From assembly GCF_014192335.1 (NCBI RefSeq), contig NZ_JACHXU010000018.1, positions 1-64,000 of the forward strand: a DNA stretch of 64,000 nt. The letters are read 5' to 3'. Each line of letters begins with the position of its first letter. Position 1 is the first letter of the stretch. The stretch comes from Aporhodopirellula rubra (GTDB lineage: Bacteria > Planctomycetota > Planctomycetia > Pirellulales > Pirellulaceae). Under the pieces are notes generated by a model, which was not told the origin of the DNA, did not search any database, and worked only from the letters and a program-made list of their open reading frames with translations. The translations under genes were made by a program, and so were the position numbers. Below are positions 1 through 64,000 of the stretch, piece by piece.

Positions 1-82
1 GAATCCCGCCACCTTCGACAAGTCGTTTCACGACGAGGTCAGCAATATCTTCAGCGGTCGGTTGGTTCGGTGCCGATTCCAT
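1..82 (-). CDS. Unknown protein, N-terminal fragment cut by the window edge
   Basis: An open frame reads leftward from an ATG at 80-82 and leaves the window after 27 codons. It starts MESAPNQPTAEDIADLVVKR and continues into LVEGGG. A good ribosome binding site, GAAGGA (minus strand, 91-96), lies 8 nt before the ATG, which is unusually clear for this genome and is the main reason for calling it. The gene is divergent from lptB, so the 220 bp between them should hold both promoters. The fragment looks like an acidic amphipathic helix; too little is present to name a family. Confidence 0.55.
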   Translation of the reverse strand, partial: MESAPNQPTAEDIADLVVKRLVEGGGI

Positions 83-302
83 GGCAAATATCCTTCAAAG
101 AGTTACCCAAAATTCCTAGCTCCCCCGGCTGTGCGCTCGAGATTGTAAATCACCGGAGATTCTAAGCCGACCCCAATTCAAGCTGCAAACCCGGTCATGC
201 ACCCCCCTGATTCTCAGGTCGAGATTGTGCTGGCGGCCGGATTTTGCGATTGTTACCGAACCATCCAAGTTCCTTTCCCGCATCCCAAGATGCCGGCCTA
301 CT

Positions 303-1235
303 ATGTCTGACGATTTCGATTCCGCCACCTTGCCCAGCAACGGCCGAGAAGAGTTCGCCGAACGAGAACCCATCCTCGAGGCCGTCGGTCTGCAAAAGAC
401 CTACGGACGTCGCCGGGTCGTCGATGGCGTCAACCTTAGTGTCGGAGAAGCTGAGATCGTCGGATTGCTCGGTCCCAACGGGGCGGGAAAATCGACCAGT
501 TTTCGAATGATCTGCGGGTTGGTGCAGCCCGACCGAGGCCGAGTCTATCTTGGTGGCCAGGACGTCACCGATTGGCCGATGTTCCGAAGAGCACGCGACG
601 GGAACATGGGCTATCTGCCGCAAGAACCCAGCGTTTTCAAAAAGCTGACCGTCGAACAAAACATCTCAGCCCTGCTCGAACTGCTCGGCTTCGACCGCAA
701 GCGACGTAAAGAACGCACAGACGAACTCCTCGAAGAGTTCAACATCACGCACATTCGCAAAAGCCCCGCGGCCGGATTGAGCGGTGGGGAACGGCGACGA
801 CTCGAAATCGCACGTTGCCTCGTTTCGGATCCCCAAATCGTCATGCTCGACGAACCGTTCGCCGGGATCGACCCGGTAACTGTCCAATCGATTCAAGGTG
901 TGATCACCCAACTGCGAGATTCCGGAATCAGCGTGCTGATCACGGACCACGCGGCTCGTGAAATCCTAACCACCGTCGACCGGTGTTACGTGATCTACCA
1001 AGGCCAAGTGTTGATCGACGGAACGCCCGATGAAGTCAAACGGCATCCGAAGGTGCGTGAAGAATACCTCGGTGACCTCGATGCCGCCGCAGGCGTCCCC
1101 CACGCGGCGAAGCAGGCCAGCACGGCGGCTCCCGTGCACGCAACACCACCGCGACGCGTTGATGAACCCCACCCACCACAACCGGCTCGACGAGCGGTCG
1201 CGGCCCAGCGTCCACGCCGAGTCACGGACTGTTAA
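303..1235 (+). CDS. lptB: LPS export ABC transporter ATPase LptB
   Basis: This is the cytoplasmic ATPase that powers LptFG extraction of lipopolysaccharide from the inner membrane. The 310-residue protein has Walker A GPNGAGKST at about residues 57-65, the Q-loop near LPQEPSVFKKLT, the signature LSGGERRR, Walker B IVMLDEPFAGIDP and a switch histidine in ITDHAARE. These are the typical LptB arrangements. The frame is open from 225, but family length favours the ATG at 303 (MSDDFDS). It has about 25 extra residues before the ABC fold and about 50 after it, the latter rich in Pro, Arg and Ala, unlike the roughly 240-residue enterobacterial protein. No lptA, C, F or G neighbours are visible. A short tandem repeat follows the stop. 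Confidence 0.9.
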   Translation: MSDDFDSATLPSNGREEFAEREPILEAVGLQKTYGRRRVVDGVNLSVGEAEIVGLLGPNGAGKSTSFRMICGLVQPDRGRVYLGGQDVTDWPMFRRARDGNMGYLPQEPSVFKKLTVEQNISALLELLGFDRKRRKERTDELLEEFNITHIRKSPAAGLSGGERRRLEIARCLVSDPQIVMLDEPFAGIDPVTVQSIQGVITQLRDSGISVLITDHAAREILTTVDRCYVIYQGQVLIDGTPDEVKRHPKVREEYLGDLDAAAGVPHAAKQASTAAPVHATPPRRVDEPHPPQPARRAVAAQRPRRVTDC

Positions 1236-1258
1236 AACGGACGCAGGAACGCGGCACT

Positions 1259-1316
1259 GATACCGCACTGTTCGATACCGCGTTGTTTGATACCGCGTTG
1301 TTTGATACCGCGTTTA
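1259..1316. repeat. 15-bp tandem repeat, about four copies
   Basis: The unit gataccgcgttgttt occurs twice exactly (1274-1288 and 1289-1303). It is preceded by a diverged copy, gataccgcactgttc (1259-1273), and followed by a partial copy, gataccgcgttt (1304-1315). It begins 24 bp after the lptB stop and lies between two convergent genes (lptB and alaS). The unit length is a multiple of three, so any frame through it gives a pentapeptide repeat, but no credible gene covers it. Confidence 0.85.
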
Positions 1317-1453
1317 GAACAAGCGTCATCAGGCAAGGCTCAGGATTACGGCAGCCCCGGTTTCCTCACGCCCTGATACACTCCTGCCGGCTTTACCGGC
1401 CTCCCTGCCAAACGGCCTCCGAGACCGGAGACCGGCCCCAAGGACGACCGACG

Positions 1454-4303
1454 CTATGCGGTCGACTTTTCTAGCTGCTCGGTCATGCTCTTGCGAGCCT
1501 GCTCGATCGCTTCAGGAAGCTTTGCGGGATCCTTACCGCCGGCCTGCGCCATGTCGGGTCGACCGCCACCGCCACCGCCGACAACCTTTGCCGCGGCACC
1601 GACCCAAGCTCCCGCTTTGAGGCCGCGATCAACAAGATCACGACTCAAACCGCCCACCAAAACGACCTTATCGCCTTGAGCGGAGCCTAACAACACGGCC
1701 GTTGGACCTTTGCTCTTCTTGCGAATTTGGTCAATCCATCCTCGCATCAAATTTGGGTTGGCACCGGGGGTCTCTGCAACGACGAGCAACGTATCGCCCA
1801 CCGTCGTACCGGACTCGATCAAATCGTCGGCCGATACCGTGCCGCCTTCGGAAACCTCTTTCAGTTGAGCGACCAGACGACTGCGATCGGTTAGCAACGA
1901 ATCGAGCCGGTCGATGACGTCATCGATCGCCACGTTAAGCCGCCGGGTCAACGCACGCACTGCGGAGCGGACGGCGTTGTAATCCGACGTGTCTGTTGGA
2001 GTCGCTTTGGCGGCGGCCGGGTCAAACTGAAACTCGTCGGAATGCTCGACCGCTTTGCCTGCGGACAATTCTTTCTTCAACGTTCGGACGTTTTCCATCA
2101 ATGCCTCCGTCGCCGCGGCGGCGTAGGCGGGTTTGCACCCCAAGCGTTCGGCAACTTGGTCGAGCAAATGCAACGTCTGCTCACGATGCTGTTTCGCACG
2201 GTCACCCGTTAATGCTTGAATTCGACGCGTGCCCGTGGACACACTTTCTTCGACGACAACCTCGAACGCACCGATATCGGCGGTGTTGGTCAGGTGAGTC
2301 CCGCCGCACAGTTCACGACTGAATTCTCCCATCGAGACCATCCGGCATGGATCGGGATACTTCTCGCCGAATAGCATCATCGCACCGGCCTTGCGTGCTT
2401 GATCGAGCGAGACGGTGTCCCAACGGATCGGCTCACTCTTTTTGACGAGTTTCAAAACATCCTTCTCGATCTCGACCAGAGTTTCGTCCGGGATCGCTTT
2501 CGGGTTGGTAAAGTCAAAACGCAAGCGGTCCGGTTCGACTTTACTGCCCTGCTGTTCGGCGTGGCGGCCGACGTGTGTGTGCAACGCATGATGCAAAACG
2601 TGAGTGGCCGAGTGAGCACGGGCTAGGGCCGTTCGATTTTCGACGTCCACTTTGGCGGTGCAGGCTTCGCCTTCGGTGATCTTCCCACTGACCAATTTGC
2701 CGTGGTGCACGATCAACGAAGCGTGCCGCTGCGTGTCGAGAACCTCAAAGCGGAAGTTTTCATTCTCGATGACGCCGGTGTCGCCGACCTGTCCGCCGGA
2801 CTCTCCGTAAAATGGCGAGTGATCCAGGACGATTCGCAGGCTCGCGTCACCCGGACGATCCAGGTGTGAAAGCAACTGCCCCTCATCGCCTTTTTCTTTC
2901 CCGTCGCCCGTGATGATGCCCTTCACCGTGGCTTCCGCCTCGGTCGATTCGTAGCCGACGAAAGGGGTCTCGCGAAGAGCTTCCTTCAGTGTTTCGAGCG
3001 GACCGGTTTGGAACAAGACACGTTGCCCGCCATCGCTATCGCCGGCGTGTTTTTCCATCGCCTCGCGGAAACCAACCCAATCGAACGTAAAGTTTTGCTC
3101 GGCAGCGAGCGTCTGTACCAACTCCGGAGGCACGCCATAGGTAGTCAAAAGGTCCGCCGCTTCGGCGCCCGGCACCATCACCGACGACTCGGCTTGCATG
3201 TCCTCGAAAAGATGGCTGATCCTTTTCATACCGCCATCAATCGTCGCAAAAAACGCACGTTCTTCGGCCTCAATCGCTTCCCCAACCCGCTGGGTCGTTT
3301 GACTCAGTTCGGGATATGCAGCCTTGGATGCTTCGGCGACCGCGCTGGTGAGTTGATACAAGAACGGTTCACGCAGGTTCATCTGATACCCGTCGAGAAC
3401 GGCGCGACGGATGAGACGACGGATGACCGACCGAGCGTCCTTGGGTCCGGGATAAACGTTTTCATGAATCGAAAAGACCGCCGCGCGAGCGTGATCAGTG
3501 ATCCGGCGGAGACGCCGACCGTTGTCGCCTTCGTACTCGTATTTGACGCCACAGACTTCCGCCGCAGCGTGCACGATCGGAAGCAAACTGTCGATGTGGA
3601 AGTTCGTCGGCACGCCTTGCAGAACGCTGGCTGTCCGCTCGAGTCCCATCCCCGTATCGATGTTCTTGCTCGGCAACGGATGCAGGTTGTTCGGTGGCGT
3701 TCCGACACGATTGAACTGGGTGAACACCAAGTTCCAAATTTCGACGTCGCTGCCGTCATCGAGTTGGTAATAAATTTCGCTGCACGGTCCACACACTCCA
3801 TCGGGACCTTCACTCGGCGCCGACGCCGGCCAGAAGTTCTCGTCTTCGTCCATTCGAGTGATACGCGACGTCGGAAGACCGATCGTTTCGTTCCAAATCT
3901 TGAACGCTTCGTCGTCGTCTTTGTAAACCGTCACGTTCAGACGGCCCGGTTCGATCCCCAACCATTTCTTATCGGTGAGAAATTCCCACGCCCAGGCAAT
4001 CGCCTCCGGCTTGAAGTAGTCACCGAAGCTGAAGTTACCGAGCATTTCAAAAAACGTGTGGTGGAACGCCGTCCGACCGACATTGTCAATGTCTCCGGTT
4101 CGCAGGCATTTCTGGCACGTCGTGGCACGCGTAAAGTCCAGCTTCACTTTACCGAGAAAGTGATCTTTGAACTGGTTCATCCCCGCCGGTGTGAACAACA
4201 CCGACGGATCCCATGCCGGCACCAACACATCACTGGGTTGGCGAACACAGCCTTTGGTTTCAAAGAACTCAAGATACTTTTCGCGTAATTCGTCAGTCTT
4301 CAT
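1454..4303 (-). CDS. alaS: Alanine--tRNA ligase
   Basis: AlaRS charges tRNA-Ala in the cytoplasm and clears Ser/Gly mischarging with its editing domain. The 949-residue protein starts MKTDELREKYLEFFETKG, the usual class II catalytic N-terminus, with the family's TPAGMNQF and FHHTFFEMLGNFSFGDYF blocks near residues 38-95. The editing-domain zinc site is intact: HSATH near residue 563 and CGGTH near residue 667. The glycine-rich C-terminal segment GGGGGGRPDMAQAGG closes the C-Ala domain. Length is somewhat above the typical 870-880 residues. The ATG at 4301-4303 fits the family start. serS lies upstream on the same strand, 141 bp away, with a small hairpin between them. Confidence 0.97.
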   Translation of the reverse strand: MKTDELREKYLEFFETKGCVRQPSDVLVPAWDPSVLFTPAGMNQFKDHFLGKVKLDFTRATTCQKCLRTGDIDNVGRTAFHHTFFEMLGNFSFGDYFKPEAIAWAWEFLTDKKWLGIEPGRLNVTVYKDDDEAFKIWNETIGLPTSRITRMDEDENFWPASAPSEGPDGVCGPCSEIYYQLDDGSDVEIWNLVFTQFNRVGTPPNNLHPLPSKNIDTGMGLERTASVLQGVPTNFHIDSLLPIVHAAAEVCGVKYEYEGDNGRRLRRITDHARAAVFSIHENVYPGPKDARSVIRRLIRRAVLDGYQMNLREPFLYQLTSAVAEASKAAYPELSQTTQRVGEAIEAEERAFFATIDGGMKRISHLFEDMQAESSVMVPGAEAADLLTTYGVPPELVQTLAAEQNFTFDWVGFREAMEKHAGDSDGGQRVLFQTGPLETLKEALRETPFVGYESTEAEATVKGIITGDGKEKGDEGQLLSHLDRPGDASLRIVLDHSPFYGESGGQVGDTGVIENENFRFEVLDTQRHASLIVHHGKLVSGKITEGEACTAKVDVENRTALARAHSATHVLHHALHTHVGRHAEQQGSKVEPDRLRFDFTNPKAIPDETLVEIEKDVLKLVKKSEPIRWDTVSLDQARKAGAMMLFGEKYPDPCRMVSMGEFSRELCGGTHLTNTADIGAFEVVVEESVSTGTRRIQALTGDRAKQHREQTLHLLDQVAERLGCKPAYAAAATEALMENVRTLKKELSAGKAVEHSDEFQFDPAAAKATPTDTSDYNAVRSAVRALTRRLNVAIDDVIDRLDSLLTDRSRLVAQLKEVSEGGTVSADDLIESGTTVGDTLLVVAETPGANPNLMRGWIDQIRKKSKGPTAVLLGSAQGDKVVLVGGLSRDLVDRGLKAGAWVGAAAKVVGGGGGGRPDMAQAGGKDPAKLPEAIEQARKSMTEQLEKSTA

Positions 4304-4351
4304 ATTGGTTCAATTGCAATGGTGATGTGTTGAATTTTGTTATCAATGGAG

Positions 4352-4369
4352 GCTCCTAGAACGAGGAGC
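4352..4369. other. Small inverted repeat between serS and alaS
   Basis: GCTCCT (4352-4357) and AGGAGC (4364-4369) can pair around a six-base loop, agaacg. It lies 49 bp ahead of the alaS start and 76 bp after the serS stop. No T-run follows on the transcribed (minus) strand, so a factor-independent terminator is not supported. The nearby ggtggtacc resembles part of a T-box but points the wrong way for alaS. It may be a leader hairpin or chance. Confidence 0.35.
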
Positions 4370-4444
4370 ATGGTGGTACCTGTTACCGACCGCGATCGTG
4401 CGTTCGTTGGTCACTCGCAGCAACGAGTGCCCCAAACCGATCGG

Positions 4445-5728
4445 TCATGCGATCGGTTCGAGAACCTCTTTCCCAACCCAAGGCTGCAGCACTTTCGGCA
4501 CGCCGACCGACCCATCGGCACGTTGGTGATTTTCCAGGATCGCGATCATCGCACGGCCGGTCGCGACCGCGGTACCGTTGAGTGTGTGAACGTACTGTGT
4601 CCCTTTTTGACCGGCTGTTTTGTAACGAACGTCCAATCGCCGAGCCTGGTAGTCGGTGCAATTACTCGTGCTGGTGACTTCGCCCCACTCACCGCCATCA
4701 CCGCGGCCGGGCATCCACGCCTCAAGATCGTATTTGCGATACGCTGGGCCGCCGAGATCACCTGCCGCGGTGTCAACGATCCGGTAAGGGACTTCCAACG
4801 CGTCAAAAAGTTCGCATTCGAGTTCACGCATCTCTTCGTGAATCGCGTCGCTCTGTTCAGGCAATGTGAATGCGAACATCTCGATTTTGGTGAATTGATG
4901 CACCCGATACAGGCCGCGTGACGCTCGGCCCGCCGCTCCGGCTTCGGTCCGGAAACAGTGACTAAGCCCGCACAGTTTCAGCGGCAACTTTTCGCTCTCG
5001 AGAATTTGTCCGCTGAGCATCCCGCCGAGCGTGATTTCCGCGGTGGCGACGAGGTTCAGCTCGGTGTTCTCGATGCTGTAAATCTGAGTCTCAGGGCCAC
5101 GAGGGTTGAACCCGGTCCCCTGCAACACGCTCGTCAGGGCCAAATCCGGTGTGGCAACCGGAGTGAACCCACGATCGCTAAGGAAGCTGACTGCGAACTG
5201 TTGTAACGCCAAATCCAAACGCACGGCCGCGTTTCGAAGGAAATAGAAGCCCGATCCGGCAACGCGAGCACCGCCTTCGAAATCAAACATGTCGTGCTTC
5301 TCACCGATCGCTAAATGGTCGATCGGTTTGAAATCGAAGCTCGGCTTTTCGGTTTTGCCAAACCCCAATTCGTTGGCATCTTCTTCCCCGCCATCGGGAA
5401 CCGCTGGATGGGTGAGGTTCGGCAAAACGGACTGCAATTCGAGGATTTTCGCCTCGAGTTCGCTCTGTTCCGCGGCGGCCGCGTCTTTTTGGTCACGCAG
5501 CGCACGTCCTTCGGCGATCAGTTTTTGGCGTTCCTCGTTGTCCTTCGCACCGGCGATTCGCTTGCTCGTTTCGTTCGCCTGGGTGTTGAATTCCTGCGAC
5601 CGTTTCAGCGCCGCGAGGCGTTGCGATTCGAGTTCGCAGATGGATTGAACGTCGACAGAAACCCCACGCCGGGCCGAGTTTTCGGACACGACTTCGGGGT
5701 TTTGCAGAATAAATTTGCGATCGAGCAT
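4445..5728 (-). CDS. serS: Serine--tRNA ligase
   Basis: SerRS charges tRNA-Ser and tRNA-Sec. The 427-residue length is normal for bacterial SerRS. The N-terminus MLDRKFILQNPEVV opens the long antiparallel coiled-coil arm that grips the tRNA long variable arm (about residues 30-105). The class II core follows, with ATAEITLGG, FRTEAGAAGRASRGLYRVHQF (motif 2) and the motif 3 segment NGTAVATGRAMIAILENHQ near the C-terminus. It is on the same strand as alaS and the downstream order serS-alaS suggests possible co-transcription. No Shine-Dalgarno is evident before the ATG at 5726-5728; the start is set by homology. Confidence 0.97.
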   Translation of the reverse strand: MLDRKFILQNPEVVSENSARRGVSVDVQSICELESQRLAALKRSQEFNTQANETSKRIAGAKDNEERQKLIAEGRALRDQKDAAAAEQSELEAKILELQSVLPNLTHPAVPDGGEEDANELGFGKTEKPSFDFKPIDHLAIGEKHDMFDFEGGARVAGSGFYFLRNAAVRLDLALQQFAVSFLSDRGFTPVATPDLALTSVLQGTGFNPRGPETQIYSIENTELNLVATAEITLGGMLSGQILESEKLPLKLCGLSHCFRTEAGAAGRASRGLYRVHQFTKIEMFAFTLPEQSDAIHEEMRELECELFDALEVPYRIVDTAAGDLGGPAYRKYDLEAWMPGRGDGGEWGEVTSTSNCTDYQARRLDVRYKTAGQKGTQYVHTLNGTAVATGRAMIAILENHQRADGSVGVPKVLQPWVGKEVLEPIA

Positions 5729-5842
5729 CGGCAGAAGGATCGGTTTCGAGAATGGGACAGAGTCAGAAACCGCACAACTTAACGAAAGTCAGCAAGATTT
5801 CGCAGTCCCAGTACCTCAGAGCTCCACCGGCAATTTCGTCGC

Positions 5843-6466
5843 TTATTTCAGTGGACCGCGGCCGTGGTGTTGGCGGATGCGATTGACGAGCGTCATCGCG
5901 GGGTGGTGCGACCGCAAACACGCGGCAATTCGGCTGGTCGAAACCTTCCAAAACGGTGCCACCAGACTCGGCTGCCCGCCCGCGACGTGCAAATCATTGA
6001 GCAAAAGAGCGATCACCGCGGGTTTCGCGTCATTCTGTTCCGCCATTTTCAGCGGCGAACCACGAAAACGGTCGCGAACGGCCTGCTCCTGCGAATCGGC
6101 GACCGCAGCGTCCGCCAACGGAGACGGCGTCCGCAAACTCACCGCCAACACGTACCGCAGCCTGCGAATCGCGACGTCTCGGTTGCGATGCTGATTCCGC
6201 TCCTCGGTCGCCTCCGCCGTGATCTCGGCCGGCCGGTATGTAACGAATACCCCCGAAGCGGTTCGATTGCGATGCTGGCCGCCCGGACCGCTGCGTGACT
6301 GCGTTCGGAACTCACACTGTTTCAGTAATTCCTCCATATCCCAAACCGACGGATGAGGCGTCGAAGCCATCGACAACGGCATCCGCTCATCCACCGCAGG
6401 CATCACGGGCGTTTGACCAGAATCAGACGAAGATTTTCGATCCGAACGGCGCGATGACTCAGACAT
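5843..6466 (-). CDS. Release-factor-like peptidyl-tRNA hydrolase domain protein (GGQ motif)
   Basis: The protein carries the class I release-factor catalytic loop in the form SGPGGQHRNRTASGV, followed by the basic helix EERNQHRNRDVAIRRLR. It has no codon-recognition domain, so it belongs with the ArfB/YaeJ-like and planctomycete 'release factor-like' proteins that hydrolyse peptidyl-tRNA on stalled ribosomes. With the ATG at 6464-6466 (MSESSRR) it is 207 residues; the frame is open further upstream to 6568 and starts nearer the domain are also possible. About 100 residues follow the GGQ domain, ending in a basic stretch, which is longer than ArfB (about 140 residues in total). Whether the C-terminal tail enters the mRNA channel cannot be judged from sequence alone. 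It lies 114 bp upstream of serS on the same strand. Confidence 0.8.
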   Translation of the reverse strand: MSESSRRSDRKSSSDSGQTPVMPAVDERMPLSMASTPHPSVWDMEELLKQCEFRTQSRSGPGGQHRNRTASGVFVTYRPAEITAEATEERNQHRNRDVAIRRLRYVLAVSLRTPSPLADAAVADSQEQAVRDRFRGSPLKMAEQNDAKPAVIALLLNDLHVAGGQPSLVAPFWKVSTSRIAACLRSHHPAMTLVNRIRQHHGRGPLK

Positions 6467-6722
6467 ATGCGGTTTCTCTTTGCTTATTTTTTCGCGGTGT
6501 TGCGAACACGGCATTTTGGAGGGACATCGAGGTCGGCCAGAGGACGTCATTGATGAACGTGAGTACAAACAAGTGAAAAGTCTGCGTTGAATCTCACTTG
6601 CTCGTACGTCAATCCAATGCGGGTCGGTTCTAAGAACGAAGACTCGGCGTTTGCCAACGAGGGGCAGGGTGTTTGGAACCGGAGTTCATCCCAAAAGCTC
6701 GCCTAAGTACAGGGCCGTGCAA

Positions 6723-7445
6723 TTACGAAATTCGCTGGCCCTGTCTTACGGTGACGGGTGAGCCTTCGGCGACGAAGGCGGAGCACGGGGGTGAGGAGAG
6801 AGGGGCGGCGAATTGCTCTCCGTAAAAACCTGCGAAATCGCCGTCGAGGTTGATCTTCGTCGCTTCCCAGACTCGCCACTGGGGATGTTCGACTTGGTAT
6901 TCGATCGTGCCGCGGTTTTGCTTTGACGAGTAGCCCCAGTAATGTTCGGTGATGAATTCTTCTTGGGATCCGGAATCAGGATAAAACGGATCTCCGGTGT
7001 ATTCAGCTCCGATCGTTAACCAGCGACCAGAGTGTCGCCATCCGTAGGTCGCCTGTCCGTTGGACTGGGGTGTCGGACTCATGAGCGTCGATCGCATCGG
7101 CAATGAAACGTAGTTCTCTTTGTAGATCCATCTTGCCACCGCCGCGATCGCGAACCGTGGCACAACCTCTCGCACAAACACAACGCCGCGTCGCCATTCA
7201 CTGCCGGCTCGATGGCGTACGTAGAACCGCAAATTGACTTCGTCGAAGTTGCGATGAAACGGGATCGGAATCCCCAGTACCTTCGTATGCAAAAATTGGA
7301 ACGCAACCAGGCTGACGAATGTCTTGCCCTCCCAAAAGTCCAATTCCGTTCCGTTTGGAATGAATTCGCGGAGTGCGTCGGGATTGATCTCGAAATTCAA
7401 CATCACGAGCCGGCGCCATTGAGCGGTCAAAAAGGGAGCATTCAT
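6723..7445 (-). CDS. DUF2071 (YqjF-like) family protein
   Basis: The 240-residue protein matches the DUF2071 pattern: an N-terminal LTAQWRRLVMLNFEI, then NPDALREFIPNGTELDFWEG, FVSLVAFQF, and the NLRFYVRH segment followed by a block on acetoacetate-decarboxylase-like beta strands. Family members are soluble, have the acetoacetate decarboxylase fold and lack a firmly established function. The gene starts inside the stop of the upstream kinase gene (ATGA overlap at 7442-7445), so the two are almost certainly translated together. No catalytic residue assignment is offered. Confidence 0.8.
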   Translation of the reverse strand: MNAPFLTAQWRRLVMLNFEINPDALREFIPNGTELDFWEGKTFVSLVAFQFLHTKVLGIPIPFHRNFDEVNLRFYVRHRAGSEWRRGVVFVREVVPRFAIAAVARWIYKENYVSLPMRSTLMSPTPQSNGQATYGWRHSGRWLTIGAEYTGDPFYPDSGSQEEFITEHYWGYSSKQNRGTIEYQVEHPQWRVWEATKINLDGDFAGFYGEQFAAPLSSPPCSAFVAEGSPVTVRQGQRIS

Positions 7446-9019
7446 GTCGATGTTGCGTCCGAGTCGTCTTTGCTCGCAATTTCAGCGGTCAACTCAGGCG
7501 TAACATCCGCCCACGCGCACAATTGATCGGCATTCCAGTGGCGACAGGCCGGGTCCGGGTGAATTAAGCCTGAGAGAACGTCTCGAAGTTCCTCGGAGAC
7601 GTTCAACGCTGGCCAATCCGCCGACGGAACGGTCGCCCGTTTGAGTTCGAGCAGATTGACGGGATCACGGTCTTGAAACAATCTTCGCCCGGTGGCTAAC
7701 TCTGCCATCACGCAACCCAACGCGTACCAATCCGAACTCGGGGTAACCGCATCGCCGCACAATTGCTCGGGTGCCATGTATGCGGGTGTCCCCTTAATGT
7801 AAAGATCCGCCTGATCCTGGTCCAAATCTTGGCACAGCCCAAAATCAGCCAACGCTGCTCGCCCGGTTCGGTCGAGCAACACGTTCTCGGGTTTGATATC
7901 GAGGTGCACAACATTCTGCGAGTGCGCGTGACACAGTCCGGCCGCGATTTGCCCGATCAATCGACGCACCGTCGGCTCTGCTAAACGTCCATGTTGCCGA
8001 AGCACCTGACGCAGGTCCGTGCCGTCGAACAGTTCGAGAACGAAGAAACGCGTGCGTACGTCAACAAAGGAATCATAAACTTCGACAACATTGCGGTGCC
8101 GTAGATTCTGCAAGACTTCTGACTCGCGATGGAAGAGGTCGACCACTGCCGCGTCATGAACGAAACGGTGGCGGAGCATTTTTAACGCGACGCGGCGTTG
8201 CGGTTCATGCTCAGGGTGGCACTCATAGATCACTCCCATACCTCCTCGGCCGATACATCGAATTAATCGGTATCCACCTAGAATGCGTCCGCACAACGCA
8301 TCGATTTCGCGGCGTCCGAGCCGGTCGCTGACCAATTGACTCAGCGCGATCTCAATTTCGGGAAACTCTTCTCGCAACTCTGCAAACGATTCCGCACTGA
8401 GCGTGAGCGTTTGCACCTCGCCGGTGGCGATCACCGTCGCGGTACAAGTCTCTCCACTTAATAGGGACATCTCTCCGACGACGCTACCGGGGCCGCAATG
8501 GTCGAGCACGGCGGACTCTCCCGATGCCGATGCTTTCCGTATTTCCAGTTGCCCCGCCAAAACGATAAACAGCCCCTGCGTCGGGGAACCTTGGGTCATC
8601 ACCGCATCGCCTTTGACGAAACGGCTCTCGGTAAAGGAGTCTTCAAGACGTTCTGCGACCGTTCTCGTTAGCCCGGCGAACGTGGGGCAATCGATCAACG
8701 CGTGGCGAGCCGTCGAGATGGACGCTAACCTTCCCTCGCCAAGAAACGACGACTCATCCGGGTCAGGCATCACCACGTCGAACAGGCAAATGCGGGACAG
8801 CGAACACATGAAGGATGATTCGCTCTGCCGCGTTCGTAATTGACCGTCCAATGCCAACAACTCCGCGAACATTTTCGAACGCAAGGGTGCGGGGGCTTTC
8901 TCAACCCATTGATTCAACGATTCACGTCCACCCGAAAGCAGCCAAGCGATTTCGAACTCGTCACACAATTGATCGACCGTCGCCAAGTCGTCCGGCGTCA
9001 ATTGTTTACCCTTGGCCAC
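7442..9019 (-). CDS. Serine/threonine protein kinase with N-terminal cyclic-nucleotide-binding fold
   Basis: This 525-residue protein begins with a GTG. A leader of about 110 residues is followed by a cNMP-binding-like beta barrel (115-235, with GEMSLLSGE at 182-190) and a protein kinase domain (250-510). Kinase motifs are complete: glycine loop GRGGMG (257-262), VALK lysine 280, HLDIKPEN (372-379), ADFG (391-394) and APE (416-418). The catalytic loop has HLD rather than HRD, so this is a non-RD kinase, probably not controlled by activation-loop phosphorylation. The phosphate-binding cassette lacks the usual Arg (GETCTATV), so real cNMP binding is doubtful. There is no transmembrane segment, so the protein should be cytoplasmic. 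It is coupled to the DUF2071 gene by a 4-nt overlap. Confidence 0.92.
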   Translation of the reverse strand: MAKGKQLTPDDLATVDQLCDEFEIAWLLSGGRESLNQWVEKAPAPLRSKMFAELLALDGQLRTRQSESSFMCSLSRICLFDVVMPDPDESSFLGEGRLASISTARHALIDCPTFAGLTRTVAERLEDSFTESRFVKGDAVMTQGSPTQGLFIVLAGQLEIRKASASGESAVLDHCGPGSVVGEMSLLSGETCTATVIATGEVQTLTLSAESFAELREEFPEIEIALSQLVSDRLGRREIDALCGRILGGYRLIRCIGRGGMGVIYECHPEHEPQRRVALKMLRHRFVHDAAVVDLFHRESEVLQNLRHRNVVEVYDSFVDVRTRFFVLELFDGTDLRQVLRQHGRLAEPTVRRLIGQIAAGLCHAHSQNVVHLDIKPENVLLDRTGRAALADFGLCQDLDQDQADLYIKGTPAYMAPEQLCGDAVTPSSDWYALGCVMAELATGRRLFQDRDPVNLLELKRATVPSADWPALNVSEELRDVLSGLIHPDPACRHWNADQLCAWADVTPELTAEIASKDDSDATST

Positions 9020-9561
9020 GTTTTTTCTCTTTTTTCAATTTCTGACAACGTATCGTCGTCACGCCGCATCACTCGATTTTGCCTCGCTAGGGCGACGATT
9101 ACCGCGTCAGCCATCGAGACGACCGCCCCCAGAATTTGCCCCGGGGCGTCACTTCCCAGAATACTCTATCATACCGGTCACTTGGCGATGCCTTGAGATC
9201 GCATGGGGCACACAGGGGCAAACGATATTTGGGGCGATCGATTGAGGTCTACACACGAGAGGTTTGTCAGCTTTAATTCTTGGAACGAGATCGGAAGGAT
9301 CACGCGATCCGCAAAGCGTTTTAGCGGCAGACCGCGAGCTATCCGCTTTGGGTGATCGCGAATGTCGTCGGGACAACCGACAATCGGCAGCCCAACTGAT
9401 ACTCTTGCTGAGTTCGGCTACCCTAGGATGAAGCTGAAACGAACTACTCGCCCGAACAGGGCGCGAGACATGACCGAACGCGAGAAAAGAACGCGATCAA
9501 TCCGATCCGACAAGGCTTCCCCCGTAGAACGTGACGACCGAGACGTGTGACCAGGTTTGCA
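9020..9561. other. Divergent intergenic region between the kinase and ECF genes
   Basis: About 540 bp with no credible gene. It must hold promoters for the minus-strand kinase operon and the plus-strand sigma factor gene. A purine tract (AAAAAAGAGAAAAAA on the minus strand) sits just before the kinase GTG and may help initiation. An inverted repeat GGATC-acgc-GATCC lies at 9297-9310. I see no convincing -35/-10 pair. Short frames such as 9362-9550 have no family features and are not called. Confidence 0.5.
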
Positions 9562-10176
9562 ATGGAATTGGAAGAAGATTTATCGACGTGGATCGCCAAC
9601 CTGAAAAAAGGTGATCCCCGCACTCAACAAGAGATTTGGAACGCGTATTTTGCGAGGCTCGTCGCGATGACCCGCAACAAATTGCGTGGCTCGCGTCTGC
9701 GTGAATTCGATGAAGAAGACATTGCGATCAGCTCATTCAACAGTCTCTTCCGAGCGATCGAAGAGGACCGTGTCACTCAGTTGGATGATCCGTCGGACCT
9801 GTGGAAACTGCTCGCAGTGATCTCGGCACGAAAGATCTCCGCACAGTATCGCCGACAAGGCGCAGCCAAACGAGGTAGTGGCCGGGTGCGAGGCGAATCC
9901 GTTTTCATCTCCGCAGACCAAACCGTTAAGCCAGGTCTCGAACAAGTTCTCGGGAGCGAACCGTCACCGGAGATGGCAATGAAGGCAGCCGAGTCGATTC
10001 AGGAACTCATGGAACGTTTGCCCGACCCGAATTTACGCCGTATCGCATGGCTCAAATTTGAAGGCTATTCAAACCAAGAAATCTCGCAAGTGATGAACTG
10101 CGTTGAGCGGACGATCTCGCGAAAGATCGAACGAATCCGATGCCTCTGGACTCACCAGGAAGAGGCGTCGGCATAG
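9562..10176 (+). CDS. ECF-type sigma factor (planctomycete ECF family)
   Basis: The 204-residue protein has a sigma-70 region 2-like helix set (residues 5-95, including DEEDIAISSFNSLFRAIEE) and a region 4 helix-turn-helix at the C-terminus (IAWLKFEGYSNQEISQ and VERTISRKIERIR). This matches the planctomycete 'ECF-type sigma factor' family. Such proteins direct RNA polymerase to a specific regulon; the partner anti-sigma or kinase is unknown. The frame is open from a GTG at 9547, but the ATG at 9562 (MELEEDLSTW) fits the family better. The gene is divergent from the kinase gene, which could make the kinase a regulatory partner, and convergent with the M50 operon. Confidence 0.88.
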   Translation: MELEEDLSTWIANLKKGDPRTQQEIWNAYFARLVAMTRNKLRGSRLREFDEEDIAISSFNSLFRAIEEDRVTQLDDPSDLWKLLAVISARKISAQYRRQGAAKRGSGRVRGESVFISADQTVKPGLEQVLGSEPSPEMAMKAAESIQELMERLPDPNLRRIAWLKFEGYSNQEISQVMNCVERTISRKIERIRCLWTHQEEASA

Positions 10177-10348
10177 TCTCGGTCCCACGGCATGCGAATC
10201 GCTTGCTTCGATTTTTCGACTCACGTTCGCGTCTGCCAGCATTACCATCGGAAGTCCTACCACCCAAATCAACCCGTTGATTCCGTACGTGGCGGTACAA
10301 ATCCGTTCACTCGCTGCGAACGAATCGCGGAGTGCGAGACGCCGATCG

Positions 10349-12478
10349 TTACACGCCAAATAGGTCGCGTGCCATCTGCCACAGATCTTCCCACAAAGGT
10401 TGTGGGGGTAAGTGCACGACCGCCTCGCACCGGACGCCTTCCCATCGCGGAAGTGAATCGATGGACACTCCGATCGATTCGGGGACATCACACACGGCCT
10501 GATAAACTCTCGGGTCGATCTCGTTGCTGTTCTCGCTTGCCGAATCGGGGTCCGCTGTCGAATCGGTCGCATGCAGCGGCGAGACGGCAGAAATTCGTGA
10601 CTCAAACACAGTCGACGCGTGCCCTGGAACACGAAACCGCACCTTACATCCGACCTGCACGTCATGCTGGTCAATTGCATCCATCGACATGGATAGCTGC
10701 AAACGATCCGACGATGCGATTCGGCACCACGAGTATCGATCGTCCGCGGGTTGCCCCACACCGGGAAAGAGGTGAATCGGGTTTTGGTGCAGATCCTTCT
10801 GCGTCAACGGCAGATCACCCGAGGGCAGAATCACCCCGTCCGTGGTCGCGAGCACATCGAGTTTCTGCTCTCGCCGATTCAGCTCGTCCTGTTTCGCCGC
10901 AACCGCTCGCGTCGCCGCGTCGAGAACATCCCACTGCGACTCCGGCGCATGCGTCTGTGATCGCGCCGCGTGTCGATTCTGATTCATCGCCGAACCGAAA
11001 CTTCGATCAGACTGAAGTGACGCCAGTCGTGCGGCGCGAGAACGATGTTCGAGCACACGTGCACGGCCCCGCGTCGACGCAATCTCGAGCGACAGCTCGG
11101 GGTCACTGACACGTGCTAGTCGTTGACCTCGCACAACCTGATCCCCGACATACGCGGTCACTTCTTCGACCGTTCCTTCGGCGGGCAGATAGATACTGTG
11201 GGCGTCTTCACAACGCAGCACACCGTTGGCATGACGATACCGTGGAAACGGGGCGCACATTCCAACGATGAGACAGGCAATCACGGCCAACAAGAGTCCC
11301 CGGCGCCGCAGCGTCGACACCGCGTTCCAACGTCCAGCCCCGTTCCACATTGCCCAACCGCCTTTTAATCTTCGACCAATCGCACGAACGACCGACAAAG
11401 CCATGATGGACGCGACCAACCGCCAGGCGCCCCAACGGTCGGCGATTCCGAGCAACATTGCCGCGATCGCAATCACTAGCGTCATTCGGTACACCGCTGA
11501 CGCACCATGGTAGGCGAGCATCGCCCAACTACGACGGCCTAGGAATCGCCAACGGGTTACCGGTTCGATCAGAAACCGCTGCCACGCACGTCGTGCTTCG
11601 CCTCTCAGGTTAGTACTATCAACGAGGTCACTCAGGATGAAGTAGCCGTCGTATCGCATCAGTGGGTTTGCATTAAACAAGATCGTGCTGACGCCACACA
11701 CCAAAACAATATTCATTGCCGCCAACTGCACTTCGGCGGCCCCCGATAATATCCATGCCCAAATCGCAATCACACACAACACCCCTTCAGCAATCATGCC
11801 GGATGCCATCACCGCGGCGCGACGCATCGCATTGGGTTGCCGCCACACTTCGGTCACATCCACATACGGACACGGCATCAAACACAACATCCATATCCCG
11901 GCAACACCGCAACGGGAGCCCAATCGTCGGCAGGCGGTGGCGTGGCCCAACTCATGCACGGATTTCGTGATCATAAAAATCGCCGCCACACTCAGTGGTT
12001 CCAGCGATTGCAGATACGCCGACAGCGTCGGGATCGAACCGGCCCAACTTTCCCAACGCACGACGATCATGATCAGGCCCGCAATCGCGGCAGCGATCCA
12101 AAACAAGATCGCTCGAGGAGCAAAAACTAGATCACTCCATCGGACCAAACATCGGGCGATGGGATCGATCGACGCGACCGGAATCCGTATCGAGAGTAAC
12201 GACCACGCGGCGCCCGCGGCACGAACTGGACGACTTTCTGTCCATCCCGCGTCGACGGCCTGTTGCCAGAGGGGACCGTCGGCGACCGATGGAATTGCTC
12301 CGAGGGTTTGCGCATCGGTTGGCCGCGAGTTTGCATCAATTGCCTGGCCGCGCACCTGCTCCCAAACCGAACGTTTGACTCTCGCGAATCGCCCTCCGAT
12401 ATCGTCAACAATCACACAATCGCGATTCCCCGACAGTGGCGAAACCTGCAGGTCGCGGCGCAGCGGCGCGGCCGTCAT
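10349..12478 (-). CDS. M50 site-2-type metallopeptidase fused to HlyD-like adaptor
   Basis: The 709-residue protein starts at the ATG overlapping the upstream stop (12475-12478, ATGA); the frame's earlier starts lie inside that upstream gene. Residues 1-100 form a small soluble domain of uncertain family. A polytopic core carries the zinc motif HELGH (175-179) and the third-ligand segment NANPLMRYDGY (about 269-279), both typical of M50 intramembrane peptidases. After about residue 400 comes a HlyD-like half, with a transmembrane segment, a barrel-sandwich motif (YLPAEGTVEEVTAYVGDQV), an alpha-helical hairpin and beta-barrel strands near the C-terminus. It is the last gene of an operon whose two preceding genes also encode HlyD-type adaptors. 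The expected role is membrane proteolysis linked to export across the envelope; the substrate is unknown. Confidence 0.9.
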   Translation of the reverse strand: MTAAPLRRDLQVSPLSGNRDCVIVDDIGGRFARVKRSVWEQVRGQAIDANSRPTDAQTLGAIPSVADGPLWQQAVDAGWTESRPVRAAGAAWSLLSIRIPVASIDPIARCLVRWSDLVFAPRAILFWIAAAIAGLIMIVVRWESWAGSIPTLSAYLQSLEPLSVAAIFMITKSVHELGHATACRRLGSRCGVAGIWMLCLMPCPYVDVTEVWRQPNAMRRAAVMASGMIAEGVLCVIAIWAWILSGAAEVQLAAMNIVLVCGVSTILFNANPLMRYDGYFILSDLVDSTNLRGEARRAWQRFLIEPVTRWRFLGRRSWAMLAYHGASAVYRMTLVIAIAAMLLGIADRWGAWRLVASIMALSVVRAIGRRLKGGWAMWNGAGRWNAVSTLRRRGLLLAVIACLIVGMCAPFPRYRHANGVLRCEDAHSIYLPAEGTVEEVTAYVGDQVVRGQRLARVSDPELSLEIASTRGRARVLEHRSRAARLASLQSDRSFGSAMNQNRHAARSQTHAPESQWDVLDAATRAVAAKQDELNRREQKLDVLATTDGVILPSGDLPLTQKDLHQNPIHLFPGVGQPADDRYSWCRIASSDRLQLSMSMDAIDQHDVQVGCKVRFRVPGHASTVFESRISAVSPLHATDSTADPDSASENSNEIDPRVYQAVCDVPESIGVSIDSLPRWEGVRCEAVVHLPPQPLWEDLWQMARDLFGV

Positions 12479-13515
12479 CGCAGCGGACCCGCGGCGGCAC
12501 GTTGGTTTCTCCACGCGATGTCCGCATCGGAACAATGGATCTGCATCGTCACATCCATACCGGGAGACAATTGCCATCCATCGGCGACGCGCCCTGAATC
12601 ATTCTGTTTGTCTTGACTAACAACTTGGCGACGATTCTCAACTTCGGCATGCAACCGAAAACGGTTCCCCGGCAAACGCGTCGGATCAACCGAAATCACC
12701 TGCCCACGGAGGAAGTTTTGGTTTTGGGAATTGGAGTTTTGCGAACGCGGTTGGGTTGCAGCACCCTCCGTGCCCCGGCGTGATATCGTTCGTTCCGAAT
12801 CGCTCGACCACTGAACCGTCACGGGCAAACCAACGCACCGTGCGGGATCGAGTTGATCGGCGGCGACGAGTGCGTGCAAATGCAACACGCCCGCATCGGC
12901 AATCGTGAAGAGCGGTTCGCCCGCATGAGTCCACTCGCCTAACTCGCGATGCACGTTGAGAACGATTCCATCGATCGGGCTGTTGCATTCGAGCTGTTTG
13001 AGTTCGTGATCGATCATCGCGAGATCCGCCGCCCGGAGCTGCATGTCGATTTCGTCTTGGCGTCGTTGTTTCTGTGCACGTGCCAACTCCAATTCGGCCC
13101 GTTCGGTCGCCAGCTTCATCCGACGCAACTGGTTTCGCGCGACCGCTCCGCTGACACGATCACTCGCCGCTTGTCCGTCATCGAGTTCGGCTTGTGCTTC
13201 GGCAAGAGCGGTTTCCGCATACTGGATTTCAACGTAGTCGTTCAGCATCAATCGAGCCGACTCGTAGCGCAGCGCCGCAGCCCGTCGACGGATCACGAGT
13301 GCAGTGTCGTCGAGCTTTGCGATCGTTTGCCCCTTCGTCACCCATTGATTTTGTCTTGCGTTGAGTTCCGCGACCGGACCGCTCTGCCGCGCCGGCACAT
13401 CGACCTTGCCGGCAAATTCAACGACGACATCCCTCACGACCACGACCGCATCTTCGGCCCGCGAATCCAACGAAAACGCGAGGACGAGCAACGCAAACCA
13501 AAGTGGTGATTTCAT
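12475..13515 (-). CDS. Secreted HlyD-family periplasmic adaptor protein
   Basis: The ATG at 13513-13515 overlaps the upstream stop by four bases and opens a clear signal peptide (MKSPLWFALLVLAFSLDSRAED), giving a 346-residue periplasmic protein. Residues 30-70 (VDVPARQSGPVAELNARQNQ) begin the biotinyl/lipoyl-like domain; a helical hairpin rich in Glu, Arg and Ala runs from about 75 to 150; the second half of the lipoyl domain (CNSPIDGIVLNVHRELGEW) and a beta barrel follow. This is the standard membrane fusion protein layout, but no ABC or RND pump is adjacent. It probably works with the M50-HlyD protein downstream and the GAF-HlyD protein upstream. Confidence 0.88.
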   Translation of the reverse strand: MKSPLWFALLVLAFSLDSRAEDAVVVVRDVVVEFAGKVDVPARQSGPVAELNARQNQWVTKGQTIAKLDDTALVIRRRAAALRYESARLMLNDYVEIQYAETALAEAQAELDDGQAASDRVSGAVARNQLRRMKLATERAELELARAQKQRRQDEIDMQLRAADLAMIDHELKQLECNSPIDGIVLNVHRELGEWTHAGEPLFTIADAGVLHLHALVAADQLDPARCVGLPVTVQWSSDSERTISRRGTEGAATQPRSQNSNSQNQNFLRGQVISVDPTRLPGNRFRLHAEVENRRQVVSQDKQNDSGRVADGWQLSPGMDVTMQIHCSDADIAWRNQRAAAGPLR

Positions 13516-15701
13516 AGATAAACTCCGATGCGGGTTCGTACCCAACTGGCGATGTCTTCAAACAGGAACCAACCGAGCGATGTTTGACCGCAATGTATCG
13601 CTACCCTCGCGGGCGTTTCGGTCAACGGTTGATCGCCCAGCGTCGGAGCCGCCGACAATGTCAGTCGCAGAATCACGCCAGGCGTCCCGTCGACAGGGTC
13701 AGCCACGACAGGCCCAAACCGATGAGGCGTTGCGGAGTGCGAATCGCCGGGTGCCCAACGTGTGGAGACATCCGCGGTGAGGCTGTCGACCGCGATCGCC
13801 TGGTCAACTCGCGCCACGCGTCGTTGCGGGATCGTTGCATCCACAACCCAAGTCGTGTCTTCGGCGATCACGTTCAACACGGCGTCGCCGCGTTTGAGCG
13901 GCCGCCCCGCCAAACGTTCCTGCAACCGCCACGCGTCCACTCGCCCATCACGACGCGCACGGAGGATCAAATCCGATTCACTGTCCGCGATCAAATCGAG
14001 TTGTTGATCGATCGCGTCAATCTCTTCACTGATTTCATGATCGCTTTGCAATTCGCCCGATCCACTGGTCATGTTCCCAGACGCGACGAGGGCATGATTG
14101 AGTTGATCACGTCGCTGCATCAACACGGCCCGGCGTCCCAGCAAAGTCGTTTTCCGCTCGGTAAGGTCACGCGACACCAACGTCGCGAGAACATCGCCCG
14201 CCGACACCGTTTGACCGTGAAAGACGTGCAACTTTTCAACCGTCGCATCCGTAACCGCGTGATAGGTATCGAGTTCGAGCGGGCGAATTAAACCGGTCGC
14301 GGGAATCAGAGACGGGATCGGCAAACAAAGCAACAAGATCGTTGTCAGAGCGATCGCGGTAATCAAACCGGCGCGGCGACGGGCGACGGAATAGATCGCA
14401 CGGGCGTGCCCGGGCTTTCCATCTCGAGCGGATGCAAAATCGATCTCATCATCTTCGGTGGCTGACAATCGATTCCAAAAACGTCCTCCCGGGATCGCTT
14501 CGACTCGGTGCGCGGCCATCCAAGCTTGATGTCCGCCGACGAGCAGTCGTTCGAGCATCATCCGGACTTCGGGGATCGGCTCTTTGAGCTGTCTGGCTTC
14601 TTCGACGGGTTCGAGCAACACCAATCGCCAGCGTGATTCGGGGCGTTGGGCGACGACCCATCGCGGAGCCACCGGGGAAGAGTTCACTCCGGATTTAGGG
14701 GCATTCGAGGACGACTCACGTCGATCGGCGCCGCCACGCCGTTCGGTCTCGAGGGATGCGAACGCAAACGACTTTTGGTTACGCAAAGGCGTTTCCGCCG
14801 CACCGCGAATCGCATCCGCCGCTTCGCTGTGTTGGTCAATCCGATCGACATGACTGACCGCCACGATCCGCGGCCGTCCGCGATCCACACGGACCAACGC
14901 AACCCGCGGGCAATGGATCAAGCGAGCGGTCGCATCCACCCACGCCGCTTCGATCGCTCGCGTCGACGTCAAACGCCCCATTTGGTCGATAACCGCATTG
15001 CATTCTTTAACCGCACCGAGATGCCGGGTAAGTGACCGCAACTGATCGGCTCGCAAGAACTCGCCCGCCAACTCGCCCATTTGTGCGAGAAAACGCAGCG
15101 AACCTCGCTGGCTCGCGGGACTGCCTCCCGGTTCGAGAAATACCTCGATGAGGAAATCAGGCAATGCGGCCGCCGGATCCACCAAGACCGGAACGATCGC
15201 GGCAGGATACTCGGCGGGGTTGGCAGGAACGTCTTCGTCCGATGCCCCCGGCGTGGGCGGCACCACCACGGGAGCGTTCTGCCCGGCGACTTCAATCAGC
15301 AACCGGTCATGAACCGCCGTTGCCGTTGCGTCGAAATGATGATCGGTAATAGTGCCGAGTCGGTGTTCGGCACAGTAGTGAAAAGGGCGGCCACTTTCGC
15401 CAGACGTCGTCGGATCGGTCTGCTCGTCGACCGACATCCAAACCACGACACCGTGAGCGGCCATGGCACGTAAGATGCGATCAGCCAAGAACCGCAGGTA
15501 CTTGTCACGCCCACCGTCGCTCCGCTGCGCCGCGGCAACCTCACGAACGATCTGTGAGATTTCTTGACGCGCCTGATCGACGAGTCCATCGGTTGGCCCT
15601 AGTGTTCCGCCCGGATAAGGCGCACCACTCCCTGCACCGGAGGGAATGCCAGACATGCCCGGTGTGAAGAGAAACGGTTCGCTGGCGACGGTCGCCGTCA
15701 C
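13512..15701 (-). CDS. GAF-like sensor domains fused to membrane-anchored HlyD adaptor
   Basis: A 729-residue protein beginning with GTG at 15699-15701. The N-terminal 430 residues are soluble and look like two GAF-type domains (about 65-225 and 235-375), with a Ser/Arg-rich linker near 320-345. One transmembrane helix follows (443-462, LITAIALTTILLLCLPI), then a HlyD barrel-sandwich (GLIRPLELDTYHAVTDATV), a coiled-coil hairpin (510-570) and beta-barrel strands to the end. Sensor domains should lie in the cytoplasm and the adaptor half in the periplasm. This joins signal input with an export adaptor in one chain. It overlaps the next gene by ATGA and follows the MA-like peptidase gene by 82 bp. 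The GAF assignment is from pattern only. Confidence 0.8.
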   Translation of the reverse strand: MTATVASEPFLFTPGMSGIPSGAGSGAPYPGGTLGPTDGLVDQARQEISQIVREVAAAQRSDGGRDKYLRFLADRILRAMAAHGVVVWMSVDEQTDPTTSGESGRPFHYCAEHRLGTITDHHFDATATAVHDRLLIEVAGQNAPVVVPPTPGASDEDVPANPAEYPAAIVPVLVDPAAALPDFLIEVFLEPGGSPASQRGSLRFLAQMGELAGEFLRADQLRSLTRHLGAVKECNAVIDQMGRLTSTRAIEAAWVDATARLIHCPRVALVRVDRGRPRIVAVSHVDRIDQHSEAADAIRGAAETPLRNQKSFAFASLETERRGGADRRESSSNAPKSGVNSSPVAPRWVVAQRPESRWRLVLLEPVEEARQLKEPIPEVRMMLERLLVGGHQAWMAAHRVEAIPGGRFWNRLSATEDDEIDFASARDGKPGHARAIYSVARRRAGLITAIALTTILLLCLPIPSLIPATGLIRPLELDTYHAVTDATVEKLHVFHGQTVSAGDVLATLVSRDLTERKTTLLGRRAVLMQRRDQLNHALVASGNMTSGSGELQSDHEISEEIDAIDQQLDLIADSESDLILRARRDGRVDAWRLQERLAGRPLKRGDAVLNVIAEDTTWVVDATIPQRRVARVDQAIAVDSLTADVSTRWAPGDSHSATPHRFGPVVADPVDGTPGVILRLTLSAAPTLGDQPLTETPARVAIHCGQTSLGWFLFEDIASWVRTRIGVYL

Positions 15702-15783
15702 GACACAACCATGATCCGAAAGAGTGCGAAACGAGTAAGAAGGAAAACCGCGAACGCGAAACCAAGCAACGTCCGACGTGAGG

Positions 15784-17145
15784 CTATCGCCAAATCGAAC
15801 GAGTCGGAGCTCGATCGATCACGCGTGAATCGAGCACGGCAGGATTGGACGGTATCGATCCCGATGTTTCGGCTTGAGGAGTTGCCGCGGAATAGCGACC
15901 GCTTGCGAGAACCGACGGGGGTGCCCATGTCGGGGTCGAACTGCGTCCCTGTTCCGGTGCGACTGCAGAATTGTCGACTGTGGCCACAGCGACACGGTCA
16001 CCGGGCGGCAACATTTCAATTTCGGTTTGCGGCGAATCCAATCCCTCGGCGCGGCGATGATACCAACCGCTGCCAGAATCGGATTCACTAACACGCCCAC
16101 GATCATTCGCGGCAACGAGGTTACGATTCCGATCCGCGGCGTGTCCACGTGGTGGTCGTGACGTTGCCGCAAGCGCCGTTGCCGGTGCCGATCGACGAGG
16201 CGATCGTGAAGAAGCGTTGCGGGTCGATGTATCGAGAGAGGCGACCGCGGCATCCGGTGCGGCGGCAGCACGCGTGTCCGCTTTGACGAACTGAGCGACC
16301 GGACCACTGCCCGCTTCCACCCACGAGAGCCAGTATTCTTGCAGTTCTGCGAGCGAATCGTATCCGTAGTGTTTTTGCACGTTCGCGGTCCACGACGGAC
16401 GCTGCATGTAATCCTGGAGGAACTCGATGAACGTTTTCGGCCCCTGTTGGGCGATCAAGAATTGACAGACTGAATAGCCTTGAGCGTACATCGGCAACAC
16501 GTCCGCCGGATATTCCGTCAACAGGAACAAACGGTTCATCGCGATGCCGCGACGCGATGACAAGAACTCACGCAGCTTGGCTTCGTGCTTGGTGCGTTCG
16601 GAAACGTGTTCGACGGTCGTGCAAATTCCTTCGTCGGCCCAACGTGGCAACGGACGGCCGAAGAAAGTTGCCAGCACGGTGTGCGTGACTTCGTGAGGCA
16701 GCACACTGTCGAGAATTCGTTCAGGGGTGCCGATGACTTCCATTTGAAAGTCACGCACCGGGGCAGGGTTGTACGTGGTGACGCCTTGGGCGGCGAGATT
16801 CGGCCCTGCGACCACTCGAACCGGACACGGTGCCGGCCAAGGCTGCAATTTTGATCCTGTCCAGTAGGTCGCTAAATCGTCGCGATACCGTTCCGCCGCG
16901 TCGCCGACCGATTTGGCGAGTTGAGGCGTCGGTGCCTCGACTAGAAAATTTTGTGTTCGATAATTCGCCGCATCTGATTCCGATGCCGTCATTAAGACGC
17001 CGATCAGGACGATGAAGAACGAGGCTCCGCACGCCCAAATGGAATGGCGGCGTGTCGACCAAGGGCCGAAATTCCACTGAGGTGATTGCGAGGCGCAGAC
17101 CGAGTGGGTGCGTTGGGCGTTGGCATCCATGCCGTTTGACTCCAT
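15784..17145 (-). CDS. Gluzincin (peptidase MA-like) metalloprotease with membrane anchor
   Basis: A 453-residue protein with one hydrophobic segment near residues 36-58 that could be a signal anchor. The catalytic region carries HEVTH (151-155) and a downstream glutamate in RWADEGI (169-174), the HExxH...E arrangement of gluzincins; it resembles the 'peptidase MA-like' and DUF1570 proteins common in planctomycetes. The remaining fold ends near residue 290 (EYWLSWVEAG). The last 160 residues are low-complexity, rich in Ser, Arg, Ala and Pro, and probably disordered. The start may be the first ATG or the one four codons in (MDANAQ). It is likely the first gene of the M50/HlyD operon. No substrate is known. 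Confidence 0.8.
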   Translation of the reverse strand: MESNGMDANAQRTHSVCASQSPQWNFGPWSTRRHSIWACGASFFIVLIGVLMTASESDAANYRTQNFLVEAPTPQLAKSVGDAAERYRDDLATYWTGSKLQPWPAPCPVRVVAGPNLAAQGVTTYNPAPVRDFQMEVIGTPERILDSVLPHEVTHTVLATFFGRPLPRWADEGICTTVEHVSERTKHEAKLREFLSSRRGIAMNRLFLLTEYPADVLPMYAQGYSVCQFLIAQQGPKTFIEFLQDYMQRPSWTANVQKHYGYDSLAELQEYWLSWVEAGSGPVAQFVKADTRAAAAPDAAVASLDTSTRNASSRSPRRSAPATALAATSRPPRGHAADRNRNLVAANDRGRVSESDSGSGWYHRRAEGLDSPQTEIEMLPPGDRVAVATVDNSAVAPEQGRSSTPTWAPPSVLASGRYSAATPQAETSGSIPSNPAVLDSRVIDRAPTRSIWR

Positions 17146-17424
17146 CGAAGCGTTCGTCGTCGACCGGTGAATCGTTCACCACAGGCGTCGAGCGGGGAGT
17201 TTAGGCAAAACGACCAATGCACCGATACCCAGAAAATACACCGAGTTTTCATGGTGAAAGTCGCTCCGATTTTGACGAGTCGCTATCCTCATAGAGAAAC
17301 CGGCTCCTGCGACACTGCCTATTTGTCCATCTCGCTGGTTTCCCCGCTCGTCGGCTCCGCCCCGCGAAGTCGGACCAAACGCCCCCACGATTTTACGCCC
17401 TGACCTACAGAACCCATTAGGCCC

Positions 17425-18057
17425 ATGATTTTGATCGGCACCATGAATTTGACGCGGACGCGCGAAAGGGGCGAATTTTATTGTCCCACGTGTGGTGCCA
17501 CGCAGTCCTATCGTTTGCGAGCCCGACGTCCTTTCCTGACGCTCTACCTAATCCCCACGGTGCCGATCGGCGCACCTGAGCTCTTCGTGCAGTGCGATCA
17601 GTGCAAATCGAGTTGGGATGAGACCGTTCTTCAAATGGACCAAGCCACGCATCAAATGGTCCAAGAAGAAAAGTTCCGCGACGAAGCGATTCGGTCGGCG
17701 GTCTTGATGACCTTGGTCGACGACGATATCAGCGAACCGGAAATTCAAACGCTGCTCGGGTTGTCCGAAGTCCTCTTTGATCGACCGACCGACCGCGAAG
17801 AACTCGGCAGGCTGTGCTCGATCGCCCGACACGCGGGCATCCAAGCTAACAACTATGTGTTGACCGTTTCCAAGCGATGGACGATGCAACAACGGTTGCT
17901 CGCACTGCAAGGCATGTTCTTGGCCGCCACCGCGTCCGAAGACGATGTCAGCAAGAAGAAACTCGCGACGCTGCACTCGATGCGAGACCTACTCGAATTA
18001 ACCGACAAAGAATTCGAGGCGGCGATCGACGACGCACTCAACTATGACGTCGTCTAA
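17425..18057 (+). CDS. Zinc-ribbon TerB-like protein
   Basis: A 210-residue cytoplasmic protein. The N-terminus has a four-cysteine zinc ribbon (FYCPTCGATQSY near 19-30 and FVQCDQCKSSW near 61-71) around a hydrophobic strand-rich insert (RRPFLTLYLIPTVPIG). The C-terminal part is an all-helical TerB-like domain (about 85-205) with acidic turns such as LVDDDISEPEIQTLLGL and SEDDVSKKKLATL. TerB-like domains often bind metal ions or act in membrane-associated stress complexes; the function here is not established. The start at 17425 (MILIGTMNL) fits related proteins. The 3' end overlaps the convergent membrane protein gene by 20 bp. Confidence 0.75.
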   Translation: MILIGTMNLTRTRERGEFYCPTCGATQSYRLRARRPFLTLYLIPTVPIGAPELFVQCDQCKSSWDETVLQMDQATHQMVQEEKFRDEAIRSAVLMTLVDDDISEPEIQTLLGLSEVLFDRPTDREELGRLCSIARHAGIQANNYVLTVSKRWTMQQRLLALQGMFLAATASEDDVSKKKLATLHSMRDLLELTDKEFEAAIDDALNYDVV

Positions 18058-20767
18058 GCGTTGAAACCAACACGCATCCCCACGTTACAAATGCCAGAAC
18101 AACGGTCGGTGTGTACCACCACGGCGTGTAACGAAAATCGACCCGCCAACTGCCGGGAGGACAGATGAACCCTTGCGACAAGAAGTCGACCGGGAACACC
18201 GCTGCGTCCATCGATTCCCCCGCACCCTCAGTCGAAGTCAACTCGACGCCCCAGTAACCGTCTTGGTAAACTCGTCGCGACATGAGAACCGGTTCGGACG
18301 TCTCGACAGTTGGATCATGCCCCAGCGGATTCATCAAGATTGGTCGCCGGACCGTTGCCTCATCATTCGGTTGAACACGGCTCGCAACATCCTCTGAAAC
18401 AAACGCCGGGGGATTGTCTTCTTCGCTCGCCAGACGCTCGAGCATTTGCCGCCAAGCGGTTGCCCGATCCGAATCCAACACGACAACGTTTTCGTTTCGT
18501 CGAAGAACATCCCAACAATCATGATGCTGCCCAGATTCATCGAATACTTCAAATTCGATCTGAGGTAGCCGGTCGCCCGTGTCTTTCGTTGTCGGTTCAT
18601 TAGGCAGCGGATCGCTCATTCGGAGATATCCTGCCACACCGAGCATCCGACACCAACTTCGCCATCGTTCGGCACGCGGTGACTTCAGTTCCTTGTCCAA
18701 TGCCTTCGCGTGATACCAGAATTCCGCTAGCTCGCGTGATCCGATTGAGACCATGTTGTTGATCACCGCCTCGCCGTGTTCGAGATGCCAACGCCCGAAT
18801 CGGGCACGACGAAGCCCAACCTCCACCGTCATCATGCGATCTTCGCTCGAGGTTTCGGCCCAAGATTTGGGGAGCCCGTCGTTGTTATGAACCCGCATCC
18901 ATCGCAATGAAGCGTCGTTATCGATAACGTCAACCTGATTCGATTTTAGCAAACTCGCTTCGCGATCTCGGTCGATCCGCGGAACGAGCCCGAAGTTTGC
19001 CACCATTAAATCGATCGCGATCACTGCGACCAGCCACTGAGTTCTCGCACCACGCACACACAATCTCGCCCCACACCATAAAACCACTCCAACAACGGCG
19101 ACATGCATCAACGCGAAAAGGAAACCGCGACCTGCGGCATCCACATCAAACGGTCCCCAGAACGGATCGGTCGAGTTCCATGTCGAGCTTTGAAGCACCG
19201 ACATCACGCTGAGGAAACTCACCAATATCACACCGCCGACGCAGACGACAACCAACAGAGACTTTCGTTGAGATGGCCCAAAGCCACCCTGAACCGCGTC
19301 CCGCCGCCTCCATACCAATCCCCAACGGCGAACTCCGATTGCTGAACCAATCGCGACAGCGAGCGCCGCAAAAGGCAACCACTTCGAGGGATATCGCAGA
19401 GAATCGTAGCCGGGAAGAAACTCATGCAGGAACCAGAATGGACCTCCCCATCGCCCCGGAAGCCGCATCCACGATTCAGGCAAAGAAAACGTCGAGCCGA
19501 TCGCATTGAGCAATCCGTTGATGGCCAAAAATCCGCTTCGCAGCACGTAGGCGGGCCCATATTCGCCACCCGCACTCACAATTCCCATTAGGAAAACAAC
19601 ACACCACGGCCACATCATCCCGATCCGCCATCGCCGGTGACGTTTCGTCAAACGAACGAGGACGGCGCCGGCGATCAGGATCGGAAACAAAATTCCGCAA
19701 TACAAGGATGGCGTCCAAAGCGACGTCGCCGCACGATTGACGCCTCCATCAAACACCAACCGGTCCCAACGCGTATTAATCGGCCACGGTGCTCCATAAA
19801 GGTTCGGCAACGCGAACTCCATTGCTCGCCAAGGAGGCACCGAAAACGCGTATGCCTGCGCATCGATCTTCGACGTCGCGGGCCCGCCTGCTCGCTGCAC
19901 CCGATCACTGCGAGCCGACCAGGCTACCGAAGCGACGATCTGCGGCGACGCCATCAATGCAGCCAGGACACAAACCACCACGATCTGTTTGAGACATTCA
20001 CCGGCATCTGCAAACGGTCGATGCCTAACCGCTGCGGAATCCCAACCGCGTCTCCCGTGGTTCCACAAACGTCCGCCAACGCGAAGCGACTGCACGACCG
20101 CACCAACGATCACCGCGTGTAATGCGGTCGGCGGATCACCACCGAGAATCACCAGCGTCATCGCCACGGCAGGTGTGATGACCGATCGGCAATGCTTCGA
20201 TAACAACGGAACCAAAATCAGTGGCAACCAAGCCGCGCCAACCAAGAACGGTGGATTGGTGGCAGAAAACAAAACGATCCCGGAGAGCGGGTATACCAAA
20301 CCGGCCACACTGGCCGACCAGGGATCACAGCGGAGACATCGGGTCGCGTGGTATGCCGTCAGCGAAGCAATCACGAGGTGCAGCACAACGTAAACCGCAA
20401 TCGCGGTCTCGGCAGACCAGGGCGGTGCATAAACCAACATTCGCAGTGGATAGAACACCGCCGTCGTGGTTTCTCCCGCGAGCGGCATTCCCGTTTGATC
20501 GAGAGGATTCCAGATCGCACCGCCGAACACACCCCACGGTTGCGCGCGAGAAAGTGTCGCGACCCATTCATAAAGCGGTGTGTAAAAGTAACCGACGTCT
20601 CGAAACGCCAAGCGATCGCGTCCGAACAGAACACTGGCGAAGATCACCAACAGACACGTCGGAGCCACGACCGGAGCCAAAACCAACCACGAGCATCTGC
20701 TGAGAAAAGATTGACCGGGAACGGATTTACCCGACATGGGGTCGCCACACACCGGGCTGCGAGTCAT
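18038..20767 (-). CDS. Large polytopic membrane protein (YfhO-like)
   Basis: The 909-residue protein has about a dozen hydrophobic segments, with an N-terminal pattern like YfhO and related GT-C-type proteins: a first transmembrane helix, a periplasmic loop holding WNPLDQTGMPL and a string of helices to about residue 600. A large soluble region (about 610-860) and a final helix near the C-terminus (VVLAFVTWGCVLVS) follow. YfhO-family proteins are thought to act in glycosylation of lipid-linked or wall polymers, which is inference here. The ATG at 20765-20767 directly follows the stop of the AIM24 gene (TAGATG), suggesting coupling; an alternative start is ten codons later (MSGKSV). It is the last gene of its operon. 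Confidence 0.75.
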   Translation of the reverse strand: MTRSPVCGDPMSGKSVPGQSFLSRCSWLVLAPVVAPTCLLVIFASVLFGRDRLAFRDVGYFYTPLYEWVATLSRAQPWGVFGGAIWNPLDQTGMPLAGETTTAVFYPLRMLVYAPPWSAETAIAVYVVLHLVIASLTAYHATRCLRCDPWSASVAGLVYPLSGIVLFSATNPPFLVGAAWLPLILVPLLSKHCRSVITPAVAMTLVILGGDPPTALHAVIVGAVVQSLRVGGRLWNHGRRGWDSAAVRHRPFADAGECLKQIVVVCVLAALMASPQIVASVAWSARSDRVQRAGGPATSKIDAQAYAFSVPPWRAMEFALPNLYGAPWPINTRWDRLVFDGGVNRAATSLWTPSLYCGILFPILIAGAVLVRLTKRHRRWRIGMMWPWCVVFLMGIVSAGGEYGPAYVLRSGFLAINGLLNAIGSTFSLPESWMRLPGRWGGPFWFLHEFLPGYDSLRYPSKWLPFAALAVAIGSAIGVRRWGLVWRRRDAVQGGFGPSQRKSLLVVVCVGGVILVSFLSVMSVLQSSTWNSTDPFWGPFDVDAAGRGFLFALMHVAVVGVVLWCGARLCVRGARTQWLVAVIAIDLMVANFGLVPRIDRDREASLLKSNQVDVIDNDASLRWMRVHNNDGLPKSWAETSSEDRMMTVEVGLRRARFGRWHLEHGEAVINNMVSIGSRELAEFWYHAKALDKELKSPRAERWRSWCRMLGVAGYLRMSDPLPNEPTTKDTGDRLPQIEFEVFDESGQHHDCWDVLRRNENVVVLDSDRATAWRQMLERLASEEDNPPAFVSEDVASRVQPNDEATVRRPILMNPLGHDPTVETSEPVLMSRRVYQDGYWGVELTSTEGAGESMDAAVFPVDFLSQGFICPPGSWRVDFRYTPWWYTPTVVLAFVTWGCVLVSTLRRRHS

Positions 20768-21958
20768 CTAATTGCTTTTCGTCGGTCGGAACGCATTCAC
20801 CCAGGCAAGGAACGATTTGACCTGACGGGTTTGGATCCAAACACGACCGCTTCCCGCGAATTGACACACCAACCCCTCACCGCCGAAGAAGAATGATTTG
20901 ATTTTGCCCGCCGTCCGCAGGCCAGGCAGAACCGTGACGCGGTATTGCAGCGACTCTTCGAACGCAACGATGTATCCGGTATCGACCATAAAGCCTTCGG
21001 TAACATCGATCGGGATGATCGCACCATAGGAATTAAAGAAAATGTCACCCGTCCCGGACGCCTTCAACAGCACGAGGCCCTCACCACTAAAGAAACCCTT
21101 GGCCCCTTGCCACTTCCCTGACACCTCCACACCTTCGCTGTTGAACATGTAGGCTCCGCGTTGGAGATACAGCGAATTGCCGTTGAGTCGGTGATAGGCC
21201 ACGTCTCCGGCGGCTCCTCCGGCGAACATCACTTCGCCGGGGCCGTCTTGCGCCGTAAACGTATTGATGATCAAACTCTCTCCGCCGAGCAATCTCCCAA
21301 ACGTCTTTCCGAGCCCGCCTTTGAAGCCCGCTTCGAGATGCATCGTCGGCGTCATCGAAACCATTGCCGACGGCTCCGCATACACCTTGCCACCCTGGGG
21401 CAAGTCAATTTTGACGATTGAAAAATCAGGCCGTTGGCTGATCTCGTACTTCATGTGTCCCGTCGTGCCACGCAACGTTTCGGAAACGCCAGGGGAAGCC
21501 GCATTCCCAGGCGAAGGCGTGCGTTGACGAGGCAGGTTTGGATCAACAAACGCCTGCGGGGTCGCCGAAGGAACCACCTCAGCAAACGGGATTTCAGCAA
21601 ACGGGTCATCCGAGACCGGGATCGCCGTTGGAATTTCGGTCGCGGTTGGAATCGCCGTCGCAGTCGGGATATCGGCATCCGAATGATCGGGAGCAGCGGG
21701 TTGAACAGGTGAGACCAGCTCTACCGGGACGACCGGCGGAATGGCAGCGGCCCGTGATTTCGCGTTCGGTTTCGCGACACGATCAGCCGGTGCCGCAGCT
21801 TGATTCGGCGGCGTTGGATTCGCCGGCTTCGTTGATCCGGCCGTGGGCGCCTTGATTACCAACACGGCGCCGCACTGTTTACACTTCGCCTTCTTGCCCG
21901 CGAACTTGTCGTCCAACCGGTAGCGTTTTTGGCAATTGGGACATGCGATTTCAATCAT
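20768..21958 (-). CDS. AIM24/TIGR00266 family protein with N-terminal zinc ribbon
   Basis: A 396-residue protein. Residues 1-35 are an MJ0042-type zinc ribbon (CPNCQKRYRL and CKQCGAVL). A linker rich in Pro, Ala and Thr (about 40-165) contains an IPTAT-type repeat. The AIM24 beta-rich domain follows (about 170-395), with YAEPSAMVSM, GGESLIINTFTA, FFSGEGLVLLKASGTGDIF and GFMVDTGYIVAFE. AIM24 proteins form stacked beta barrels; the bacterial members have no settled role. The neighbouring two genes encode two more AIM24 paralogues without the ribbon. It is directly coupled to the downstream membrane protein gene. Confidence 0.88.
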   Translation of the reverse strand: MIEIACPNCQKRYRLDDKFAGKKAKCKQCGAVLVIKAPTAGSTKPANPTPPNQAAAPADRVAKPNAKSRAAAIPPVVPVELVSPVQPAAPDHSDADIPTATAIPTATEIPTAIPVSDDPFAEIPFAEVVPSATPQAFVDPNLPRQRTPSPGNAASPGVSETLRGTTGHMKYEISQRPDFSIVKIDLPQGGKVYAEPSAMVSMTPTMHLEAGFKGGLGKTFGRLLGGESLIINTFTAQDGPGEVMFAGGAAGDVAYHRLNGNSLYLQRGAYMFNSEGVEVSGKWQGAKGFFSGEGLVLLKASGTGDIFFNSYGAIIPIDVTEGFMVDTGYIVAFEESLQYRVTVLPGLRTAGKIKSFFFGGEGLVCQFAGSGRVWIQTRQVKSFLAWVNAFRPTKSN

Positions 21959-21981
21959 GATGTTCTATCCGACCAACGGCC

Positions 21982-22665
21982 TTAGCGTGCTTTCAATTTG
22001 GGTCCGAGCAGTTGCCCGAAACTCGGCGGATTATGACTCTGACAATACAGTTTTCCCTGCCCACTGAATTTGCAGACCAGCCCTTCGCCTCCCAGAACGC
22101 TGCCGATGAGACTCGATCCCGCTTTGCCAATCTTGAAATTCAGCGTGTCTTCAAACGCAACGATGTGGCCGGTATCGACAACGTATTCCCCGTTCACCTC
22201 GACTGGATAGATCGCACCGAAACTATTGAGAAACAAATCGCCACGTCCGCTGCATTTGACCCAAAACATTCCCTCACCACTGAACAATGCCTTGCCGAGT
22301 CCTTGCCACGTGGCGTCAATTTCAATGCCGACGTCCGAAGCCAACCAACTCGACCCTTGCACGATCAACGTCCCGCCGGACAAAGGATAGTGCATCACGT
22401 CGCCCAGCAATCCTGGGCCAATCCACAGTGTTTGATTCGGGGCGGTTGCGGTGAAGTGATTCAAAAAAAAGTTCTCACCGGCAAACATACGTTTGAGCCC
22501 TTTTGCGAGCCCGCCGCCTCCGCCGCGATTTCGTGACGTCGTCTCGACGGTAAATCCGCTCGACATTGCGATCATCGCCCCCACTTCGCAGGTGACCGAT
22601 TCACCGGCTTGCAGAGTCAATTTGGCAATGGACATGGCCGGTTGTGCGAGAAGTTGATGTTGCAT
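21982..22665 (-). CDS. AIM24/TIGR00266 family protein
   Basis: A 227-residue, single-domain AIM24 protein with the family marks ESVTCEVGAMIAMSSGF, GLKRMFAGENFFLNHFTA, LFSGEGMFWVKCSGRGDLFLNS and EYVVDTGHIVAFE. There is no signal peptide or transmembrane segment. It is the middle of three tandem AIM24 paralogues, 53 bp downstream of one and 23 bp upstream of the other. Sequence divergence between the three is large enough to suggest distinct roles or a hetero-oligomer rather than a recent duplication. Confidence 0.88.
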   Translation of the reverse strand: MQHQLLAQPAMSIAKLTLQAGESVTCEVGAMIAMSSGFTVETTSRNRGGGGGLAKGLKRMFAGENFFLNHFTATAPNQTLWIGPGLLGDVMHYPLSGGTLIVQGSSWLASDVGIEIDATWQGLGKALFSGEGMFWVKCSGRGDLFLNSFGAIYPVEVNGEYVVDTGHIVAFEDTLNFKIGKAGSSLIGSVLGGEGLVCKFSGQGKLYCQSHNPPSFGQLLGPKLKAR

Positions 22666-22718
22666 GATGCGGGCGAGCCAACGAGCGAAAAAATCGTGAG
22701 TGCGATGTCAATCTAAAT

Positions 22719-23378
22719 TCAATACAGGTGCGCGTTGGTCCACGCGGCCAAACCGTCAAATGATCGCGACTGCATGTAGATCCGCCCGGGACCGTTCACG
22801 CGGGTGACGAAACCCTCGCCGCTGAAGAAACTCGAAAACAGCCCGCCGGCCAACGCGATGCGGACCCCAACGGTCGGTTCATAAGCAACCAGGTGTCCCG
22901 AATCGACGATGTACTCGCTGTCGATTTCGCGTTGAAAGATCCCACCGTACGCACCGAACCAAATCCGTCCCGTGCCACTGACCTTTAACCGAAACAAACC
23001 TTCCCGCGCGATGAACATTTTCCATCCCGCCCACCCGAGCCCCAACTTCACGCCCGGTTCACATGCGATGAACGCACCGGGTTGCAAAAACATCGTATTG
23101 CCCTTGAGCTCGAGGCATTGAATGTCGCCGGGAAATGGTTGCGTAAGAATGATTTCGCCACCGGTCGAAGTTGAAAAAGTGTTGACGAACATTGATTCGC
23201 CTCCAAAGATTCGCTTCAACACGCCTTTGACGAACCCGCCACTCCACCGCGTTTTCATTTCGATCGACGAACTCATGCTCGCCATCGCGTCGGCTTCGGC
23301 CACGATTTCGTCGCCGGGTTCCAACCGCACACGGATGTTAGCGAAGGAGGGCCTATCACGAATCTCAGTTTGCATCAT
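22719..23378 (-). CDS. AIM24/TIGR00266 family protein
   Basis: A 219-residue AIM24 protein with VAEADAMASMSSSI, VLKRIFGGESMFVNTFST, FIAREGLFRLKVSGTGRIWFG and EYIVDSGHLVAYE. The ATG overlaps the stop of the M48 peptidase gene (ATGA, 23375-23378), so translation is coupled to it. It starts with two Met codons in a row, and either could be used. It is the first of the three AIM24 genes in this operon. Confidence 0.88.
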   Translation of the reverse strand: MMQTEIRDRPSFANIRVRLEPGDEIVAEADAMASMSSSIEMKTRWSGGFVKGVLKRIFGGESMFVNTFSTSTGGEIILTQPFPGDIQCLELKGNTMFLQPGAFIACEPGVKLGLGWAGWKMFIAREGLFRLKVSGTGRIWFGAYGGIFQREIDSEYIVDSGHLVAYEPTVGVRIALAGGLFSSFFSGEGFVTRVNGPGRIYMQSRSFDGLAAWTNAHLY

Positions 23379-24547
23379 TCCACCTCGGCGTTTTCCTGAT
23401 CGGCGTTTGGTTGCTGGTCAATTTCCCGTCCGTCCATTTCGTCCACACGGCGTTTGACCGCGGGCCAATCTACTTCAATCTCGCGATATTCGTGCGACGG
23501 CAACGCGGCGACCTGGGCTCGAACGCTCGCTATTCTAGATGCATGATCGGGGTGCGTGCTGACCCAAGCGAAAATTCCCGGGACATCACCGTGTTTTTCT
23601 TCGAGCTGTTCAAAAAAGTCCGCCATGCCCGACGGATCGATCTCGGCCGCGTGCAGCATGCGAACGCCTTCCCGATCTGCTTCGTTTTCGTGAGCTCGCG
23701 AGTAACTGTTTACCGATGCGACCTGCATCAAATCCACGGCCGATCCCATCAGACCACTGACGTCGCCAATCAACAGCGACACACCCGCCCAAATTCCGAG
23801 CGACTGACCAATCCGTTGGACGCCGTGCCGAAGCGTTGCGTGTGACATCTCATGCGACAACACCGCCGCCACCTGTTCCGGGTTCTCCGCGTTTCGGATC
23901 AATCCCGTGTAGACGACCATGTTTCCACCGGGCAGTGCGAACGCGTTGATTTGATTGGACTCCACAACATGGACGCGAAAGTCGATCCCCTCAATAGCCG
24001 CCGTGGGTGCGAGGCGATCGACAATCGACTGCATGGCACCAACGACCACTTCGTCGTCAAGCTTTGGACCACCAAGGTCCATGGATCCCATCGCGGCGTC
24101 ACCAATCTGAGCATCGATACTGACCGGCAGTGCGAGCACCGCTGAACGGGCTCCGGCGCGAATCCCGAAATACCCACCAACGAGGAGCAAGAGCATGGCA
24201 ATGACGAAGAACGTGCCAATGGCGAATCCACGTCGCGATTCGCCGCGTTGCTTTTTCAAACCGGAGGTTAGCTGGTCATCGAGCATTCCCGACGAAGCGA
24301 ACGATAACGCTTTGGCAAACTTCGGGGATTCGCAGAAGATCGTCAGACTGCGATCCGCATTTCGGCAGAACACCATCCGCCCGCTGAACCCACCGACTTC
24401 GACCTGGCATTCGCGATAAGGGATCACAAACGCTTCACCATCGGGCGTGCGTGCACCAACACCCGACGGCAGCAATTCGATCTCTGCTCCCGCCCGACCG
24501 CCGTCGATTGTCTCGGTAAAAACGCCGCCTGAGAAAGTCTGGTCCAT
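23375..24547 (-). CDS. M48-family zinc metallopeptidase, membrane anchored
   Basis: Taken from the ATG at 24545-24547 (MDQTFSGG) it has 390 residues; a GTG nine codons earlier (24574) is an alternative. The first 100 residues form a soluble beta-rich domain, followed by one transmembrane helix (GFAIGTFFVIAMLLLLVGGY). The M48 domain carries HEMSH (about 232-236) and the third zinc ligand in ENEADREG (about 287-294), as in HtpX/BepA/LoiP-type peptidases. Such enzymes degrade misfolded membrane or periplasmic proteins. Its 3' end is coupled to the AIM24 genes, which hints that they serve one membrane quality-control task. Confidence 0.88.
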   Translation of the reverse strand: MDQTFSGGVFTETIDGGRAGAEIELLPSGVGARTPDGEAFVIPYRECQVEVGGFSGRMVFCRNADRSLTIFCESPKFAKALSFASSGMLDDQLTSGLKKQRGESRRGFAIGTFFVIAMLLLLVGGYFGIRAGARSAVLALPVSIDAQIGDAAMGSMDLGGPKLDDEVVVGAMQSIVDRLAPTAAIEGIDFRVHVVESNQINAFALPGGNMVVYTGLIRNAENPEQVAAVLSHEMSHATLRHGVQRIGQSLGIWAGVSLLIGDVSGLMGSAVDLMQVASVNSYSRAHENEADREGVRMLHAAEIDPSGMADFFEQLEEKHGDVPGIFAWVSTHPDHASRIASVRAQVAALPSHEYREIEVDWPAVKRRVDEMDGREIDQQPNADQENAEVE

Positions 24548-24570
24548 GTTGCACTCGTCAATGCGGATAC

Positions 24571-24756
24571 TCACCCCCCGAGGATAATTTCAACAACACG
24601 TTTTACCACCTCAGACACCCCGTGTTGGCGATCCTGCAAATTTTTTCGCGACATGGAACTAAACTTCGCGTTCGCGGCATCTCCACGGTCCAATTCGCGA
24701 GCAACATATTGGCTCCACCGACGATCTCTCACGTAAGCGTCCGCGGCAGCGTGCAC
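24571..24756 (-). CDS. Possible small protein of 61 residues
   Basis: A GTG-initiated frame (GTG at 24754-24756) between the oxidoreductase and M48 genes. The translation is helical and charged (ARELDRGDAANAKFSSMSR, then KNLQDRQHGVSEVVKRVV), and the codons look similar to those of neighbouring genes. It is in the same frame as the upstream oxidoreductase gene, separated from its TAA by six sense codons, and ends four bases into the alternative GTG start of the M48 gene. No family is recognised. It could be a real small gene, a former C-terminal extension of the oxidoreductase, or chance. Confidence 0.35.
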   Translation of the reverse strand: MHAAADAYVRDRRWSQYVARELDRGDAANAKFSSMSRKNLQDRQHGVSEVVKRVVEIILGG

Positions 24757-24774
24757 TGCCGCAAATTCATCGCG

Positions 24775-27144
24775 TTACTCCACCCATTCCCATGCGATGG
24801 CGTCAATGTGGATGAGGCCGCCCGCGTTCTCGGTCGAGACCACAACACTCACGGTCTCGCCGGCGGGCAATTCGAATTCGCCTCCATCGATCGCGCCCGA
24901 TTCTGGCGTAACGCGTTGATTGATTCTCAGATGAGAGGCCGTCTTCCCGGCAATCACCAATGTCACCGGAACGGTCGTTCCGCGGTTCGCGTGGGGTTGG
25001 TTGTAAATCTTCAAACGATAACGTCCCGCCTTTTCGGGTTTGGTTTCAAAGCGAGCCGCTGAGGCTGAGTTTTCCTGAGCGTACCGATACGACCAGCCGA
25101 CGTACCCGCGCAGCCCCGTCCCCTCGATCCATTCGCCCGTCCGGATCGCATCTCGGTCGTCGATGACCAGGCCCGGCAAATCGTGAGGCTTCCGTCCCGA
25201 CATGGGACCGATCGAACTGGCCTCTTCCATCGCATCGTCGGGGATCACGATATCGCTCGATGGCGTTGAACGACGTGCCTTGCCGGGCAGTCGTAAGAGG
25301 GTCAGTAGTTCGTCAAGGTGCGATTCGTAAACATCGCGCGGCAGACAACCGTTTAGCGTGCAGATTGACGCCGCTTTTCCGACGACTTCCCCCATCATCC
25401 CACAGGTCTTCATCACACGCACGGTACCCAGGGCTTCGTGAGTAACACTGATGCAGCGTCCCGCCATGAAGAGATTGTCCACGTTACGACTGTAGAAGCA
25501 TCGATACGGGACGGGATAGCCGTATGAACGATCGACGCGGCGATCGTGAACGGCATAACTGATGAAAGGATTCTCGGGATACTTCGTGGCGTATTGCTCT
25601 TTGGGATAGTGCAGATCAATCGACCACGTGCTCGGAACGCAACCGTCGGGAAACTCCCGCTTGGCCACCACGTCGTCTTGCGTCAAGACAACGTCACCCA
25701 TGATTCGGCGACTCTCGCGAGGCCCACCGACGTAGGCCACCCAGGTCAACTCGGCGGTGGCGTGATCGGCGGCGCCGTCGCGGTTTTTCATTGCGTTGAA
25801 CGCGCCGTACACCGCTCGTAAATTCCAATCACGGATCGCTTCCGCTTCGTTGATCGGGTCGAGATCAAAACCACTTTCCCAAAACCACTGCCCGTGGTGA
25901 TCTCGCGGATAGGGGAAGTCAGCCATTTGAAGATCTAGTGCCCACGGTGTCTCGGGAAATGATTTCGTGGAATCGGCTTCGGCCCAACTCCACATGTTGC
26001 TCATCCCCATTCGTCCGCGATCGGTCATGTCGGTCTCCGCTCCCGCCCATTCACCGATCCATCCATGCCCCGTGCCATCGACGAACATCTCGCCGGTAAC
26101 TCTCAAATCTTCTCCCGTTTGGGTGTTGAGGATTCGAACCGCATCGATGTGCCGAGTCATTTTCGAATCACTGCCCCCCTTTTCGACATCGTGAGCATCC
26201 ACTGCGTAGGCAAAGTGGTTCAACATCAGATCGATATTCGATTCGACCAGCACGATGGCTTCTTTCTTGTCGTCGCCGAACTCTTCATAGCGTCCCGGTG
26301 ATTTGGTCGCGTGATCACAAAATTCTTCGATGATCTCGCCGATCCGAGGGAACTTACCACGCCGAATGTTCCCCATCGCCCACACCCGGACTTCACTCGA
26401 ACCGTTACCGCCGAGGACACCTCGATCCTGAATCAATGCGACGCGGCACCCCATTCTCGCCGCGGACAGTGCCGCCCCCATGCCCGCGTATCCACCACCG
26501 ACAACAACCAAATCATATGGCCCCTTGGTAACAGGCTTCTCCGGCAACCCGAGTTGTTCGCGTCGCCACGGTGAGAGCACGTCATCGACGCTCGGTGGGG
26601 GCGTCGTGCGATCCACTTCCGTCGTGAGATACAAACAGTCACACCGACCGTCGAACCCGGTCAGGTCGTGCAAACGAAGTTCATGGTCGCCTTCGTCTAG
26701 CCGAACGAGCCCACCGTCATGCCAATGCCAATCCGGTGACTCGGTACCAAATGTCGGCTCGAGCGGTTTGCCATCGAAGAGTACTTGAAACCGGCCCGGC
26801 GACGGCGAGGCCCCCCACCGTGCCACCCAGTCGAGAGTGCGTACCCACACCCGGTATTCGCCCGGTTCGTTTACTGAAATGGTCGTTTTGGCGTCATCAA
26901 CAGGCCGGCCGATCCCATGCGCAAGTAAATAGGGTGACCCCATTTGCTCGATGAACTGAGTGTCCAGTTCCCAACCGCCACGATCCGCAAAACTTTCAGC
27001 CTCAACGAAGAGGCTTTCGCCCCACACTTTGGGCGTCACGCAACACGCAAGAAGGGCGATCGCAAGACTCGTGATCGGCAAAACCCACATTAACTTTGAC
27101 GCTCGTGGGACGAATTCGACGGGCCAGTTTGGACGTACAGACAT
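24775..27144 (-). CDS. Exported FAD-dependent oxidoreductase (FAD_oxidored family)
   Basis: A 789-residue protein from the ATG at 27142-27144. The N-terminus has a hydrophobic export signal (LMWVLPITSLAIALLACC). A beta-rich, carbohydrate-binding-like module (about 45-180) precedes the FAD domain, whose dinucleotide motif GGGYAGMGAALSAARMG begins near residue 215 and is followed by GGNGSSEVRVW. A second beta-sandwich closes the protein. This is the 'FAD-dependent oxidoreductase' family (PF12831) that is expanded in planctomycetes, often near sulfatases and glycan-degrading enzymes; the substrate is unknown. The open frame extends 38 codons further upstream, but the nearer ATG places the signal sequence correctly. 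Confidence 0.85.
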   Translation of the reverse strand: MSVRPNWPVEFVPRASKLMWVLPITSLAIALLACCVTPKVWGESLFVEAESFADRGGWELDTQFIEQMGSPYLLAHGIGRPVDDAKTTISVNEPGEYRVWVRTLDWVARWGASPSPGRFQVLFDGKPLEPTFGTESPDWHWHDGGLVRLDEGDHELRLHDLTGFDGRCDCLYLTTEVDRTTPPPSVDDVLSPWRREQLGLPEKPVTKGPYDLVVVGGGYAGMGAALSAARMGCRVALIQDRGVLGGNGSSEVRVWAMGNIRRGKFPRIGEIIEEFCDHATKSPGRYEEFGDDKKEAIVLVESNIDLMLNHFAYAVDAHDVEKGGSDSKMTRHIDAVRILNTQTGEDLRVTGEMFVDGTGHGWIGEWAGAETDMTDRGRMGMSNMWSWAEADSTKSFPETPWALDLQMADFPYPRDHHGQWFWESGFDLDPINEAEAIRDWNLRAVYGAFNAMKNRDGAADHATAELTWVAYVGGPRESRRIMGDVVLTQDDVVAKREFPDGCVPSTWSIDLHYPKEQYATKYPENPFISYAVHDRRVDRSYGYPVPYRCFYSRNVDNLFMAGRCISVTHEALGTVRVMKTCGMMGEVVGKAASICTLNGCLPRDVYESHLDELLTLLRLPGKARRSTPSSDIVIPDDAMEEASSIGPMSGRKPHDLPGLVIDDRDAIRTGEWIEGTGLRGYVGWSYRYAQENSASAARFETKPEKAGRYRLKIYNQPHANRGTTVPVTLVIAGKTASHLRINQRVTPESGAIDGGEFELPAGETVSVVVSTENAGGLIHIDAIAWEWVE

Positions 27145-27448
27145 TGCAATTTCACTCGACAAAATGGAGTGCAGGTGGGGAGCGAGGCGGGAATCGCGAC
27201 AGATTGACAAAGGGGTCGATCCGACCGAATCGGGGTGAGCCTGATCCAGGTGAGCCACGGCCGCACACGATGATGACGCGGCCGCACACTTCGCCGTGAA
27301 ACCGGCGTAATCGGGGTCGGATTGTAACGTCTGGCGCGACGGTGATTTATTCTACCCAAGATCGCCACTGCGGTGTGCAGTTTGCACTATAATTGAATAG
27401 TGTGCGGCGCGTTGCCCACTCCATCATCACCCTCTCAAGGCTGACCAA
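27145..27448. other. Divergent intergenic region between the oxidoreductase and HPF genes
   Basis: About 300 bp. Apart from the -10-like palindrome at 27385-27402 listed separately, it holds no recognisable gene, RNA or terminator. The part next to the oxidoreductase start is open in several frames without any family feature. Confidence 0.5.
27385..27402 (+). promoter_or_regulatory. Candidate promoter -10 inside an inverted repeat, upstream of HPF
   Basis: CACTAT (27385-27390), six bases, then ATAGTG (27397-27402) form a perfect inverted repeat. It encloses a consensus -10 hexamer, TATAAT (27388-27393), 55 bp before the HPF start. No good -35 lies 17 bp upstream, which would suit an activator or an alternative sigma factor. 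A dyad over the -10 is where a repressor could bind. Confidence 0.45.
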
Positions 27449-27829
27449 ATGCAGATTCAAACTCACACCGACAACCACATCCAAGGCGACGAGACCCTTC
27501 ATGCACATGTGCAAGAATCGGTCGAGCACGCCTTAGGGCGTTACGAGGACAGGATTACTCGAGTCGAGGTGTTTTTAGCTGAAGAGCATTCCCGAGACAA
27601 ACACATCGGGCATAACGACGACAATGACAAGCGGTGCGTGATGGAGGCTCGCTTACGCGGCCTGAAACCGATGTCGGTTCGCCATCATGACACCACCGTC
27701 AAAGATGCGTTTGAAGGCGCAGCCAACAAACTGCTTCATTTGGTCGAAAAGACGCTCGGACGACTCGAACATCGTCACGAGCCCGCTCTGATCGATGCCG
27801 AAACGGCCGGCGCTGAACCGTTGGCATGA
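27449..27829 (+). CDS. hpf: Ribosome hibernation promoting factor, short form (HPF/RaiA family)
   Basis: A 126-residue protein with the S30AE/sigma-54 modulation domain: MQIQTHTDNHIQGDETLHAH, RYEDRITRVEVFLAEEHS, and a helical end (DAFEGAANKLLHLVEKTLG). These proteins sit in the mRNA/tRNA channel of the 30S subunit during stationary phase. It lacks the C-terminal dimerisation domain of long HPF, so it is the short or YfiA-like type. The sequence is rich in His and Asp around residues 45-60 (RDKHIGHNDDNDK), which is unusual for the family. The histone-deacetylase-like gene starts 13 bp after its stop. Confidence 0.85.
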   Translation: MQIQTHTDNHIQGDETLHAHVQESVEHALGRYEDRITRVEVFLAEEHSRDKHIGHNDDNDKRCVMEARLRGLKPMSVRHHDTTVKDAFEGAANKLLHLVEKTLGRLEHRHEPALIDAETAGAEPLA

Positions 27830-27842
27830 TTGCCGACATCAG

Positions 27843-28775
27843 ATGACGTTGCTGTATTACGATCCGATCTTCATGGAACATCAGACGGGCGATCATCCTG
27901 AGAGCCCTCGACGGTTGCTGCCGATCGTACGTCATCTTCATTTCTTAGGACTCGACGTCGCATGCCGGCGTCCGTCCTGGGAACCTGCTTCACGAGAGCA
28001 ACTGGCTCTCGTCCACACGGCTGAGTATATCGACCGGGTTGAACAGTTTGCCGCTTCCGGAGGCGGCTGGCTCGATCCAGATACTCGTCTATCTCATCGC
28101 TCTTACGAGGTCGCCTGCCTCGCCAGCGGTGCCGCCTGTGACGCGGCAAGTCGTCTCGCCGTCGGCGAAGACCAGACGGCATTCTGCCTGTTACGGCCAC
28201 CGGGGCACCACGCCACCGAAGACCAGGCGATGGGTTTCTGTCTGTTTAATCACGTCGCCGTCGCCGCCCGCCACGCGATCAAGTCACACGGAATGAACCG
28301 TGTCCTGATCGTCGATTTCGACGTCCATCACGGGAACGGAACCCAGGACATCTTTTACGGTGATCCCGCGGTCGCGTACTTCTCCATGCATCGAGACAAT
28401 TTCTATCCGCACACCGGGGCCGCGTTAGAAACCGGAACCGGCGCAGCGGTCGGTACCACAAAGAATTTGCCCATAACGATGGGCACCTCACGCGAAGAAC
28501 AGCGTGCCCTTTTTGATCGCGAACTCACCGCGTTCGCGGATCATTTCCAACCCGATTTCGTCATCGCAAGTGCTGGATTCGATAGTCACATCGATGATCC
28601 GGTGGGTTCGCTCGGGTTGCACACCGAAGACTTTGCCACCATCGCCAAAACGCTGCTGCGTGTCGCGACAGACCACTCCGGCGGACGTTTACTGAGCGTT
28701 CTCGAGGGCGGTTACAATCCTGAGGCTCTCTCGGATTCCATCACGCTGTATCTCGAAACGCTGCTCGAAGCCTAA
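27843..28775 (+). CDS. Histone-deacetylase-fold amidohydrolase
   Basis: A 310-residue class II-like HDAC protein; bacterial members remove acetyl groups from polyamines, acetoin-pathway enzymes or other small amides. All family marks are visible: RPPGHHA (active-site His pair), VLIVDFDVHHGNGTQDIFY (zinc ligands Asp and His), ASAGFDSHIDDPVGSL (third ligand Asp) and the closing EGGYNPEALS. The frame is open from 27795, but that start lies inside the HPF gene; the ATG at 27843 (MTLLYYDPIF) is preferred. The stop overlaps that of the convergent purN gene by four bases. Substrate is not predictable from sequence alone. Confidence 0.9.
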   Translation: MTLLYYDPIFMEHQTGDHPESPRRLLPIVRHLHFLGLDVACRRPSWEPASREQLALVHTAEYIDRVEQFAASGGGWLDPDTRLSHRSYEVACLASGAACDAASRLAVGEDQTAFCLLRPPGHHATEDQAMGFCLFNHVAVAARHAIKSHGMNRVLIVDFDVHHGNGTQDIFYGDPAVAYFSMHRDNFYPHTGAALETGTGAAVGTTKNLPITMGTSREEQRALFDRELTAFADHFQPDFVIASAGFDSHIDDPVGSLGLHTEDFATIAKTLLRVATDHSGGRLLSVLEGGYNPEALSDSITLYLETLLEA

Positions 28776-29374
28776 CCCGCTACACGATTTCGAGGTAGCA
28801 TCGAAATCGCTTCGGGAAGTGCCAGGCACTCCTGTTCAAAAACCCGCGCGGCGAGTGCATCGGGTGTATCCCCATCGAGCACCGGACAGGACCGTTGATG
28901 CAAAATCGGCCCGTTGTCGTATTCGTTATCGACATAGTGAACCGTGCAACCGGTGATTCGGACACCGCGTGCGAGCACCGCTTCATGCACGTGATGACCG
29001 TACATGCCTTGGCCCCCGAACGCGGGCAACAAGGACGGATGGATGTTTAACACACGATTCTCAAACGCATCGGGAATCAAAACGTGCTTTAAGAAGCCCG
29101 CCATCACCACGTACTCAACGCCACGTTCGGCCAACGGTGCAAACATCGCAGCGCTGTATCCGTTGGCATCCGGATAATCTCGTTCACGAATGACGAGAGT
29201 CTCGATCCCATCTTCGCGTGCTATATCGACGCCGCGAACGTCGCGGCGACTGCTGATCACCAACCGGATATCGATCGGCAGACCGTGCTGATCACGATGA
29301 TGGATCAAATTCGCCAACGTGCGGCCGCTGCCACTGAGGAAGACGGCAATCGGCAATCGTGGTTTGTCTGACAT
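28772..29374 (-). CDS. purN: Phosphoribosylglycinamide formyltransferase
   Basis: PurN formylates GAR with 10-formyl-THF, the third step of purine synthesis. The 200-residue length is usual. The N-terminal FLSGSGRTLANL phosphate-binding loop, the catalytic NIHPSLLPAFGG (Asn and His) and the CTVHYVDNEYDNGPIL segment (catalytic Asp) are all present. The ATG at 29372-29374 overlaps the ileS stop by one base (TGATG), so translation is coupled to ileS. Confidence 0.95.
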   Translation of the reverse strand: MSDKPRLPIAVFLSGSGRTLANLIHHRDQHGLPIDIRLVISSRRDVRGVDIAREDGIETLVIRERDYPDANGYSAAMFAPLAERGVEYVVMAGFLKHVLIPDAFENRVLNIHPSLLPAFGGQGMYGHHVHEAVLARGVRITGCTVHYVDNEYDNGPILHQRSCPVLDGDTPDALAARVFEQECLALPEAISMLPRNRVAG

Positions 29375-32300
29375 CAGACGCTCACCTTCGCGACGAACAG
29401 TTCACCACATTCGATCTCGACGGGCGTGACATTTGGCAACGCTTCAACTACCAGGCGTTCAGCCAATGTCTCTTCGCAGATCATGTCTCGATGCAGCTCG
29501 ATCGCTTGCAGCGTTTCGGCATCCTGCGTCACGATGCCGACCTCGATTCGATCGGTATAGTCACAGTTGATTTCCTTGCGTTGACTTTGGATCGCGCGGA
29601 TCAAATCCTTCGCGATACCTTCGCGGCGCAAATCATCGGTGACTTCGGTATTGAGCACGACCACGCACGACGGACCTTGGGCAGCCGCCCAACCTTCGCG
29701 CGCCTTGAGCCGAACTTCGATATCATCGTTGTCCAGTTCCAACTCGCTGCCGTCGGGCAACGACAAGGTGACTTTGCCTACCGATTGCAATTGACTGAGC
29801 AGTTCGTTCCCGTCGGCTTCGCCGAGCAGTTTCTTCACGACGGGAATCTGCTTACCAACCTTGGGGCCAAGCCGTTTGAAGTTCGGAACGACGCTGTACT
29901 GCACGTAGTCACCGCCGTCGGTGGTGTACGCGACGTTCTTCACATTTAACTCTTCACGCACCAGCGAATCGTGCGACTGCAGCCACGCGATTTGCGAGTC
30001 GTCCGTGAGGATGACCTCCACCGCGGACAACGGCAACCGAACCTTCAATTTCGCGTCAGCACGCGCCGACCGACCGAGCGATGCGATCTCACGCAACACT
30101 TTCATCGACTGCGACAAATCCATGTCGATTCGAGCCGTGTCGGCGACCGGGTAATCACACAGGTGAACACTCTTGAGGACACGATCACCGAACGGACGGG
30201 TGAGTTCTTGCCAAAGTTTCTCAGACAGGAACGGCACAAACGGGGCAATGACTTTCGTCAATTGCAACAACGTTTCGTACAACGTCCAGTAAGCATCATG
30301 CTTGTCCTGCGACTGAGTCTCTTTCGCCCAATAACGGTCACGACTGCGACGGACATACCAATTGCTCAAACCATCCAACAGCGACGTGATCGCTTGGCAA
30401 GCGTTGTAGTTATCGAGACTGTCCATACGCTGCACGATTACATCAATCGCAACGTTGGTTTCGGAGATCACCCATCGATCGATTTCGCTTCTTTCCGATA
30501 CAGGCCGATACGTCGGCGCTGACGCGAGACTTTCCGGTGACAGTTGTTCATCCGCATCGGTCGCCGTCGTTGGATCGAACCCGTCGATCTCCGCATAGAT
30601 CGTAAAGAAACTGAACGTATTCCACAGGCGGAGCAGGAACTCGGGAATCGAATCACGAATCGCGCCGTCGGCGTAGATGATGGAGTTCCACGGTGCTTGA
30701 TTGGCAAAGAAGTACCAACGCATCGCATCGGCGCCATATCGGTCAAAGATTTCCGACGGGCTACGGTAGTTGCGAAGCTGCTTGGACATCTTGCCCGTTT
30801 TCTTCGTGAACGACATGCCCGGGTGCTCGGCAGTTTCCTCTTCGGTCAACGCAATGATCTTCGCGCCGCCGTCTTTCGGTGTCGCTTCATACCACTGCGA
30901 TAACATCAGACCGAGCACGATGCAGTTTCGATAGGGATACGGGTACGCTTGATCGGCGGACGTCGTGAGCGCCGAACCGGTGACGTCTTTCGCCACCGGC
31001 GTCGGTGAATCGGAAACATCCACGCTCGCACCTTCACCGAACAACATCGTGCTGATCGCGAGTTGGCTGTAGAACCAACCTCGGGTTTGGTCGATCGCTT
31101 CACTGATGAAATCGGCGGGGAATTGCTCGGCGAATCGGTCATCGTTTTGGTGAGGCCAACCCCACTGCGCGAACGGCATCGCGCCGCTGTCGTACCAACA
31201 GTCAATCACCTCAGTGACCCGCTTCATCCGAGCCCCCGGTTCAAACGGCGACGCGTAGGTCACCGCATCGATGTAGGGTTTGTGAACACGCAGGTCGTCG
31301 GCGAGTTCGGGATTCGCTTTCTTGGCCTGATCCCAAACCTCGGTGCCTTGAACATCCGGTTTCGCCAGCAGCTCGTCGTAGCTGCAAACGGCTTCCATCC
31401 TACCGGTGGATTGGCAAACCCAGATCGGCAACGGCGTGCCCCAATAACGTTCACGCGAGAGTGCCCAATCCACGTTGCTGTCGAGGAAATTGCCGAACCG
31501 TCCATCACGGATATGTTCGGGCTGCCACCCGATTTGCGAATTGTTCTTCAACATCAGTTCGCGGAACTTCGTCGTCCGGATGAACCAACTTTCGCGCGGG
31601 TATTGGATCAACGGATCATCATCGGCACGCCAGCAAAACGGATAGTCGTGCAGGTACTGTTCTTGGTGCAGCAGCTTTCCGCCGTCACGCAATTGTCGTG
31701 TCAGAGTCTTGTCCGTCGACTTGACCCATTCGCCTTTAAGAGCCGGAAATTCATCAGTGAACTTTCCATCGGGTCCGACCGCACATAGCAACTCAGGTCG
31801 ATCCGATTCGACGAATCGCAGACGTTCTTCGGCGAGCACTTCGTAGTCGACCTCACCGAACGCGGGGGCCAGGTGGACGAGCCCACTCCCGGAATCCGTC
31901 GTCACGAAGTCAGCCGCAACGACTCGCCAATAGAGATGCTCTTGTTCGCCGGTCTTGAGACTTCCCTGCGGGTCGCTAAGACGATCACGATAGTCGGAAA
32001 ACGGCGGTTCATACCGTTGACCTACCAGTGATGCACCGGAGACGGTTTCGACGACTTTGAGTTCGCGTTTGATCTTACCCGCGAGCGTTTCTACCAACGC
32101 AGCAGCAAGCACGAGTTGTTCACCCGTTTCACTATCTTCGACGACCGCGTATTCCAGATCCGACTTGACCGCCGCATACATGTTGCTCGGCAACGTCCAT
32201 GGGGTCGTCGTCCATACAACGAGCGAACGTTTGGACGTCGACGCCTCTGAGCTGATCAAAGGGAACAGAACATAAACACTCGGATCGGCGACCTCGCGGT

Positions 32301-32961
32301 ATCCCTGTCCGACTTCACCGGCCGACAGCGCCGTTCCGCCTTGCGCCCACCACCAAACGATCTTGTGACCTTGGTACAGCAATCCACGATCGAAGAGATT
32401 CTTCAGACTCCACCAAACACTCTCGACGTAGGACTGATGGTAGGTGACGTAGGCCTGTTTCAGGTCGACCCAAAAGCCCAGTCGGCGAGTGAGCGTTTCC
32501 CATTCTCGCATGTAACGCCAAACACTCTGCTGGCATTTCTGGATAAACGGTTCGACACCGTATGCCTCGATTTCTTCCTTGCTATGAATCCCGAGCTCTT
32601 TGCCGACCTCGACTTCGACGGGTAACCCGTGCGTGTCCCATCCGGCTTTGCGTTCACAGCGATAGCCACGCATGGTTTTGTAGCGTGGAAACACATCTTT
32701 GATCGCGCGGGTCAAGCAGTGCCCGGGGTGCGGCATACCATTCGCCGTCGGTGGGCCCTCGAAGAAAACGAAGGTCGGCGCGTCGGCACGACGGGCCAGC
32801 GATTTCTCGTAAATCTGCTGCTCGTCCCAAAACGCGAGCACCTCTTCTTCCAGCTTTGGAAACGAAGGACTCGCCGAAACGGCTCCGAATGCGCTCGCCG
32901 ACTTCGACTGCGATGCGGAAGAGGATTGCGGGGTAGGTGTGGGGGTGGGTTTCGCGGTCAT
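29374..32961 (-). CDS. ileS: Isoleucine--tRNA ligase
   Basis: A class I synthetase of 1195 residues, with the HIGH-type motif as [12 protein letters not shown] near residue 75-86 and KMSKQLRNY as the KMSKS loop. The block [16 protein letters not shown], the editing domain and the overall layout match the longer IleRS type seen in Thermus and eukaryotes (type 2), which is often naturally mupirocin tolerant; that property is inference. The zinc knuckle normally read CPRCGT is replaced by [14 protein letters not shown], so metal binding there is lost. The N-terminus has a Ser/Thr/Pro/Ala-rich extension of about 30 residues. It is coupled to purN. Confidence 0.95.
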
Positions 32962-33270
32962 CGAAAACCGAACCTTGAGGGAACCAGGTGGTGGAGAAAG
33001 AATTCACGTCAGAAAACCCACACTTTAGGTTCTCGGCGTCATTTTCCCCAGCCCCGGTCACGTCCCGGGCCAACATTCGATCCGCTTCGAGCGTTCTGGG
33101 TAAAAATCGGTTCACGGCCAAATTCCACCGAGAAACCTCTCAGAGGGCGACCTTCGGGAATCTCAGCGGAGCTGCGCCACTCCAGCTGAACAGCCACTAA
33201 CCGACGGGCATCCGAGAAACGATCAATCGCGACAGGTCGCTCGTCACCGGATCACGCCAACCACAGGGCA
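32962..33270. other. Intergenic region between DUF1559 and ileS genes
   Basis: About 310 bp between two minus-strand genes. It holds no plausible gene and no clear terminator or leader structure. Short GC-rich inverted elements such as ccccggtcacgtcccggg near 33050 are present but weak. Confidence 0.45.
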
Positions 33271-34209
33271 TCAGAATTCACCGACGACTTCGTGTTCTTG
33301 GTACGTGATTAACGAGGCAAACACGTCCGCACTGATCTGCTCGGAGATAAACCTGACGCTGCCGTCGGCCAAGTTGATTTGCAGGCCACCGGTGTGGAAC
33401 GAATAGGCCTCGTTGTTGTTCGTCTTGTTAATGACGTACGGCCCCGTGCAAGTCAGCCCGTCGCCCTGAAAACCGTGGATGGGAATTGAGTGCCCCGGAT
33501 TGGCCCAGCCTCCCCACTTCGCCAACGACTGGGTGACGTCGGCGTTACCGCAACCGTTGACGTTGGTCGACGGGCCCAGACGATTCTTGACGAAGAACTG
33601 CGGACGCCCCGCACACTCCGTCATCAGCAGCGTGTTGGAAAGCCCATCCAACGCGTCGCGAAAACGAGTCACCTTACTGCCCTTTAACATCCCATTGGGG
33701 TTCTTTCGCCGCGTGATGTGACCGGATTTGTTGAATTCTGCCGCAATCGATCCAGGCGGAACGTAATCCGTCGTCGCGGTCGGAAAACCACCGTCGTTAG
33801 CGAAACTGCGATTGTCCGGCGTTGTCGGACACAGATACGTGCTGATGTTCGTTTGAATGATTTCGCGGTTCTCGACCGCGTTCCAAGCAACGTCAAAATC
33901 GTACCGCTCGTAGATCGCCCCCTGCTCGATAAACGGCAGAATGCCCACCGCCCACGTATGCCTGTTCACGGGGTCCTGTTGCCGAGGCAATTGCCGGTGG
34001 GCCGAATGATAATTGTGGAAACCGAGTGCGATCTGTTTCAGGTTGTTCGAGCACTGTAACCGTCGAGCCGCTTCCCGAGCCGCCTGGACGGCCGGCAACA
34101 ACAGCCCCACGAGCACGCCGATGATCGCGATCACCACCAGCAACTCAATTAACGTGAACGCTCGACTCGGTCGGGTCTCGAGCCGCCCCTTCTGATTCAA
34201 CTCTCGCAT
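33271..34209 (-). CDS. DUF1559 protein with prepilin-type N-terminal leader
   Basis: A 312-residue member of the large planctomycete DUF1559 family. The type IV prepilin signature is clear: a basic leader, then FTLIELLVVIAIIGVLVGLL with Glu at the +5 position after the processed Phe, followed by AREAARR and the family segment CSNNLKQIALGFHNYH. The C-terminal HTGGLQINLADGSVRFI is the DUF1559 hallmark. After processing it would stay in the inner membrane or join a pseudopilus-like assembly. The ATG at 34207-34209 (MRELNQKG) is preceded by AAGAAGG at suitable spacing, which decides the start; ATGs further upstream exist. It is monocistronic as far as can be seen. Confidence 0.92.
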   Translation of the reverse strand: MRELNQKGRLETRPSRAFTLIELLVVIAIIGVLVGLLLPAVQAAREAARRLQCSNNLKQIALGFHNYHSAHRQLPRQQDPVNRHTWAVGILPFIEQGAIYERYDFDVAWNAVENREIIQTNISTYLCPTTPDNRSFANDGGFPTATTDYVPPGSIAAEFNKSGHITRRKNPNGMLKGSKVTRFRDALDGLSNTLLMTECAGRPQFFVKNRLGPSTNVNGCGNADVTQSLAKWGGWANPGHSIPIHGFQGDGLTCTGPYVINKTNNNEAYSFHTGGLQINLADGSVRFISEQISADVFASLITYQEHEVVGEF

Positions 34210-34485
34210 ACGCTCGCCTTCTTGCGGTGCCATGAGACCCGCTATCGCCTCACGAAGTGCAACAACGGAGCAGTAGCATATCATCCGACAATAAGGGATG
34301 TGCTTTTTTTACCGAGATGCGAACGCTGCTTTTTGAGCACCAGGAAGACGACGCGAACTGCCTCGCGTGCTCGAACCGCCCAGCAATGCAGTCCATCAAT
34401 GCAAAACGCGTGCTAGCAAAATTGCCGCACGCGTTATGGGATGCATTCGCAGGAATCAGGCTCCGCGAGCCTCGACTCAACCGAC

Positions 34486-37400
34486 TTAACGGCCTTGAGT
34501 GGCCACAGCTTCTTTCTTTTCGTTGCGATTGACGAGGTACAGCAGCACGGGGCTGGCGACGAACATCGAACTGTAAGTACCGACCAAAACGCCGACGACC
34601 AATGCAAACGCGAACGCGTGAATACCTTCACCGCCCATCGCGTAAAGAAGCACAACCACGATCAAAGTCGTGATCGAAGTCAACAACGTTCGGCTGAGCG
34701 TTTGGTTAATGCTCGCGTTGATCATGTCGCCCGTCAAACGAGGAGCCTTACCCTTGGTTTCACGGATCCGGTCGAAGACAACGATCGTATCGTTGAGCGA
34801 GTAACCGATGATCGTCAGCAATGCCGCCACAACCGTCAGCGAGATCTTGAAAGGATCGATCAAAAGGAACCCGAGTGCTCCCGCGGCCCAATAGCTCACG
34901 GCGATCGCACCGAGGGTAATCAACACGTCGTGAAGCAAGGCGACCACAGCGGCGACGCCGTAGATCACACGTTGGAAGCGGAACCAGATGTAGCCGATGA
35001 TGCACAACAGCGATGCGAACAGAGCACCGAGAGCACGGCTGATCATGTCACCTGCCACGCGAGCACCAACGCTGCTGCTGCTGATCCAAACCGGATCGCT
35101 GCCGAGCTTCTGCTCGAGTTGCTTCATCACTGCGATCGCGTTGTCACCGGTCAACGGCAACTGCACTCGCCAGCTTGAATAAGGCAGAGCCGATCCGCCG
35201 GCCCACTCTTCGGCACCTTCGCCGAGTGGGCGAAGACGAATCCCACGCTCGTTGACCGAAACGCCGGCCGCTTCGGCAGCCTGCAAAATCGCGTCCTTCA
35301 AACCGTCTTCGTTGATCACGGCTTGTTTTTCACTGCCCTCGATGCCGAGGGAAATGTCCGAGGTACTGTAGCTGAAACCTGGCAATTCGATATCACGCAT
35401 CTCAGGTTCCTCGGACGCTTCTGCGTCGTCGGCGACCTCTTCGGTGGTTCCTTCCGTCGCTTGGAAAGCCGTCAACATCACGCCGTTGTAGGAGCGTGCG
35501 TATTCCGATTGGTCGCTCACGTCGGGCGTTGCAGTTGCCCCCGTCGTTTCGGCGGCGGGTTGTTCGGTTTGGTCGAGCGTTCCCGGACCAAGGTCAGCGG
35601 GCTTGATGTCGACTTGGTAGGTCGACAAACCGACCGTCGTTTCTTTGGCGAATCCGTCTTGGATCGCTTTCTTGAGCAAGTCAACTTGGTCAACCGACGA
35701 GTCCACTTTGAAGATCGTGTTCTCGGCGGCACCTTCCATGCTGACACCGTTGACGGTGAACTGAACTTTCTCGTCGCCACTGTCTTGGAATGCCGACGCG
35801 ACGATACGGCGAACATCCTCGGTGTCGGTAGGAGCATCGAGACGGAATTGAACCGACGAGCCACCTGCGAAATCGATATCGAAGATGCCTTGTCCGCGAG
35901 AGATCAGCGCGACCACACCGGCCACCACGAGTACTGACGATACAAACAGCATCATCCGTCCGCGTGCCATGAAATCGAACTCGCCACCGCCGGACATCGC
36001 CGCACGAACCGAGTTGACCGTGTCAGACATCGACAGCGACAACCATCCCCGACGTTCAGCCAGATCGAACAGTGTTCGCGAGACGTAAATCGCGGTGAAC
36101 ATGGAGAACATGATGCCGAGGATCAAGGTCACGGCGAAACCACGAATTTGATCGGTACCGATCGCGTACAACACGATTGCCGTGATCAACGTTGTCAGGT
36201 TGGCGTCGACGATCGTCGTGGTCGCTCGAGCGAAACCGTTGCGAATCGCCATGCGTTCCTTGGCACCCTTTTTCAATTCCTCGCGAATCCGTTCAAAGAT
36301 CAGAACGTTTGCGTCAACCGACATCCCCACCGTCAGCACCAAACCGGCGAGACCGGGCAGTGTCAGTGGTTGGTTGATGAAGACCATCGTGGCGAGAATC
36401 ATCATCAGGTTCATGATCAGTGCGACGCACGCGATGACACCTGAGAAACGGTAGTAGTACAGGATGAACAACAGCACCAAACCGAGCGACAAACCGATCG
36501 AGAACACACCCTTTTGAATGGTGTCGGCACCGAGCGTGGCGTCGATTTGGTTTTCAGCGATTGGTTGCTTGGTCACCGTAGCGGGCAACTGGCCGGCCTT
36601 CAAAATCTGAACCAAGCTGTCGACCTCTTCGCGGGTGAAGTTACCCGTGATGCGGCCTTCCTTCGAAATGGCTTGCAGAATGTTAGGAGCCGATAACAAC
36701 GTGTCATCGAGGATGATCCCGAGTTGACGTTTGCGGGTTCCCTCAGGCGAGTTGTTTTGGGTGAGAGCCCGGAAACGTCCCGAGCCGAAATCGGTCAAGT
36801 TAAACGCGACGGCGGGGCCACCGTTTTCGTCAAACGTGCTGGCGGCGTAGGAGAGGTCGCTTCCTTGGATATCCAGCAGTGGGTTGATGATCATCAACAC
36901 TTCGATTTCGGAAAACGGCTGCGTCTTGAGCCACTGGGCGACTTTAACTTCTTCATCGCGTCCGAGCAGTTCGCGAGGCAATTCCAAAATCTTCCCGTTG
37001 TTCGGGTTCCTGATCAGTGTGCCCTGCGTCGACATTCGCAGCGGGCGAACACCATCGGCATTTGGTTTTGACTCGCGGCCCATTTTGACCCAGCGTCCGT
37101 AGAGCCCGTCTTCGATATCACCGACTTTGACTCTCGTTGCGATTGACGGGTCATTGGACTCGCTCTGATCGATTGCCGCACTGATGATCGCTTGGTGGTC
37201 GACTTGGTTCGCCAGAATCGCGAACCGTAACACACCGGCCTCTTCGACGAGTTTCTTGATCCGCGCGACTTCGCGATCGTCGACCGCGGGCACGATGATT
37301 TCGATTTGCGATTCACCATAGGGACGAATCACGATTTCTTGGGTACCCGACGGGTTGATCCGGCGAGTCAGCGGTTCGACCAGGTCTTGGCTGGAAATCG

Positions 37401-37851
37401 GCGAGCCCGCGTCGATCAGCTCTTTTTGCTTCTCCGGGTCGATTTCGTAGACCAGGATCGTTCCGCCCTGGAGGTCAACGCCCAGGCCGGGCAATTTGTT
37501 CAACAGGGTCACGCCACTGCCGATGATCGCGACGAGGACAAACCCGAACCGCGTGCCATATCCGGGCATCTTGAGCTGTTTGGCCAACCAACCGCCGAAA
37601 ACGAATGGCAGAATCAGGATCGCGGCTGCAACGAGCAGCACCATCCATTGATCGGCAGAGATGCCTCGCACTTCGCCCGCGACAGCGGAATCGGTTTGGG
37701 CGAGCGTGATCGTAAGGTTCGAGAACAAATCCGACGCGAATGAGGTGGCGGAGGAAATGACCGAGTCGAGGCGAGAGGAAGGGAGATCCATCGTGATTTT
37801 TCGAAAGACGGTTGGGGTTTTCGCTGGCGGCTGCGCTGACGCGTCAATCAT
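34486..37851 (-). CDS. secDF: Fused protein translocase subunit SecDF
   Basis: A 1121-residue single chain joining SecD and SecF, the Sec accessory complex that uses the proton gradient to pull preproteins through SecYEG. The SecD half has VDLQGGTILVYEID near residue 125, a periplasmic P1 region and the six-helix RND core with GLAGLVLTVGMSVDANVLIFERIREE. The SecF half has DIDFAGGSSVQF near residue 665 and SLNDTIVVFDRIRE near 1045. Between the first SecF helix and its core is an acidic, low-complexity insert of more than 100 residues, unusual for SecF. The ATG at 37849-37851 is used; a GTG two codons earlier is possible. yajC lies directly upstream, as in many bacteria. Confidence 0.96.
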   Translation of the reverse strand: MIDASAQPPAKTPTVFRKITMDLPSSRLDSVISSATSFASDLFSNLTITLAQTDSAVAGEVRGISADQWMVLLVAAAILILPFVFGGWLAKQLKMPGYGTRFGFVLVAIIGSGVTLLNKLPGLGVDLQGGTILVYEIDPEKQKELIDAGSPISSQDLVEPLTRRINPSGTQEIVIRPYGESQIEIIVPAVDDREVARIKKLVEEAGVLRFAILANQVDHQAIISAAIDQSESNDPSIATRVKVGDIEDGLYGRWVKMGRESKPNADGVRPLRMSTQGTLIRNPNNGKILELPRELLGRDEEVKVAQWLKTQPFSEIEVLMIINPLLDIQGSDLSYAASTFDENGGPAVAFNLTDFGSGRFRALTQNNSPEGTRKRQLGIILDDTLLSAPNILQAISKEGRITGNFTREEVDSLVQILKAGQLPATVTKQPIAENQIDATLGADTIQKGVFSIGLSLGLVLLFILYYYRFSGVIACVALIMNLMMILATMVFINQPLTLPGLAGLVLTVGMSVDANVLIFERIREELKKGAKERMAIRNGFARATTTIVDANLTTLITAIVLYAIGTDQIRGFAVTLILGIMFSMFTAIYVSRTLFDLAERRGWLSLSMSDTVNSVRAAMSGGGEFDFMARGRMMLFVSSVLVVAGVVALISRGQGIFDIDFAGGSSVQFRLDAPTDTEDVRRIVASAFQDSGDEKVQFTVNGVSMEGAAENTIFKVDSSVDQVDLLKKAIQDGFAKETTVGLSTYQVDIKPADLGPGTLDQTEQPAAETTGATATPDVSDQSEYARSYNGVMLTAFQATEGTTEEVADDAEASEEPEMRDIELPGFSYSTSDISLGIEGSEKQAVINEDGLKDAILQAAEAAGVSVNERGIRLRPLGEGAEEWAGGSALPYSSWRVQLPLTGDNAIAVMKQLEQKLGSDPVWISSSSVGARVAGDMISRALGALFASLLCIIGYIWFRFQRVIYGVAAVVALLHDVLITLGAIAVSYWAAGALGFLLIDPFKISLTVVAALLTIIGYSLNDTIVVFDRIRETKGKAPRLTGDMINASINQTLSRTLLTSITTLIVVVLLYAMGGEGIHAFAFALVVGVLVGTYSSMFVASPVLLYLVNRNEKKEAVATQGR

Positions 37852-37896
37852 TGACACGTCCCACAGGTCCGCTGGCGGTTTGAGAATAAGTGTCAG

Positions 37897-38385
37897 CTAG
37901 TCCGACGAGTCCTCGTCGGAGGCGTTTTTGGACGGTGATTCACCGCCAGGTGTTTTGCTGGGGCGGCCGTCTTTATCGAGCGACTTACCCTTGGCGTGAA
38001 CTGAGATCGCCGAAATGGCCGATCGGTTGACTTTGATTCGGGTCGTGCCCGCCTCGTCGATTTTGAGAGTAACCACGTCGCTGTCCGACGGAGCCGAAAC
38101 CACGGTGCCGTGCAATCCGCCGATCGTGATCACGCGATCATTTTTCATCAACGACGACAGCAGGTTGGCCTCGTCCTGACGCTTGCGTTTTTCAGGCAAA
38201 AACCAGGTCAGATACCAAATCATCCCCAATCCGGCGATGAGCGGCAACGGACTGCTGAAAAACAACTGTAGCGGCGAGGCCGGCCCCGTCTGCCCGGTCG
38301 GATCAACCGCCTGAGAGCCCGTTTCCTGCCCGATCATCGACATCCACGAAACACCATCGACGATTTGATCAACCGTGGGCAACAT
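37897..38385 (-). CDS. yajC: Preprotein translocase subunit YajC
   Basis: YajC is a single-pass inner-membrane partner of SecDF. The transmembrane helix (SPLPLIAGLGMIWYLTWFLP) is followed by the conserved RKRQDEANLLSSLMKNDRVITIGGLHGTVV and an SH3-like C-terminal part. The tail (GKSLDKDGRPSKTPGGESPS) is long, charged and probably disordered. The frame is open to 38544; the ATG at 38383-38385 (MLPTVDQI) gives 162 residues, still longer than the usual 110, and the start remains uncertain. secDF begins 45 bp downstream, consistent with a yajC-secDF operon. Confidence 0.9.
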   Translation of the reverse strand: MLPTVDQIVDGVSWMSMIGQETGSQAVDPTGQTGPASPLQLFFSSPLPLIAGLGMIWYLTWFLPEKRKRQDEANLLSSLMKNDRVITIGGLHGTVVSAPSDSDVVTLKIDEAGTTRIKVNRSAISAISVHAKGKSLDKDGRPSKTPGGESPSKNASDEDSSD

Positions 38386-38927
38386 GGCAAAGAGATCGAG
38401 AAATGTGGGGTCCAAAGGAAGCAGCAAGGGAAGGTTTCCGGGCACCGGTGAGGTTGTAATAAAGGTGTGCGGTGGGGCATCAAACCGCAACGACAGACAA
38501 TTAGCGCAGGGCGGCATGATATGGAAGCCCAAAAAACGCCACAAGCCCAGCCCGGTGCCTGGAGAGACGAAACCCTCGAAACGGTGCCCCGCAGCCCCAC
38601 GTTAGCCGCACGTCAGTCACAGCCCGAGACGCCGCCTCGACCTGGCGTCTGTTTCCATCGCCGACGACGCGGCTCGCCCGATCCCGAACACCACATTCCC
38701 TCAAAACACTGTCAAACGGCGTCCCGTGCCGTGAAAAACAGCCTCCAACTCCATCCGTTCATACCGACGCCAGAACGTCTGCCGATTGCTCAAGGTGAAA
38801 ACGCCGATCGCGACAGTCATCGAATCAGCCCAACGGGAGAGAGGAGAACAGGCGGCTTCACTCTAGCGAGGATTTATCGCACACTATTCGCCGACTTGTT
38901 ACCTCTTTGCCTCCGAGATTTCTTTTG
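38386..38927. other. Divergent intergenic region upstream of yajC and the TIM-barrel gene
   Basis: About 540 bp between divergent genes, or less if yajC starts further upstream. No open frame here has family features, and I see no RNA gene or strong promoter match. Frames such as 38467-38928 are proline- and arginine-rich and look non-coding. Confidence 0.45.
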
Positions 38928-39935
38928 ATGAATTCTGCACCGAACGTATTGTTAAGTGGGTTTGCCGACGAGTCCGCGATGACCAAAAAAGCAAACGAAC
39001 AGTTTGCCGCTTTGGCCGCGATCGGGCTGCAGTACTATTCGATCCGCTTTGTCGATGTCGGCAACGGCATCAAAAACGTGATGGTGCTCGATGACGCCGA
39101 AATCAGTTTGCTGCAACAAATGCACGCCGATTACGGGCTCAAGGTCTCCAGCATCGGGTCGCCGATCGGAAAAGTGAAGCTGAAAGACGTCGATGACGGG
39201 ACGGCCAACAAATTCGTCCCCTTTGAAACCTATCTCCGAGAAGACGTCAAAACGGCCTGCGATCGGGCCGAAGCGTTCGGTTCCAAACTGCTCCGCGGGT
39301 TCTCGTTCTATCACCCCAAAGGCACCCAACCCGAAGATCACATCGATCAAGTCGTCGATCAACTCGGCGCGATCGCGGAAGCCTGTGACGCACGAGGGCT
39401 GACGTTCGGCCTCGAAGTGGAAGCCAATCTGGTCGGCCAAACCGGGCACTTGCTCGCCGACATCGCGGCCAAAGTGAACCACCCGGCAATGGTCACGATT
39501 TTTGACGGCGCCAACATCGTCATGCAGGGCTTCACTCCCGACCAAGTCTACGCTCAATACCAGGCAATGAAACCTTCCCTCGGTTGGTTGCACATTAAGG
39601 ACTACAGCGATCCGACGCTCGGTGGACGTGTCGATCATGTGGATGAAGAGTCCGCGAGCCATTTCGTTCCGGCCGACCGTGGCGACAGCGCCCACGAAGC
39701 GATCCTGCGAGACCTCAAGGGTTTCCTACCCACGTTGCACGAACGCATGATCGCGCGTGGCGTCGACGGAATTTTCGTCGATCTGGAGCCACATGTTCGT
39801 GGCGGAGGCCAATTCGGTGGCTTCAGCGGCCCCGACGGATTCGGCATTGCGGCCCGAGCCCTGTGCAAATTGCTCGACTACGTCGGAATCGGCTACGAAC
39901 TCCGCTCGTTCGAATCACTTCAAGCGGCGAAATAG
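38928..39935 (+). CDS. Xylose isomerase-like TIM-barrel protein (sugar phosphate isomerase/epimerase family)
   Basis: A 335-residue cytoplasmic protein of the AP-endonuclease-2/xylose-isomerase-like superfamily. Typical elements are the early strand LLSGFADESA, LGLEVEAN-type metal-binding strand (FGLEVEANLVGQ near 160), the TIFDGANIVMQG strand, GWLHIKDY near 220 (His ligand) and a final strand with IFVDLEPHV. These proteins isomerise or epimerise sugars or inositols using a divalent metal; the substrate is not determined. The ATG at 38928 (MNSAPNVL) is preferred over an in-frame upstream ATG at 38907. It is not part of an obvious operon. Confidence 0.85.
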   Translation: MNSAPNVLLSGFADESAMTKKANEQFAALAAIGLQYYSIRFVDVGNGIKNVMVLDDAEISLLQQMHADYGLKVSSIGSPIGKVKLKDVDDGTANKFVPFETYLREDVKTACDRAEAFGSKLLRGFSFYHPKGTQPEDHIDQVVDQLGAIAEACDARGLTFGLEVEANLVGQTGHLLADIAAKVNHPAMVTIFDGANIVMQGFTPDQVYAQYQAMKPSLGWLHIKDYSDPTLGGRVDHVDEESASHFVPADRGDSAHEAILRDLKGFLPTLHERMIARGVDGIFVDLEPHVRGGGQFGGFSGPDGFGIAARALCKLLDYVGIGYELRSFESLQAAK

Positions 39936-40335
39936 TTCAGCGTCCACCGAACATAGCGCAGTTCGGCTGAGCGTCGCTCCCTTTAAGATGGACCTTTTGC
40001 GACGGGAAACCGGTCGAGCAGTGGATTCGGCCGGTCAGGGAACTCGCCGGTCGGGAACTCGCCCTGAGACCGAATCGACGGTAACCAAGTCGGCTAAGAA
40101 CGACTCTGTACCGATTGGCACATTCCTACCGATTGGCCGATTTTCACCGACTGGCAGGGCATCGGTATGCCAGCGCACCAATCTGCCAGGGGACCGAATT
40201 GTTCGGCCTCCGTGTCCGGTTGAGCCGCGGTTGACGTACCAATTCCGCGACTCAGGTGTCTTGGACGGTGCGACGTCGCCAGTTGAAACGACGCCGGACC
40301 GCGCGTGAGAATCGTCCTCAGACGATTCTCGAGAA
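39936..40335. other. Intergenic region with short direct repeats
   Basis: About 400 bp between two convergent genes, without a credible gene. It contains two adjacent copies of ccggtc(a)gggaactcg (40031-40046 and 40047-40061), three copies of accgattggc-type decamers at 40110, 40128 and 40147 (18-19 bp apart; the third is accgactggc), and the hairpin at 40307-40330 listed separately. No origin or function is evident. Confidence 0.55.
40307..40330 (-). terminator. Strong hairpin just after the FlgM-like gene
   Basis: GAGAATCGTC (40307-40316) and GACGATTCTC (40321-40330) form a perfect 10-bp stem with a CTCA loop, starting 5 bp beyond the FlgM-like stop codon on the minus strand. No T-run follows, so it may be a Rho-independent-like terminator that works without a U tract, an RNA-stabilising 3' structure, or a bidirectional element for the convergent genes. 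Confidence 0.55.
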
Positions 40336-40671
40336 TTATGCGAGGCCGTCGAGGAAACGATCGAGGGCCATGTCCATCTTCTCAGGCGTGTCGTAGTTGC
40401 CCTGAGCGATTTGGCGACGGAGGTCGGCGACGCGATCGACGCGGATTTCGCCACCACCGGCGACTGCCGAACTGTCTTGCAAACGGTTGGCTGCGGAAGC
40501 CGAGGACGTTTTCGCTGCAGACGATAGATCCAATTGATCCACGGGAGCGGCGGATGGCTTTCCTGCTGCAGGCGTGGCGAGTCGATTGGCACCGCGACCG
40601 GCAGCCGATGTGCTGCTAGTTGGCGAGGCGGCTTGCGTGGTCGATAGACGAAATGGTCCGTAAATTTGCAT
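40336..40671 (-). CDS. FlgM-like anti-sigma-28 factor family protein
   Basis: A 111-residue protein that starts MQIYGPFRLSTTQAA and has a Ser/Ala-rich, disordered N-terminal half, then LDLSSAAKTSSA and a helical C-terminus VADLRRQIAQGNYDTPEKMDMALDRFL. The (I/V)xxLRxxIxxGxYxxxxxxxA pattern is that of FlgM, which binds the flagellar sigma factor FliA, and of planctomycete relatives. The frame is open to 40881, but the ATG at 40669-40671 fits the family. No flagellar genes are nearby, so the partner is unproven. A palindrome (40704-40721) lies immediately upstream. Confidence 0.75.
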   Translation of the reverse strand: MQIYGPFRLSTTQAASPTSSTSAAGRGANRLATPAAGKPSAAPVDQLDLSSAAKTSSASAANRLQDSSAVAGGGEIRVDRVADLRRQIAQGNYDTPEKMDMALDRFLDGLA

Positions 40672-41263
40672 CTTCACTGGCTCCCTGGGAGGAAGGCGGA
40701 ACCTGACAATCCCGATTGTCACCCTTCGTGGGTACCGAACCGCAAGAGCGGCGCCGGAAATGACAATTAAATCGAGACGATCAGAAACGGTCTTAGAATT
40801 GGGCTGAGCGGCAACCGAGTCGGCACACCCCCTCGCTCCACACGGATTTCCCGTGCGGATTTCAGGTCGTGAAGACGACAACTCTCAATTCGGTTACCAG
40901 CGCCGCAATCCTTGTCCCAGGATGCATTCCGTCAGAATCAGTGGAGACTTCGCAAGCGCAGATTATTGAGAACACCCTCTGTATCGGCGTGTCCGCTGCG
41001 TTTTCTGAAGTGGGATTTGAGTCTTTCGGACAGAAACAATCCTGGAACGTCGGTCGAGAGCCAGACTAGCAATCGTGTGAAACCGGCGGCAAGAGCAAGC
41101 CGGAGGGAAACTTGAGCGAATTCTTAGAATCCGCGTGAAAAATTCTCAGCTCAATTTCCGGACGTCACACCGCCTTGTCCGAATCCGCTCCACAGAGGAC
41201 GATTGGGCGGCACCGGACGCCACCGACACATCCTTACACTACTGGAATTCCCAACAAAGTCTT
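40672..41263. other. Divergent intergenic region between FlgM-like and glmU genes
   Basis: About 590 bp without a convincing gene. It holds the palindrome at 40704-40721, a further TGACAAT half-site at 40761-40767, a small hairpin CACGG-atttc-CCGTG (40841-40855) and the direct repeat cggatttc (40843 and 40856). The 41040-41263 part in front of glmU shows no clear promoter. Short frames here have no family features. Confidence 0.5.
40704..40721. promoter_or_regulatory. 18-bp palindrome upstream of the FlgM-like gene, candidate operator
   Basis: TGACAATC-cc-GATTGTCA is a perfect 8-bp inverted repeat with a two-base centre. It lies 33-50 bp before the FlgM-like ATG, a usual place for an operator. 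A related half-site, TGACAATT, occurs at 40761-40768. Symmetry and position suggest a dimeric regulator; which one is unknown. Confidence 0.55.
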
Positions 41264-42040
41264 ATGAACTCCGGACCTAGCCCCACACATGGTACCGCGC
41301 TGGCCGTCATCCTGGCCGCTGGCAAAGGCACTCGCATGAACAGCGACCTGCCCAAAGTGCTCTGCCCCGTCGTGGATCGACCGATGATCCACTTCGTCCT
41401 CGACGCGGCCACCCGAGCCGGAATCGGCAAAAAAGTCGTCGTCATCGGCTATGAAAAACAGGCCGTCCGCGACGAACTGCAAACCCGCGGTGAGTCCGAC
41501 ATTGTTTTCGCCGAACAAAACGAACAACTCGGCACCGGACACGCCGTCCAAATGTGCCGCGAACATCTCGAGGGGCACGACGGCCTGACACTCGTCATCG
41601 CAGGTGATTCGCCCCTGGTGCAATCGGAAAGCCTGAAAACGCTGATCGAGCATTTTGAGAAAACCCGCCCCGCGCTGCTGCTAGGCACCCTCACCAAAGA
41701 CGACCCCACGGGATTGGGCCGAATCGTGCGTGACGACTCCGGGCAATTCACTGGCATCGTCGAGCACAAGGATGCTACAGAAGAACAACGTCAGATCAAG
41801 GAAGTGAACATGAGCACTTACCTGTTCTCGACTCCGGACCTGCTGTGGGCGTTGTCGAACCTCAGCAACGACAACGCACAGGGCGAATACTATCTCACCG
41901 ATTGCGCCCGGTTACTGAATGAATCGGGACGTGCCGTCGAAGCACTGCCCGTCCTGAAGGATTGCGAATCACTGTCGATCAACAATCCAGAAGAACTGAA
42001 ACTGGTCGACCAAACAATGCGAGCGATGGGATATGCGTGA
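41264..42040 (+). CDS. glmU: Stand-alone UDP-GlcNAc pyrophosphorylase (GlmU N-terminal domain)
   Basis: A 258-residue nucleotidyltransferase matching the N-terminal half of GlmU, which makes UDP-GlcNAc from GlcNAc-1-phosphate and UTP. It has LAAGKGTRMNSDLPKVL (residues about 16-32), GTGHAVQ, AGDSPL (metal-binding Asp) and the EGEYYLTD-like block QGEYYLTDCARLL. The left-handed beta-helix acetyltransferase domain of normal GlmU is absent, so GlcN-1-P acetylation must be done elsewhere or by another enzyme. The frame is open from 41135; the ATG at 41264 fits the family. The 3' end overlaps prs by 8 bp. Confidence 0.88.
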   Translation: MNSGPSPTHGTALAVILAAGKGTRMNSDLPKVLCPVVDRPMIHFVLDAATRAGIGKKVVVIGYEKQAVRDELQTRGESDIVFAEQNEQLGTGHAVQMCREHLEGHDGLTLVIAGDSPLVQSESLKTLIEHFEKTRPALLLGTLTKDDPTGLGRIVRDDSGQFTGIVEHKDATEEQRQIKEVNMSTYLFSTPDLLWALSNLSNDNAQGEYYLTDCARLLNESGRAVEALPVLKDCESLSINNPEELKLVDQTMRAMGYA

Positions 42041-42983
42041 ACTCAAAATCTTCAGCGGACGAGCCAACCGGGAACTCGCTGAGAAGCTGTGTCGACATCT
42101 CCACCTCAAGCCCGCACGGATCTCGCTGGGACAATTCCCCGACGGCGAGAATTTTTGCAAGCTCGATGAAGACGTCCGCGGCCGCGACGTTTTCTTGATG
42201 CAGCCGACATGCCCGCCGGTCAACGACAACTTGATCGAACTGTTGACGATGATCGATTGCTGCAAACGTGCCAGCGCCGAGCGAATCACTGCCGTGATCC
42301 CGTACTTCGGTTACGCACGCCAAGACCGCAAGGACGAAGGACGTGTCCCGATCACGGCGAAATTGGTTGCCAACCTGATCACCCGCGCCGGCGCTGACCG
42401 AGTCCTCACAATGGACCTGCACGCCGCGCAGATTCAGGGCTTCTTCGACGTGCCCGTCGACCACCTTTACGCCGCGCCGGTCATCAACGATCACTTCATC
42501 AGCCGTCGATTCGAGGGTGACGAAATCGTCGTCGTCAGCCCAGACGAGGGCAGCATCAAACGGGCCGTCGGCCACGGCAAACGACTCGGCGGAACGCTCG
42601 CGATCGTCGACAAACGTCGCTCCAGCGCGCTCGAAGTCCGCCAAAGCACGATCATCGGCGGCCCCGTCGAAGGACGCGTGGCACTCATGTTCGATGACAT
42701 GATCAGCACGGCCGGATCGATCTGCGGAGCCGCTCGATTGGTGCACGAAGCCGGTGCCAAAGAGATTCACATCGCGTGTACCCACGGTGTGTTCTGCGGT
42801 CCCGCCATCGAACGACTGCGTGACGCACCGATCGACTCGATCACCGTTACGGACACGATCCCCGTCGTGGGCGAAAAGATGCTTCCCAACCTGGTGCAAC
42901 TCTCGGTCGCACCACTACTCGCCGAAGCGATCAAACGTATCCACCACGACCAATCGATCAGCGAACTGTTCCGCGAACGCTAA
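42033..42983 (+). CDS. prs: Ribose-phosphate pyrophosphokinase
   Basis: Prs makes PRPP from ribose-5-phosphate and ATP for purine, pyrimidine, His, Trp and NAD synthesis. The 316-residue length is typical. The sequence has MRELKIFSGRANRELAE, the ATP-binding IPYFGYARQDRKDEGR, VLTMDLHAAQIQGFFD (the PRPP synthase signature region) and the PRPP loop MFDDMISTAGSI. The ATG lies inside the glmU 3' end (8-bp overlap), so translation is coupled. The glmU-prs pair is also common in Gram-positive bacteria. Confidence 0.96.
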   Translation: MRELKIFSGRANRELAEKLCRHLHLKPARISLGQFPDGENFCKLDEDVRGRDVFLMQPTCPPVNDNLIELLTMIDCCKRASAERITAVIPYFGYARQDRKDEGRVPITAKLVANLITRAGADRVLTMDLHAAQIQGFFDVPVDHLYAAPVINDHFISRRFEGDEIVVVSPDEGSIKRAVGHGKRLGGTLAIVDKRRSSALEVRQSTIIGGPVEGRVALMFDDMISTAGSICGAARLVHEAGAKEIHIACTHGVFCGPAIERLRDAPIDSITVTDTIPVVGEKMLPNLVQLSVAPLLAEAIKRIHHDQSISELFRER

Positions 42984-43131
42984 AGTCCCTGCAAGTCACG
43001 TGGGCACTGAAAGGTAACTGCGTTCACCCGAACGTGGTCCGCCGTCGTTGCGACAGTGGACCACGGCAGATAGCGGCACGCTCGACCGTCTCCATCGGTC
43101 CGAGCGCCGGGCGTTCGGATACTCAGCACGC

Positions 43132-44196
43132 TCAGGTTGTGGCGTAGCGACGTTGATAGAACGCTTGCAACCTACGTGTGATCGGCTGCTCAATCCGACG
43201 CGTGACGATTAGGCCGACCGAGAACGAAAACACGATCACGATCAACAAACACGCCACCGGCGAAACACCCGCCTGATCGAACGTGTTCATCAGCACGCAA
43301 CCAAGATTGTTGTGGCACAGATAGACCGCGTACGAGATCCCGCTGATGTAAACGAGCGCTCGGAATCGAAGCAGTGGCATACTCCCCCAAGCCGCCGCCG
43401 CGACCACGGCGGTGATCAACATCGTCGCTGCCGGGTTGTGCTTGCCGTGATCGATGCAGTGAAAAATAGTGGCAGCGACAACAATGCCTGCCAAATTCAA
43501 ACTCAACCGACCAGTGTTCGTCTTGATTTGGTAGAGCAAAAAACCGATCGCAAACATGGGCACAAAATCGAGAGCCAACAAGTGCCGCACTGCCGTCCCC
43601 ACCGCAAACCAAACGGTGCTGCCATAACTCGCTTGCAACATATCGAGCGTGGGGCACAGCGTTAGCGAGCCGAACAACAGCACGCCCCAACCGACAAAGT
43701 AATTCCGCAAACCACCGAACCGCATCAAGGCCACCAACAAAACGTAAAACATCATCTCGACCTGCAACGTCCACATCACCGGATCAATGCACTGATAGCC
43801 AAACACGCGAGGCATCAGCGTCAGGTTTGCGAGGAACTGTGGCGTCGAGATCGGGTCACTGTTCAAGGGCGCCGCTCGACAGATGACGAGGTTTGCGACG
43901 ATCGCGATGTAGAACAATGGCACGATCCGAATCAACCGAGCGGCCAGAAAGTCTCGAGGTTTGCCACGCCGCATCAACGACATGCTGTTGACGAAGCCGG
44001 AGAGGATAAAAAACATCATCACTCCGTAGGCGCCGAACGGCCATTGCCCGCCCAGTGGTGTCGAAAAGCCGAACTTCACCGCATAGACGTGGGTGAAATG
44101 AAAGAGCACGAGATTGATCGCCGCCAACGCACGCAGCGAGTCGAGTTCGGTAATCCGGCAATGCTGTTTCAACGGAGCGTTCGTGGGCACTGACAT
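43132..44196 (-). CDS. Acyltransferase 3 family membrane protein
   Basis: A 354-residue polytopic protein of the acyltransferase-3 (OafA/NodX-like) family, which O-acylates surface glycans. The start ITELDSLRALAAINLVLFHF carries the family's RALA and catalytic His motif, followed by about ten hydrophobic helices, including GAYGVMMFFILSGFVNSM. The frame is open to 44277; the ATG at 44194-44196 (MSVPTNAP) fits the family. It is probably transcribed alone. Its presence fits the nearby surface-glycan theme. Confidence 0.88.
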   Translation of the reverse strand: MSVPTNAPLKQHCRITELDSLRALAAINLVLFHFTHVYAVKFGFSTPLGGQWPFGAYGVMMFFILSGFVNSMSLMRRGKPRDFLAARLIRIVPLFYIAIVANLVICRAAPLNSDPISTPQFLANLTLMPRVFGYQCIDPVMWTLQVEMMFYVLLVALMRFGGLRNYFVGWGVLLFGSLTLCPTLDMLQASYGSTVWFAVGTAVRHLLALDFVPMFAIGFLLYQIKTNTGRLSLNLAGIVVAATIFHCIDHGKHNPAATMLITAVVAAAAWGSMPLLRFRALVYISGISYAVYLCHNNLGCVLMNTFDQAGVSPVACLLIVIVFSFSVGLIVTRRIEQPITRRLQAFYQRRYATT

Positions 44197-44468
44197 AAGC
44201 GACAAACTCTTCGACGAAATAAACGGGGGGGCAAGTGATTCAGTGTGTCTTGCTCTCTCGATCTCGCCATAATTCAAGGTTCGTCACTGCGGTTTTTCGC
44301 CACACCAGGATCGGATCGGGGCAACCTTGTCGATTCGGCCGATTGATCAGCCGGCGCGGGTTACCACGATCCTGTTGAAAACGCTTGTTTTGCCCGCCCT
44401 TTCACTTTTTCCTCGCTTGCACGACACTCTACGACTTGCCATTCGGACATTTTTCAGATCAAACCGGC

Positions 44469-44473
44469 GGAGG
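44469..44473 (+). promoter_or_regulatory. Strong ribosome binding site for the ApgM-type gene
   Basis: GGAGG, seven bases ahead of the ATG at 44481, is one of the few full Shine-Dalgarno matches in the window and sets the start, although the frame is open from 44385. Confidence 0.7.
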
Positions 44474-44480
44474 AATCGCC

Positions 44481-45725
44481 ATGAAATACGTAATCATCAT
44501 CCCCGACGGCTGTGCCGACGAACCGCTCGAATCGCTCGGCGGCAAAACACCGCTCCAGGCAGCGAACGTTCCGACGATGGATGCGATCGCGACGGCCGGT
44601 TGCGTTGGCGTGACGGACAACACGCCGATCGATTTCCCCGCCGGCAGCGAAGTCGCCAACATGTGCCTTCTCGGCTATGACCCGAACGAATTCTTTACGG
44701 GTCGGGCACCCATCGAGGCTGCAGCCACAGGCATCCAACTCGGTCCCCATGACTGCGCAATCCGCTGTAACCTGGTCACCGTCGAAGACCAAATCATGGT
44801 CGACTTCACCGCCAGCCACATCAGCACCGAGGACGCCACGGCGTTGCTCGAAGAACTCAACACCAAACTGCTCGGCGGAGACCATCCGGCGATCGCACCC
44901 GACCTCGCCGCCCGATTGAAATTCGTGCCGGGTGTCAGCTATCGCAACCTGCTGATCTATCGCGGCGATACGGAACACCCATCCCCCTTCACGCCTTCGA
45001 CGCGGACATCGGCACCTCATGACCTGACGGACCTGTCGGTCACCGATGACTTTCCACGAGGACCGGGCAGTGACGTGTTGGTCGCCTTGATGAACGCGTC
45101 GGCTGAAATCATGGCGAAACATCCGATCAACGCCGCCCGCAGTGCCGCGGGGAAGAAGGTGGCCACGAACGTCTGGCTCTGGGGCAGTGGCGGTGCACCA
45201 GGGCTACCAACGTTCAACGAACGTTATGGCTTACAAGGAGTCATGATCACGGCCGTTGACCTCCTGCGTGGACTCGCCGCGATCGCGGGTTGGGACCGAA
45301 TCGAAGTGGAGGGCGCCACCGGTTACCTCGACACAAACTACGCCGGCAAAGGCGCCGCCGCGGTGGAAGCTCTCGAGAAGTACGACATCGTTTGCGTTCA
45401 CATCGAAGCCCCCGATGAAGCCTCGCATGAAGGACGCGCCGACGCCAAAGTCGAAGCCCTCGGACAAATCGATGAACACATCGTCGCGCCGTTGTGGAAC
45501 GCGGTCCGGGATCGTGACGATGCCAGAATCTTGATCCTCCCCGATCACCCCACGTTCTGCCGAACCAAAAAGCACACCCACGGCCCGGTCCCTCTCGTCA
45601 TGGCAGGCCACGGTGTGAAAGCCGACGACGCGAAAGCCTACGACGAAACCACTGCGGTAGCGTCAGGCCTCACGTTCGATCCCGGCTGGACGATGATGGA
45701 CCGATTCCTGAAGGGAAATGACTGA
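44481..45725 (+). CDS. ApgM-type cofactor-independent phosphoglycerate mutase
   Basis: A 414-residue alkaline-phosphatase-superfamily enzyme of the archaeal-type iPGM group. It starts MKYVIIIPDGCADEPLESLG (metal-binding Asp), then PAGSEVANMCLLGYDP with the catalytic Ser, and has the late metal ligands in HIEAPDEASHEG, LPDHPTFCRTKKHTHGPVP. It would interconvert 3- and 2-phosphoglycerate in glycolysis. A closely related subgroup has been proposed as a homoserine kinase, and I cannot exclude that role. The start is supported by a strong ribosome binding site. Confidence 0.85.
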   Translation: MKYVIIIPDGCADEPLESLGGKTPLQAANVPTMDAIATAGCVGVTDNTPIDFPAGSEVANMCLLGYDPNEFFTGRAPIEAAATGIQLGPHDCAIRCNLVTVEDQIMVDFTASHISTEDATALLEELNTKLLGGDHPAIAPDLAARLKFVPGVSYRNLLIYRGDTEHPSPFTPSTRTSAPHDLTDLSVTDDFPRGPGSDVLVALMNASAEIMAKHPINAARSAAGKKVATNVWLWGSGGAPGLPTFNERYGLQGVMITAVDLLRGLAAIAGWDRIEVEGATGYLDTNYAGKGAAAVEALEKYDIVCVHIEAPDEASHEGRADAKVEALGQIDEHIVAPLWNAVRDRDDARILILPDHPTFCRTKKHTHGPVPLVMAGHGVKADDAKAYDETTAVASGLTFDPGWTMMDRFLKGND

Positions 45726-46101
45726 GCCGATCCGGCCCAGCTCACCAATCGCCCACGGTCGCCGTGACAATGCCTCTACGCAGTTTCCTACGCGAGGCAG
45801 TGCACGTTCACACGGTGATGCTTACCTCCGAGATAGCATTGCCTGAGGGTCACCGTGAATAAAGACCGCAGTGATTGCTGGCGTGAAAACCCGAGTTGGA
45901 ACCGCCGCGATTTACCGACGTCCATCCGAAGATGGCGTGGCACACCGCAACGCATCACGTGCACCAGCGGTAATTTGAACGCTAACGCGGACGGGGATAA
46001 AAACGGCGGTATCGAAGCATCGACGTTCATTACAATAATGTATGATTCGTTAATTCTTCCCGCCTCAACCTTGATTCCCCCCGCCTCTGGACTCGTTTAA
46101 A
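45726..46101. other. Intergenic region upstream of the thioredoxin-like lipoprotein
   Basis: About 375 bp with no credible gene. It contains two potential stem-loops: GCCTC (45773-45777) with GAGGC (45794-45798) just after the phosphoglycerate mutase gene, and the larger structure at 45811-45857. TATGAT at 46041-46046 could be a -10 for the lipoprotein gene, but no -35 is clear. The frame at 45855-46100 has no family features. Confidence 0.45.
45811..45857. other. Nested inverted repeat, possible structured leader or terminator
   Basis: CACGGTGA (45811-45818) pairs with TCACCGTG (45850-45857), and inside it ATGCT (45818-45822, sharing its first base) can pair with AGCAT (45835-45839). The element lies 86 bp after the phosphoglycerate mutase stop and about 245 bp before the thioredoxin-like gene. 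No T-run follows. It may be a terminator, a leader structure or a protein-binding dyad. Confidence 0.4.
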
Positions 46102-46539
46102 ATGATCAACTTAGCGTCCCTTCGATTCGCGCTACCCGTCACCATCTCGGGCCTCGTCGTTTTGATGAGCGTCGGATGCAAACCGCCAACGCCCGCCGAA
46201 CCGGTTGAAGCTGTCACTCAAACCCGTTTCGATCAGACCATCAATCAAGACAAGATCATTCTCGTCAAATTCGGCGCGACTTGGTGTCCCCCTTGCCGCG
46301 ACGTTGATCAAGAACTCAAGACGCTCGCGGGCCAACTCCCCGACGATGTTGAGGTGTTGAAGATCGATGTCGACGAGAACCCGGAACTGGCCCAGCGTTA
46401 CGATATTTCCAGCATTCCCAAACTGATGCTGGTCCGCAACGGCGAAATCCTTTCCGAAGAAATCGGATACATGAGTGGCGACCGGATCCAAAACTGGATC
46501 AACGAATATCGCGGTGACGGCACGCAGTCGACTCCGTAA
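46102..46539 (+). CDS. Thioredoxin-domain lipoprotein
   Basis: A 145-residue protein with a lipoprotein signal: a hydrophobic segment (LPVTISGLVVLMSVGC) whose Cys near residue 26 would be acylated. The thioredoxin fold follows, with the active site WCPPC (residues about 61-65), DVDENPELAQRYDISSIPKL including the cis-Pro, and a C-terminal helix. It probably works as a membrane-tethered thiol-disulfide exchanger on the outside of the inner membrane or in the outer membrane. The CPPC redox centre is less usual than CGPC. It is convergent with the sigma factor gene, with stops 54 bp apart. Confidence 0.88.
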   Translation: MINLASLRFALPVTISGLVVLMSVGCKPPTPAEPVEAVTQTRFDQTINQDKIILVKFGATWCPPCRDVDQELKTLAGQLPDDVEVLKIDVDENPELAQRYDISSIPKLMLVRNGEILSEEIGYMSGDRIQNWINEYRGDGTQSTP

Positions 46540-46593
46540 TCGAGCGACCGTTTACTTCTGCCCCACTGCTCGACACAGGCGGGCAGGCTTCGT

Positions 46594-47169
46594 TCAGCCG
46601 GGGTGCATTTTTTGCCGAGCTCGGTGCAGCAACGGGCCGATCGTGTTCTCGCTGACACCGACCTCACGGCTGATCTCTTGATAGGTTTTGCCCTCGAGGT
46701 GATACATCCTCACCACGTTCGCCTCGCGAGGGTCCAGTCGAGTCATCAGGTGCTCGACCTCTTCCACATTGTCGATGCGTTGAATGTCCGCATCCGATGG
46801 CCCCGCGTGCTTGCCGTTGGTCGTCGGTTGAGACTGAGCGGCTTCTTTTGCCACACCTGACTCACGCTGCGACTGTTGCAATCGGCGAACAACGACTCGT
46901 CGAGCGATCACGGTCAGATACGTCGCCAGCGAGCAGTGCCGCCGAAAACGACGGAGCACGGCAAAGTCATGACGCACTAAGACCAAAAAGACTTCGGCAA
47001 CGTAGTCATCGCGTGTCGCCTCATCGATCGAGATGCCACGCCCGGCGGTAGTGCGATGGACCACATGGACGACCAACCCCACGAAGCGATCGACAAAGTT
47101 TTGCCATGCCCGCGGTTCGCGGTCGAGGCATCGTTGCAGCAGGAGTCGATCGACGTCGGAAAGGCTCAC
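46594..47169 (-). CDS. ECF-family RNA polymerase sigma factor
   Basis: A 191-residue sigma-70-family protein with a region 2 helix set (about 10-95, DRFVGLVVHVVHRTT and VAEVFLVLVRHDFAVLRRF) and a region 4 helix-turn-helix (ANVVRMYHLEGKTYQEISREVG, then SENTIGPLLHRARQKM). It starts with GTG at 47167-47169. It belongs to a different group from the sigma factor at 9.6 kb. No adjacent anti-sigma factor is visible, so regulation is unknown. Confidence 0.88.
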   Translation of the reverse strand: MSLSDVDRLLLQRCLDREPRAWQNFVDRFVGLVVHVVHRTTAGRGISIDEATRDDYVAEVFLVLVRHDFAVLRRFRRHCSLATYLTVIARRVVVRRLQQSQRESGVAKEAAQSQPTTNGKHAGPSDADIQRIDNVEEVEHLMTRLDPREANVVRMYHLEGKTYQEISREVGVSENTIGPLLHRARQKMHPG

Positions 47170-47524
47170 GTGGTAGCTCGCGAGGATGAAAAAAGTCGAA
47201 GCGGGGTAAAAACGCAGGCGTGAAGAGAAATCTCGCCTACATCGCGATTCGTTTGTAACACGTTTGGCCCCCGCCGCTAACGTTGCATAGTAAGTGGAGG
47301 TGGCCTTCAGAGCAAGTTTTGGTTTGGTGGAACCGATAATCCGACGGAATCAGGTTACGACTATCGACGCGATGAGGCAGGATCTCGGCATTATGACGCC
47401 GATCGGGGGGCAACAACAAACCTATCACACATGTCGCATAAGGTTATTCGCACCTTGAGTCGTCAATGTGACCTAGGCTTCCAACAACGTTCCGATTATT
47501 CGCCCACGTCCACGCCTTTTTCTC
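47170..47524. other. Divergent intergenic region between the sigma factor and GGDEF genes
   Basis: About 355 bp. It must contain promoters for both flanking genes, but I see no consensus -35/-10 pair, no riboswitch-like fold and no gene. A c-di-GMP riboswitch before the GGDEF gene was considered and not found. Confidence 0.45.
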
Positions 47525-49966
47525 ATGAACGACCACGTTGCAGACGCCCTGCCGCACGCTCCCTCCACCGTCTTTCCGCTCGCGACACCCACGGCGGATG
47601 ACTGCAATGCGGGCCAGTCAGCGTCACGATTGAGCGATCTCTTGATCGGGCTCGGGGATGCAGCCACCGGCGATTTGGCTGCTCTCCACCAAACCGCCGT
47701 CGGCCATGATGACGCGTCTTCCGACGCCGCTCCTAATCATTCGGATGATCAGTCCAACGATACGTCCGCCACGCCTTCTGAAATGGGCATGGCCCGCCAG
47801 TACGAAAACCGGCTGGCGATGGTCCGTCTGGGGATGGCCACGTCGCTTTTCTACGCCCTACGCACCAAACATGCGCCCACCGCAGCGCACAGTCTACGAG
47901 TCGCTCTCTCCTGCTCGGCATGGTGCGAACGCCTCGGACTCAATGACGACGAACGCGATCGCATCGAAGTCGCCGCTCTCCTGCACGACATTGGTAAAAT
48001 CGGCATCCCGGATCGGATTCTCCGCAAACCCGGCAAACTGACCGTCGAAGAGCAAATGACGATGGATTGCTGTGCCGAACTCGGCTGCGAAATCCTTCGC
48101 GGATGCACGGACGACCAAAACCTTCTCGAGACTGTTCGGTACAGCGGGACGTGGTACGAATCACGACGCCAGGACGATGCCATTCGCGGCGATGCACTGC
48201 CTTTGGGGGCACGCATGCTATCCGTGGCCGGTGCGTTTGATGCGATGACGACCGATCAAGTTTACCGTGGTGCGATGAGTCGAGAACGTGCTCTGCAAGA
48301 ACTGTTTCGCGGCAGCAACACGCAATTCGATCCCGAGCTAACACGCGACTTCGCGACCATGCTGGAGAAGCGCCCCGAAATGCTTCACGGCTGCGTCGTG
48401 GATCGATGGCTCCAACAACTCCAAAACACTTCCGGTGGTCTACTCGGAAAACCAATTGGTTCACCGCATGCCGGAATCATGATTGGCGGCGAATCAACGT
48501 CGAGCCAACCGTTGGCGTCCATCTTCGACAACAACAGCTCAAAATCCCGACGCAATGAAAAAGACGCGTCGGCCGAGTCACCCTACTTCGAAACACTCGG
48601 CAGTCACCTGCGTGATGGAGTGGCGTTCACCGATCGAGAAGGCGAGATTCTCTATTGGAACGATTCGATGGCTCAAATGACTCGAATCGCTGCTGTCGCT
48701 TCGGTAGGCACCCATTGGGATTCCGACGCGTTAAAATTTGCGTCTGTCGGCAAGAGTGACCCGAATGACTGCCCGGTGAACGAATGCCTACAACGCCAAA
48801 TTTCGGTGACTCGCACCATGAAACTGGTCTCGAGCAGCCCGCAAGACGACGGGCCGGACCTGGATCAACTGGCACCACCTAAACCTGCTTTGGAATTACC
48901 CGGACGCGACGTCCTGGTGCACGTCGCGCCGGTAGGCCTTGAACACGGCAACGGAGCCGTGATCATCGTCCGAGATATTTCTGATCGCGCTCAAATGCAG
49001 AGTCAAATCCAAACGCTTCACAAGAAAGCAACCAGTGACCCCTTAACCGGTGTCGCCAACCGGGCCGAATTTGATCAACGTTTGATGCACAGCACGTCCA
49101 AAGCGAAACAGCAAGGCGTCACGTTCAGCCTGATCATGTGCGACATCGACCATTTCAAGAAGGTCAACGACGTCCACGGCCACCAAGCCGGCGACGAAGC
49201 GCTCATCCAATTCGCCAACGTTCTCGAACGACACACCCGAGGCTCGGATCTCGTCGCACGATACGGCGGTGAAGAATTTGCCTTCCTCGCGATCGGCAGC
49301 GACAACTCCACCGCTACCCGCCGTGCCGAAGAAATCCGCGAAGCCGTTTCGGCAACACCCCTGAAGGGACTCAATGGCCAGTCGGTCACCGTCAGCATCG
49401 GCGTAACGGAATTTCAAACCGGCGACGCCCCCGAAACAGTCGTGGCCCGCGCCGACCGAGCGCTGATGCAGGCCAAGGAAAACGGCCGCAACCGAGTCGT
49501 CCAACTCGGCAGCGGATTGTTTGACCTAGAAGAGAAGACGGAGTCATCCGGTTGGCTTAGCTGGTTCACATCCAACGACTCCAGCAAACAACAAGAATTC
49601 GAATTGGCGACGCCTGTGCCGACCGACCTCGCGGTTGAAAAGCTCCGCGGATTCATCTCCGACCATCGCGCCGAAATCATCAACGTCAACGGCAGCGAAC
49701 TGTCGCTGCGTCTGAATGTTTCGGGCGGCAACGGACGACGCGCCGCCGACCATCAAATGACCTTCAACACTCTAATCCGGCTCAGTGAGTCACGCGGCAA
49801 ACGTGGAATCCGCGGCACCTCACTGACGCAAACACAAATCAGCGTGACCGTGACTCCGGTTCGTGGACGCGACCGCCGAAGCGCCAGTTTCGCGCCATGC
49901 GTTCGCCAAGTCATCAACAGCCTGAAGAGCTATCTCATGGCCGAAATCGTCAAAACGGAAGACTAG
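47525..49966 (+). CDS. Degenerate HD-GYP / PAS / GGDEF signalling protein
   Basis: An 813-residue cytoplasmic protein. An HD domain (about 115-290) keeps ALLHDIGKIGIPD (HD at 154-155), but the GYP part is altered: HHExxDGxGYP is replaced by RYSGTWYESRRQDDAIRGD. It probably no longer breaks down c-di-GMP. A PAS-like domain (355-485) precedes a GGDEF domain (505-665), with DPLTGVANR, the inhibitory-site motif RGSD (572-575) and GGEEF (581-585), so c-di-GMP synthesis with product inhibition is expected. A C-terminal region of about 130 residues is unassigned. The start ATG at 47525 is the first in frame. Confidence 0.9.
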   Translation: MNDHVADALPHAPSTVFPLATPTADDCNAGQSASRLSDLLIGLGDAATGDLAALHQTAVGHDDASSDAAPNHSDDQSNDTSATPSEMGMARQYENRLAMVRLGMATSLFYALRTKHAPTAAHSLRVALSCSAWCERLGLNDDERDRIEVAALLHDIGKIGIPDRILRKPGKLTVEEQMTMDCCAELGCEILRGCTDDQNLLETVRYSGTWYESRRQDDAIRGDALPLGARMLSVAGAFDAMTTDQVYRGAMSRERALQELFRGSNTQFDPELTRDFATMLEKRPEMLHGCVVDRWLQQLQNTSGGLLGKPIGSPHAGIMIGGESTSSQPLASIFDNNSSKSRRNEKDASAESPYFETLGSHLRDGVAFTDREGEILYWNDSMAQMTRIAAVASVGTHWDSDALKFASVGKSDPNDCPVNECLQRQISVTRTMKLVSSSPQDDGPDLDQLAPPKPALELPGRDVLVHVAPVGLEHGNGAVIIVRDISDRAQMQSQIQTLHKKATSDPLTGVANRAEFDQRLMHSTSKAKQQGVTFSLIMCDIDHFKKVNDVHGHQAGDEALIQFANVLERHTRGSDLVARYGGEEFAFLAIGSDNSTATRRAEEIREAVSATPLKGLNGQSVTVSIGVTEFQTGDAPETVVARADRALMQAKENGRNRVVQLGSGLFDLEEKTESSGWLSWFTSNDSSKQQEFELATPVPTDLAVEKLRGFISDHRAEIINVNGSELSLRLNVSGGNGRRAADHQMTFNTLIRLSESRGKRGIRGTSLTQTQISVTVTPVRGRDRRSASFAPCVRQVINSLKSYLMAEIVKTED

Positions 49967-49975
49967 CGTCCGCGT

Positions 49976-51046
49976 CTAAGAGATCGTTTTGCCCGCGACG
50001 CTGACAGCCTTGGGACGCTGAACGTTTTTGGCGAGCCCTACCATTTCGAGCAGACGGATCACGCCCCACGACATGTCGAACTCGTACCACTTGTGACCGT
50101 GGCGTGCGGCACGTGGTGCCGCGTGATGATTATTGTGCCAACCTTCGCCATGACTGATCAGGGCCACTAACCAATTGTTGGTGCTGTGATCTCGCGTTTC
50201 ATAGTTCCGATAACCGAACACATGGCCCAGCGAGTTCACTGACCAAGTGCCGTGAAGCACGAAAACGGTTCGGACGGCCACGGCCCAAACGGCCCAGCTC
50301 AGATAATGCTGCAAGGCGACCGACCAGTCGCCACCGCTGATCGCGAGTCCGATCACCCCACCGATAACCGACAACACGATCGCGTGTGCCAAGAAGACAA
50401 AGAACCATCCGTCTTTGCGTTCGAGTTTGAGATAGAACGGGTCTCGTAGCAGGTCGCGGACGTAACGTTCATAGCGGCTCGTACGATCGAGATCCCGGTG
50501 CCGACAAACGACCCAGCCCACATGCCCCCATAGAAAACTCGCCAACGGCGAATGGGGATCAGGTTGATGATCGGAATGCTGGTGATGCATCCGGTGAATC
50601 GCCACCCATCGTGCGGGACTGTCTTGCAAATTACACATGCCCAGAATCGCGAGCGTGTGCTCCAACCACTTCGGACAGGTAAATCCTCGGTGCGTCAACA
50701 ATCGATGATAGCCGATCGTGATGCCTAACATGCCAAAAACAAAGTGCCCCGCAATGGCAGCAATGAAGGCCGGCCAAGTGAACAAATAACCAAAGAACGG
50801 TGGCACCACCGCGAGCAAAGCGACGATGTGGACGAGGGTCAAAACCGTCACGTACTCCCACATCACCTGCAACGGTTCGGTCGCCTCAGGACGAGGCAGT
50901 CGCTGCGGATCATGACCGTCCAGCTCCTCCTCCTTGTACAACAACTCGTCGCCCATCGGATCATATTCCGCGGCTGCTCGGTCGCCAGGCGAAGCCGATT
51001 TTCCGGATGAACTCGGCGAGTTGGGCATTACTTCGGAGGTCGACAT
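49976..51046 (-). CDS. Membrane fatty-acid (acyl-CoA type) desaturase
   Basis: A 356-residue integral-membrane di-iron desaturase, likely introducing a delta-9 double bond into acyl chains. The three histidine boxes are present: HRLLTH (about residue 115), HRMHHQHSDH (about 155) and the late GEGWHNNHH (about 302). Four or more hydrophobic helices lie between them. The first 60 residues are hydrophilic and low-complexity. It would adjust membrane fluidity. It is convergent with the GGDEF gene, with stops about 10 bp apart. Confidence 0.92.
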   Translation of the reverse strand: MSTSEVMPNSPSSSGKSASPGDRAAAEYDPMGDELLYKEEELDGHDPQRLPRPEATEPLQVMWEYVTVLTLVHIVALLAVVPPFFGYLFTWPAFIAAIAGHFVFGMLGITIGYHRLLTHRGFTCPKWLEHTLAILGMCNLQDSPARWVAIHRMHHQHSDHQPDPHSPLASFLWGHVGWVVCRHRDLDRTSRYERYVRDLLRDPFYLKLERKDGWFFVFLAHAIVLSVIGGVIGLAISGGDWSVALQHYLSWAVWAVAVRTVFVLHGTWSVNSLGHVFGYRNYETRDHSTNNWLVALISHGEGWHNNHHAAPRAARHGHKWYEFDMSWGVIRLLEMVGLAKNVQRPKAVSVAGKTIS

Positions 51047-51136
51047 CAGTACCGTCTCAGGCGTAGTTTGGGTGGAGTGTGCAAAGGTCGGTGGTGGGGT
51101 AGCGTCGGTATTCTCCCCCGATCTTGCAATCCCAAT

Positions 51137-52108
51137 TTAGCTAGATGCGACGTTTGCGTCGAACCGGAAAGACGTAACGAGTGGGTAAAACAAGAGCCCC
51201 GCGAGCGGCAAAGGCAGCCCATCGCCGTCGGATGCCCCCACACTCTCGGGAAGCCGCACCGCATCGCAATTCCCCCCCAACAGCCAACCATCTGCGACGA
51301 ATTCGTCCCGCTCGAGCGAGTCCTTGGCGTTCGACTTTTCCTCAACGAGCATCGTCAATACGAAGTTCGCGGGATGGTCCCCGGGCAGCTCGCCGCTCAA
51401 TTTTCGCACCCGGTCCCGATAATCTCGGGCGGCCTCGTAGTGCCTCTGGCCCTCGACCAATCTCAACGTTTGGCTCGAAATCGAATCGCAAATCGTCTTC
51501 ACGACCGCCGGGTCGTCCACCCGAACTTGCGAATGAACTCGCCCATCGAAATCGGCGGCCTGGACATTCGGCCCGCTCAATACGCCATCAATCGGGCCGA
51601 AAAGACGCCCGTCTGGATCCACACACGACGCAACCACGGGCGTGCAAGCGAGGTCGGTTGCGAGCATCCAAGGTAACGGCGATCCGTCCTCGGGACTCTC
51701 TCCGGTCGATTCGCCCTCAGCGTCACCACCACGCCGGGTCGCCTCCCGTTCACCGATCCGAACACCGACGAGCCAACCGCAGCACTCTTCACGAACGCCG
51801 CCGATGGAACCGGACTGACGAAACGCATAGATCGCCGGTGCGTCGTCGCGATGGAGAACGCCTTCAGATATCCATTGCTCGATGAATTCACCGGCACGTT
51901 CGAACCGCTCGCGTTCCTCATCGCCGGGTTCACTTCGATTGGCAATGACACGAACGACGTTCGCGGGATGGCGTTTATACAATCGATCCACCGTCGCTGA
52001 ATCCCGTGCCACATCTCGCGGGCCCTCCGGAGGTGCCACCACGTCAGTAAGCGAACTGACGTGGTCGAGATTATATCGCAGAGCAGCAAAAGGGATCGTT
52101 TCAGGCAT
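51137..52108 (-). CDS. DUF1015 family protein
   Basis: A 323-residue protein matching DUF1015 (SerA-linked) proteins by its opening PFAALRYN, VVAPPEG and NVVRVIANR, then IEQWISEGVLHRDDAPAIYAFRQ. Family members are usually near 400 residues, so this one is short in the C-terminal half. The function is not established; frequent linkage to serA suggests a role in serine metabolism, as seen here. The ATG at 52106-52108 (MPETIPF) is used; an earlier in-frame start at 52135 is less likely. It lies 72 bp downstream of serA on the same strand. Confidence 0.85.
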   Translation of the reverse strand: MPETIPFAALRYNLDHVSSLTDVVAPPEGPRDVARDSATVDRLYKRHPANVVRVIANRSEPGDEERERFERAGEFIEQWISEGVLHRDDAPAIYAFRQSGSIGGVREECCGWLVGVRIGEREATRRGGDAEGESTGESPEDGSPLPWMLATDLACTPVVASCVDPDGRLFGPIDGVLSGPNVQAADFDGRVHSQVRVDDPAVVKTICDSISSQTLRLVEGQRHYEAARDYRDRVRKLSGELPGDHPANFVLTMLVEEKSNAKDSLERDEFVADGWLLGGNCDAVRLPESVGASDGDGLPLPLAGLLFYPLVTSFRFDANVASS

Positions 52109-52180
52109 CAGGCTCGGGCACTCAGGCTTTGGCACTCAGGCACGGAGTCTCGTGGTGATCGGTTCTCGCAGCGAGCGAGC

Positions 52181-53803
52181 TCAGCTCATCCAACTGGGCA
52201 ATTCACCCGCGGCGGGCAACTCGATGATCTTCGCTTGCGTGATCGCGTCGATATCCATCAGCTCTTTCATCACCGATTCTGGCACGTCACTGTCCAGGCT
52301 CAAGACACCGATTGCGTCGCCACCTGCAGCGTTACCTTCTCGGCCAACAGCCATCTGAGCGATGTTGATGCCGCTGTTGCCGAAGATCGTTCCGACGTTC
52401 CCGATGATCCCGGGCACGTCTTTGTGAGCGAACACGAACAGACGTCCGTCGAGGAACGATTCCAACCGATATCCGTCGAGAAGGATCAGACGAGGCATTT
52501 CATGGCCGAGCACTGCCGCACCGGCATTGACACTCTTTCCGCTGCCGGAAACTTCGACCGAGATACTGCTGGTGAACGCACCTTGATCACTGTTGTGTTC
52601 GACCGTCAATTCGATTCCACGCTCACGCAACAGCATTTCCGAGTTGATCACATTGGCATCTTCGACGACTCGCTCGAGCAAACCGGCACAGAACGCGTTG
52701 TTGAGCACGCGAGTGTCTTTGCAGGCGACCGCACCCCGATACAGCAAACGAACATGGTCGATCCCGCCACCGTGCCATTGATTGACGAGCAGTCCGAGAC
52801 GGTGGGCGATATTCAGATAGCTGCGCAGTTCATCGAGTGTCTTCGGATCGAGCGAAGCAACGTTGACGCTGTGCCGGATTTCCCCGGTTTTGAGATAGTT
52901 GATCAACAGGTGGATGCCTTCGACCGCGACCTGCGTTTGAGCCTCTTCGGTGCTTGCCCCGAGGTGCGGCGTGCAGCACGTGCCGGGCATTTTAAACAGC
53001 GGGCTGTCCGTGCACGGTTCGTTCTCGTAAACGTCCAGAGCAACGCCACCGAGCTTGCCGGTTTCGAGCCCTTTGACCAACGCGTCATGATCGTAAATAC
53101 CGCCGCGAGCGACGTTGATAACCCGCAATCCCGGTTTGACTTTGTCGAGTTGATCCATCCCGATCAACCCTTTGGTTTCGGGCGTCAACGGCGTGTGCAC
53201 GGTGAGGTAGTCGATCATCGGCAACATTTCATCGACGGTCTCAACACGCTGCACCTTCAACGACTCGGCTTGATCATCGGTCAAGAACGGATCGTACGCG
53301 ACCACATTCATGTCAAACGCACGAGCCCGCGAGGCGACTTCGCGACCGATTCGCCCCATGCCGACAATTCCGATCGTCTTACCGGCGACCTGAGTGCCCA
53401 TGTAGGCTTTCCGGTCCCAGCGACCTTCGACGAGGCTTTGGTGAGCCGGAGCAATGTTGCGGCTCAGTGCCAGCATCATCGCAAACGTGTGTTCCGCGGT
53501 CGAAACGGTGTTTCCGCCCGGAGTGTTCATCACCACGATTCCACGACGCGTCGCCGCAGGCTTGTCGATGTTATCCGTCCCGACACCGGCACGCACGAGG
53601 GCACGCATCCGCGTGTTTCCTTCGAGCGATTCGGGAGTAATGGTTACGCCGCTGCGAAGGATCGCGCCGTCGAATTCGTTCAGTGATTTCTTGAGATCGT
53701 CGCCTTTTAATTTCGTGCGAACTTCGTACTCGATACCTTCAGCGGCTTCGAGCAGGTCAATTCCCTCTTGGGCGATATCGTCGAGAACAAGAATGCGATG
53801 CAT
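52181..53803 (-). CDS. serA: D-3-phosphoglycerate dehydrogenase
   Basis: SerA oxidises 3-phosphoglycerate to 3-phosphohydroxypyruvate, the first step of serine synthesis. The 540-residue protein is of the long type with a substrate and NAD domain (GIVGMGRIGREVASR near 145, TPHLGASTEEAQ with the catalytic His near 278), an intervening domain and a C-terminal ACT domain (VPGIIGNVGTIFGNSGINIAQ) that may sense serine. The frame is open to 53872; the ATG at 53801-53803 (MHRILVLDD) fits the family. serC lies 130 bp upstream, and a DUF1015 gene follows. Confidence 0.96.
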   Translation of the reverse strand: MHRILVLDDIAQEGIDLLEAAEGIEYEVRTKLKGDDLKKSLNEFDGAILRSGVTITPESLEGNTRMRALVRAGVGTDNIDKPAATRRGIVVMNTPGGNTVSTAEHTFAMMLALSRNIAPAHQSLVEGRWDRKAYMGTQVAGKTIGIVGMGRIGREVASRARAFDMNVVAYDPFLTDDQAESLKVQRVETVDEMLPMIDYLTVHTPLTPETKGLIGMDQLDKVKPGLRVINVARGGIYDHDALVKGLETGKLGGVALDVYENEPCTDSPLFKMPGTCCTPHLGASTEEAQTQVAVEGIHLLINYLKTGEIRHSVNVASLDPKTLDELRSYLNIAHRLGLLVNQWHGGGIDHVRLLYRGAVACKDTRVLNNAFCAGLLERVVEDANVINSEMLLRERGIELTVEHNSDQGAFTSSISVEVSGSGKSVNAGAAVLGHEMPRLILLDGYRLESFLDGRLFVFAHKDVPGIIGNVGTIFGNSGINIAQMAVGREGNAAGGDAIGVLSLDSDVPESVMKELMDIDAITQAKIIELPAAGELPSWMS

Positions 53804-53932
53804 GGGAGGAGAGTGGGGAAAGGAGATGATTGATCGGTTCAGGTAAAAAAGAGACGGACCGCAGTCCGTCAACGTAATCGTTCATTCAAAAAGTTGGCGA
53901 CCGACGATCGCCCAACCTGCGCGAACTCTCGG

Positions 53933-55054
53933 TTAGCCGTTACGGCTGAGGAAGTCCGTCATGAATTGGCCGAGGGCTTCGACACCCTCACGTGGCATTG
54001 CGTTGTAGATACTGGCGCGGATACCGCCGACGCTGCGGTGTCCTTTCAACGCCGCCAACCGGTTTTCACCAGCTTCGGAGATGAATTTGGCGGTCAATTC
54101 ATCTGACGGCAAATTGAAAGTCACGTTCATCAGCGATCGGCATTCGGGGACGGCATGCCCTCGGTAGAACCCACCGCTCTCGTCAATGATTTTGTACAAC
54201 GAACCGGATTTCTCACGGTTGATTTTTTCCATTTCTGCTAGACCACCGATGTCGTCACGCAGCCAACGTGCCACTTTGCCGAGCACGTAAATCGCGAACG
54301 TTGGCGGTGTGTTCCATTCCGAATCGTTGTCGTGGTGGTTCTTGTAGTACAGGTAACCAGGGACCGACGGATCAGCTTTTTCGATCAGGTCTTTCCGCAT
54401 CACGACGGCGGTCACGCCTGCCGGTCCGGCGTTCTTCTGAGCACAGGCGTAAAGCAGACCGTACTTCTGCACGTCGAGCGGTCGGCACAGGAAATCGCTC
54501 GACGCGTCGCTGACCAACGGCACCGATTCGGGGCAGGTCGGTTCATCTTGGAACTGAACGCCTTGGATCGTTTCGTTGCTGCAGTAGTAGAGATAGGCCG
54601 CGTCGTCACTAACGCTGTAATCCGACGCCGACGGCAATCGGTTGTAGTTGGATTCTTTGGCGTCGTAGATCGCGACGGCTTCACCTTCTTTTTTCGCTTC
54701 GGCGATCGCTTTTTTGCCCCACGATCCGGTGAGCAGGTATTCCGCACGCTTGCCGCTCCCGCGGAGCAGGTTCGCCGCAATCGCGGAGAACTGAAGCGTC
54801 GCCCCGCCTTGCATGAACATCACGCTGTAGTCGTCGCTAATACCGAGCAGACTGCGAAGAGTGTTTTCGGCGTCGTGCAGGATTTCAACGAACAGTTTGT
54901 CCCGGTGACTGATTTCGAGCAGCGAGGCCCCGGCACCGGGAAGACATAACATTTCATCCTGGACCTCGCGGAGCACCGACTCCGGCAAAACGGCCGGTCC
55001 AGCGGAAAAGTTAAATACGCGGTCGGTGGCAGCAAGGGGAGCCGAAGCGGTCAT
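53933..55054 (-). CDS. serC: Phosphoserine aminotransferase
   Basis: SerC transaminates 3-phosphohydroxypyruvate with glutamate, step two of serine synthesis (and phosphothreonine formation for vitamin B6). The 373 residues include RVFNFSAGPAVLPESVL, EISHRDKLFVEI, GGATLQFSAI and the PLP-lysine motif YACAQKNAGPAGV, and end near VEALGQFMTDF. The frame is open to 55168; the ATG at 55052-55054 (MTASAPLA) fits the family. It is directly upstream of serA. Confidence 0.96.
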   Translation of the reverse strand: MTASAPLAATDRVFNFSAGPAVLPESVLREVQDEMLCLPGAGASLLEISHRDKLFVEILHDAENTLRSLLGISDDYSVMFMQGGATLQFSAIAANLLRGSGKRAEYLLTGSWGKKAIAEAKKEGEAVAIYDAKESNYNRLPSASDYSVSDDAAYLYYCSNETIQGVQFQDEPTCPESVPLVSDASSDFLCRPLDVQKYGLLYACAQKNAGPAGVTAVVMRKDLIEKADPSVPGYLYYKNHHDNDSEWNTPPTFAIYVLGKVARWLRDDIGGLAEMEKINREKSGSLYKIIDESGGFYRGHAVPECRSLMNVTFNLPSDELTAKFISEAGENRLAALKGHRSVGGIRASIYNAMPREGVEALGQFMTDFLSRNG

Positions 55055-55748
55055 TCGAAAAACTCTTTGAGGAAAGAGTGAAGTGGAGTGGGAAACCGAC
55101 TGGAAAATCACGAAAAACGGGCGAGTCGGGCGATGTGTCACAGCGATGAATCGCGACTCAGGCCGCAACCAAAACCGTCAAGACGTTCGACAAATAGCGA
55201 GACCTGCCGTCACTCTTGACGCGTTGGGCGACCCTAACATCTGAGCTACATCGAAGCTCGAGCGTCCGTTTTGCCGGATTCTATGCTTCGAGAGCAATCT
55301 GCGAAAGGCAACGAAGACGCCGAACTACCCAAGCAATGCGACGAAAATGAGTCCTACCGGAGCCGCACCGAGCGGCCCCGCCAACGGTCAATCACCGCCG
55401 AAATCCACCCCAATCGGAATCCCGGCGGTCTCGCCACCTTCCCCGCCCGTCGCACCGCAATGGCAGTGTCCAAAACGACCGAGGAGCGACCATACCACCC
55501 GAATTCACCGGCAGAAAAATCAATCCCGTGTGTGGCGCCACCGATGCAGAATCCGCCATGCAGATTAGACTGGCTCTCCCAAACGCAAATGAGGTCGCCA
55601 GCGTGCCTTCCGATTCATTCGCACCGCGAAACGCGAATCGATTTGCATTTCGTTGAATCGATCGCTCAAAAAAATTGGCAGACGTCGTTCCGATCTTTCC
55701 CCGACGCGTCCTGCTTCACTTTGTCCCTCGATTTCGACCCCGCTCTCC
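55055..55748. other. Long divergent intergenic region
   Basis: About 690 bp, the longest non-coding stretch in the window, between serC and the O-antigen-ligase-like gene. Open frames here (for example 55271-56086, which continues into the ligase in another frame) have no family features and random-looking composition. I see no promoter, RNA or repeat that I can support. Confidence 0.45.
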
Positions 55749-57044
55749 ATGTCAACGCCGGTGGCTCCCTCTCAATCGCATCCTTCAATGTCACCGCTGG
55801 TGATTGCGATGTGGTTGCTGATCGTGATGGCTGTCTTCCTGGGGCCCTTAGACATTTCGTCTGGTGCCCCCAAAATGACCGTGGGGCTCGACACAACCGT
55901 CGCGTTCAAACTGATGGTCGCCGGTTTGGCGGGAGCGTTAGGACTCTACGGAGTCATGACCTCGGATTCCGTTCGCCAAACATTCCTCACACTCCCCTCG
56001 CTCGCGATCGCCACGATCTTGCTCCTCGCGGGAATGGCCACGCCCATTGCGATCAGCGGGACGTCGTTGCCGACGACGCTGATTAACTTCGGCTACTTGC
56101 TGTTCGTCATCACCGCCTTGTTGACGCTGAAATTGCGTGGCGTCGGTCTCGCGATTCTCGCCGGCGTGTCAAGCACCACGATGTTGGCACTAACGTTCTG
56201 GTTCTTCGTTCCCGAATACGGTGTTTTTCCTGAGCTGCTCGAGGGTGGCCTGATCGTAAAACGACTCGGCGGCACCGCTCACCCAAACGGCACCGGCCGA
56301 TCGATGATGATCGGACTGATCCTCGCCCTCTATTTCTATCGAACCAAAACGTTGCCAATCTTGCCTGCGGGAATCTTGATTGTGATGTTCACGCTGGGCG
56401 GATACCTGACGATGAGCCGCACCGCGATGGTCGCCGGTGCGGCGGGCGTCATCGTCCTTTTTCTCGACCGAATCTTCAGCCGAGCGGGAGTGATGGCCGT
56501 GTCGCTCGCGGTCCTTTGCGGGATCGTCGGCGTCACCACGATCTACATGCAAGGTAAGGAGGATCGATTCGTCGGAAAGGTCTTGGCGAAAGTCTCCAAG
56601 TCGGGAAACGCGGAAGAGATCACCAGCGGCACTGGCCGTTCCAAGATTTGGACCAAAGCCATCAGCCTCATTGCGAACCGCCCGATCATCGGTCACGGAT
56701 TCAATGCCGCCCCGTCGTTGATGATTGACCACTCTCAGGCCACCCACAACGCGGTCCTCCACGCAACGCTCGCCGCCGGCTTGATCGGTGGATCATTGAT
56801 GCTGTGCCTGATGTTGTGGTGCGTTTATCTCGTGACGAGTTCCGATGCGTTGATGATCCGCGGTGTCGCCGCATTCGTCGTGATCGCCTCTCTGGCCGAA
56901 GACGCGGTGCTCGAAACCTTCCCTGGTCCTGTCACGATCGCGTTTGTCATGTGTTGCCTCTATCCGGTTCTCGTGACCAAAACGGCGTCCCGGCCGCTTC
57001 GAGAAGCACGCCCACATGATTCGGTCGTCGGAGAAATCGCGTGA
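55749..57044 (+). CDS. O-antigen ligase/polymerase-like membrane protein
   Basis: A 431-residue polytopic protein with about eleven hydrophobic helices. The layout of a Wzy/WaaL-like protein is visible, with a larger polar loop toward the C-terminal half that ends in RPIIGHGFNAAPSLMIDH and HNAVLHATLAAGLIGG, typical of the O-antigen ligase domain. It probably polymerises or ligates a surface polysaccharide. The frame is open from 55653; the ATG at 55749 (MSTPVAPS) is chosen. The 3' end overlaps the glycosyltransferase gene by four bases, implying a joint role. Confidence 0.82.
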   Translation: MSTPVAPSQSHPSMSPLVIAMWLLIVMAVFLGPLDISSGAPKMTVGLDTTVAFKLMVAGLAGALGLYGVMTSDSVRQTFLTLPSLAIATILLLAGMATPIAISGTSLPTTLINFGYLLFVITALLTLKLRGVGLAILAGVSSTTMLALTFWFFVPEYGVFPELLEGGLIVKRLGGTAHPNGTGRSMMIGLILALYFYRTKTLPILPAGILIVMFTLGGYLTMSRTAMVAGAAGVIVLFLDRIFSRAGVMAVSLAVLCGIVGVTTIYMQGKEDRFVGKVLAKVSKSGNAEEITSGTGRSKIWTKAISLIANRPIIGHGFNAAPSLMIDHSQATHNAVLHATLAAGLIGGSLMLCLMLWCVYLVTSSDALMIRGVAAFVVIASLAEDAVLETFPGPVTIAFVMCCLYPVLVTKTASRPLREARPHDSVVGEIA

Positions 57045-58252
57045 GCGAAACAACTCTCCGTCCGTCGGCATCATCCGATGAACCGATCGACGCGACCGTC
57101 GTTTGCTTGCTGAACTTCCTCGCGCCCAACATGACGGCCGTGTGCCAATCGTGGTCCGCAAAAACGCGGCATCTGATCGTGCTGGTCAGCGTGGCCATGG
57201 AAGGCAATCGTGCGTGGCTCGCCGAACACGGTGGACTCGATCTTCGCGTTCAACGGACGTGGACGCGAACCCGCATGGATCACCATCCCGGTGGTTACAG
57301 CGACGTCAACTACGTTCACATGCCTCTCGATACGATCGCCCAGTTGCGTCGAGCACGCCCCGATGTCGTCGTCTCGTCGGAACTCGGGCTCCGCTCGATC
57401 CTGTCGGACATCTACTGCACCACGTCGGGCTGGTTCGGATTGCGACGCCGCCGCTGTCAGCTAGTAATCGCAGTGAGCACGTCACCTTGGATCGAAGCAA
57501 GCCGCTCGAGCTTCCTTCGTCGCCTGCAGCGCCGGATGCTGCTACGTCGGGCCGACGCAGTCACGTATCACGGTCCCGAGTGTCGCGACTGGCTCGTCGA
57601 CTTGGGCGTCCCCGAAGCCATGCTCTATCCGTTTGACTACGCCGCCGATCCGACAAAGATTCACACCGGTCCGATCGAATCGATTTGTTCGGATCAGTCA
57701 CCCTCGCTGCGGATCGTCACCGCCGGGCAGTTGATTCCTCGCAAGGGTGTTCGCGAAGGACTCGACGAATTGGTCGACGTCGCTCGACGAATGCCACACC
57801 TCAACATCCACTGGTCCATCCTAGGTGATGGGCCTCTGATAAGTTCCTTGCGTGAAACTCCTTTGCCCGAAAATCTGCACGTCGACTTTCGAGGGAACGT
57901 CAACTCCAGCGAAATCCGCGAAGCGTACCGCCAACACGAAATGATGTTTTTCCCGACCCGCGGCGACGAATGGGGTCTGGTCGTCGACGAAGCCATGCAT
58001 TCGGGACTCGTCGTTGTTGGTAACGATCGCGCCCAAGCGGTGGTGACGTTGGTTCACGATGACGTCAACGGTTACCTCTACCAACCCGGTGATTCGAGTA
58101 CGTTGCAATCGGCGATCGAGCGGTACACGTCCCGGTCGTGCGACGAACGGCTAAGAATGCGGATCGCGGTTCGAGAATCCGTTTCCGGTCGAACTCCCGA
58201 GGCGGCCGCGCAGCAAATCACCGATTTGGTTGCAAAATTGAAATTGAATTGA
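57041..58252 (+). CDS. Family 4-type glycosyltransferase
   Basis: A 403-residue GT-B glycosyltransferase, starting with GTG at 57041 that overlaps the preceding stop (GTGA). The C-terminal Rossmann domain shows TAGQLIPRKGVREGLDEL, ILGDGPL, and the EX7E-type segment around PTRGDEWGLVVDEAMHSG. It should transfer a sugar from an NDP donor to a glycan or lipid acceptor in the same pathway as the upstream ligase-like protein. No signal peptide is present. Confidence 0.88.
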   Translation: MSETTLRPSASSDEPIDATVVCLLNFLAPNMTAVCQSWSAKTRHLIVLVSVAMEGNRAWLAEHGGLDLRVQRTWTRTRMDHHPGGYSDVNYVHMPLDTIAQLRRARPDVVVSSELGLRSILSDIYCTTSGWFGLRRRRCQLVIAVSTSPWIEASRSSFLRRLQRRMLLRRADAVTYHGPECRDWLVDLGVPEAMLYPFDYAADPTKIHTGPIESICSDQSPSLRIVTAGQLIPRKGVREGLDELVDVARRMPHLNIHWSILGDGPLISSLRETPLPENLHVDFRGNVNSSEIREAYRQHEMMFFPTRGDEWGLVVDEAMHSGLVVVGNDRAQAVVTLVHDDVNGYLYQPGDSSTLQSAIERYTSRSCDERLRMRIAVRESVSGRTPEAAAQQITDLVAKLKLN

Positions 58253-58291
58253 TCTTGTCTTGGTTTCACGGTGGACGGCACAATCGCCGCC

Positions 58292-59671
58292 ATGTCGCTC
58301 CGCTTTGAATCCAACGGTCATCCCGCCACCGAATCTCGCTCCTCACAGCAGCGAGCTGATGTTTCGTGGGAAGACGACGAGCCAAATCCGTTCGCGTTGG
58401 TGCTCGAATCGAGTGGGCCATCGGCGAAGTCGCGATTTCTCCGCGCCGTTAAAACGATGCTGGCAATTTTCGCGTTAACCGGCATCCTTCTGAGCGTCGT
58501 GTTCTTCGGCAAACAGTTTTTGCTGTCACGCCTAGTTGCCGGTTTTGACGAACTCGACTCCGCCGCCAAACAAAGCCGTTTGGTGCAAATCGCGAGTTTT
58601 GGCGCCGACGGCGTTGAACCTCTCGTTACCAAACTGATTTCCGACGAAGACGCCGTTTCCGAGTCCGCATTCTCACTCCTGCAACAGATGCAGAACGACT
58701 GGATTACCCTCAAACCGAACGCAGCCAAAGCGGTCCATGGTCGATTGCTGGCCGCGATCGCATCGACCTATCGCTCGCACCTGGGTGAGTCGTCCACGCT
58801 TAACGCCCGACAAATCGCTCGCGCCCGTGAACTGGTTCGCCAAACGATTCTTGAATACTCCGGCTCGCCGACCGCGAACGGACGAACGTCCGATGGCGTG
58901 CAAAGCCTACTCGCCGGTGCCAATCGTTTGATGGTGGTTTTGGATAACCAACGTCGGCCGAACGTGACTCTCGCCCGTTCCGGTGTGAAACTCGATCCGA
59001 ACAACCAACCGGCCGCTGAAGTTTCCTCCACCGGACGCCAATCCGGCTGGACCGATTGGCCACCACCGAGCCAATCATCCAACGCGTCGATCGTTCGATC
59101 CGGATCCAAACTCAACGATCCTCTTTCTCACCCGGACGACTCGAACGCAAAATTACAGTCTGTCCCCGAAGGCATTACCGTTCCGCTGAGCCAAATCGAG
59201 CCACGCGTGATCCGGTCGCATTCGCAAGTCGTTGCCGCCCGACAACCGGTGGGCCAAACGATTAAAATGACCACACACCTCGTCGATTCACCTCTGGCTG
59301 CACTGACGGATGAGACCGTGATTCGGCACCTCGGGAATCCTGATGCACTGTTGGCCGGACAAGCCAAAGCCGAGCTGATTCAGCGTGGCTTCTCCGACGC
59401 TCAGCTCGAAATGGCGACCGCCATCGCCCTGGCTGGCCCTCAAGATCGAATTCGTTTGGTCGATACGCTGGTCCATTCCAGCCAACTGAATTCGGGCCCC
59501 TGGCTCTCCATGTTGCTCGATGATCCTGACCGCAACGTCCGTTTGCATGTGGCCTCCACACTCGCAACAACCAAGGATCCCGCCATCCGGGCAAGGCTCC
59601 GACAAAGACTCAATCGCGAAGAAGACACCCACGTGGCCGCACGCCTGAGGCGAATTTTAGACCTCCAATAG
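58292..59671 (+). CDS. Membrane-anchored HEAT-repeat-like protein
   Basis: A 459-residue protein of unknown function. The N-terminal 50 residues are cytoplasmic and polar, followed by one transmembrane helix (AIFALTGILLSVVFFGKQFL). The periplasmic or extracytoplasmic part has HEAT-like helical repeats near residues 75-130 and again at 355-455 (DDPDRNVRLHVASTLATTKD), separated by a disordered Ser/Pro/Asn-rich stretch. The ATG at 58292 is used; a GTG at 58271 is also possible. It follows the glycosyltransferase by 39 bp and may belong to the same operon. Confidence 0.7.
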   Translation: MSLRFESNGHPATESRSSQQRADVSWEDDEPNPFALVLESSGPSAKSRFLRAVKTMLAIFALTGILLSVVFFGKQFLLSRLVAGFDELDSAAKQSRLVQIASFGADGVEPLVTKLISDEDAVSESAFSLLQQMQNDWITLKPNAAKAVHGRLLAAIASTYRSHLGESSTLNARQIARARELVRQTILEYSGSPTANGRTSDGVQSLLAGANRLMVVLDNQRRPNVTLARSGVKLDPNNQPAAEVSSTGRQSGWTDWPPPSQSSNASIVRSGSKLNDPLSHPDDSNAKLQSVPEGITVPLSQIEPRVIRSHSQVVAARQPVGQTIKMTTHLVDSPLAALTDETVIRHLGNPDALLAGQAKAELIQRGFSDAQLEMATAIALAGPQDRIRLVDTLVHSSQLNSGPWLSMLLDDPDRNVRLHVASTLATTKDPAIRARLRQRLNREEDTHVAARLRRILDLQ

Positions 59672-59768
59672 AAATTGGTCCCTGGAGAAACCGCCGCCTC
59701 AATCTATAATCGAGGGGTATTCTCTGTTTCCCAAACCTTTCTCATAAACGTTGCGGGCACAAACTTTC

Positions 59769-60221
59769 ATGAGTCACGAAGACGAAGTCGAATTCGCCGG
59801 TGCTTTTGGTCAACTCACTCCGACAGGGGGTGGTGACCCGATTCCGCTCATCAAGGACAAATTGCTGATCGGTCGCCGCCGGCACTGTGACATTTGCCTG
59901 GACTTTCCCAACGTGTCTAGCCAGCACTGCCGAATGACGCTGGAACACGGGTACTGGTTTATCCGGGATCTGAATAGCCGTAACGGGACCAAAGTCGATG
60001 GTCGCCCCATCATGCGGAAACGGGCCGACCCCAAATGCAAGGTCGCGATCGCTCGCCACCAATACGTATTAGAATACGACCCACAGTTACTTGGTGCGTA
60101 CGGCCCGCCGCCCGCCGACGATGACTACATCGACGAAGTGATGAAGAGCTCCTTGATGGACCGCGCGGGGATGGCCCGCCGAGATCCCAAAAAGGGCTTC
60201 TTCAACAAGAAATCAGAGTGA
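59769..60221 (+). CDS. FHA-domain protein
   Basis: A 150-residue protein consisting of one forkhead-associated domain: LLIGRRRHCDICLDFPNVSSQHCRMT includes the phosphothreonine-binding Arg and Ser (GR at 35-36, SSQH near 50), and DLNSRNGTKVDG follows near 70. FHA domains bind phosphothreonine peptides made by Ser/Thr kinases. There is a basic C-terminal tail (RRDPKKGFFNKKSE). It precedes the Mla-type transporter genes by about 150 bp and could link kinase signalling to them; that is inference. The ATG at 59769 (MSHEDEVE) is chosen. Confidence 0.9.
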   Translation: MSHEDEVEFAGAFGQLTPTGGGDPIPLIKDKLLIGRRRHCDICLDFPNVSSQHCRMTLEHGYWFIRDLNSRNGTKVDGRPIMRKRADPKCKVAIARHQYVLEYDPQLLGAYGPPPADDDYIDEVMKSSLMDRAGMARRDPKKGFFNKKSE

Positions 60222-60375
60222 GTTCGCGGCGATCGTCAAATTTTGACTAACCCGCATCTCTTATCTCGCCGATAAAATCTCTTGCATGCACTACCGTTGC
60301 GCCTCGCTGGAAAACAGCGACCGGTGCACGCGATAGTAAAACGTTCCTGGGATTTTTACGGCGAGTTTTCTTTTG

Positions 60376-61269
60376 ATGTCGGGCGACACCAGCTCTATCG
60401 ATCGACAATCCTCACCCGATGCGTTCGGTGGAGCGAAATCGCGTTTGCCCCAATCGCTGCAAGCCTGGATCATGCAGTGGGGCACCGCCGTCGTCGACGG
60501 AATCTCCTCGATCGGCGACATCGCCTACTTCACTTGGCAAATGTTCGGATGGATGTTCACGCGGTTACCCCGACGTGGCACCATGATGATCAACTTCTAC
60601 CAGGTCGGTGTACTCAGCCTGCCGGTCGTCGCGTTGACCGGAACCTTCATCGGCATGGTCCTCGCCGTACAGAGTTACTACCAATTCCAAGCCATCGGTT
60701 TAGAAAGCCGCCTCGGCGTCGTGATCAACACCTCTCTCGTCCGTGAACTCGGACCGGTTCTCGCCGCGACCATGTTGGCCGGACGCGTCGGCGGTGCGAT
60801 GGCAGCCGTGCTCGGCACGATGCGCGTTACCGAACAAATCGATGCCCTCACCACGATGGGCGCCGACCCGATTCACTATCTCGTCGTTCCACGTTTCCTT
60901 GCTTGCCTGCTGCTGATTCCGGCATTGACCGTGATGGCAGACTTCATGGGAATTGTCGGCGGCTACTTTTACAGCGTCATCGTGTTGGGCATCGACCGCG
61001 CCGCCTACCTCCATCACTCACGCGAAGGCGTCGTCGGGTTCGATCTTTTCAGCGGCATCTTCAAGAGCTTCTTCTTTGGCGGAATCATCGCAGTGGTCAG
61101 TTGCTACCGCGGTTTCAATTGCCAACCCGGTGCCGAAGGTGTCGGCAAGGCAGCCACTGCCGCGTTCGTCTATTCGTTCGTTCTGATTCTCGCCATCGAC
61201 CTGTTCCTAAACATCGTCTTGGATTCGATCTACTTCATGATCTATCCGGAAGGAACGACGCTGTTTTGA
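60376..61269 (+). CDS. mlaE: MlaE-type ABC transporter permease
   Basis: The 297-residue integral-membrane subunit of an Mla-type phospholipid transporter. The DUF140/MlaE domain is recognisable from FIGMVLAVQSYYQF, the GLESRLGVVINTSLVRELGP block, AGRVGGAMAAVLGTMRVTEQIDALTTMGADP and the C-terminal YRGFNCQPGAEGVGKAAT. Five to six transmembrane helices are predicted by eye. Two Met codons in a row (TTG at 60373, ATG at 60376) make the exact start uncertain. It is coupled to the ATPase gene. Confidence 0.93.
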   Translation: MSGDTSSIDRQSSPDAFGGAKSRLPQSLQAWIMQWGTAVVDGISSIGDIAYFTWQMFGWMFTRLPRRGTMMINFYQVGVLSLPVVALTGTFIGMVLAVQSYYQFQAIGLESRLGVVINTSLVRELGPVLAATMLAGRVGGAMAAVLGTMRVTEQIDALTTMGADPIHYLVVPRFLACLLLIPALTVMADFMGIVGGYFYSVIVLGIDRAAYLHHSREGVVGFDLFSGIFKSFFFGGIIAVVSCYRGFNCQPGAEGVGKAATAAFVYSFVLILAIDLFLNIVLDSIYFMIYPEGTTLF

Positions 61270-62195
61270 ATACCGAAGAACAACCAATCGACGACGCACT
61301 CTCGCAATTGGACGACGCCTCGCCAATCGACGATCGTTCGCAAGACGATGATGCCTCACCAATCGACGACGTACCAAACACGGAACCGTCCAACGCCGCG
61401 CCGCTGATCGACGTCACCAACCTGTCGATCGACTTCGACGGAAACTGCATCCTGTCAGGCATCACTCGCTCGATCACCCGTGGCCAAACCGTTGCCGTGA
61501 TCGGCGAGAGCGGTTGCGGCAAAACCGTGTTCATGAAAACACTCGTCGCGTTGCTCACCCCGACCACGGGAACGGTGCTCTTTGACGGTGTCGACCTCAA
61601 CCAACTTACTCCCGCGCAACTCGCACAAACCCGTCGACGGTTCGGCTTCGTTTTTCAAAACGCCGCACTATTCGACAGCATGAACATTTTCGACAACGTG
61701 GCGTTTCCCATTCGACAAAACGAGCCGACAACGAGCGAAGACGAAGTTCGCCAACGCGTCCGCAAGCACCTGGTCGAAGTCGGCCTGCCCGAAGACGTCG
61801 CACGAAAATACCCCGCCGAAATTTCCGGTGGGATGCAGAAACGCGTGGGACTCGCACGAGCCCTCGTCTTGCAGCCCGAACTGATCGTTTACGACGAACC
61901 AACGACCGGCCTCGATCCGATCATGAGCGACGTCATCAACGAACTGATCCTCCATACCCGGCGACTCTACCCGGTCACCAGTGTGGTGGTCACGCACGAC
62001 ATGCACACCGCACGCAAGGTCGCCGACCGTGTGATGATGTTTTACCCACGTCGAATGCTCGACGAGGGGCAATCACAAATTTTATTCGATGGACCGCCCA
62101 GCCAACTCGAAAACGCCGACGACCGACGTGTTCGTCAGTTCGTGCGTGGAGAAGCGGGCGATCGGATTCGCGAAATGTCACGAGCAATGGCGTAA
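61266..62195 (+). CDS. mlaF: MlaF-type ABC transporter ATPase
   Basis: The 309-residue ATPase of the same transporter. It begins with a TTG at 61266 that overlaps the MlaE stop (TTGA). An acidic extension of about 40 residues repeats DDASPIDD and has no counterpart in E. coli MlaF. The ABC core has Walker A GESGCGKT (near residue 80), the Q-loop VFQNAALFDSM, the signature ISGGMQKRVGLARAL and Walker B LIVYDEPTTGLDP. The open frame runs in from 60903 but that part is in the shadow of mlaE. Confidence 0.93.
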   Translation: MNTEEQPIDDALSQLDDASPIDDRSQDDDASPIDDVPNTEPSNAAPLIDVTNLSIDFDGNCILSGITRSITRGQTVAVIGESGCGKTVFMKTLVALLTPTTGTVLFDGVDLNQLTPAQLAQTRRRFGFVFQNAALFDSMNIFDNVAFPIRQNEPTTSEDEVRQRVRKHLVEVGLPEDVARKYPAEISGGMQKRVGLARALVLQPELIVYDEPTTGLDPIMSDVINELILHTRRLYPVTSVVVTHDMHTARKVADRVMMFYPRRMLDEGQSQILFDGPPSQLENADDRRVRQFVRGEAGDRIREMSRAMA

Positions 62196-62199
62196 TTTG

Positions 62200-63756
62200 A
62201 TGGACGAAAACAAACTACGATTTGGCGTGGGCGTGTTGGTCATCGCGGCGATCGGGATCGGTGTGATCCTGACGTTCCTGTTCGGTGCGTTCCCCGCGAT
62301 CCTCAATCGCGAATACACGTTGACGGTCTATTTCGACTCCGCCGAAGGCATCAATACGAACTCGCCCGTACTGCGGGACGGTGTCAAAATCGGCCGCGTT
62401 TCGGACATTCAGTTGCGTCCCGAAGGCGGTGTCTTATTGACGCTCGCGATGGACGCTCAACACAAGATGACACACCAATACATCCCGCAAATCGGGATCG
62501 GTTCACTCATCACAGGTGATTCAAAACTCGAGTTTCGAAAAGCCGAGCCGCGCGAACTCGAAAAACTTCTCGGTGACGACCTCGACTTGGTCGATCGAAC
62601 GTACTCCAACGAAGAATACTTCGCCTACGGACAAAAACTTGACGACCCGTTCTCACTCTTGTTCGGCATGGAAGACGAAATGCGATCGACGTTTCGCAGC
62701 ATCCGAGGTGCCGGTGACGCTGTTCAAGACATTGGGCAAAGCATCCAATCCCTCGTTCGCGACGTCCGTGGCGTGATCGGAATCGATCCAACCCCCGCTC
62801 CACCACCAACCGCGTTCCCACCGGGAGTGCCACGTCAATCATCGATCGGAATGGGTCACAATGCATCCATGTTTGCGACAACGACTCAGCATCGAATGAT
62901 GCCCGGGCCATCGTGGGCACGTCCCGTGAGCCTCGTCTCGCAATCGTCCTCCGACTCCTCGTCGCAGTACGCGATCCAAACCGTGGCGTTTGCCAATCAG
63001 AACCAATTCGCACCTCCGGGATCCCAAGTCGTCCCGCCCGGAACGATGCCTCCGCGATCATTGCAACAGGGACTCACACCGCCCGTCGGAACCCAGCGTA
63101 CCGCGGGACAACCGACGCTGCTCGACCTCCAAAATGAAGCGATCGAAACACTCGAAGAGTTGCAAGGTGCGATCCGTGACGCTCGCTCGATTCTCGGAAA
63201 CGAACAAATCCGGCGTGGACTGAGCGATTCAATCAGTCGATTCCCGGGCGTGCTAGACCAGGCAACCGATACGCTCAAGACGACGCAGAAGACGTTTGAC
63301 AGTTTCGCGGATGTCGGCAAACAATTCGAACAGGTCGGCTCGGTCGCCGAGCAAGCACTCAACGAACTTAAGACAACCGCGGGCGACACGCTCGAAAGTT
63401 TCCAAGCAACCGCCAAAAACGTCGAGGCGATCACCGAACCGATCGGACGGCGTAGCGAAGAACTCGTCGAACAGGTTTTACGCAGCCTCGCGAACGTCGA
63501 CAACGCATTGATCCAGATAGATACGTTCGGCCAAACGCTCAACTCATCCGATGGGACCATCAAACGTCTCCTCGAAGACGACGAGTTGTACTACGAAATC
63601 CGCCGTACCGTGGAGAACATCGAAGCGGCCACCGCTCGAGTTCGCCCGATCCTGGACGACGTACGCGTCTTCACCGACAAAATCGCTCGCGACCCACGTC
63701 AACTCGGCGTCCGAGGAGCCCTCGGCAAACGCCCAACCGGCGCAGGCCTGAAATAG
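62200..63756 (+). CDS. mlaD: MlaD/MCE-domain lipid transport protein
   Basis: A 518-residue periplasmic, membrane-anchored MCE protein. It starts MDENKLRFGVGVLVIAAIG with a single transmembrane helix (about 8-30), followed by the MCE domain (about 38-120, YFDSAEGINTNSPVLRDGVKIGRV). Beyond it are a Pro/Gln/Ser-rich linker (about 215-320) and a long helical region (about 335-500) rich in heptad-like patterns. MlaD in E. coli has about 183 residues, so this is a much longer, PqiB/MceG-like design that could form a tunnel or bridge. The ATG at 62200 lies four bases after the MlaF stop. The open frame from 62089 is not used. Confidence 0.92.
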   Translation: MDENKLRFGVGVLVIAAIGIGVILTFLFGAFPAILNREYTLTVYFDSAEGINTNSPVLRDGVKIGRVSDIQLRPEGGVLLTLAMDAQHKMTHQYIPQIGIGSLITGDSKLEFRKAEPRELEKLLGDDLDLVDRTYSNEEYFAYGQKLDDPFSLLFGMEDEMRSTFRSIRGAGDAVQDIGQSIQSLVRDVRGVIGIDPTPAPPPTAFPPGVPRQSSIGMGHNASMFATTTQHRMMPGPSWARPVSLVSQSSSDSSSQYAIQTVAFANQNQFAPPGSQVVPPGTMPPRSLQQGLTPPVGTQRTAGQPTLLDLQNEAIETLEELQGAIRDARSILGNEQIRRGLSDSISRFPGVLDQATDTLKTTQKTFDSFADVGKQFEQVGSVAEQALNELKTTAGDTLESFQATAKNVEAITEPIGRRSEELVEQVLRSLANVDNALIQIDTFGQTLNSSDGTIKRLLEDDELYYEIRRTVENIEAATARVRPILDDVRVFTDKIARDPRQLGVRGALGKRPTGAGLK

Positions 63757-64000
63757 CAACGTTGATACGTTGCATAATCTCACCAAGACACGTTCCGTTC
63801 CCAAAGAGCGGACGTGTCTGCCAGTGTTTCCACACCATCAGTCCGACAAGGTCGCCTTGTCTGCGTCCAGTGTCGCATCGGAACGGGAACGGTGCGATAA
63901 GAAAGATCGCGTGCAGATCCAAACGAGAAGTCCGTTGGGAACGAGAAAATAAGCAACCAGCGGCCACGGGTTGGCTGGTCCCGTTGCCCAATAGTGATGC
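63757..64000. other. Non-coding end of the window
   Basis: The last 244 bp after mlaD hold no credible gene; short frames on either strand have random composition. Confidence 0.4.

Follow-up and report, generated by a model that had tools for sequence, protein, structure and literature searches.

A module in which a GAF/HlyD protein, an HlyD protein and an M50/HlyD protein are encoded with a secondary SecA ATPase was described by Kamneva, Poudel and Ward in 2015 (PMC4452313). The broader role of the module was called completely unknown, a type-I-like secretion role was proposed for the SecA_DEAD locus, and the passages of that paper covered here mention neither LEPR, adhesins nor cargo. The name 'LEPR-XLL' occurs in PMC10868602 and PMC9611531; the literature passages covered here, including those of PMC10868602, PMC4452313, PMC7730722 and PMC8277102, draw no link between the LEPR-XLL leader and the M50-HlyD module. 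The 64,000-nucleotide stretch of Aporhodopirellula rubra DNA analysed here (contig NZ_JACHXU010000018.1, positions 1 to 64,000; the window) encodes GAF/HlyD, HlyD and M50/HlyD proteins together, as in the published module, with the GAF part assigned from homologues and a structural model and not from Pfam. The window copy belongs to what we call type A, the trio without linked SecA or TolC.

The operon and its proteins

The operon consists of four minus-strand ORFs spanning 10349–17145 (Table 1), and an ORF check bears out the first-pass annotation, which had placed four genes on one strand at these coordinates. The ATGA joins that it had described among the last three genes are both present, and because of them the third and fourth genes most likely start within the overlaps. 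An 82 nt gap separates the end of gene 1 from gene 2. The longest ORF for the M50-HlyD gene extends to 12577.

Table 1. Positions of the operon genes, their overlaps and the GGQ gene in the window
Feature	Position	Strand	Remarks
Secreted gluzincin-like metallopeptidase (gene 1)	15784..17145	-	453 aa, HEVTH; genus-level addition to operon
GAF-like tandem + membrane helix + HlyD adaptor (gene 2)	13512..15701	-	729 aa, GTG start
ATGA overlap, genes 2/3	13512..13515	-	read in sequence
Secreted HlyD adaptor (gene 3)	12475..13515	-	start 13515 inferred from ATGA overlap
ATGA overlap, genes 3/4	12475..12478	-	read in sequence
M50 intramembrane protease fused to HlyD adaptor (gene 4)	10349..12478	-	start 12478 inferred from ATGA overlap
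GGQ release-factor-like gene	5843..6568	-	PF00472; usual downstream neighbour of type A

In the gene 1 product the metallopeptidase motif is followed downstream by WADEG, and the Pfam Peptidase_MA_2 score is 27.4 bits, under the cut-off of 32.4. Gene 2 scores 36.2 bits against HlyD_3, with no Pfam match to a GAF domain in the window protein; among 15 type-A N-terminal halves, five match GAF_3 and four match GAF. In its AlphaFold model (pLDDT 85.4) a long helix connects two alpha/beta units, and there is also an adaptor half and a likely membrane helix at 433–458. Searching the PDB with a profile built from the GAF half of type A gave two designed coiled coils and nothing else at E values up to 1, which speaks against a straightforward GAF assignment. 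Gene 3 has a signal-peptide-like start and scores 58 bits against HlyD_3. In Foldseek searches with the models, the HlyD half of the M50 protein matches MacA (3fpp, E 8.8e-14) and the GAF/HlyD protein matches adaptors of the AcrA/MacA kind. For both models all of the 50 matches listed are adaptors, so that the assignment of the GAF and PqqD-like parts depends on secondary structure and on profiles of the sequence.

The M50 half of gene 4 scores 29.3 bits against PF02163 (cut-off 27.2). Its active site, whose lack of conservation had been considered in the first-pass annotation as a possible objection, is intact: H208, E209, H212 and D310 are invariant in 58/58 aligned homologues, HExxH is found in 84 of 85 M50-HlyD genes with a broken copy as the single exception, and the alignment and model place both the HExxH and the distal Asp expected of an M50 / site-2 protease within membrane helices. 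The best NCBIfam match of this half is to RiPP leader proteases of the M50 family (daptide HExxH, NF041824; YydH/LiaK, NF058609), at 111.8 bits over 282 residues, under the curated cut-off of 300 bits for NF041824.

A PqqD-like N-terminal domain was sought with a profile built from types B, C and D, which favours those types; it gave no match in the window M50 protein at E values up to 10, and of the 20 further type-A proteins 12 likewise have no detected domain. The window model has a small beta-helix unit at 44–84. Several E and F proteins, whose cargo is best linked, also have a weak or undetected domain. In types B, C and D the domain resembles PqqD at sub-threshold scores: TIGR03859 is found in 6 of 15 N-terminal domains, below curated cut-offs, and the comparison with the RRE TfuB1 gives E 0.064, where the plain winged-helix protein FurB scores higher. 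Three plasmid homologues are named PqqD family by NCBI.

Neighbouring genes and locus types

Nine further main genes lie between 1454 and 21958, and a Pfam scan found no ABC, RND or outer-membrane channel gene among them, in agreement with the first-pass annotation. Its view that the operon differs from a standard type I exporter also holds, there being no ABC ATPase or permease in or beside the operon. ABC-type motifs occur in an ORF at 225–1235, ~9 kb from the operon, and the 909-aa gene at 18038–20767 has no Pfam family at all. The trio is more than a chance neighbourhood: the GAF/HlyD and M50 genes occur together in all 20 orthologous loci fetched, with the HlyD adaptor called in 19 and the metallopeptidase in 10 of the 20.

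The M50-HlyD loci compared number 85, comprising all 75 M50-HlyD genes of 13 genus genomes and ten type-A loci of the family. Type A forms one clade (22 rows, support 100) in a tree built after typing, on which the type labels need 9 changes against a minimum of 7. Homologous trios are accompanied by a TolC-like gene in 36/37 type D/E/F loci and by a SecA-like ATPase in 13 type E loci, types D, E and F being named partly by their OEP and SecA content. The absence of an adjacent channel, pointed out for this operon in the first-pass annotation, is not supported as a trait of the kind. Third-class SecA adjoins M50-HlyD in 13 of 14 cases, counted from 40 of 41 SecA sequences after omission of one weak fragment below cut-off (G010:C489). 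No linked cargo, channel or motor, including a secondary SecA_DEAD gene or a leader protein, is found in any of the 21 type-A loci. The genome of the window has four unlinked TolC-like genes and a second-class SecA unlinked to the trio (L101); in other, named relatives, L176, L177, L188 and L204 among them, second-class SecA does adjoin the trio.

This bare form of the operon would fit a role of type A in signalling by regulated intramembrane proteolysis, with the GAF-like half sensing a cytoplasmic signal, the adaptors acting as scaffold in the periplasm, and the M50 protease and secreted gluzincin cutting an envelope protein with no export at all. The intact protease site, the sensor-like half and the undetected PqqD-like domain fit such signalling, as does a gluzincin gene in 11 of the 21 type-A loci, the window counted. 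Without a channel, however, it is difficult to account for three full adaptor halves like those of MacA and AcrA, and no regulator is conserved in linkage: the full ECF-kinase-DUF2071 block of the window recurs only in L022 among the 20 orthologous loci, and ECF sigma-factor signalling was accordingly rejected as a conserved part. We regard pure proteolytic signalling as unlikely, if a serious contender. In L023 a contig end after the ECF gene cuts this block.

A second possibility is that type A acts with the GGQ release-factor-like protein, for example in freeing or clearing stalled chains at the membrane. The GGQ gene is present in 18 of 21 type-A loci and directly adjoins M50 in 16 of these, the copies in the orthologous loci listed share 36–80% identity with that of the window, and the GPGGQ motif is intact in 17/17 aligned proteins. 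However, 73 of 100 family genomes have a member of this gene family, and many of these lack type A; L040 and L041 are type A without a nearby GGQ gene; and in L022, as in the window, three genes intervene (in the window DUF2071, a cNMP-binding kinase and an ECF sigma factor, 6723–10176). Orthologues in two genomes of the same genus that have no type A (G006, G011) speak against an obligatory partnership, and we retain the GGQ protein only as an improbable rival.

The trio could also be part of a small-molecule efflux pump that uses an unlinked RND or MFS pump, given that its adaptor halves match efflux-pump adaptors and that a further adaptor and an RND-like 1081-aa gene lie beside the trio in L098. 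This locus allows efflux for some members, but it is the one RND-like case noticed among the 85 loci, with no RND profile run on all 85. To our knowledge, pumps of this kind do not employ an intramembrane protease whose active site is invariant, and efflux seems very improbable. The trio does not always stand beside an ABC or RND pump elsewhere, an outcome that the first-pass annotation had named as a refutation; apart from L098, one ABC exporter was seen, ~3 kb from the Phyllobacterium trio (L113) on the opposite strand.

Large leader-bearing proteins beside related modules

A protein with an N-terminal LE-x-R-x-LL leader is encoded in 28/37 type D/E/F loci, 2/10 type C and 0/34 type A and B loci, using a pattern widened once after the data were seen (the first pattern gave 21/37 and two type-C loci). 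Among 80 named loci, for which the nearest type was assigned only crudely from a single reference for each type, the same trend is seen more weakly, with a leader protein in 4/7 loci with OEP and 7/73 without (Fisher p 0.006); leader-type starts are accordingly not rare in Planctomycetes. LEPR-XLL matches in the genus lie within 12 kb of M50-HlyD in 14 of 51 cases against 1.0 expected, and for proteins above 2000 aa in 13 of 21 against 0.4 expected, both expectations treating related genomes as independent; the other 37 of the 51 are away from any M50-HlyD gene. Of 13 plasmid regions, hand-picked from listings and not random, 9 have an annotated giant protein immediately next to a homologous operon. 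All eight proteobacterial giant starts read next to such operons have L/I-E-[PA]-R-x-[LM]-[LF] and no strongly hydrophobic N-terminus, as judged by a hydropathy test that is a simple window average and not a signal-peptide predictor (28 proteins, two from type C).

A small peptide, suggested as substrate in the first-pass annotation, is not borne out. What is linked to the family as cargo is a large protein with the leader, and an all-against-all comparison of ORFs of 22–130 aa within 4 kb of type-A operons gave no cluster kept in more than 3 of 21 loci.

Proposed function

The reading we prefer, on which we are evenly divided, is that the module of the better-equipped relatives is an ABC-independent multi-part exporter of large LE-x-R-x-LL proteins, and that type A is a form of it without linked SecA, TolC and cargo. 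The M50 protein would receive the leader at the membrane and cut or hold it there; together with the other two adaptors, the HlyD half of the M50 protein would form a periplasmic tube docking on a TolC-type channel; and the SecA-like ATPase, where present, may drive transport. Type A retains all three core proteins as well as the protease site, the GAF-like half could switch the complex on a cytoplasmic signal, and channel, motor and cargo would have to be supplied in trans from elsewhere in the genome. The window cargo is probably of another kind, since the N-terminal domain that resembles PqqD is reduced there. This exporter reading is limited in that linkage is not function: gene content, invariant catalytic residues, adaptor folds, the linkage of relatives to TolC, SecA and leader proteins and its absence in type A are observed, and leader recognition and cleavage, tube formation, energy source, partners in trans and signal control are proposed from them. 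Of the signal-controlled export or maturation device originally suggested, the export or maturation type, the intact protease site and the sensor-like half stand, while a small peptide as cargo and the lack of a channel as a trait of the kind are not supported.

More tentatively, and in our estimate somewhat doubtfully, the module may represent a separate class of protein exporter free of both ABC transporters and Sec signal peptides, in which the LE-x-R-x-LL signal would be read by the PqqD-like domain and processed by an intramembrane protease that itself belongs to the periplasmic tube, with a SecA-like motor. The window form would then be a branch that lost the leader reader as well as any motor, channel or cargo linked to it and that now serves a different cargo under GAF control, possibly together with a GGQ ribosome-rescue factor.

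Through its link to a TolC-type channel and to large proteins sharing one N-terminal stretch, the module gains a candidate class of cargo, and a candidate function is suggested for the LEPR-XLL domain. Type A retains the core although no motor, channel or cargo is linked to it, which prompts the question of the role that an intramembrane protease fused to an adaptor has in this form.

Comparison with known systems

Type I secretion with a giant adhesin is similar in its adaptor and, in relatives of the window, in the TolC-type channel and giant surface protein. The window and its relatives are set apart from it by operons that lack an ABC transporter but encode an intramembrane protease and as many as three adaptor halves. 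Type I cargo carries a C-terminal signal, whereas the relatives' cargo carries an N-terminal leader. RiPP M50 leader proteases (NF041824, NF058609) provide the best NCBIfam match of the M50 half, but the window protein scores far under 300, is fused to an adaptor, and has no small precursor gene found with it. Types B, C and D have an N-terminal domain resembling PqqD and RiPP recognition elements, which was not detected in the protein of the window. The trio itself is already published with SecA, and the window form lacks linked SecA and TolC. The SecA_DEAD locus of Kamneva et al. (PMC4452313) has the same three core proteins as the window, and type E of the genus fits the locus as published; unlike it, the window has no adjacent SecA or OEP and carries a gluzincin and a GGQ gene instead.

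A putative exporter module and its window branch

For the M50-HlyD module as a whole, the best reading is a putative exporter of leader-bearing large proteins that acts independently of an ABC transporter, linkage not being the same as function. The window form is a branch of this module, and the reading as exporter applies to the module as a whole. The signal-controlled export or maturation device proposed in the first-pass annotation is right in outline, and all four minus-strand genes of its operon are present, with the ATGA overlaps that it described. Pfam assigns HlyD_3 to the proteins of genes 2 and 3 and, above its cut-off, Peptidase_M50 to gene 4; the Peptidase_MA_2 match of gene 1 is sub-threshold. 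AlphaFold models were examined for the M50 and GAF/HlyD proteins (pLDDT 85.3 and 85.4). The M50 model combines a small unit at the N-terminus and long bundled helices that include HELGH with an adaptor half, for which structure comparison gives a match to MacA (3fpp, E 8.8e-14). The GAF/HlyD model shows a pair of GAF-like units, a single helix likely to lie in the membrane, and again an adaptor half. Pfam gives no GAF match in the window gene 2 protein; PF01590 is found in 12/55 homologues of all types together, and 15 type-A N-terminal halves yield GAF_3 in five and GAF in four. Searched against the PDB, a profile of the type-A half matched no GAF structure.

Positions of the features discussed
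Feature	Position	Description
GGQ gene	window 5843-6568	Release-factor-like; adjoins type-A operons in most loci; here a three-gene block separates it from M50
Operon	window 10349-17145, minus strand	Genes 1-4
Overlap, genes 3/4	window 12478-12475	ATGA
Overlap, genes 2/3	window 13515-13512	ATGA
909-aa ORF	window 18038-20767	No Pfam or NCBIfam match; adjoins AIM24-family gene; of 20 orthologous loci, only L022 and L023 have it too
L101	G000:C23:17000-36900	Second-class SecA of the window's genome
L098	G008:C11:22600-42500	M50, HlyD and GAF/HlyD-type genes adjoin an RND-like 1081-aa gene and an additional adaptor
L065	G010:C201	Broken M50-HlyD copy at contig end, two ORFs

Distribution and types of the module

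The window's genome holds five further M50-HlyD genes; matches number 75 in the genus (13/13 genomes, E 1e-15) and occur in 99/100 genomes of a family sample. All 75 genus copies, plus ten more window-copy orthologues from the family, make up 85 loci including the window, whose surroundings were annotated with profiles built for this analysis. Types are named by content, and contig ends truncate some of the loci; counts in the genus genomes, which are related, are not independent events.

Content of the 85 loci by type (OEP, TolC-type outer-membrane channel gene)
Type	Loci	Content
A	21	GAF/HlyD and M50; HlyD in 20, gluzincin in 11, GGQ gene in 18
B	13	HlyD in 13; one OEP nearby
C	10	Without HlyD, without OEP
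D	12	OEP in 12
E	13	OEP and SecA in 13
F	12	OEP in 11, without SecA
Untyped	four	L065, L066, L081, L098

Profile annotation finds neither OEP nor SecA in type A (0/21 loci). The lack of an adjacent channel does not hold as a general feature: OEP is present in D 12/12, E 13/13 and F 11/12, types named partly by this content. The window's genome carries four TolC-like genes that are akin to the channel gene of type D and unlinked to trios (genes 2-4), plus three beside trios. Type-C loci, including L012, have a GAF/HlyD and M50 pair without the HlyD adaptor; in L012 a fatty-acid desaturase and a class IV aminotransferase precede the pair.

In the M50 tree, rooted for drawing only, a branch with support 100 separates type A and Rhodopirellula maiorica L135 (22 rows) from the rest; types A, B, C and D are on the opposite side of the tree from E, F and the proteobacterial forms. 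The M50 active-site residues H208, E209, H212 and D310 are unchanged in 58/58 aligned homologues; HExxH occurs in 84/85 M50-HlyD genes. A PqqD-like N-terminal profile built from types B, C and D gives strong matches to those same types, and weak ones or none to types E and F. In type A it does not detect the domain in the window protein or in 12 of the 20 further proteins; the others are L040 and L041, which match over the first half of the profile, and six marginal cases. The PqqD-like assignment is itself sub-threshold: TIGR03859 is found below threshold in 6/15 N-terminal domains tested, Pfam PqqD in 1/58 M50-HlyD proteins, and TfuB1 (E 0.064) ranks below the winged-helix protein FurB (0.0021). 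GGQ is intact in 17/17 aligned neighbours, and the gene occurs also in genomes without type A.

Leader-bearing large proteins as linked candidate cargo

The small peptide suggested as substrate is not borne out; large leader-bearing proteins are instead linked to type D, E and F loci. With the leader defined as LE-x-[RKM]-x-L-L near the start of proteins that have at least 500 aa or are truncated at the edge of the sequence stretch, 28/37 D/E/F loci carry one, versus 0/34 A and B and 2/10 C (per ORF, 28/197, 0/274 and 2/98). An earlier, narrower pattern gave 21/37 D/E/F loci. The curated LEPR-XLL profile places 14/51 genus hits no more than 12 kb from an M50-HlyD gene versus 1.0 expected, and 13/21 versus 0.4 for frames above 2000 aa; the remaining 37/51 lie away from such genes. 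Among 80 named genome-contig loci not used for the pattern (those that best match the window protein among the matches listed), the leader occurs in 4/7 with OEP versus 7/73 without (Fisher p 0.006), the same direction as in the 85 loci and clearly weaker. Strong N-terminal hydropathy (2.2) is reached by 0/28 motif-bearing proteins of the 85 loci; 83% of 69 HlyD adaptors reach it. Orphan leader proteins (L116-L119, L121, L124, L126) have the leader, then LAGD(A/T)G, and no M50-HlyD gene near.

SecA comprises three classes in the genus by score and length. The third adjoins M50-HlyD in 13/14 cases and the other two in 0/26. In named relatives, SecA nearer the second class adjoins the trio, e.g. 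L176, L177, L188 and L204 (second-class scores 812-837 bits versus third-class 334-353). Because of these relatives, the solitary second-class SecA of the window's genome may serve an unlinked trio. The second class (L101 in the window's genome) is present in 13/13 genus genomes and never lies within 12 kb of M50-HlyD there; the nearest kin of L101, in named planctomycetes, adjoins the trio.

Plasmids and other phyla

Searches of plasmids by tblastn place M50-HlyD in 73 and 79 records (two queries), matches including 18 Escherichia and 8 Citrobacter records. In 9 of the 13 plasmid regions read, a giant of 2,347 to 16,239 aa is annotated upstream of the gene for the adaptor or TolC, with a DUF3467 gene between them in three of the nine; in L102 and L109 a long frame missing from the gene table occupies the giant's place. 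TolC is annotated in six of the 13, and profiles detect a SecA-like gene in six (L102, L103, L104, L109, L110, L111; annotated as SecA in one). All eight giant starts read, from nine, follow L/I-E-[PA]-R-x-[LM]-[LF] (8/8), with top 12-residue hydropathy of 1.0-1.7; the bodies are variously named DUF4347, tandem-95, LamG, Ig-like, VCBS and LEPR-XLL. Halomonas cupida L198 has the trio, then a large leader-bearing frame. On an E. coli IncF plasmid (L107), TolC and an Ig-like giant accompany the M50-HlyD operon. In the proteobacterial operons L102, L110, L111 and L112 a small DUF3467 gene precedes the adaptor genes.

Relation to described systems

The literature searched yielded no experiments on export by the module save an expression reanalysis in Methylobacterium extorquens reported in PMC4452313. 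That 2015 paper describes a SecA-linked form as secretion-related and calls its role unknown. The SecA-linked module is an already-described form of the module to which the window copy belongs.
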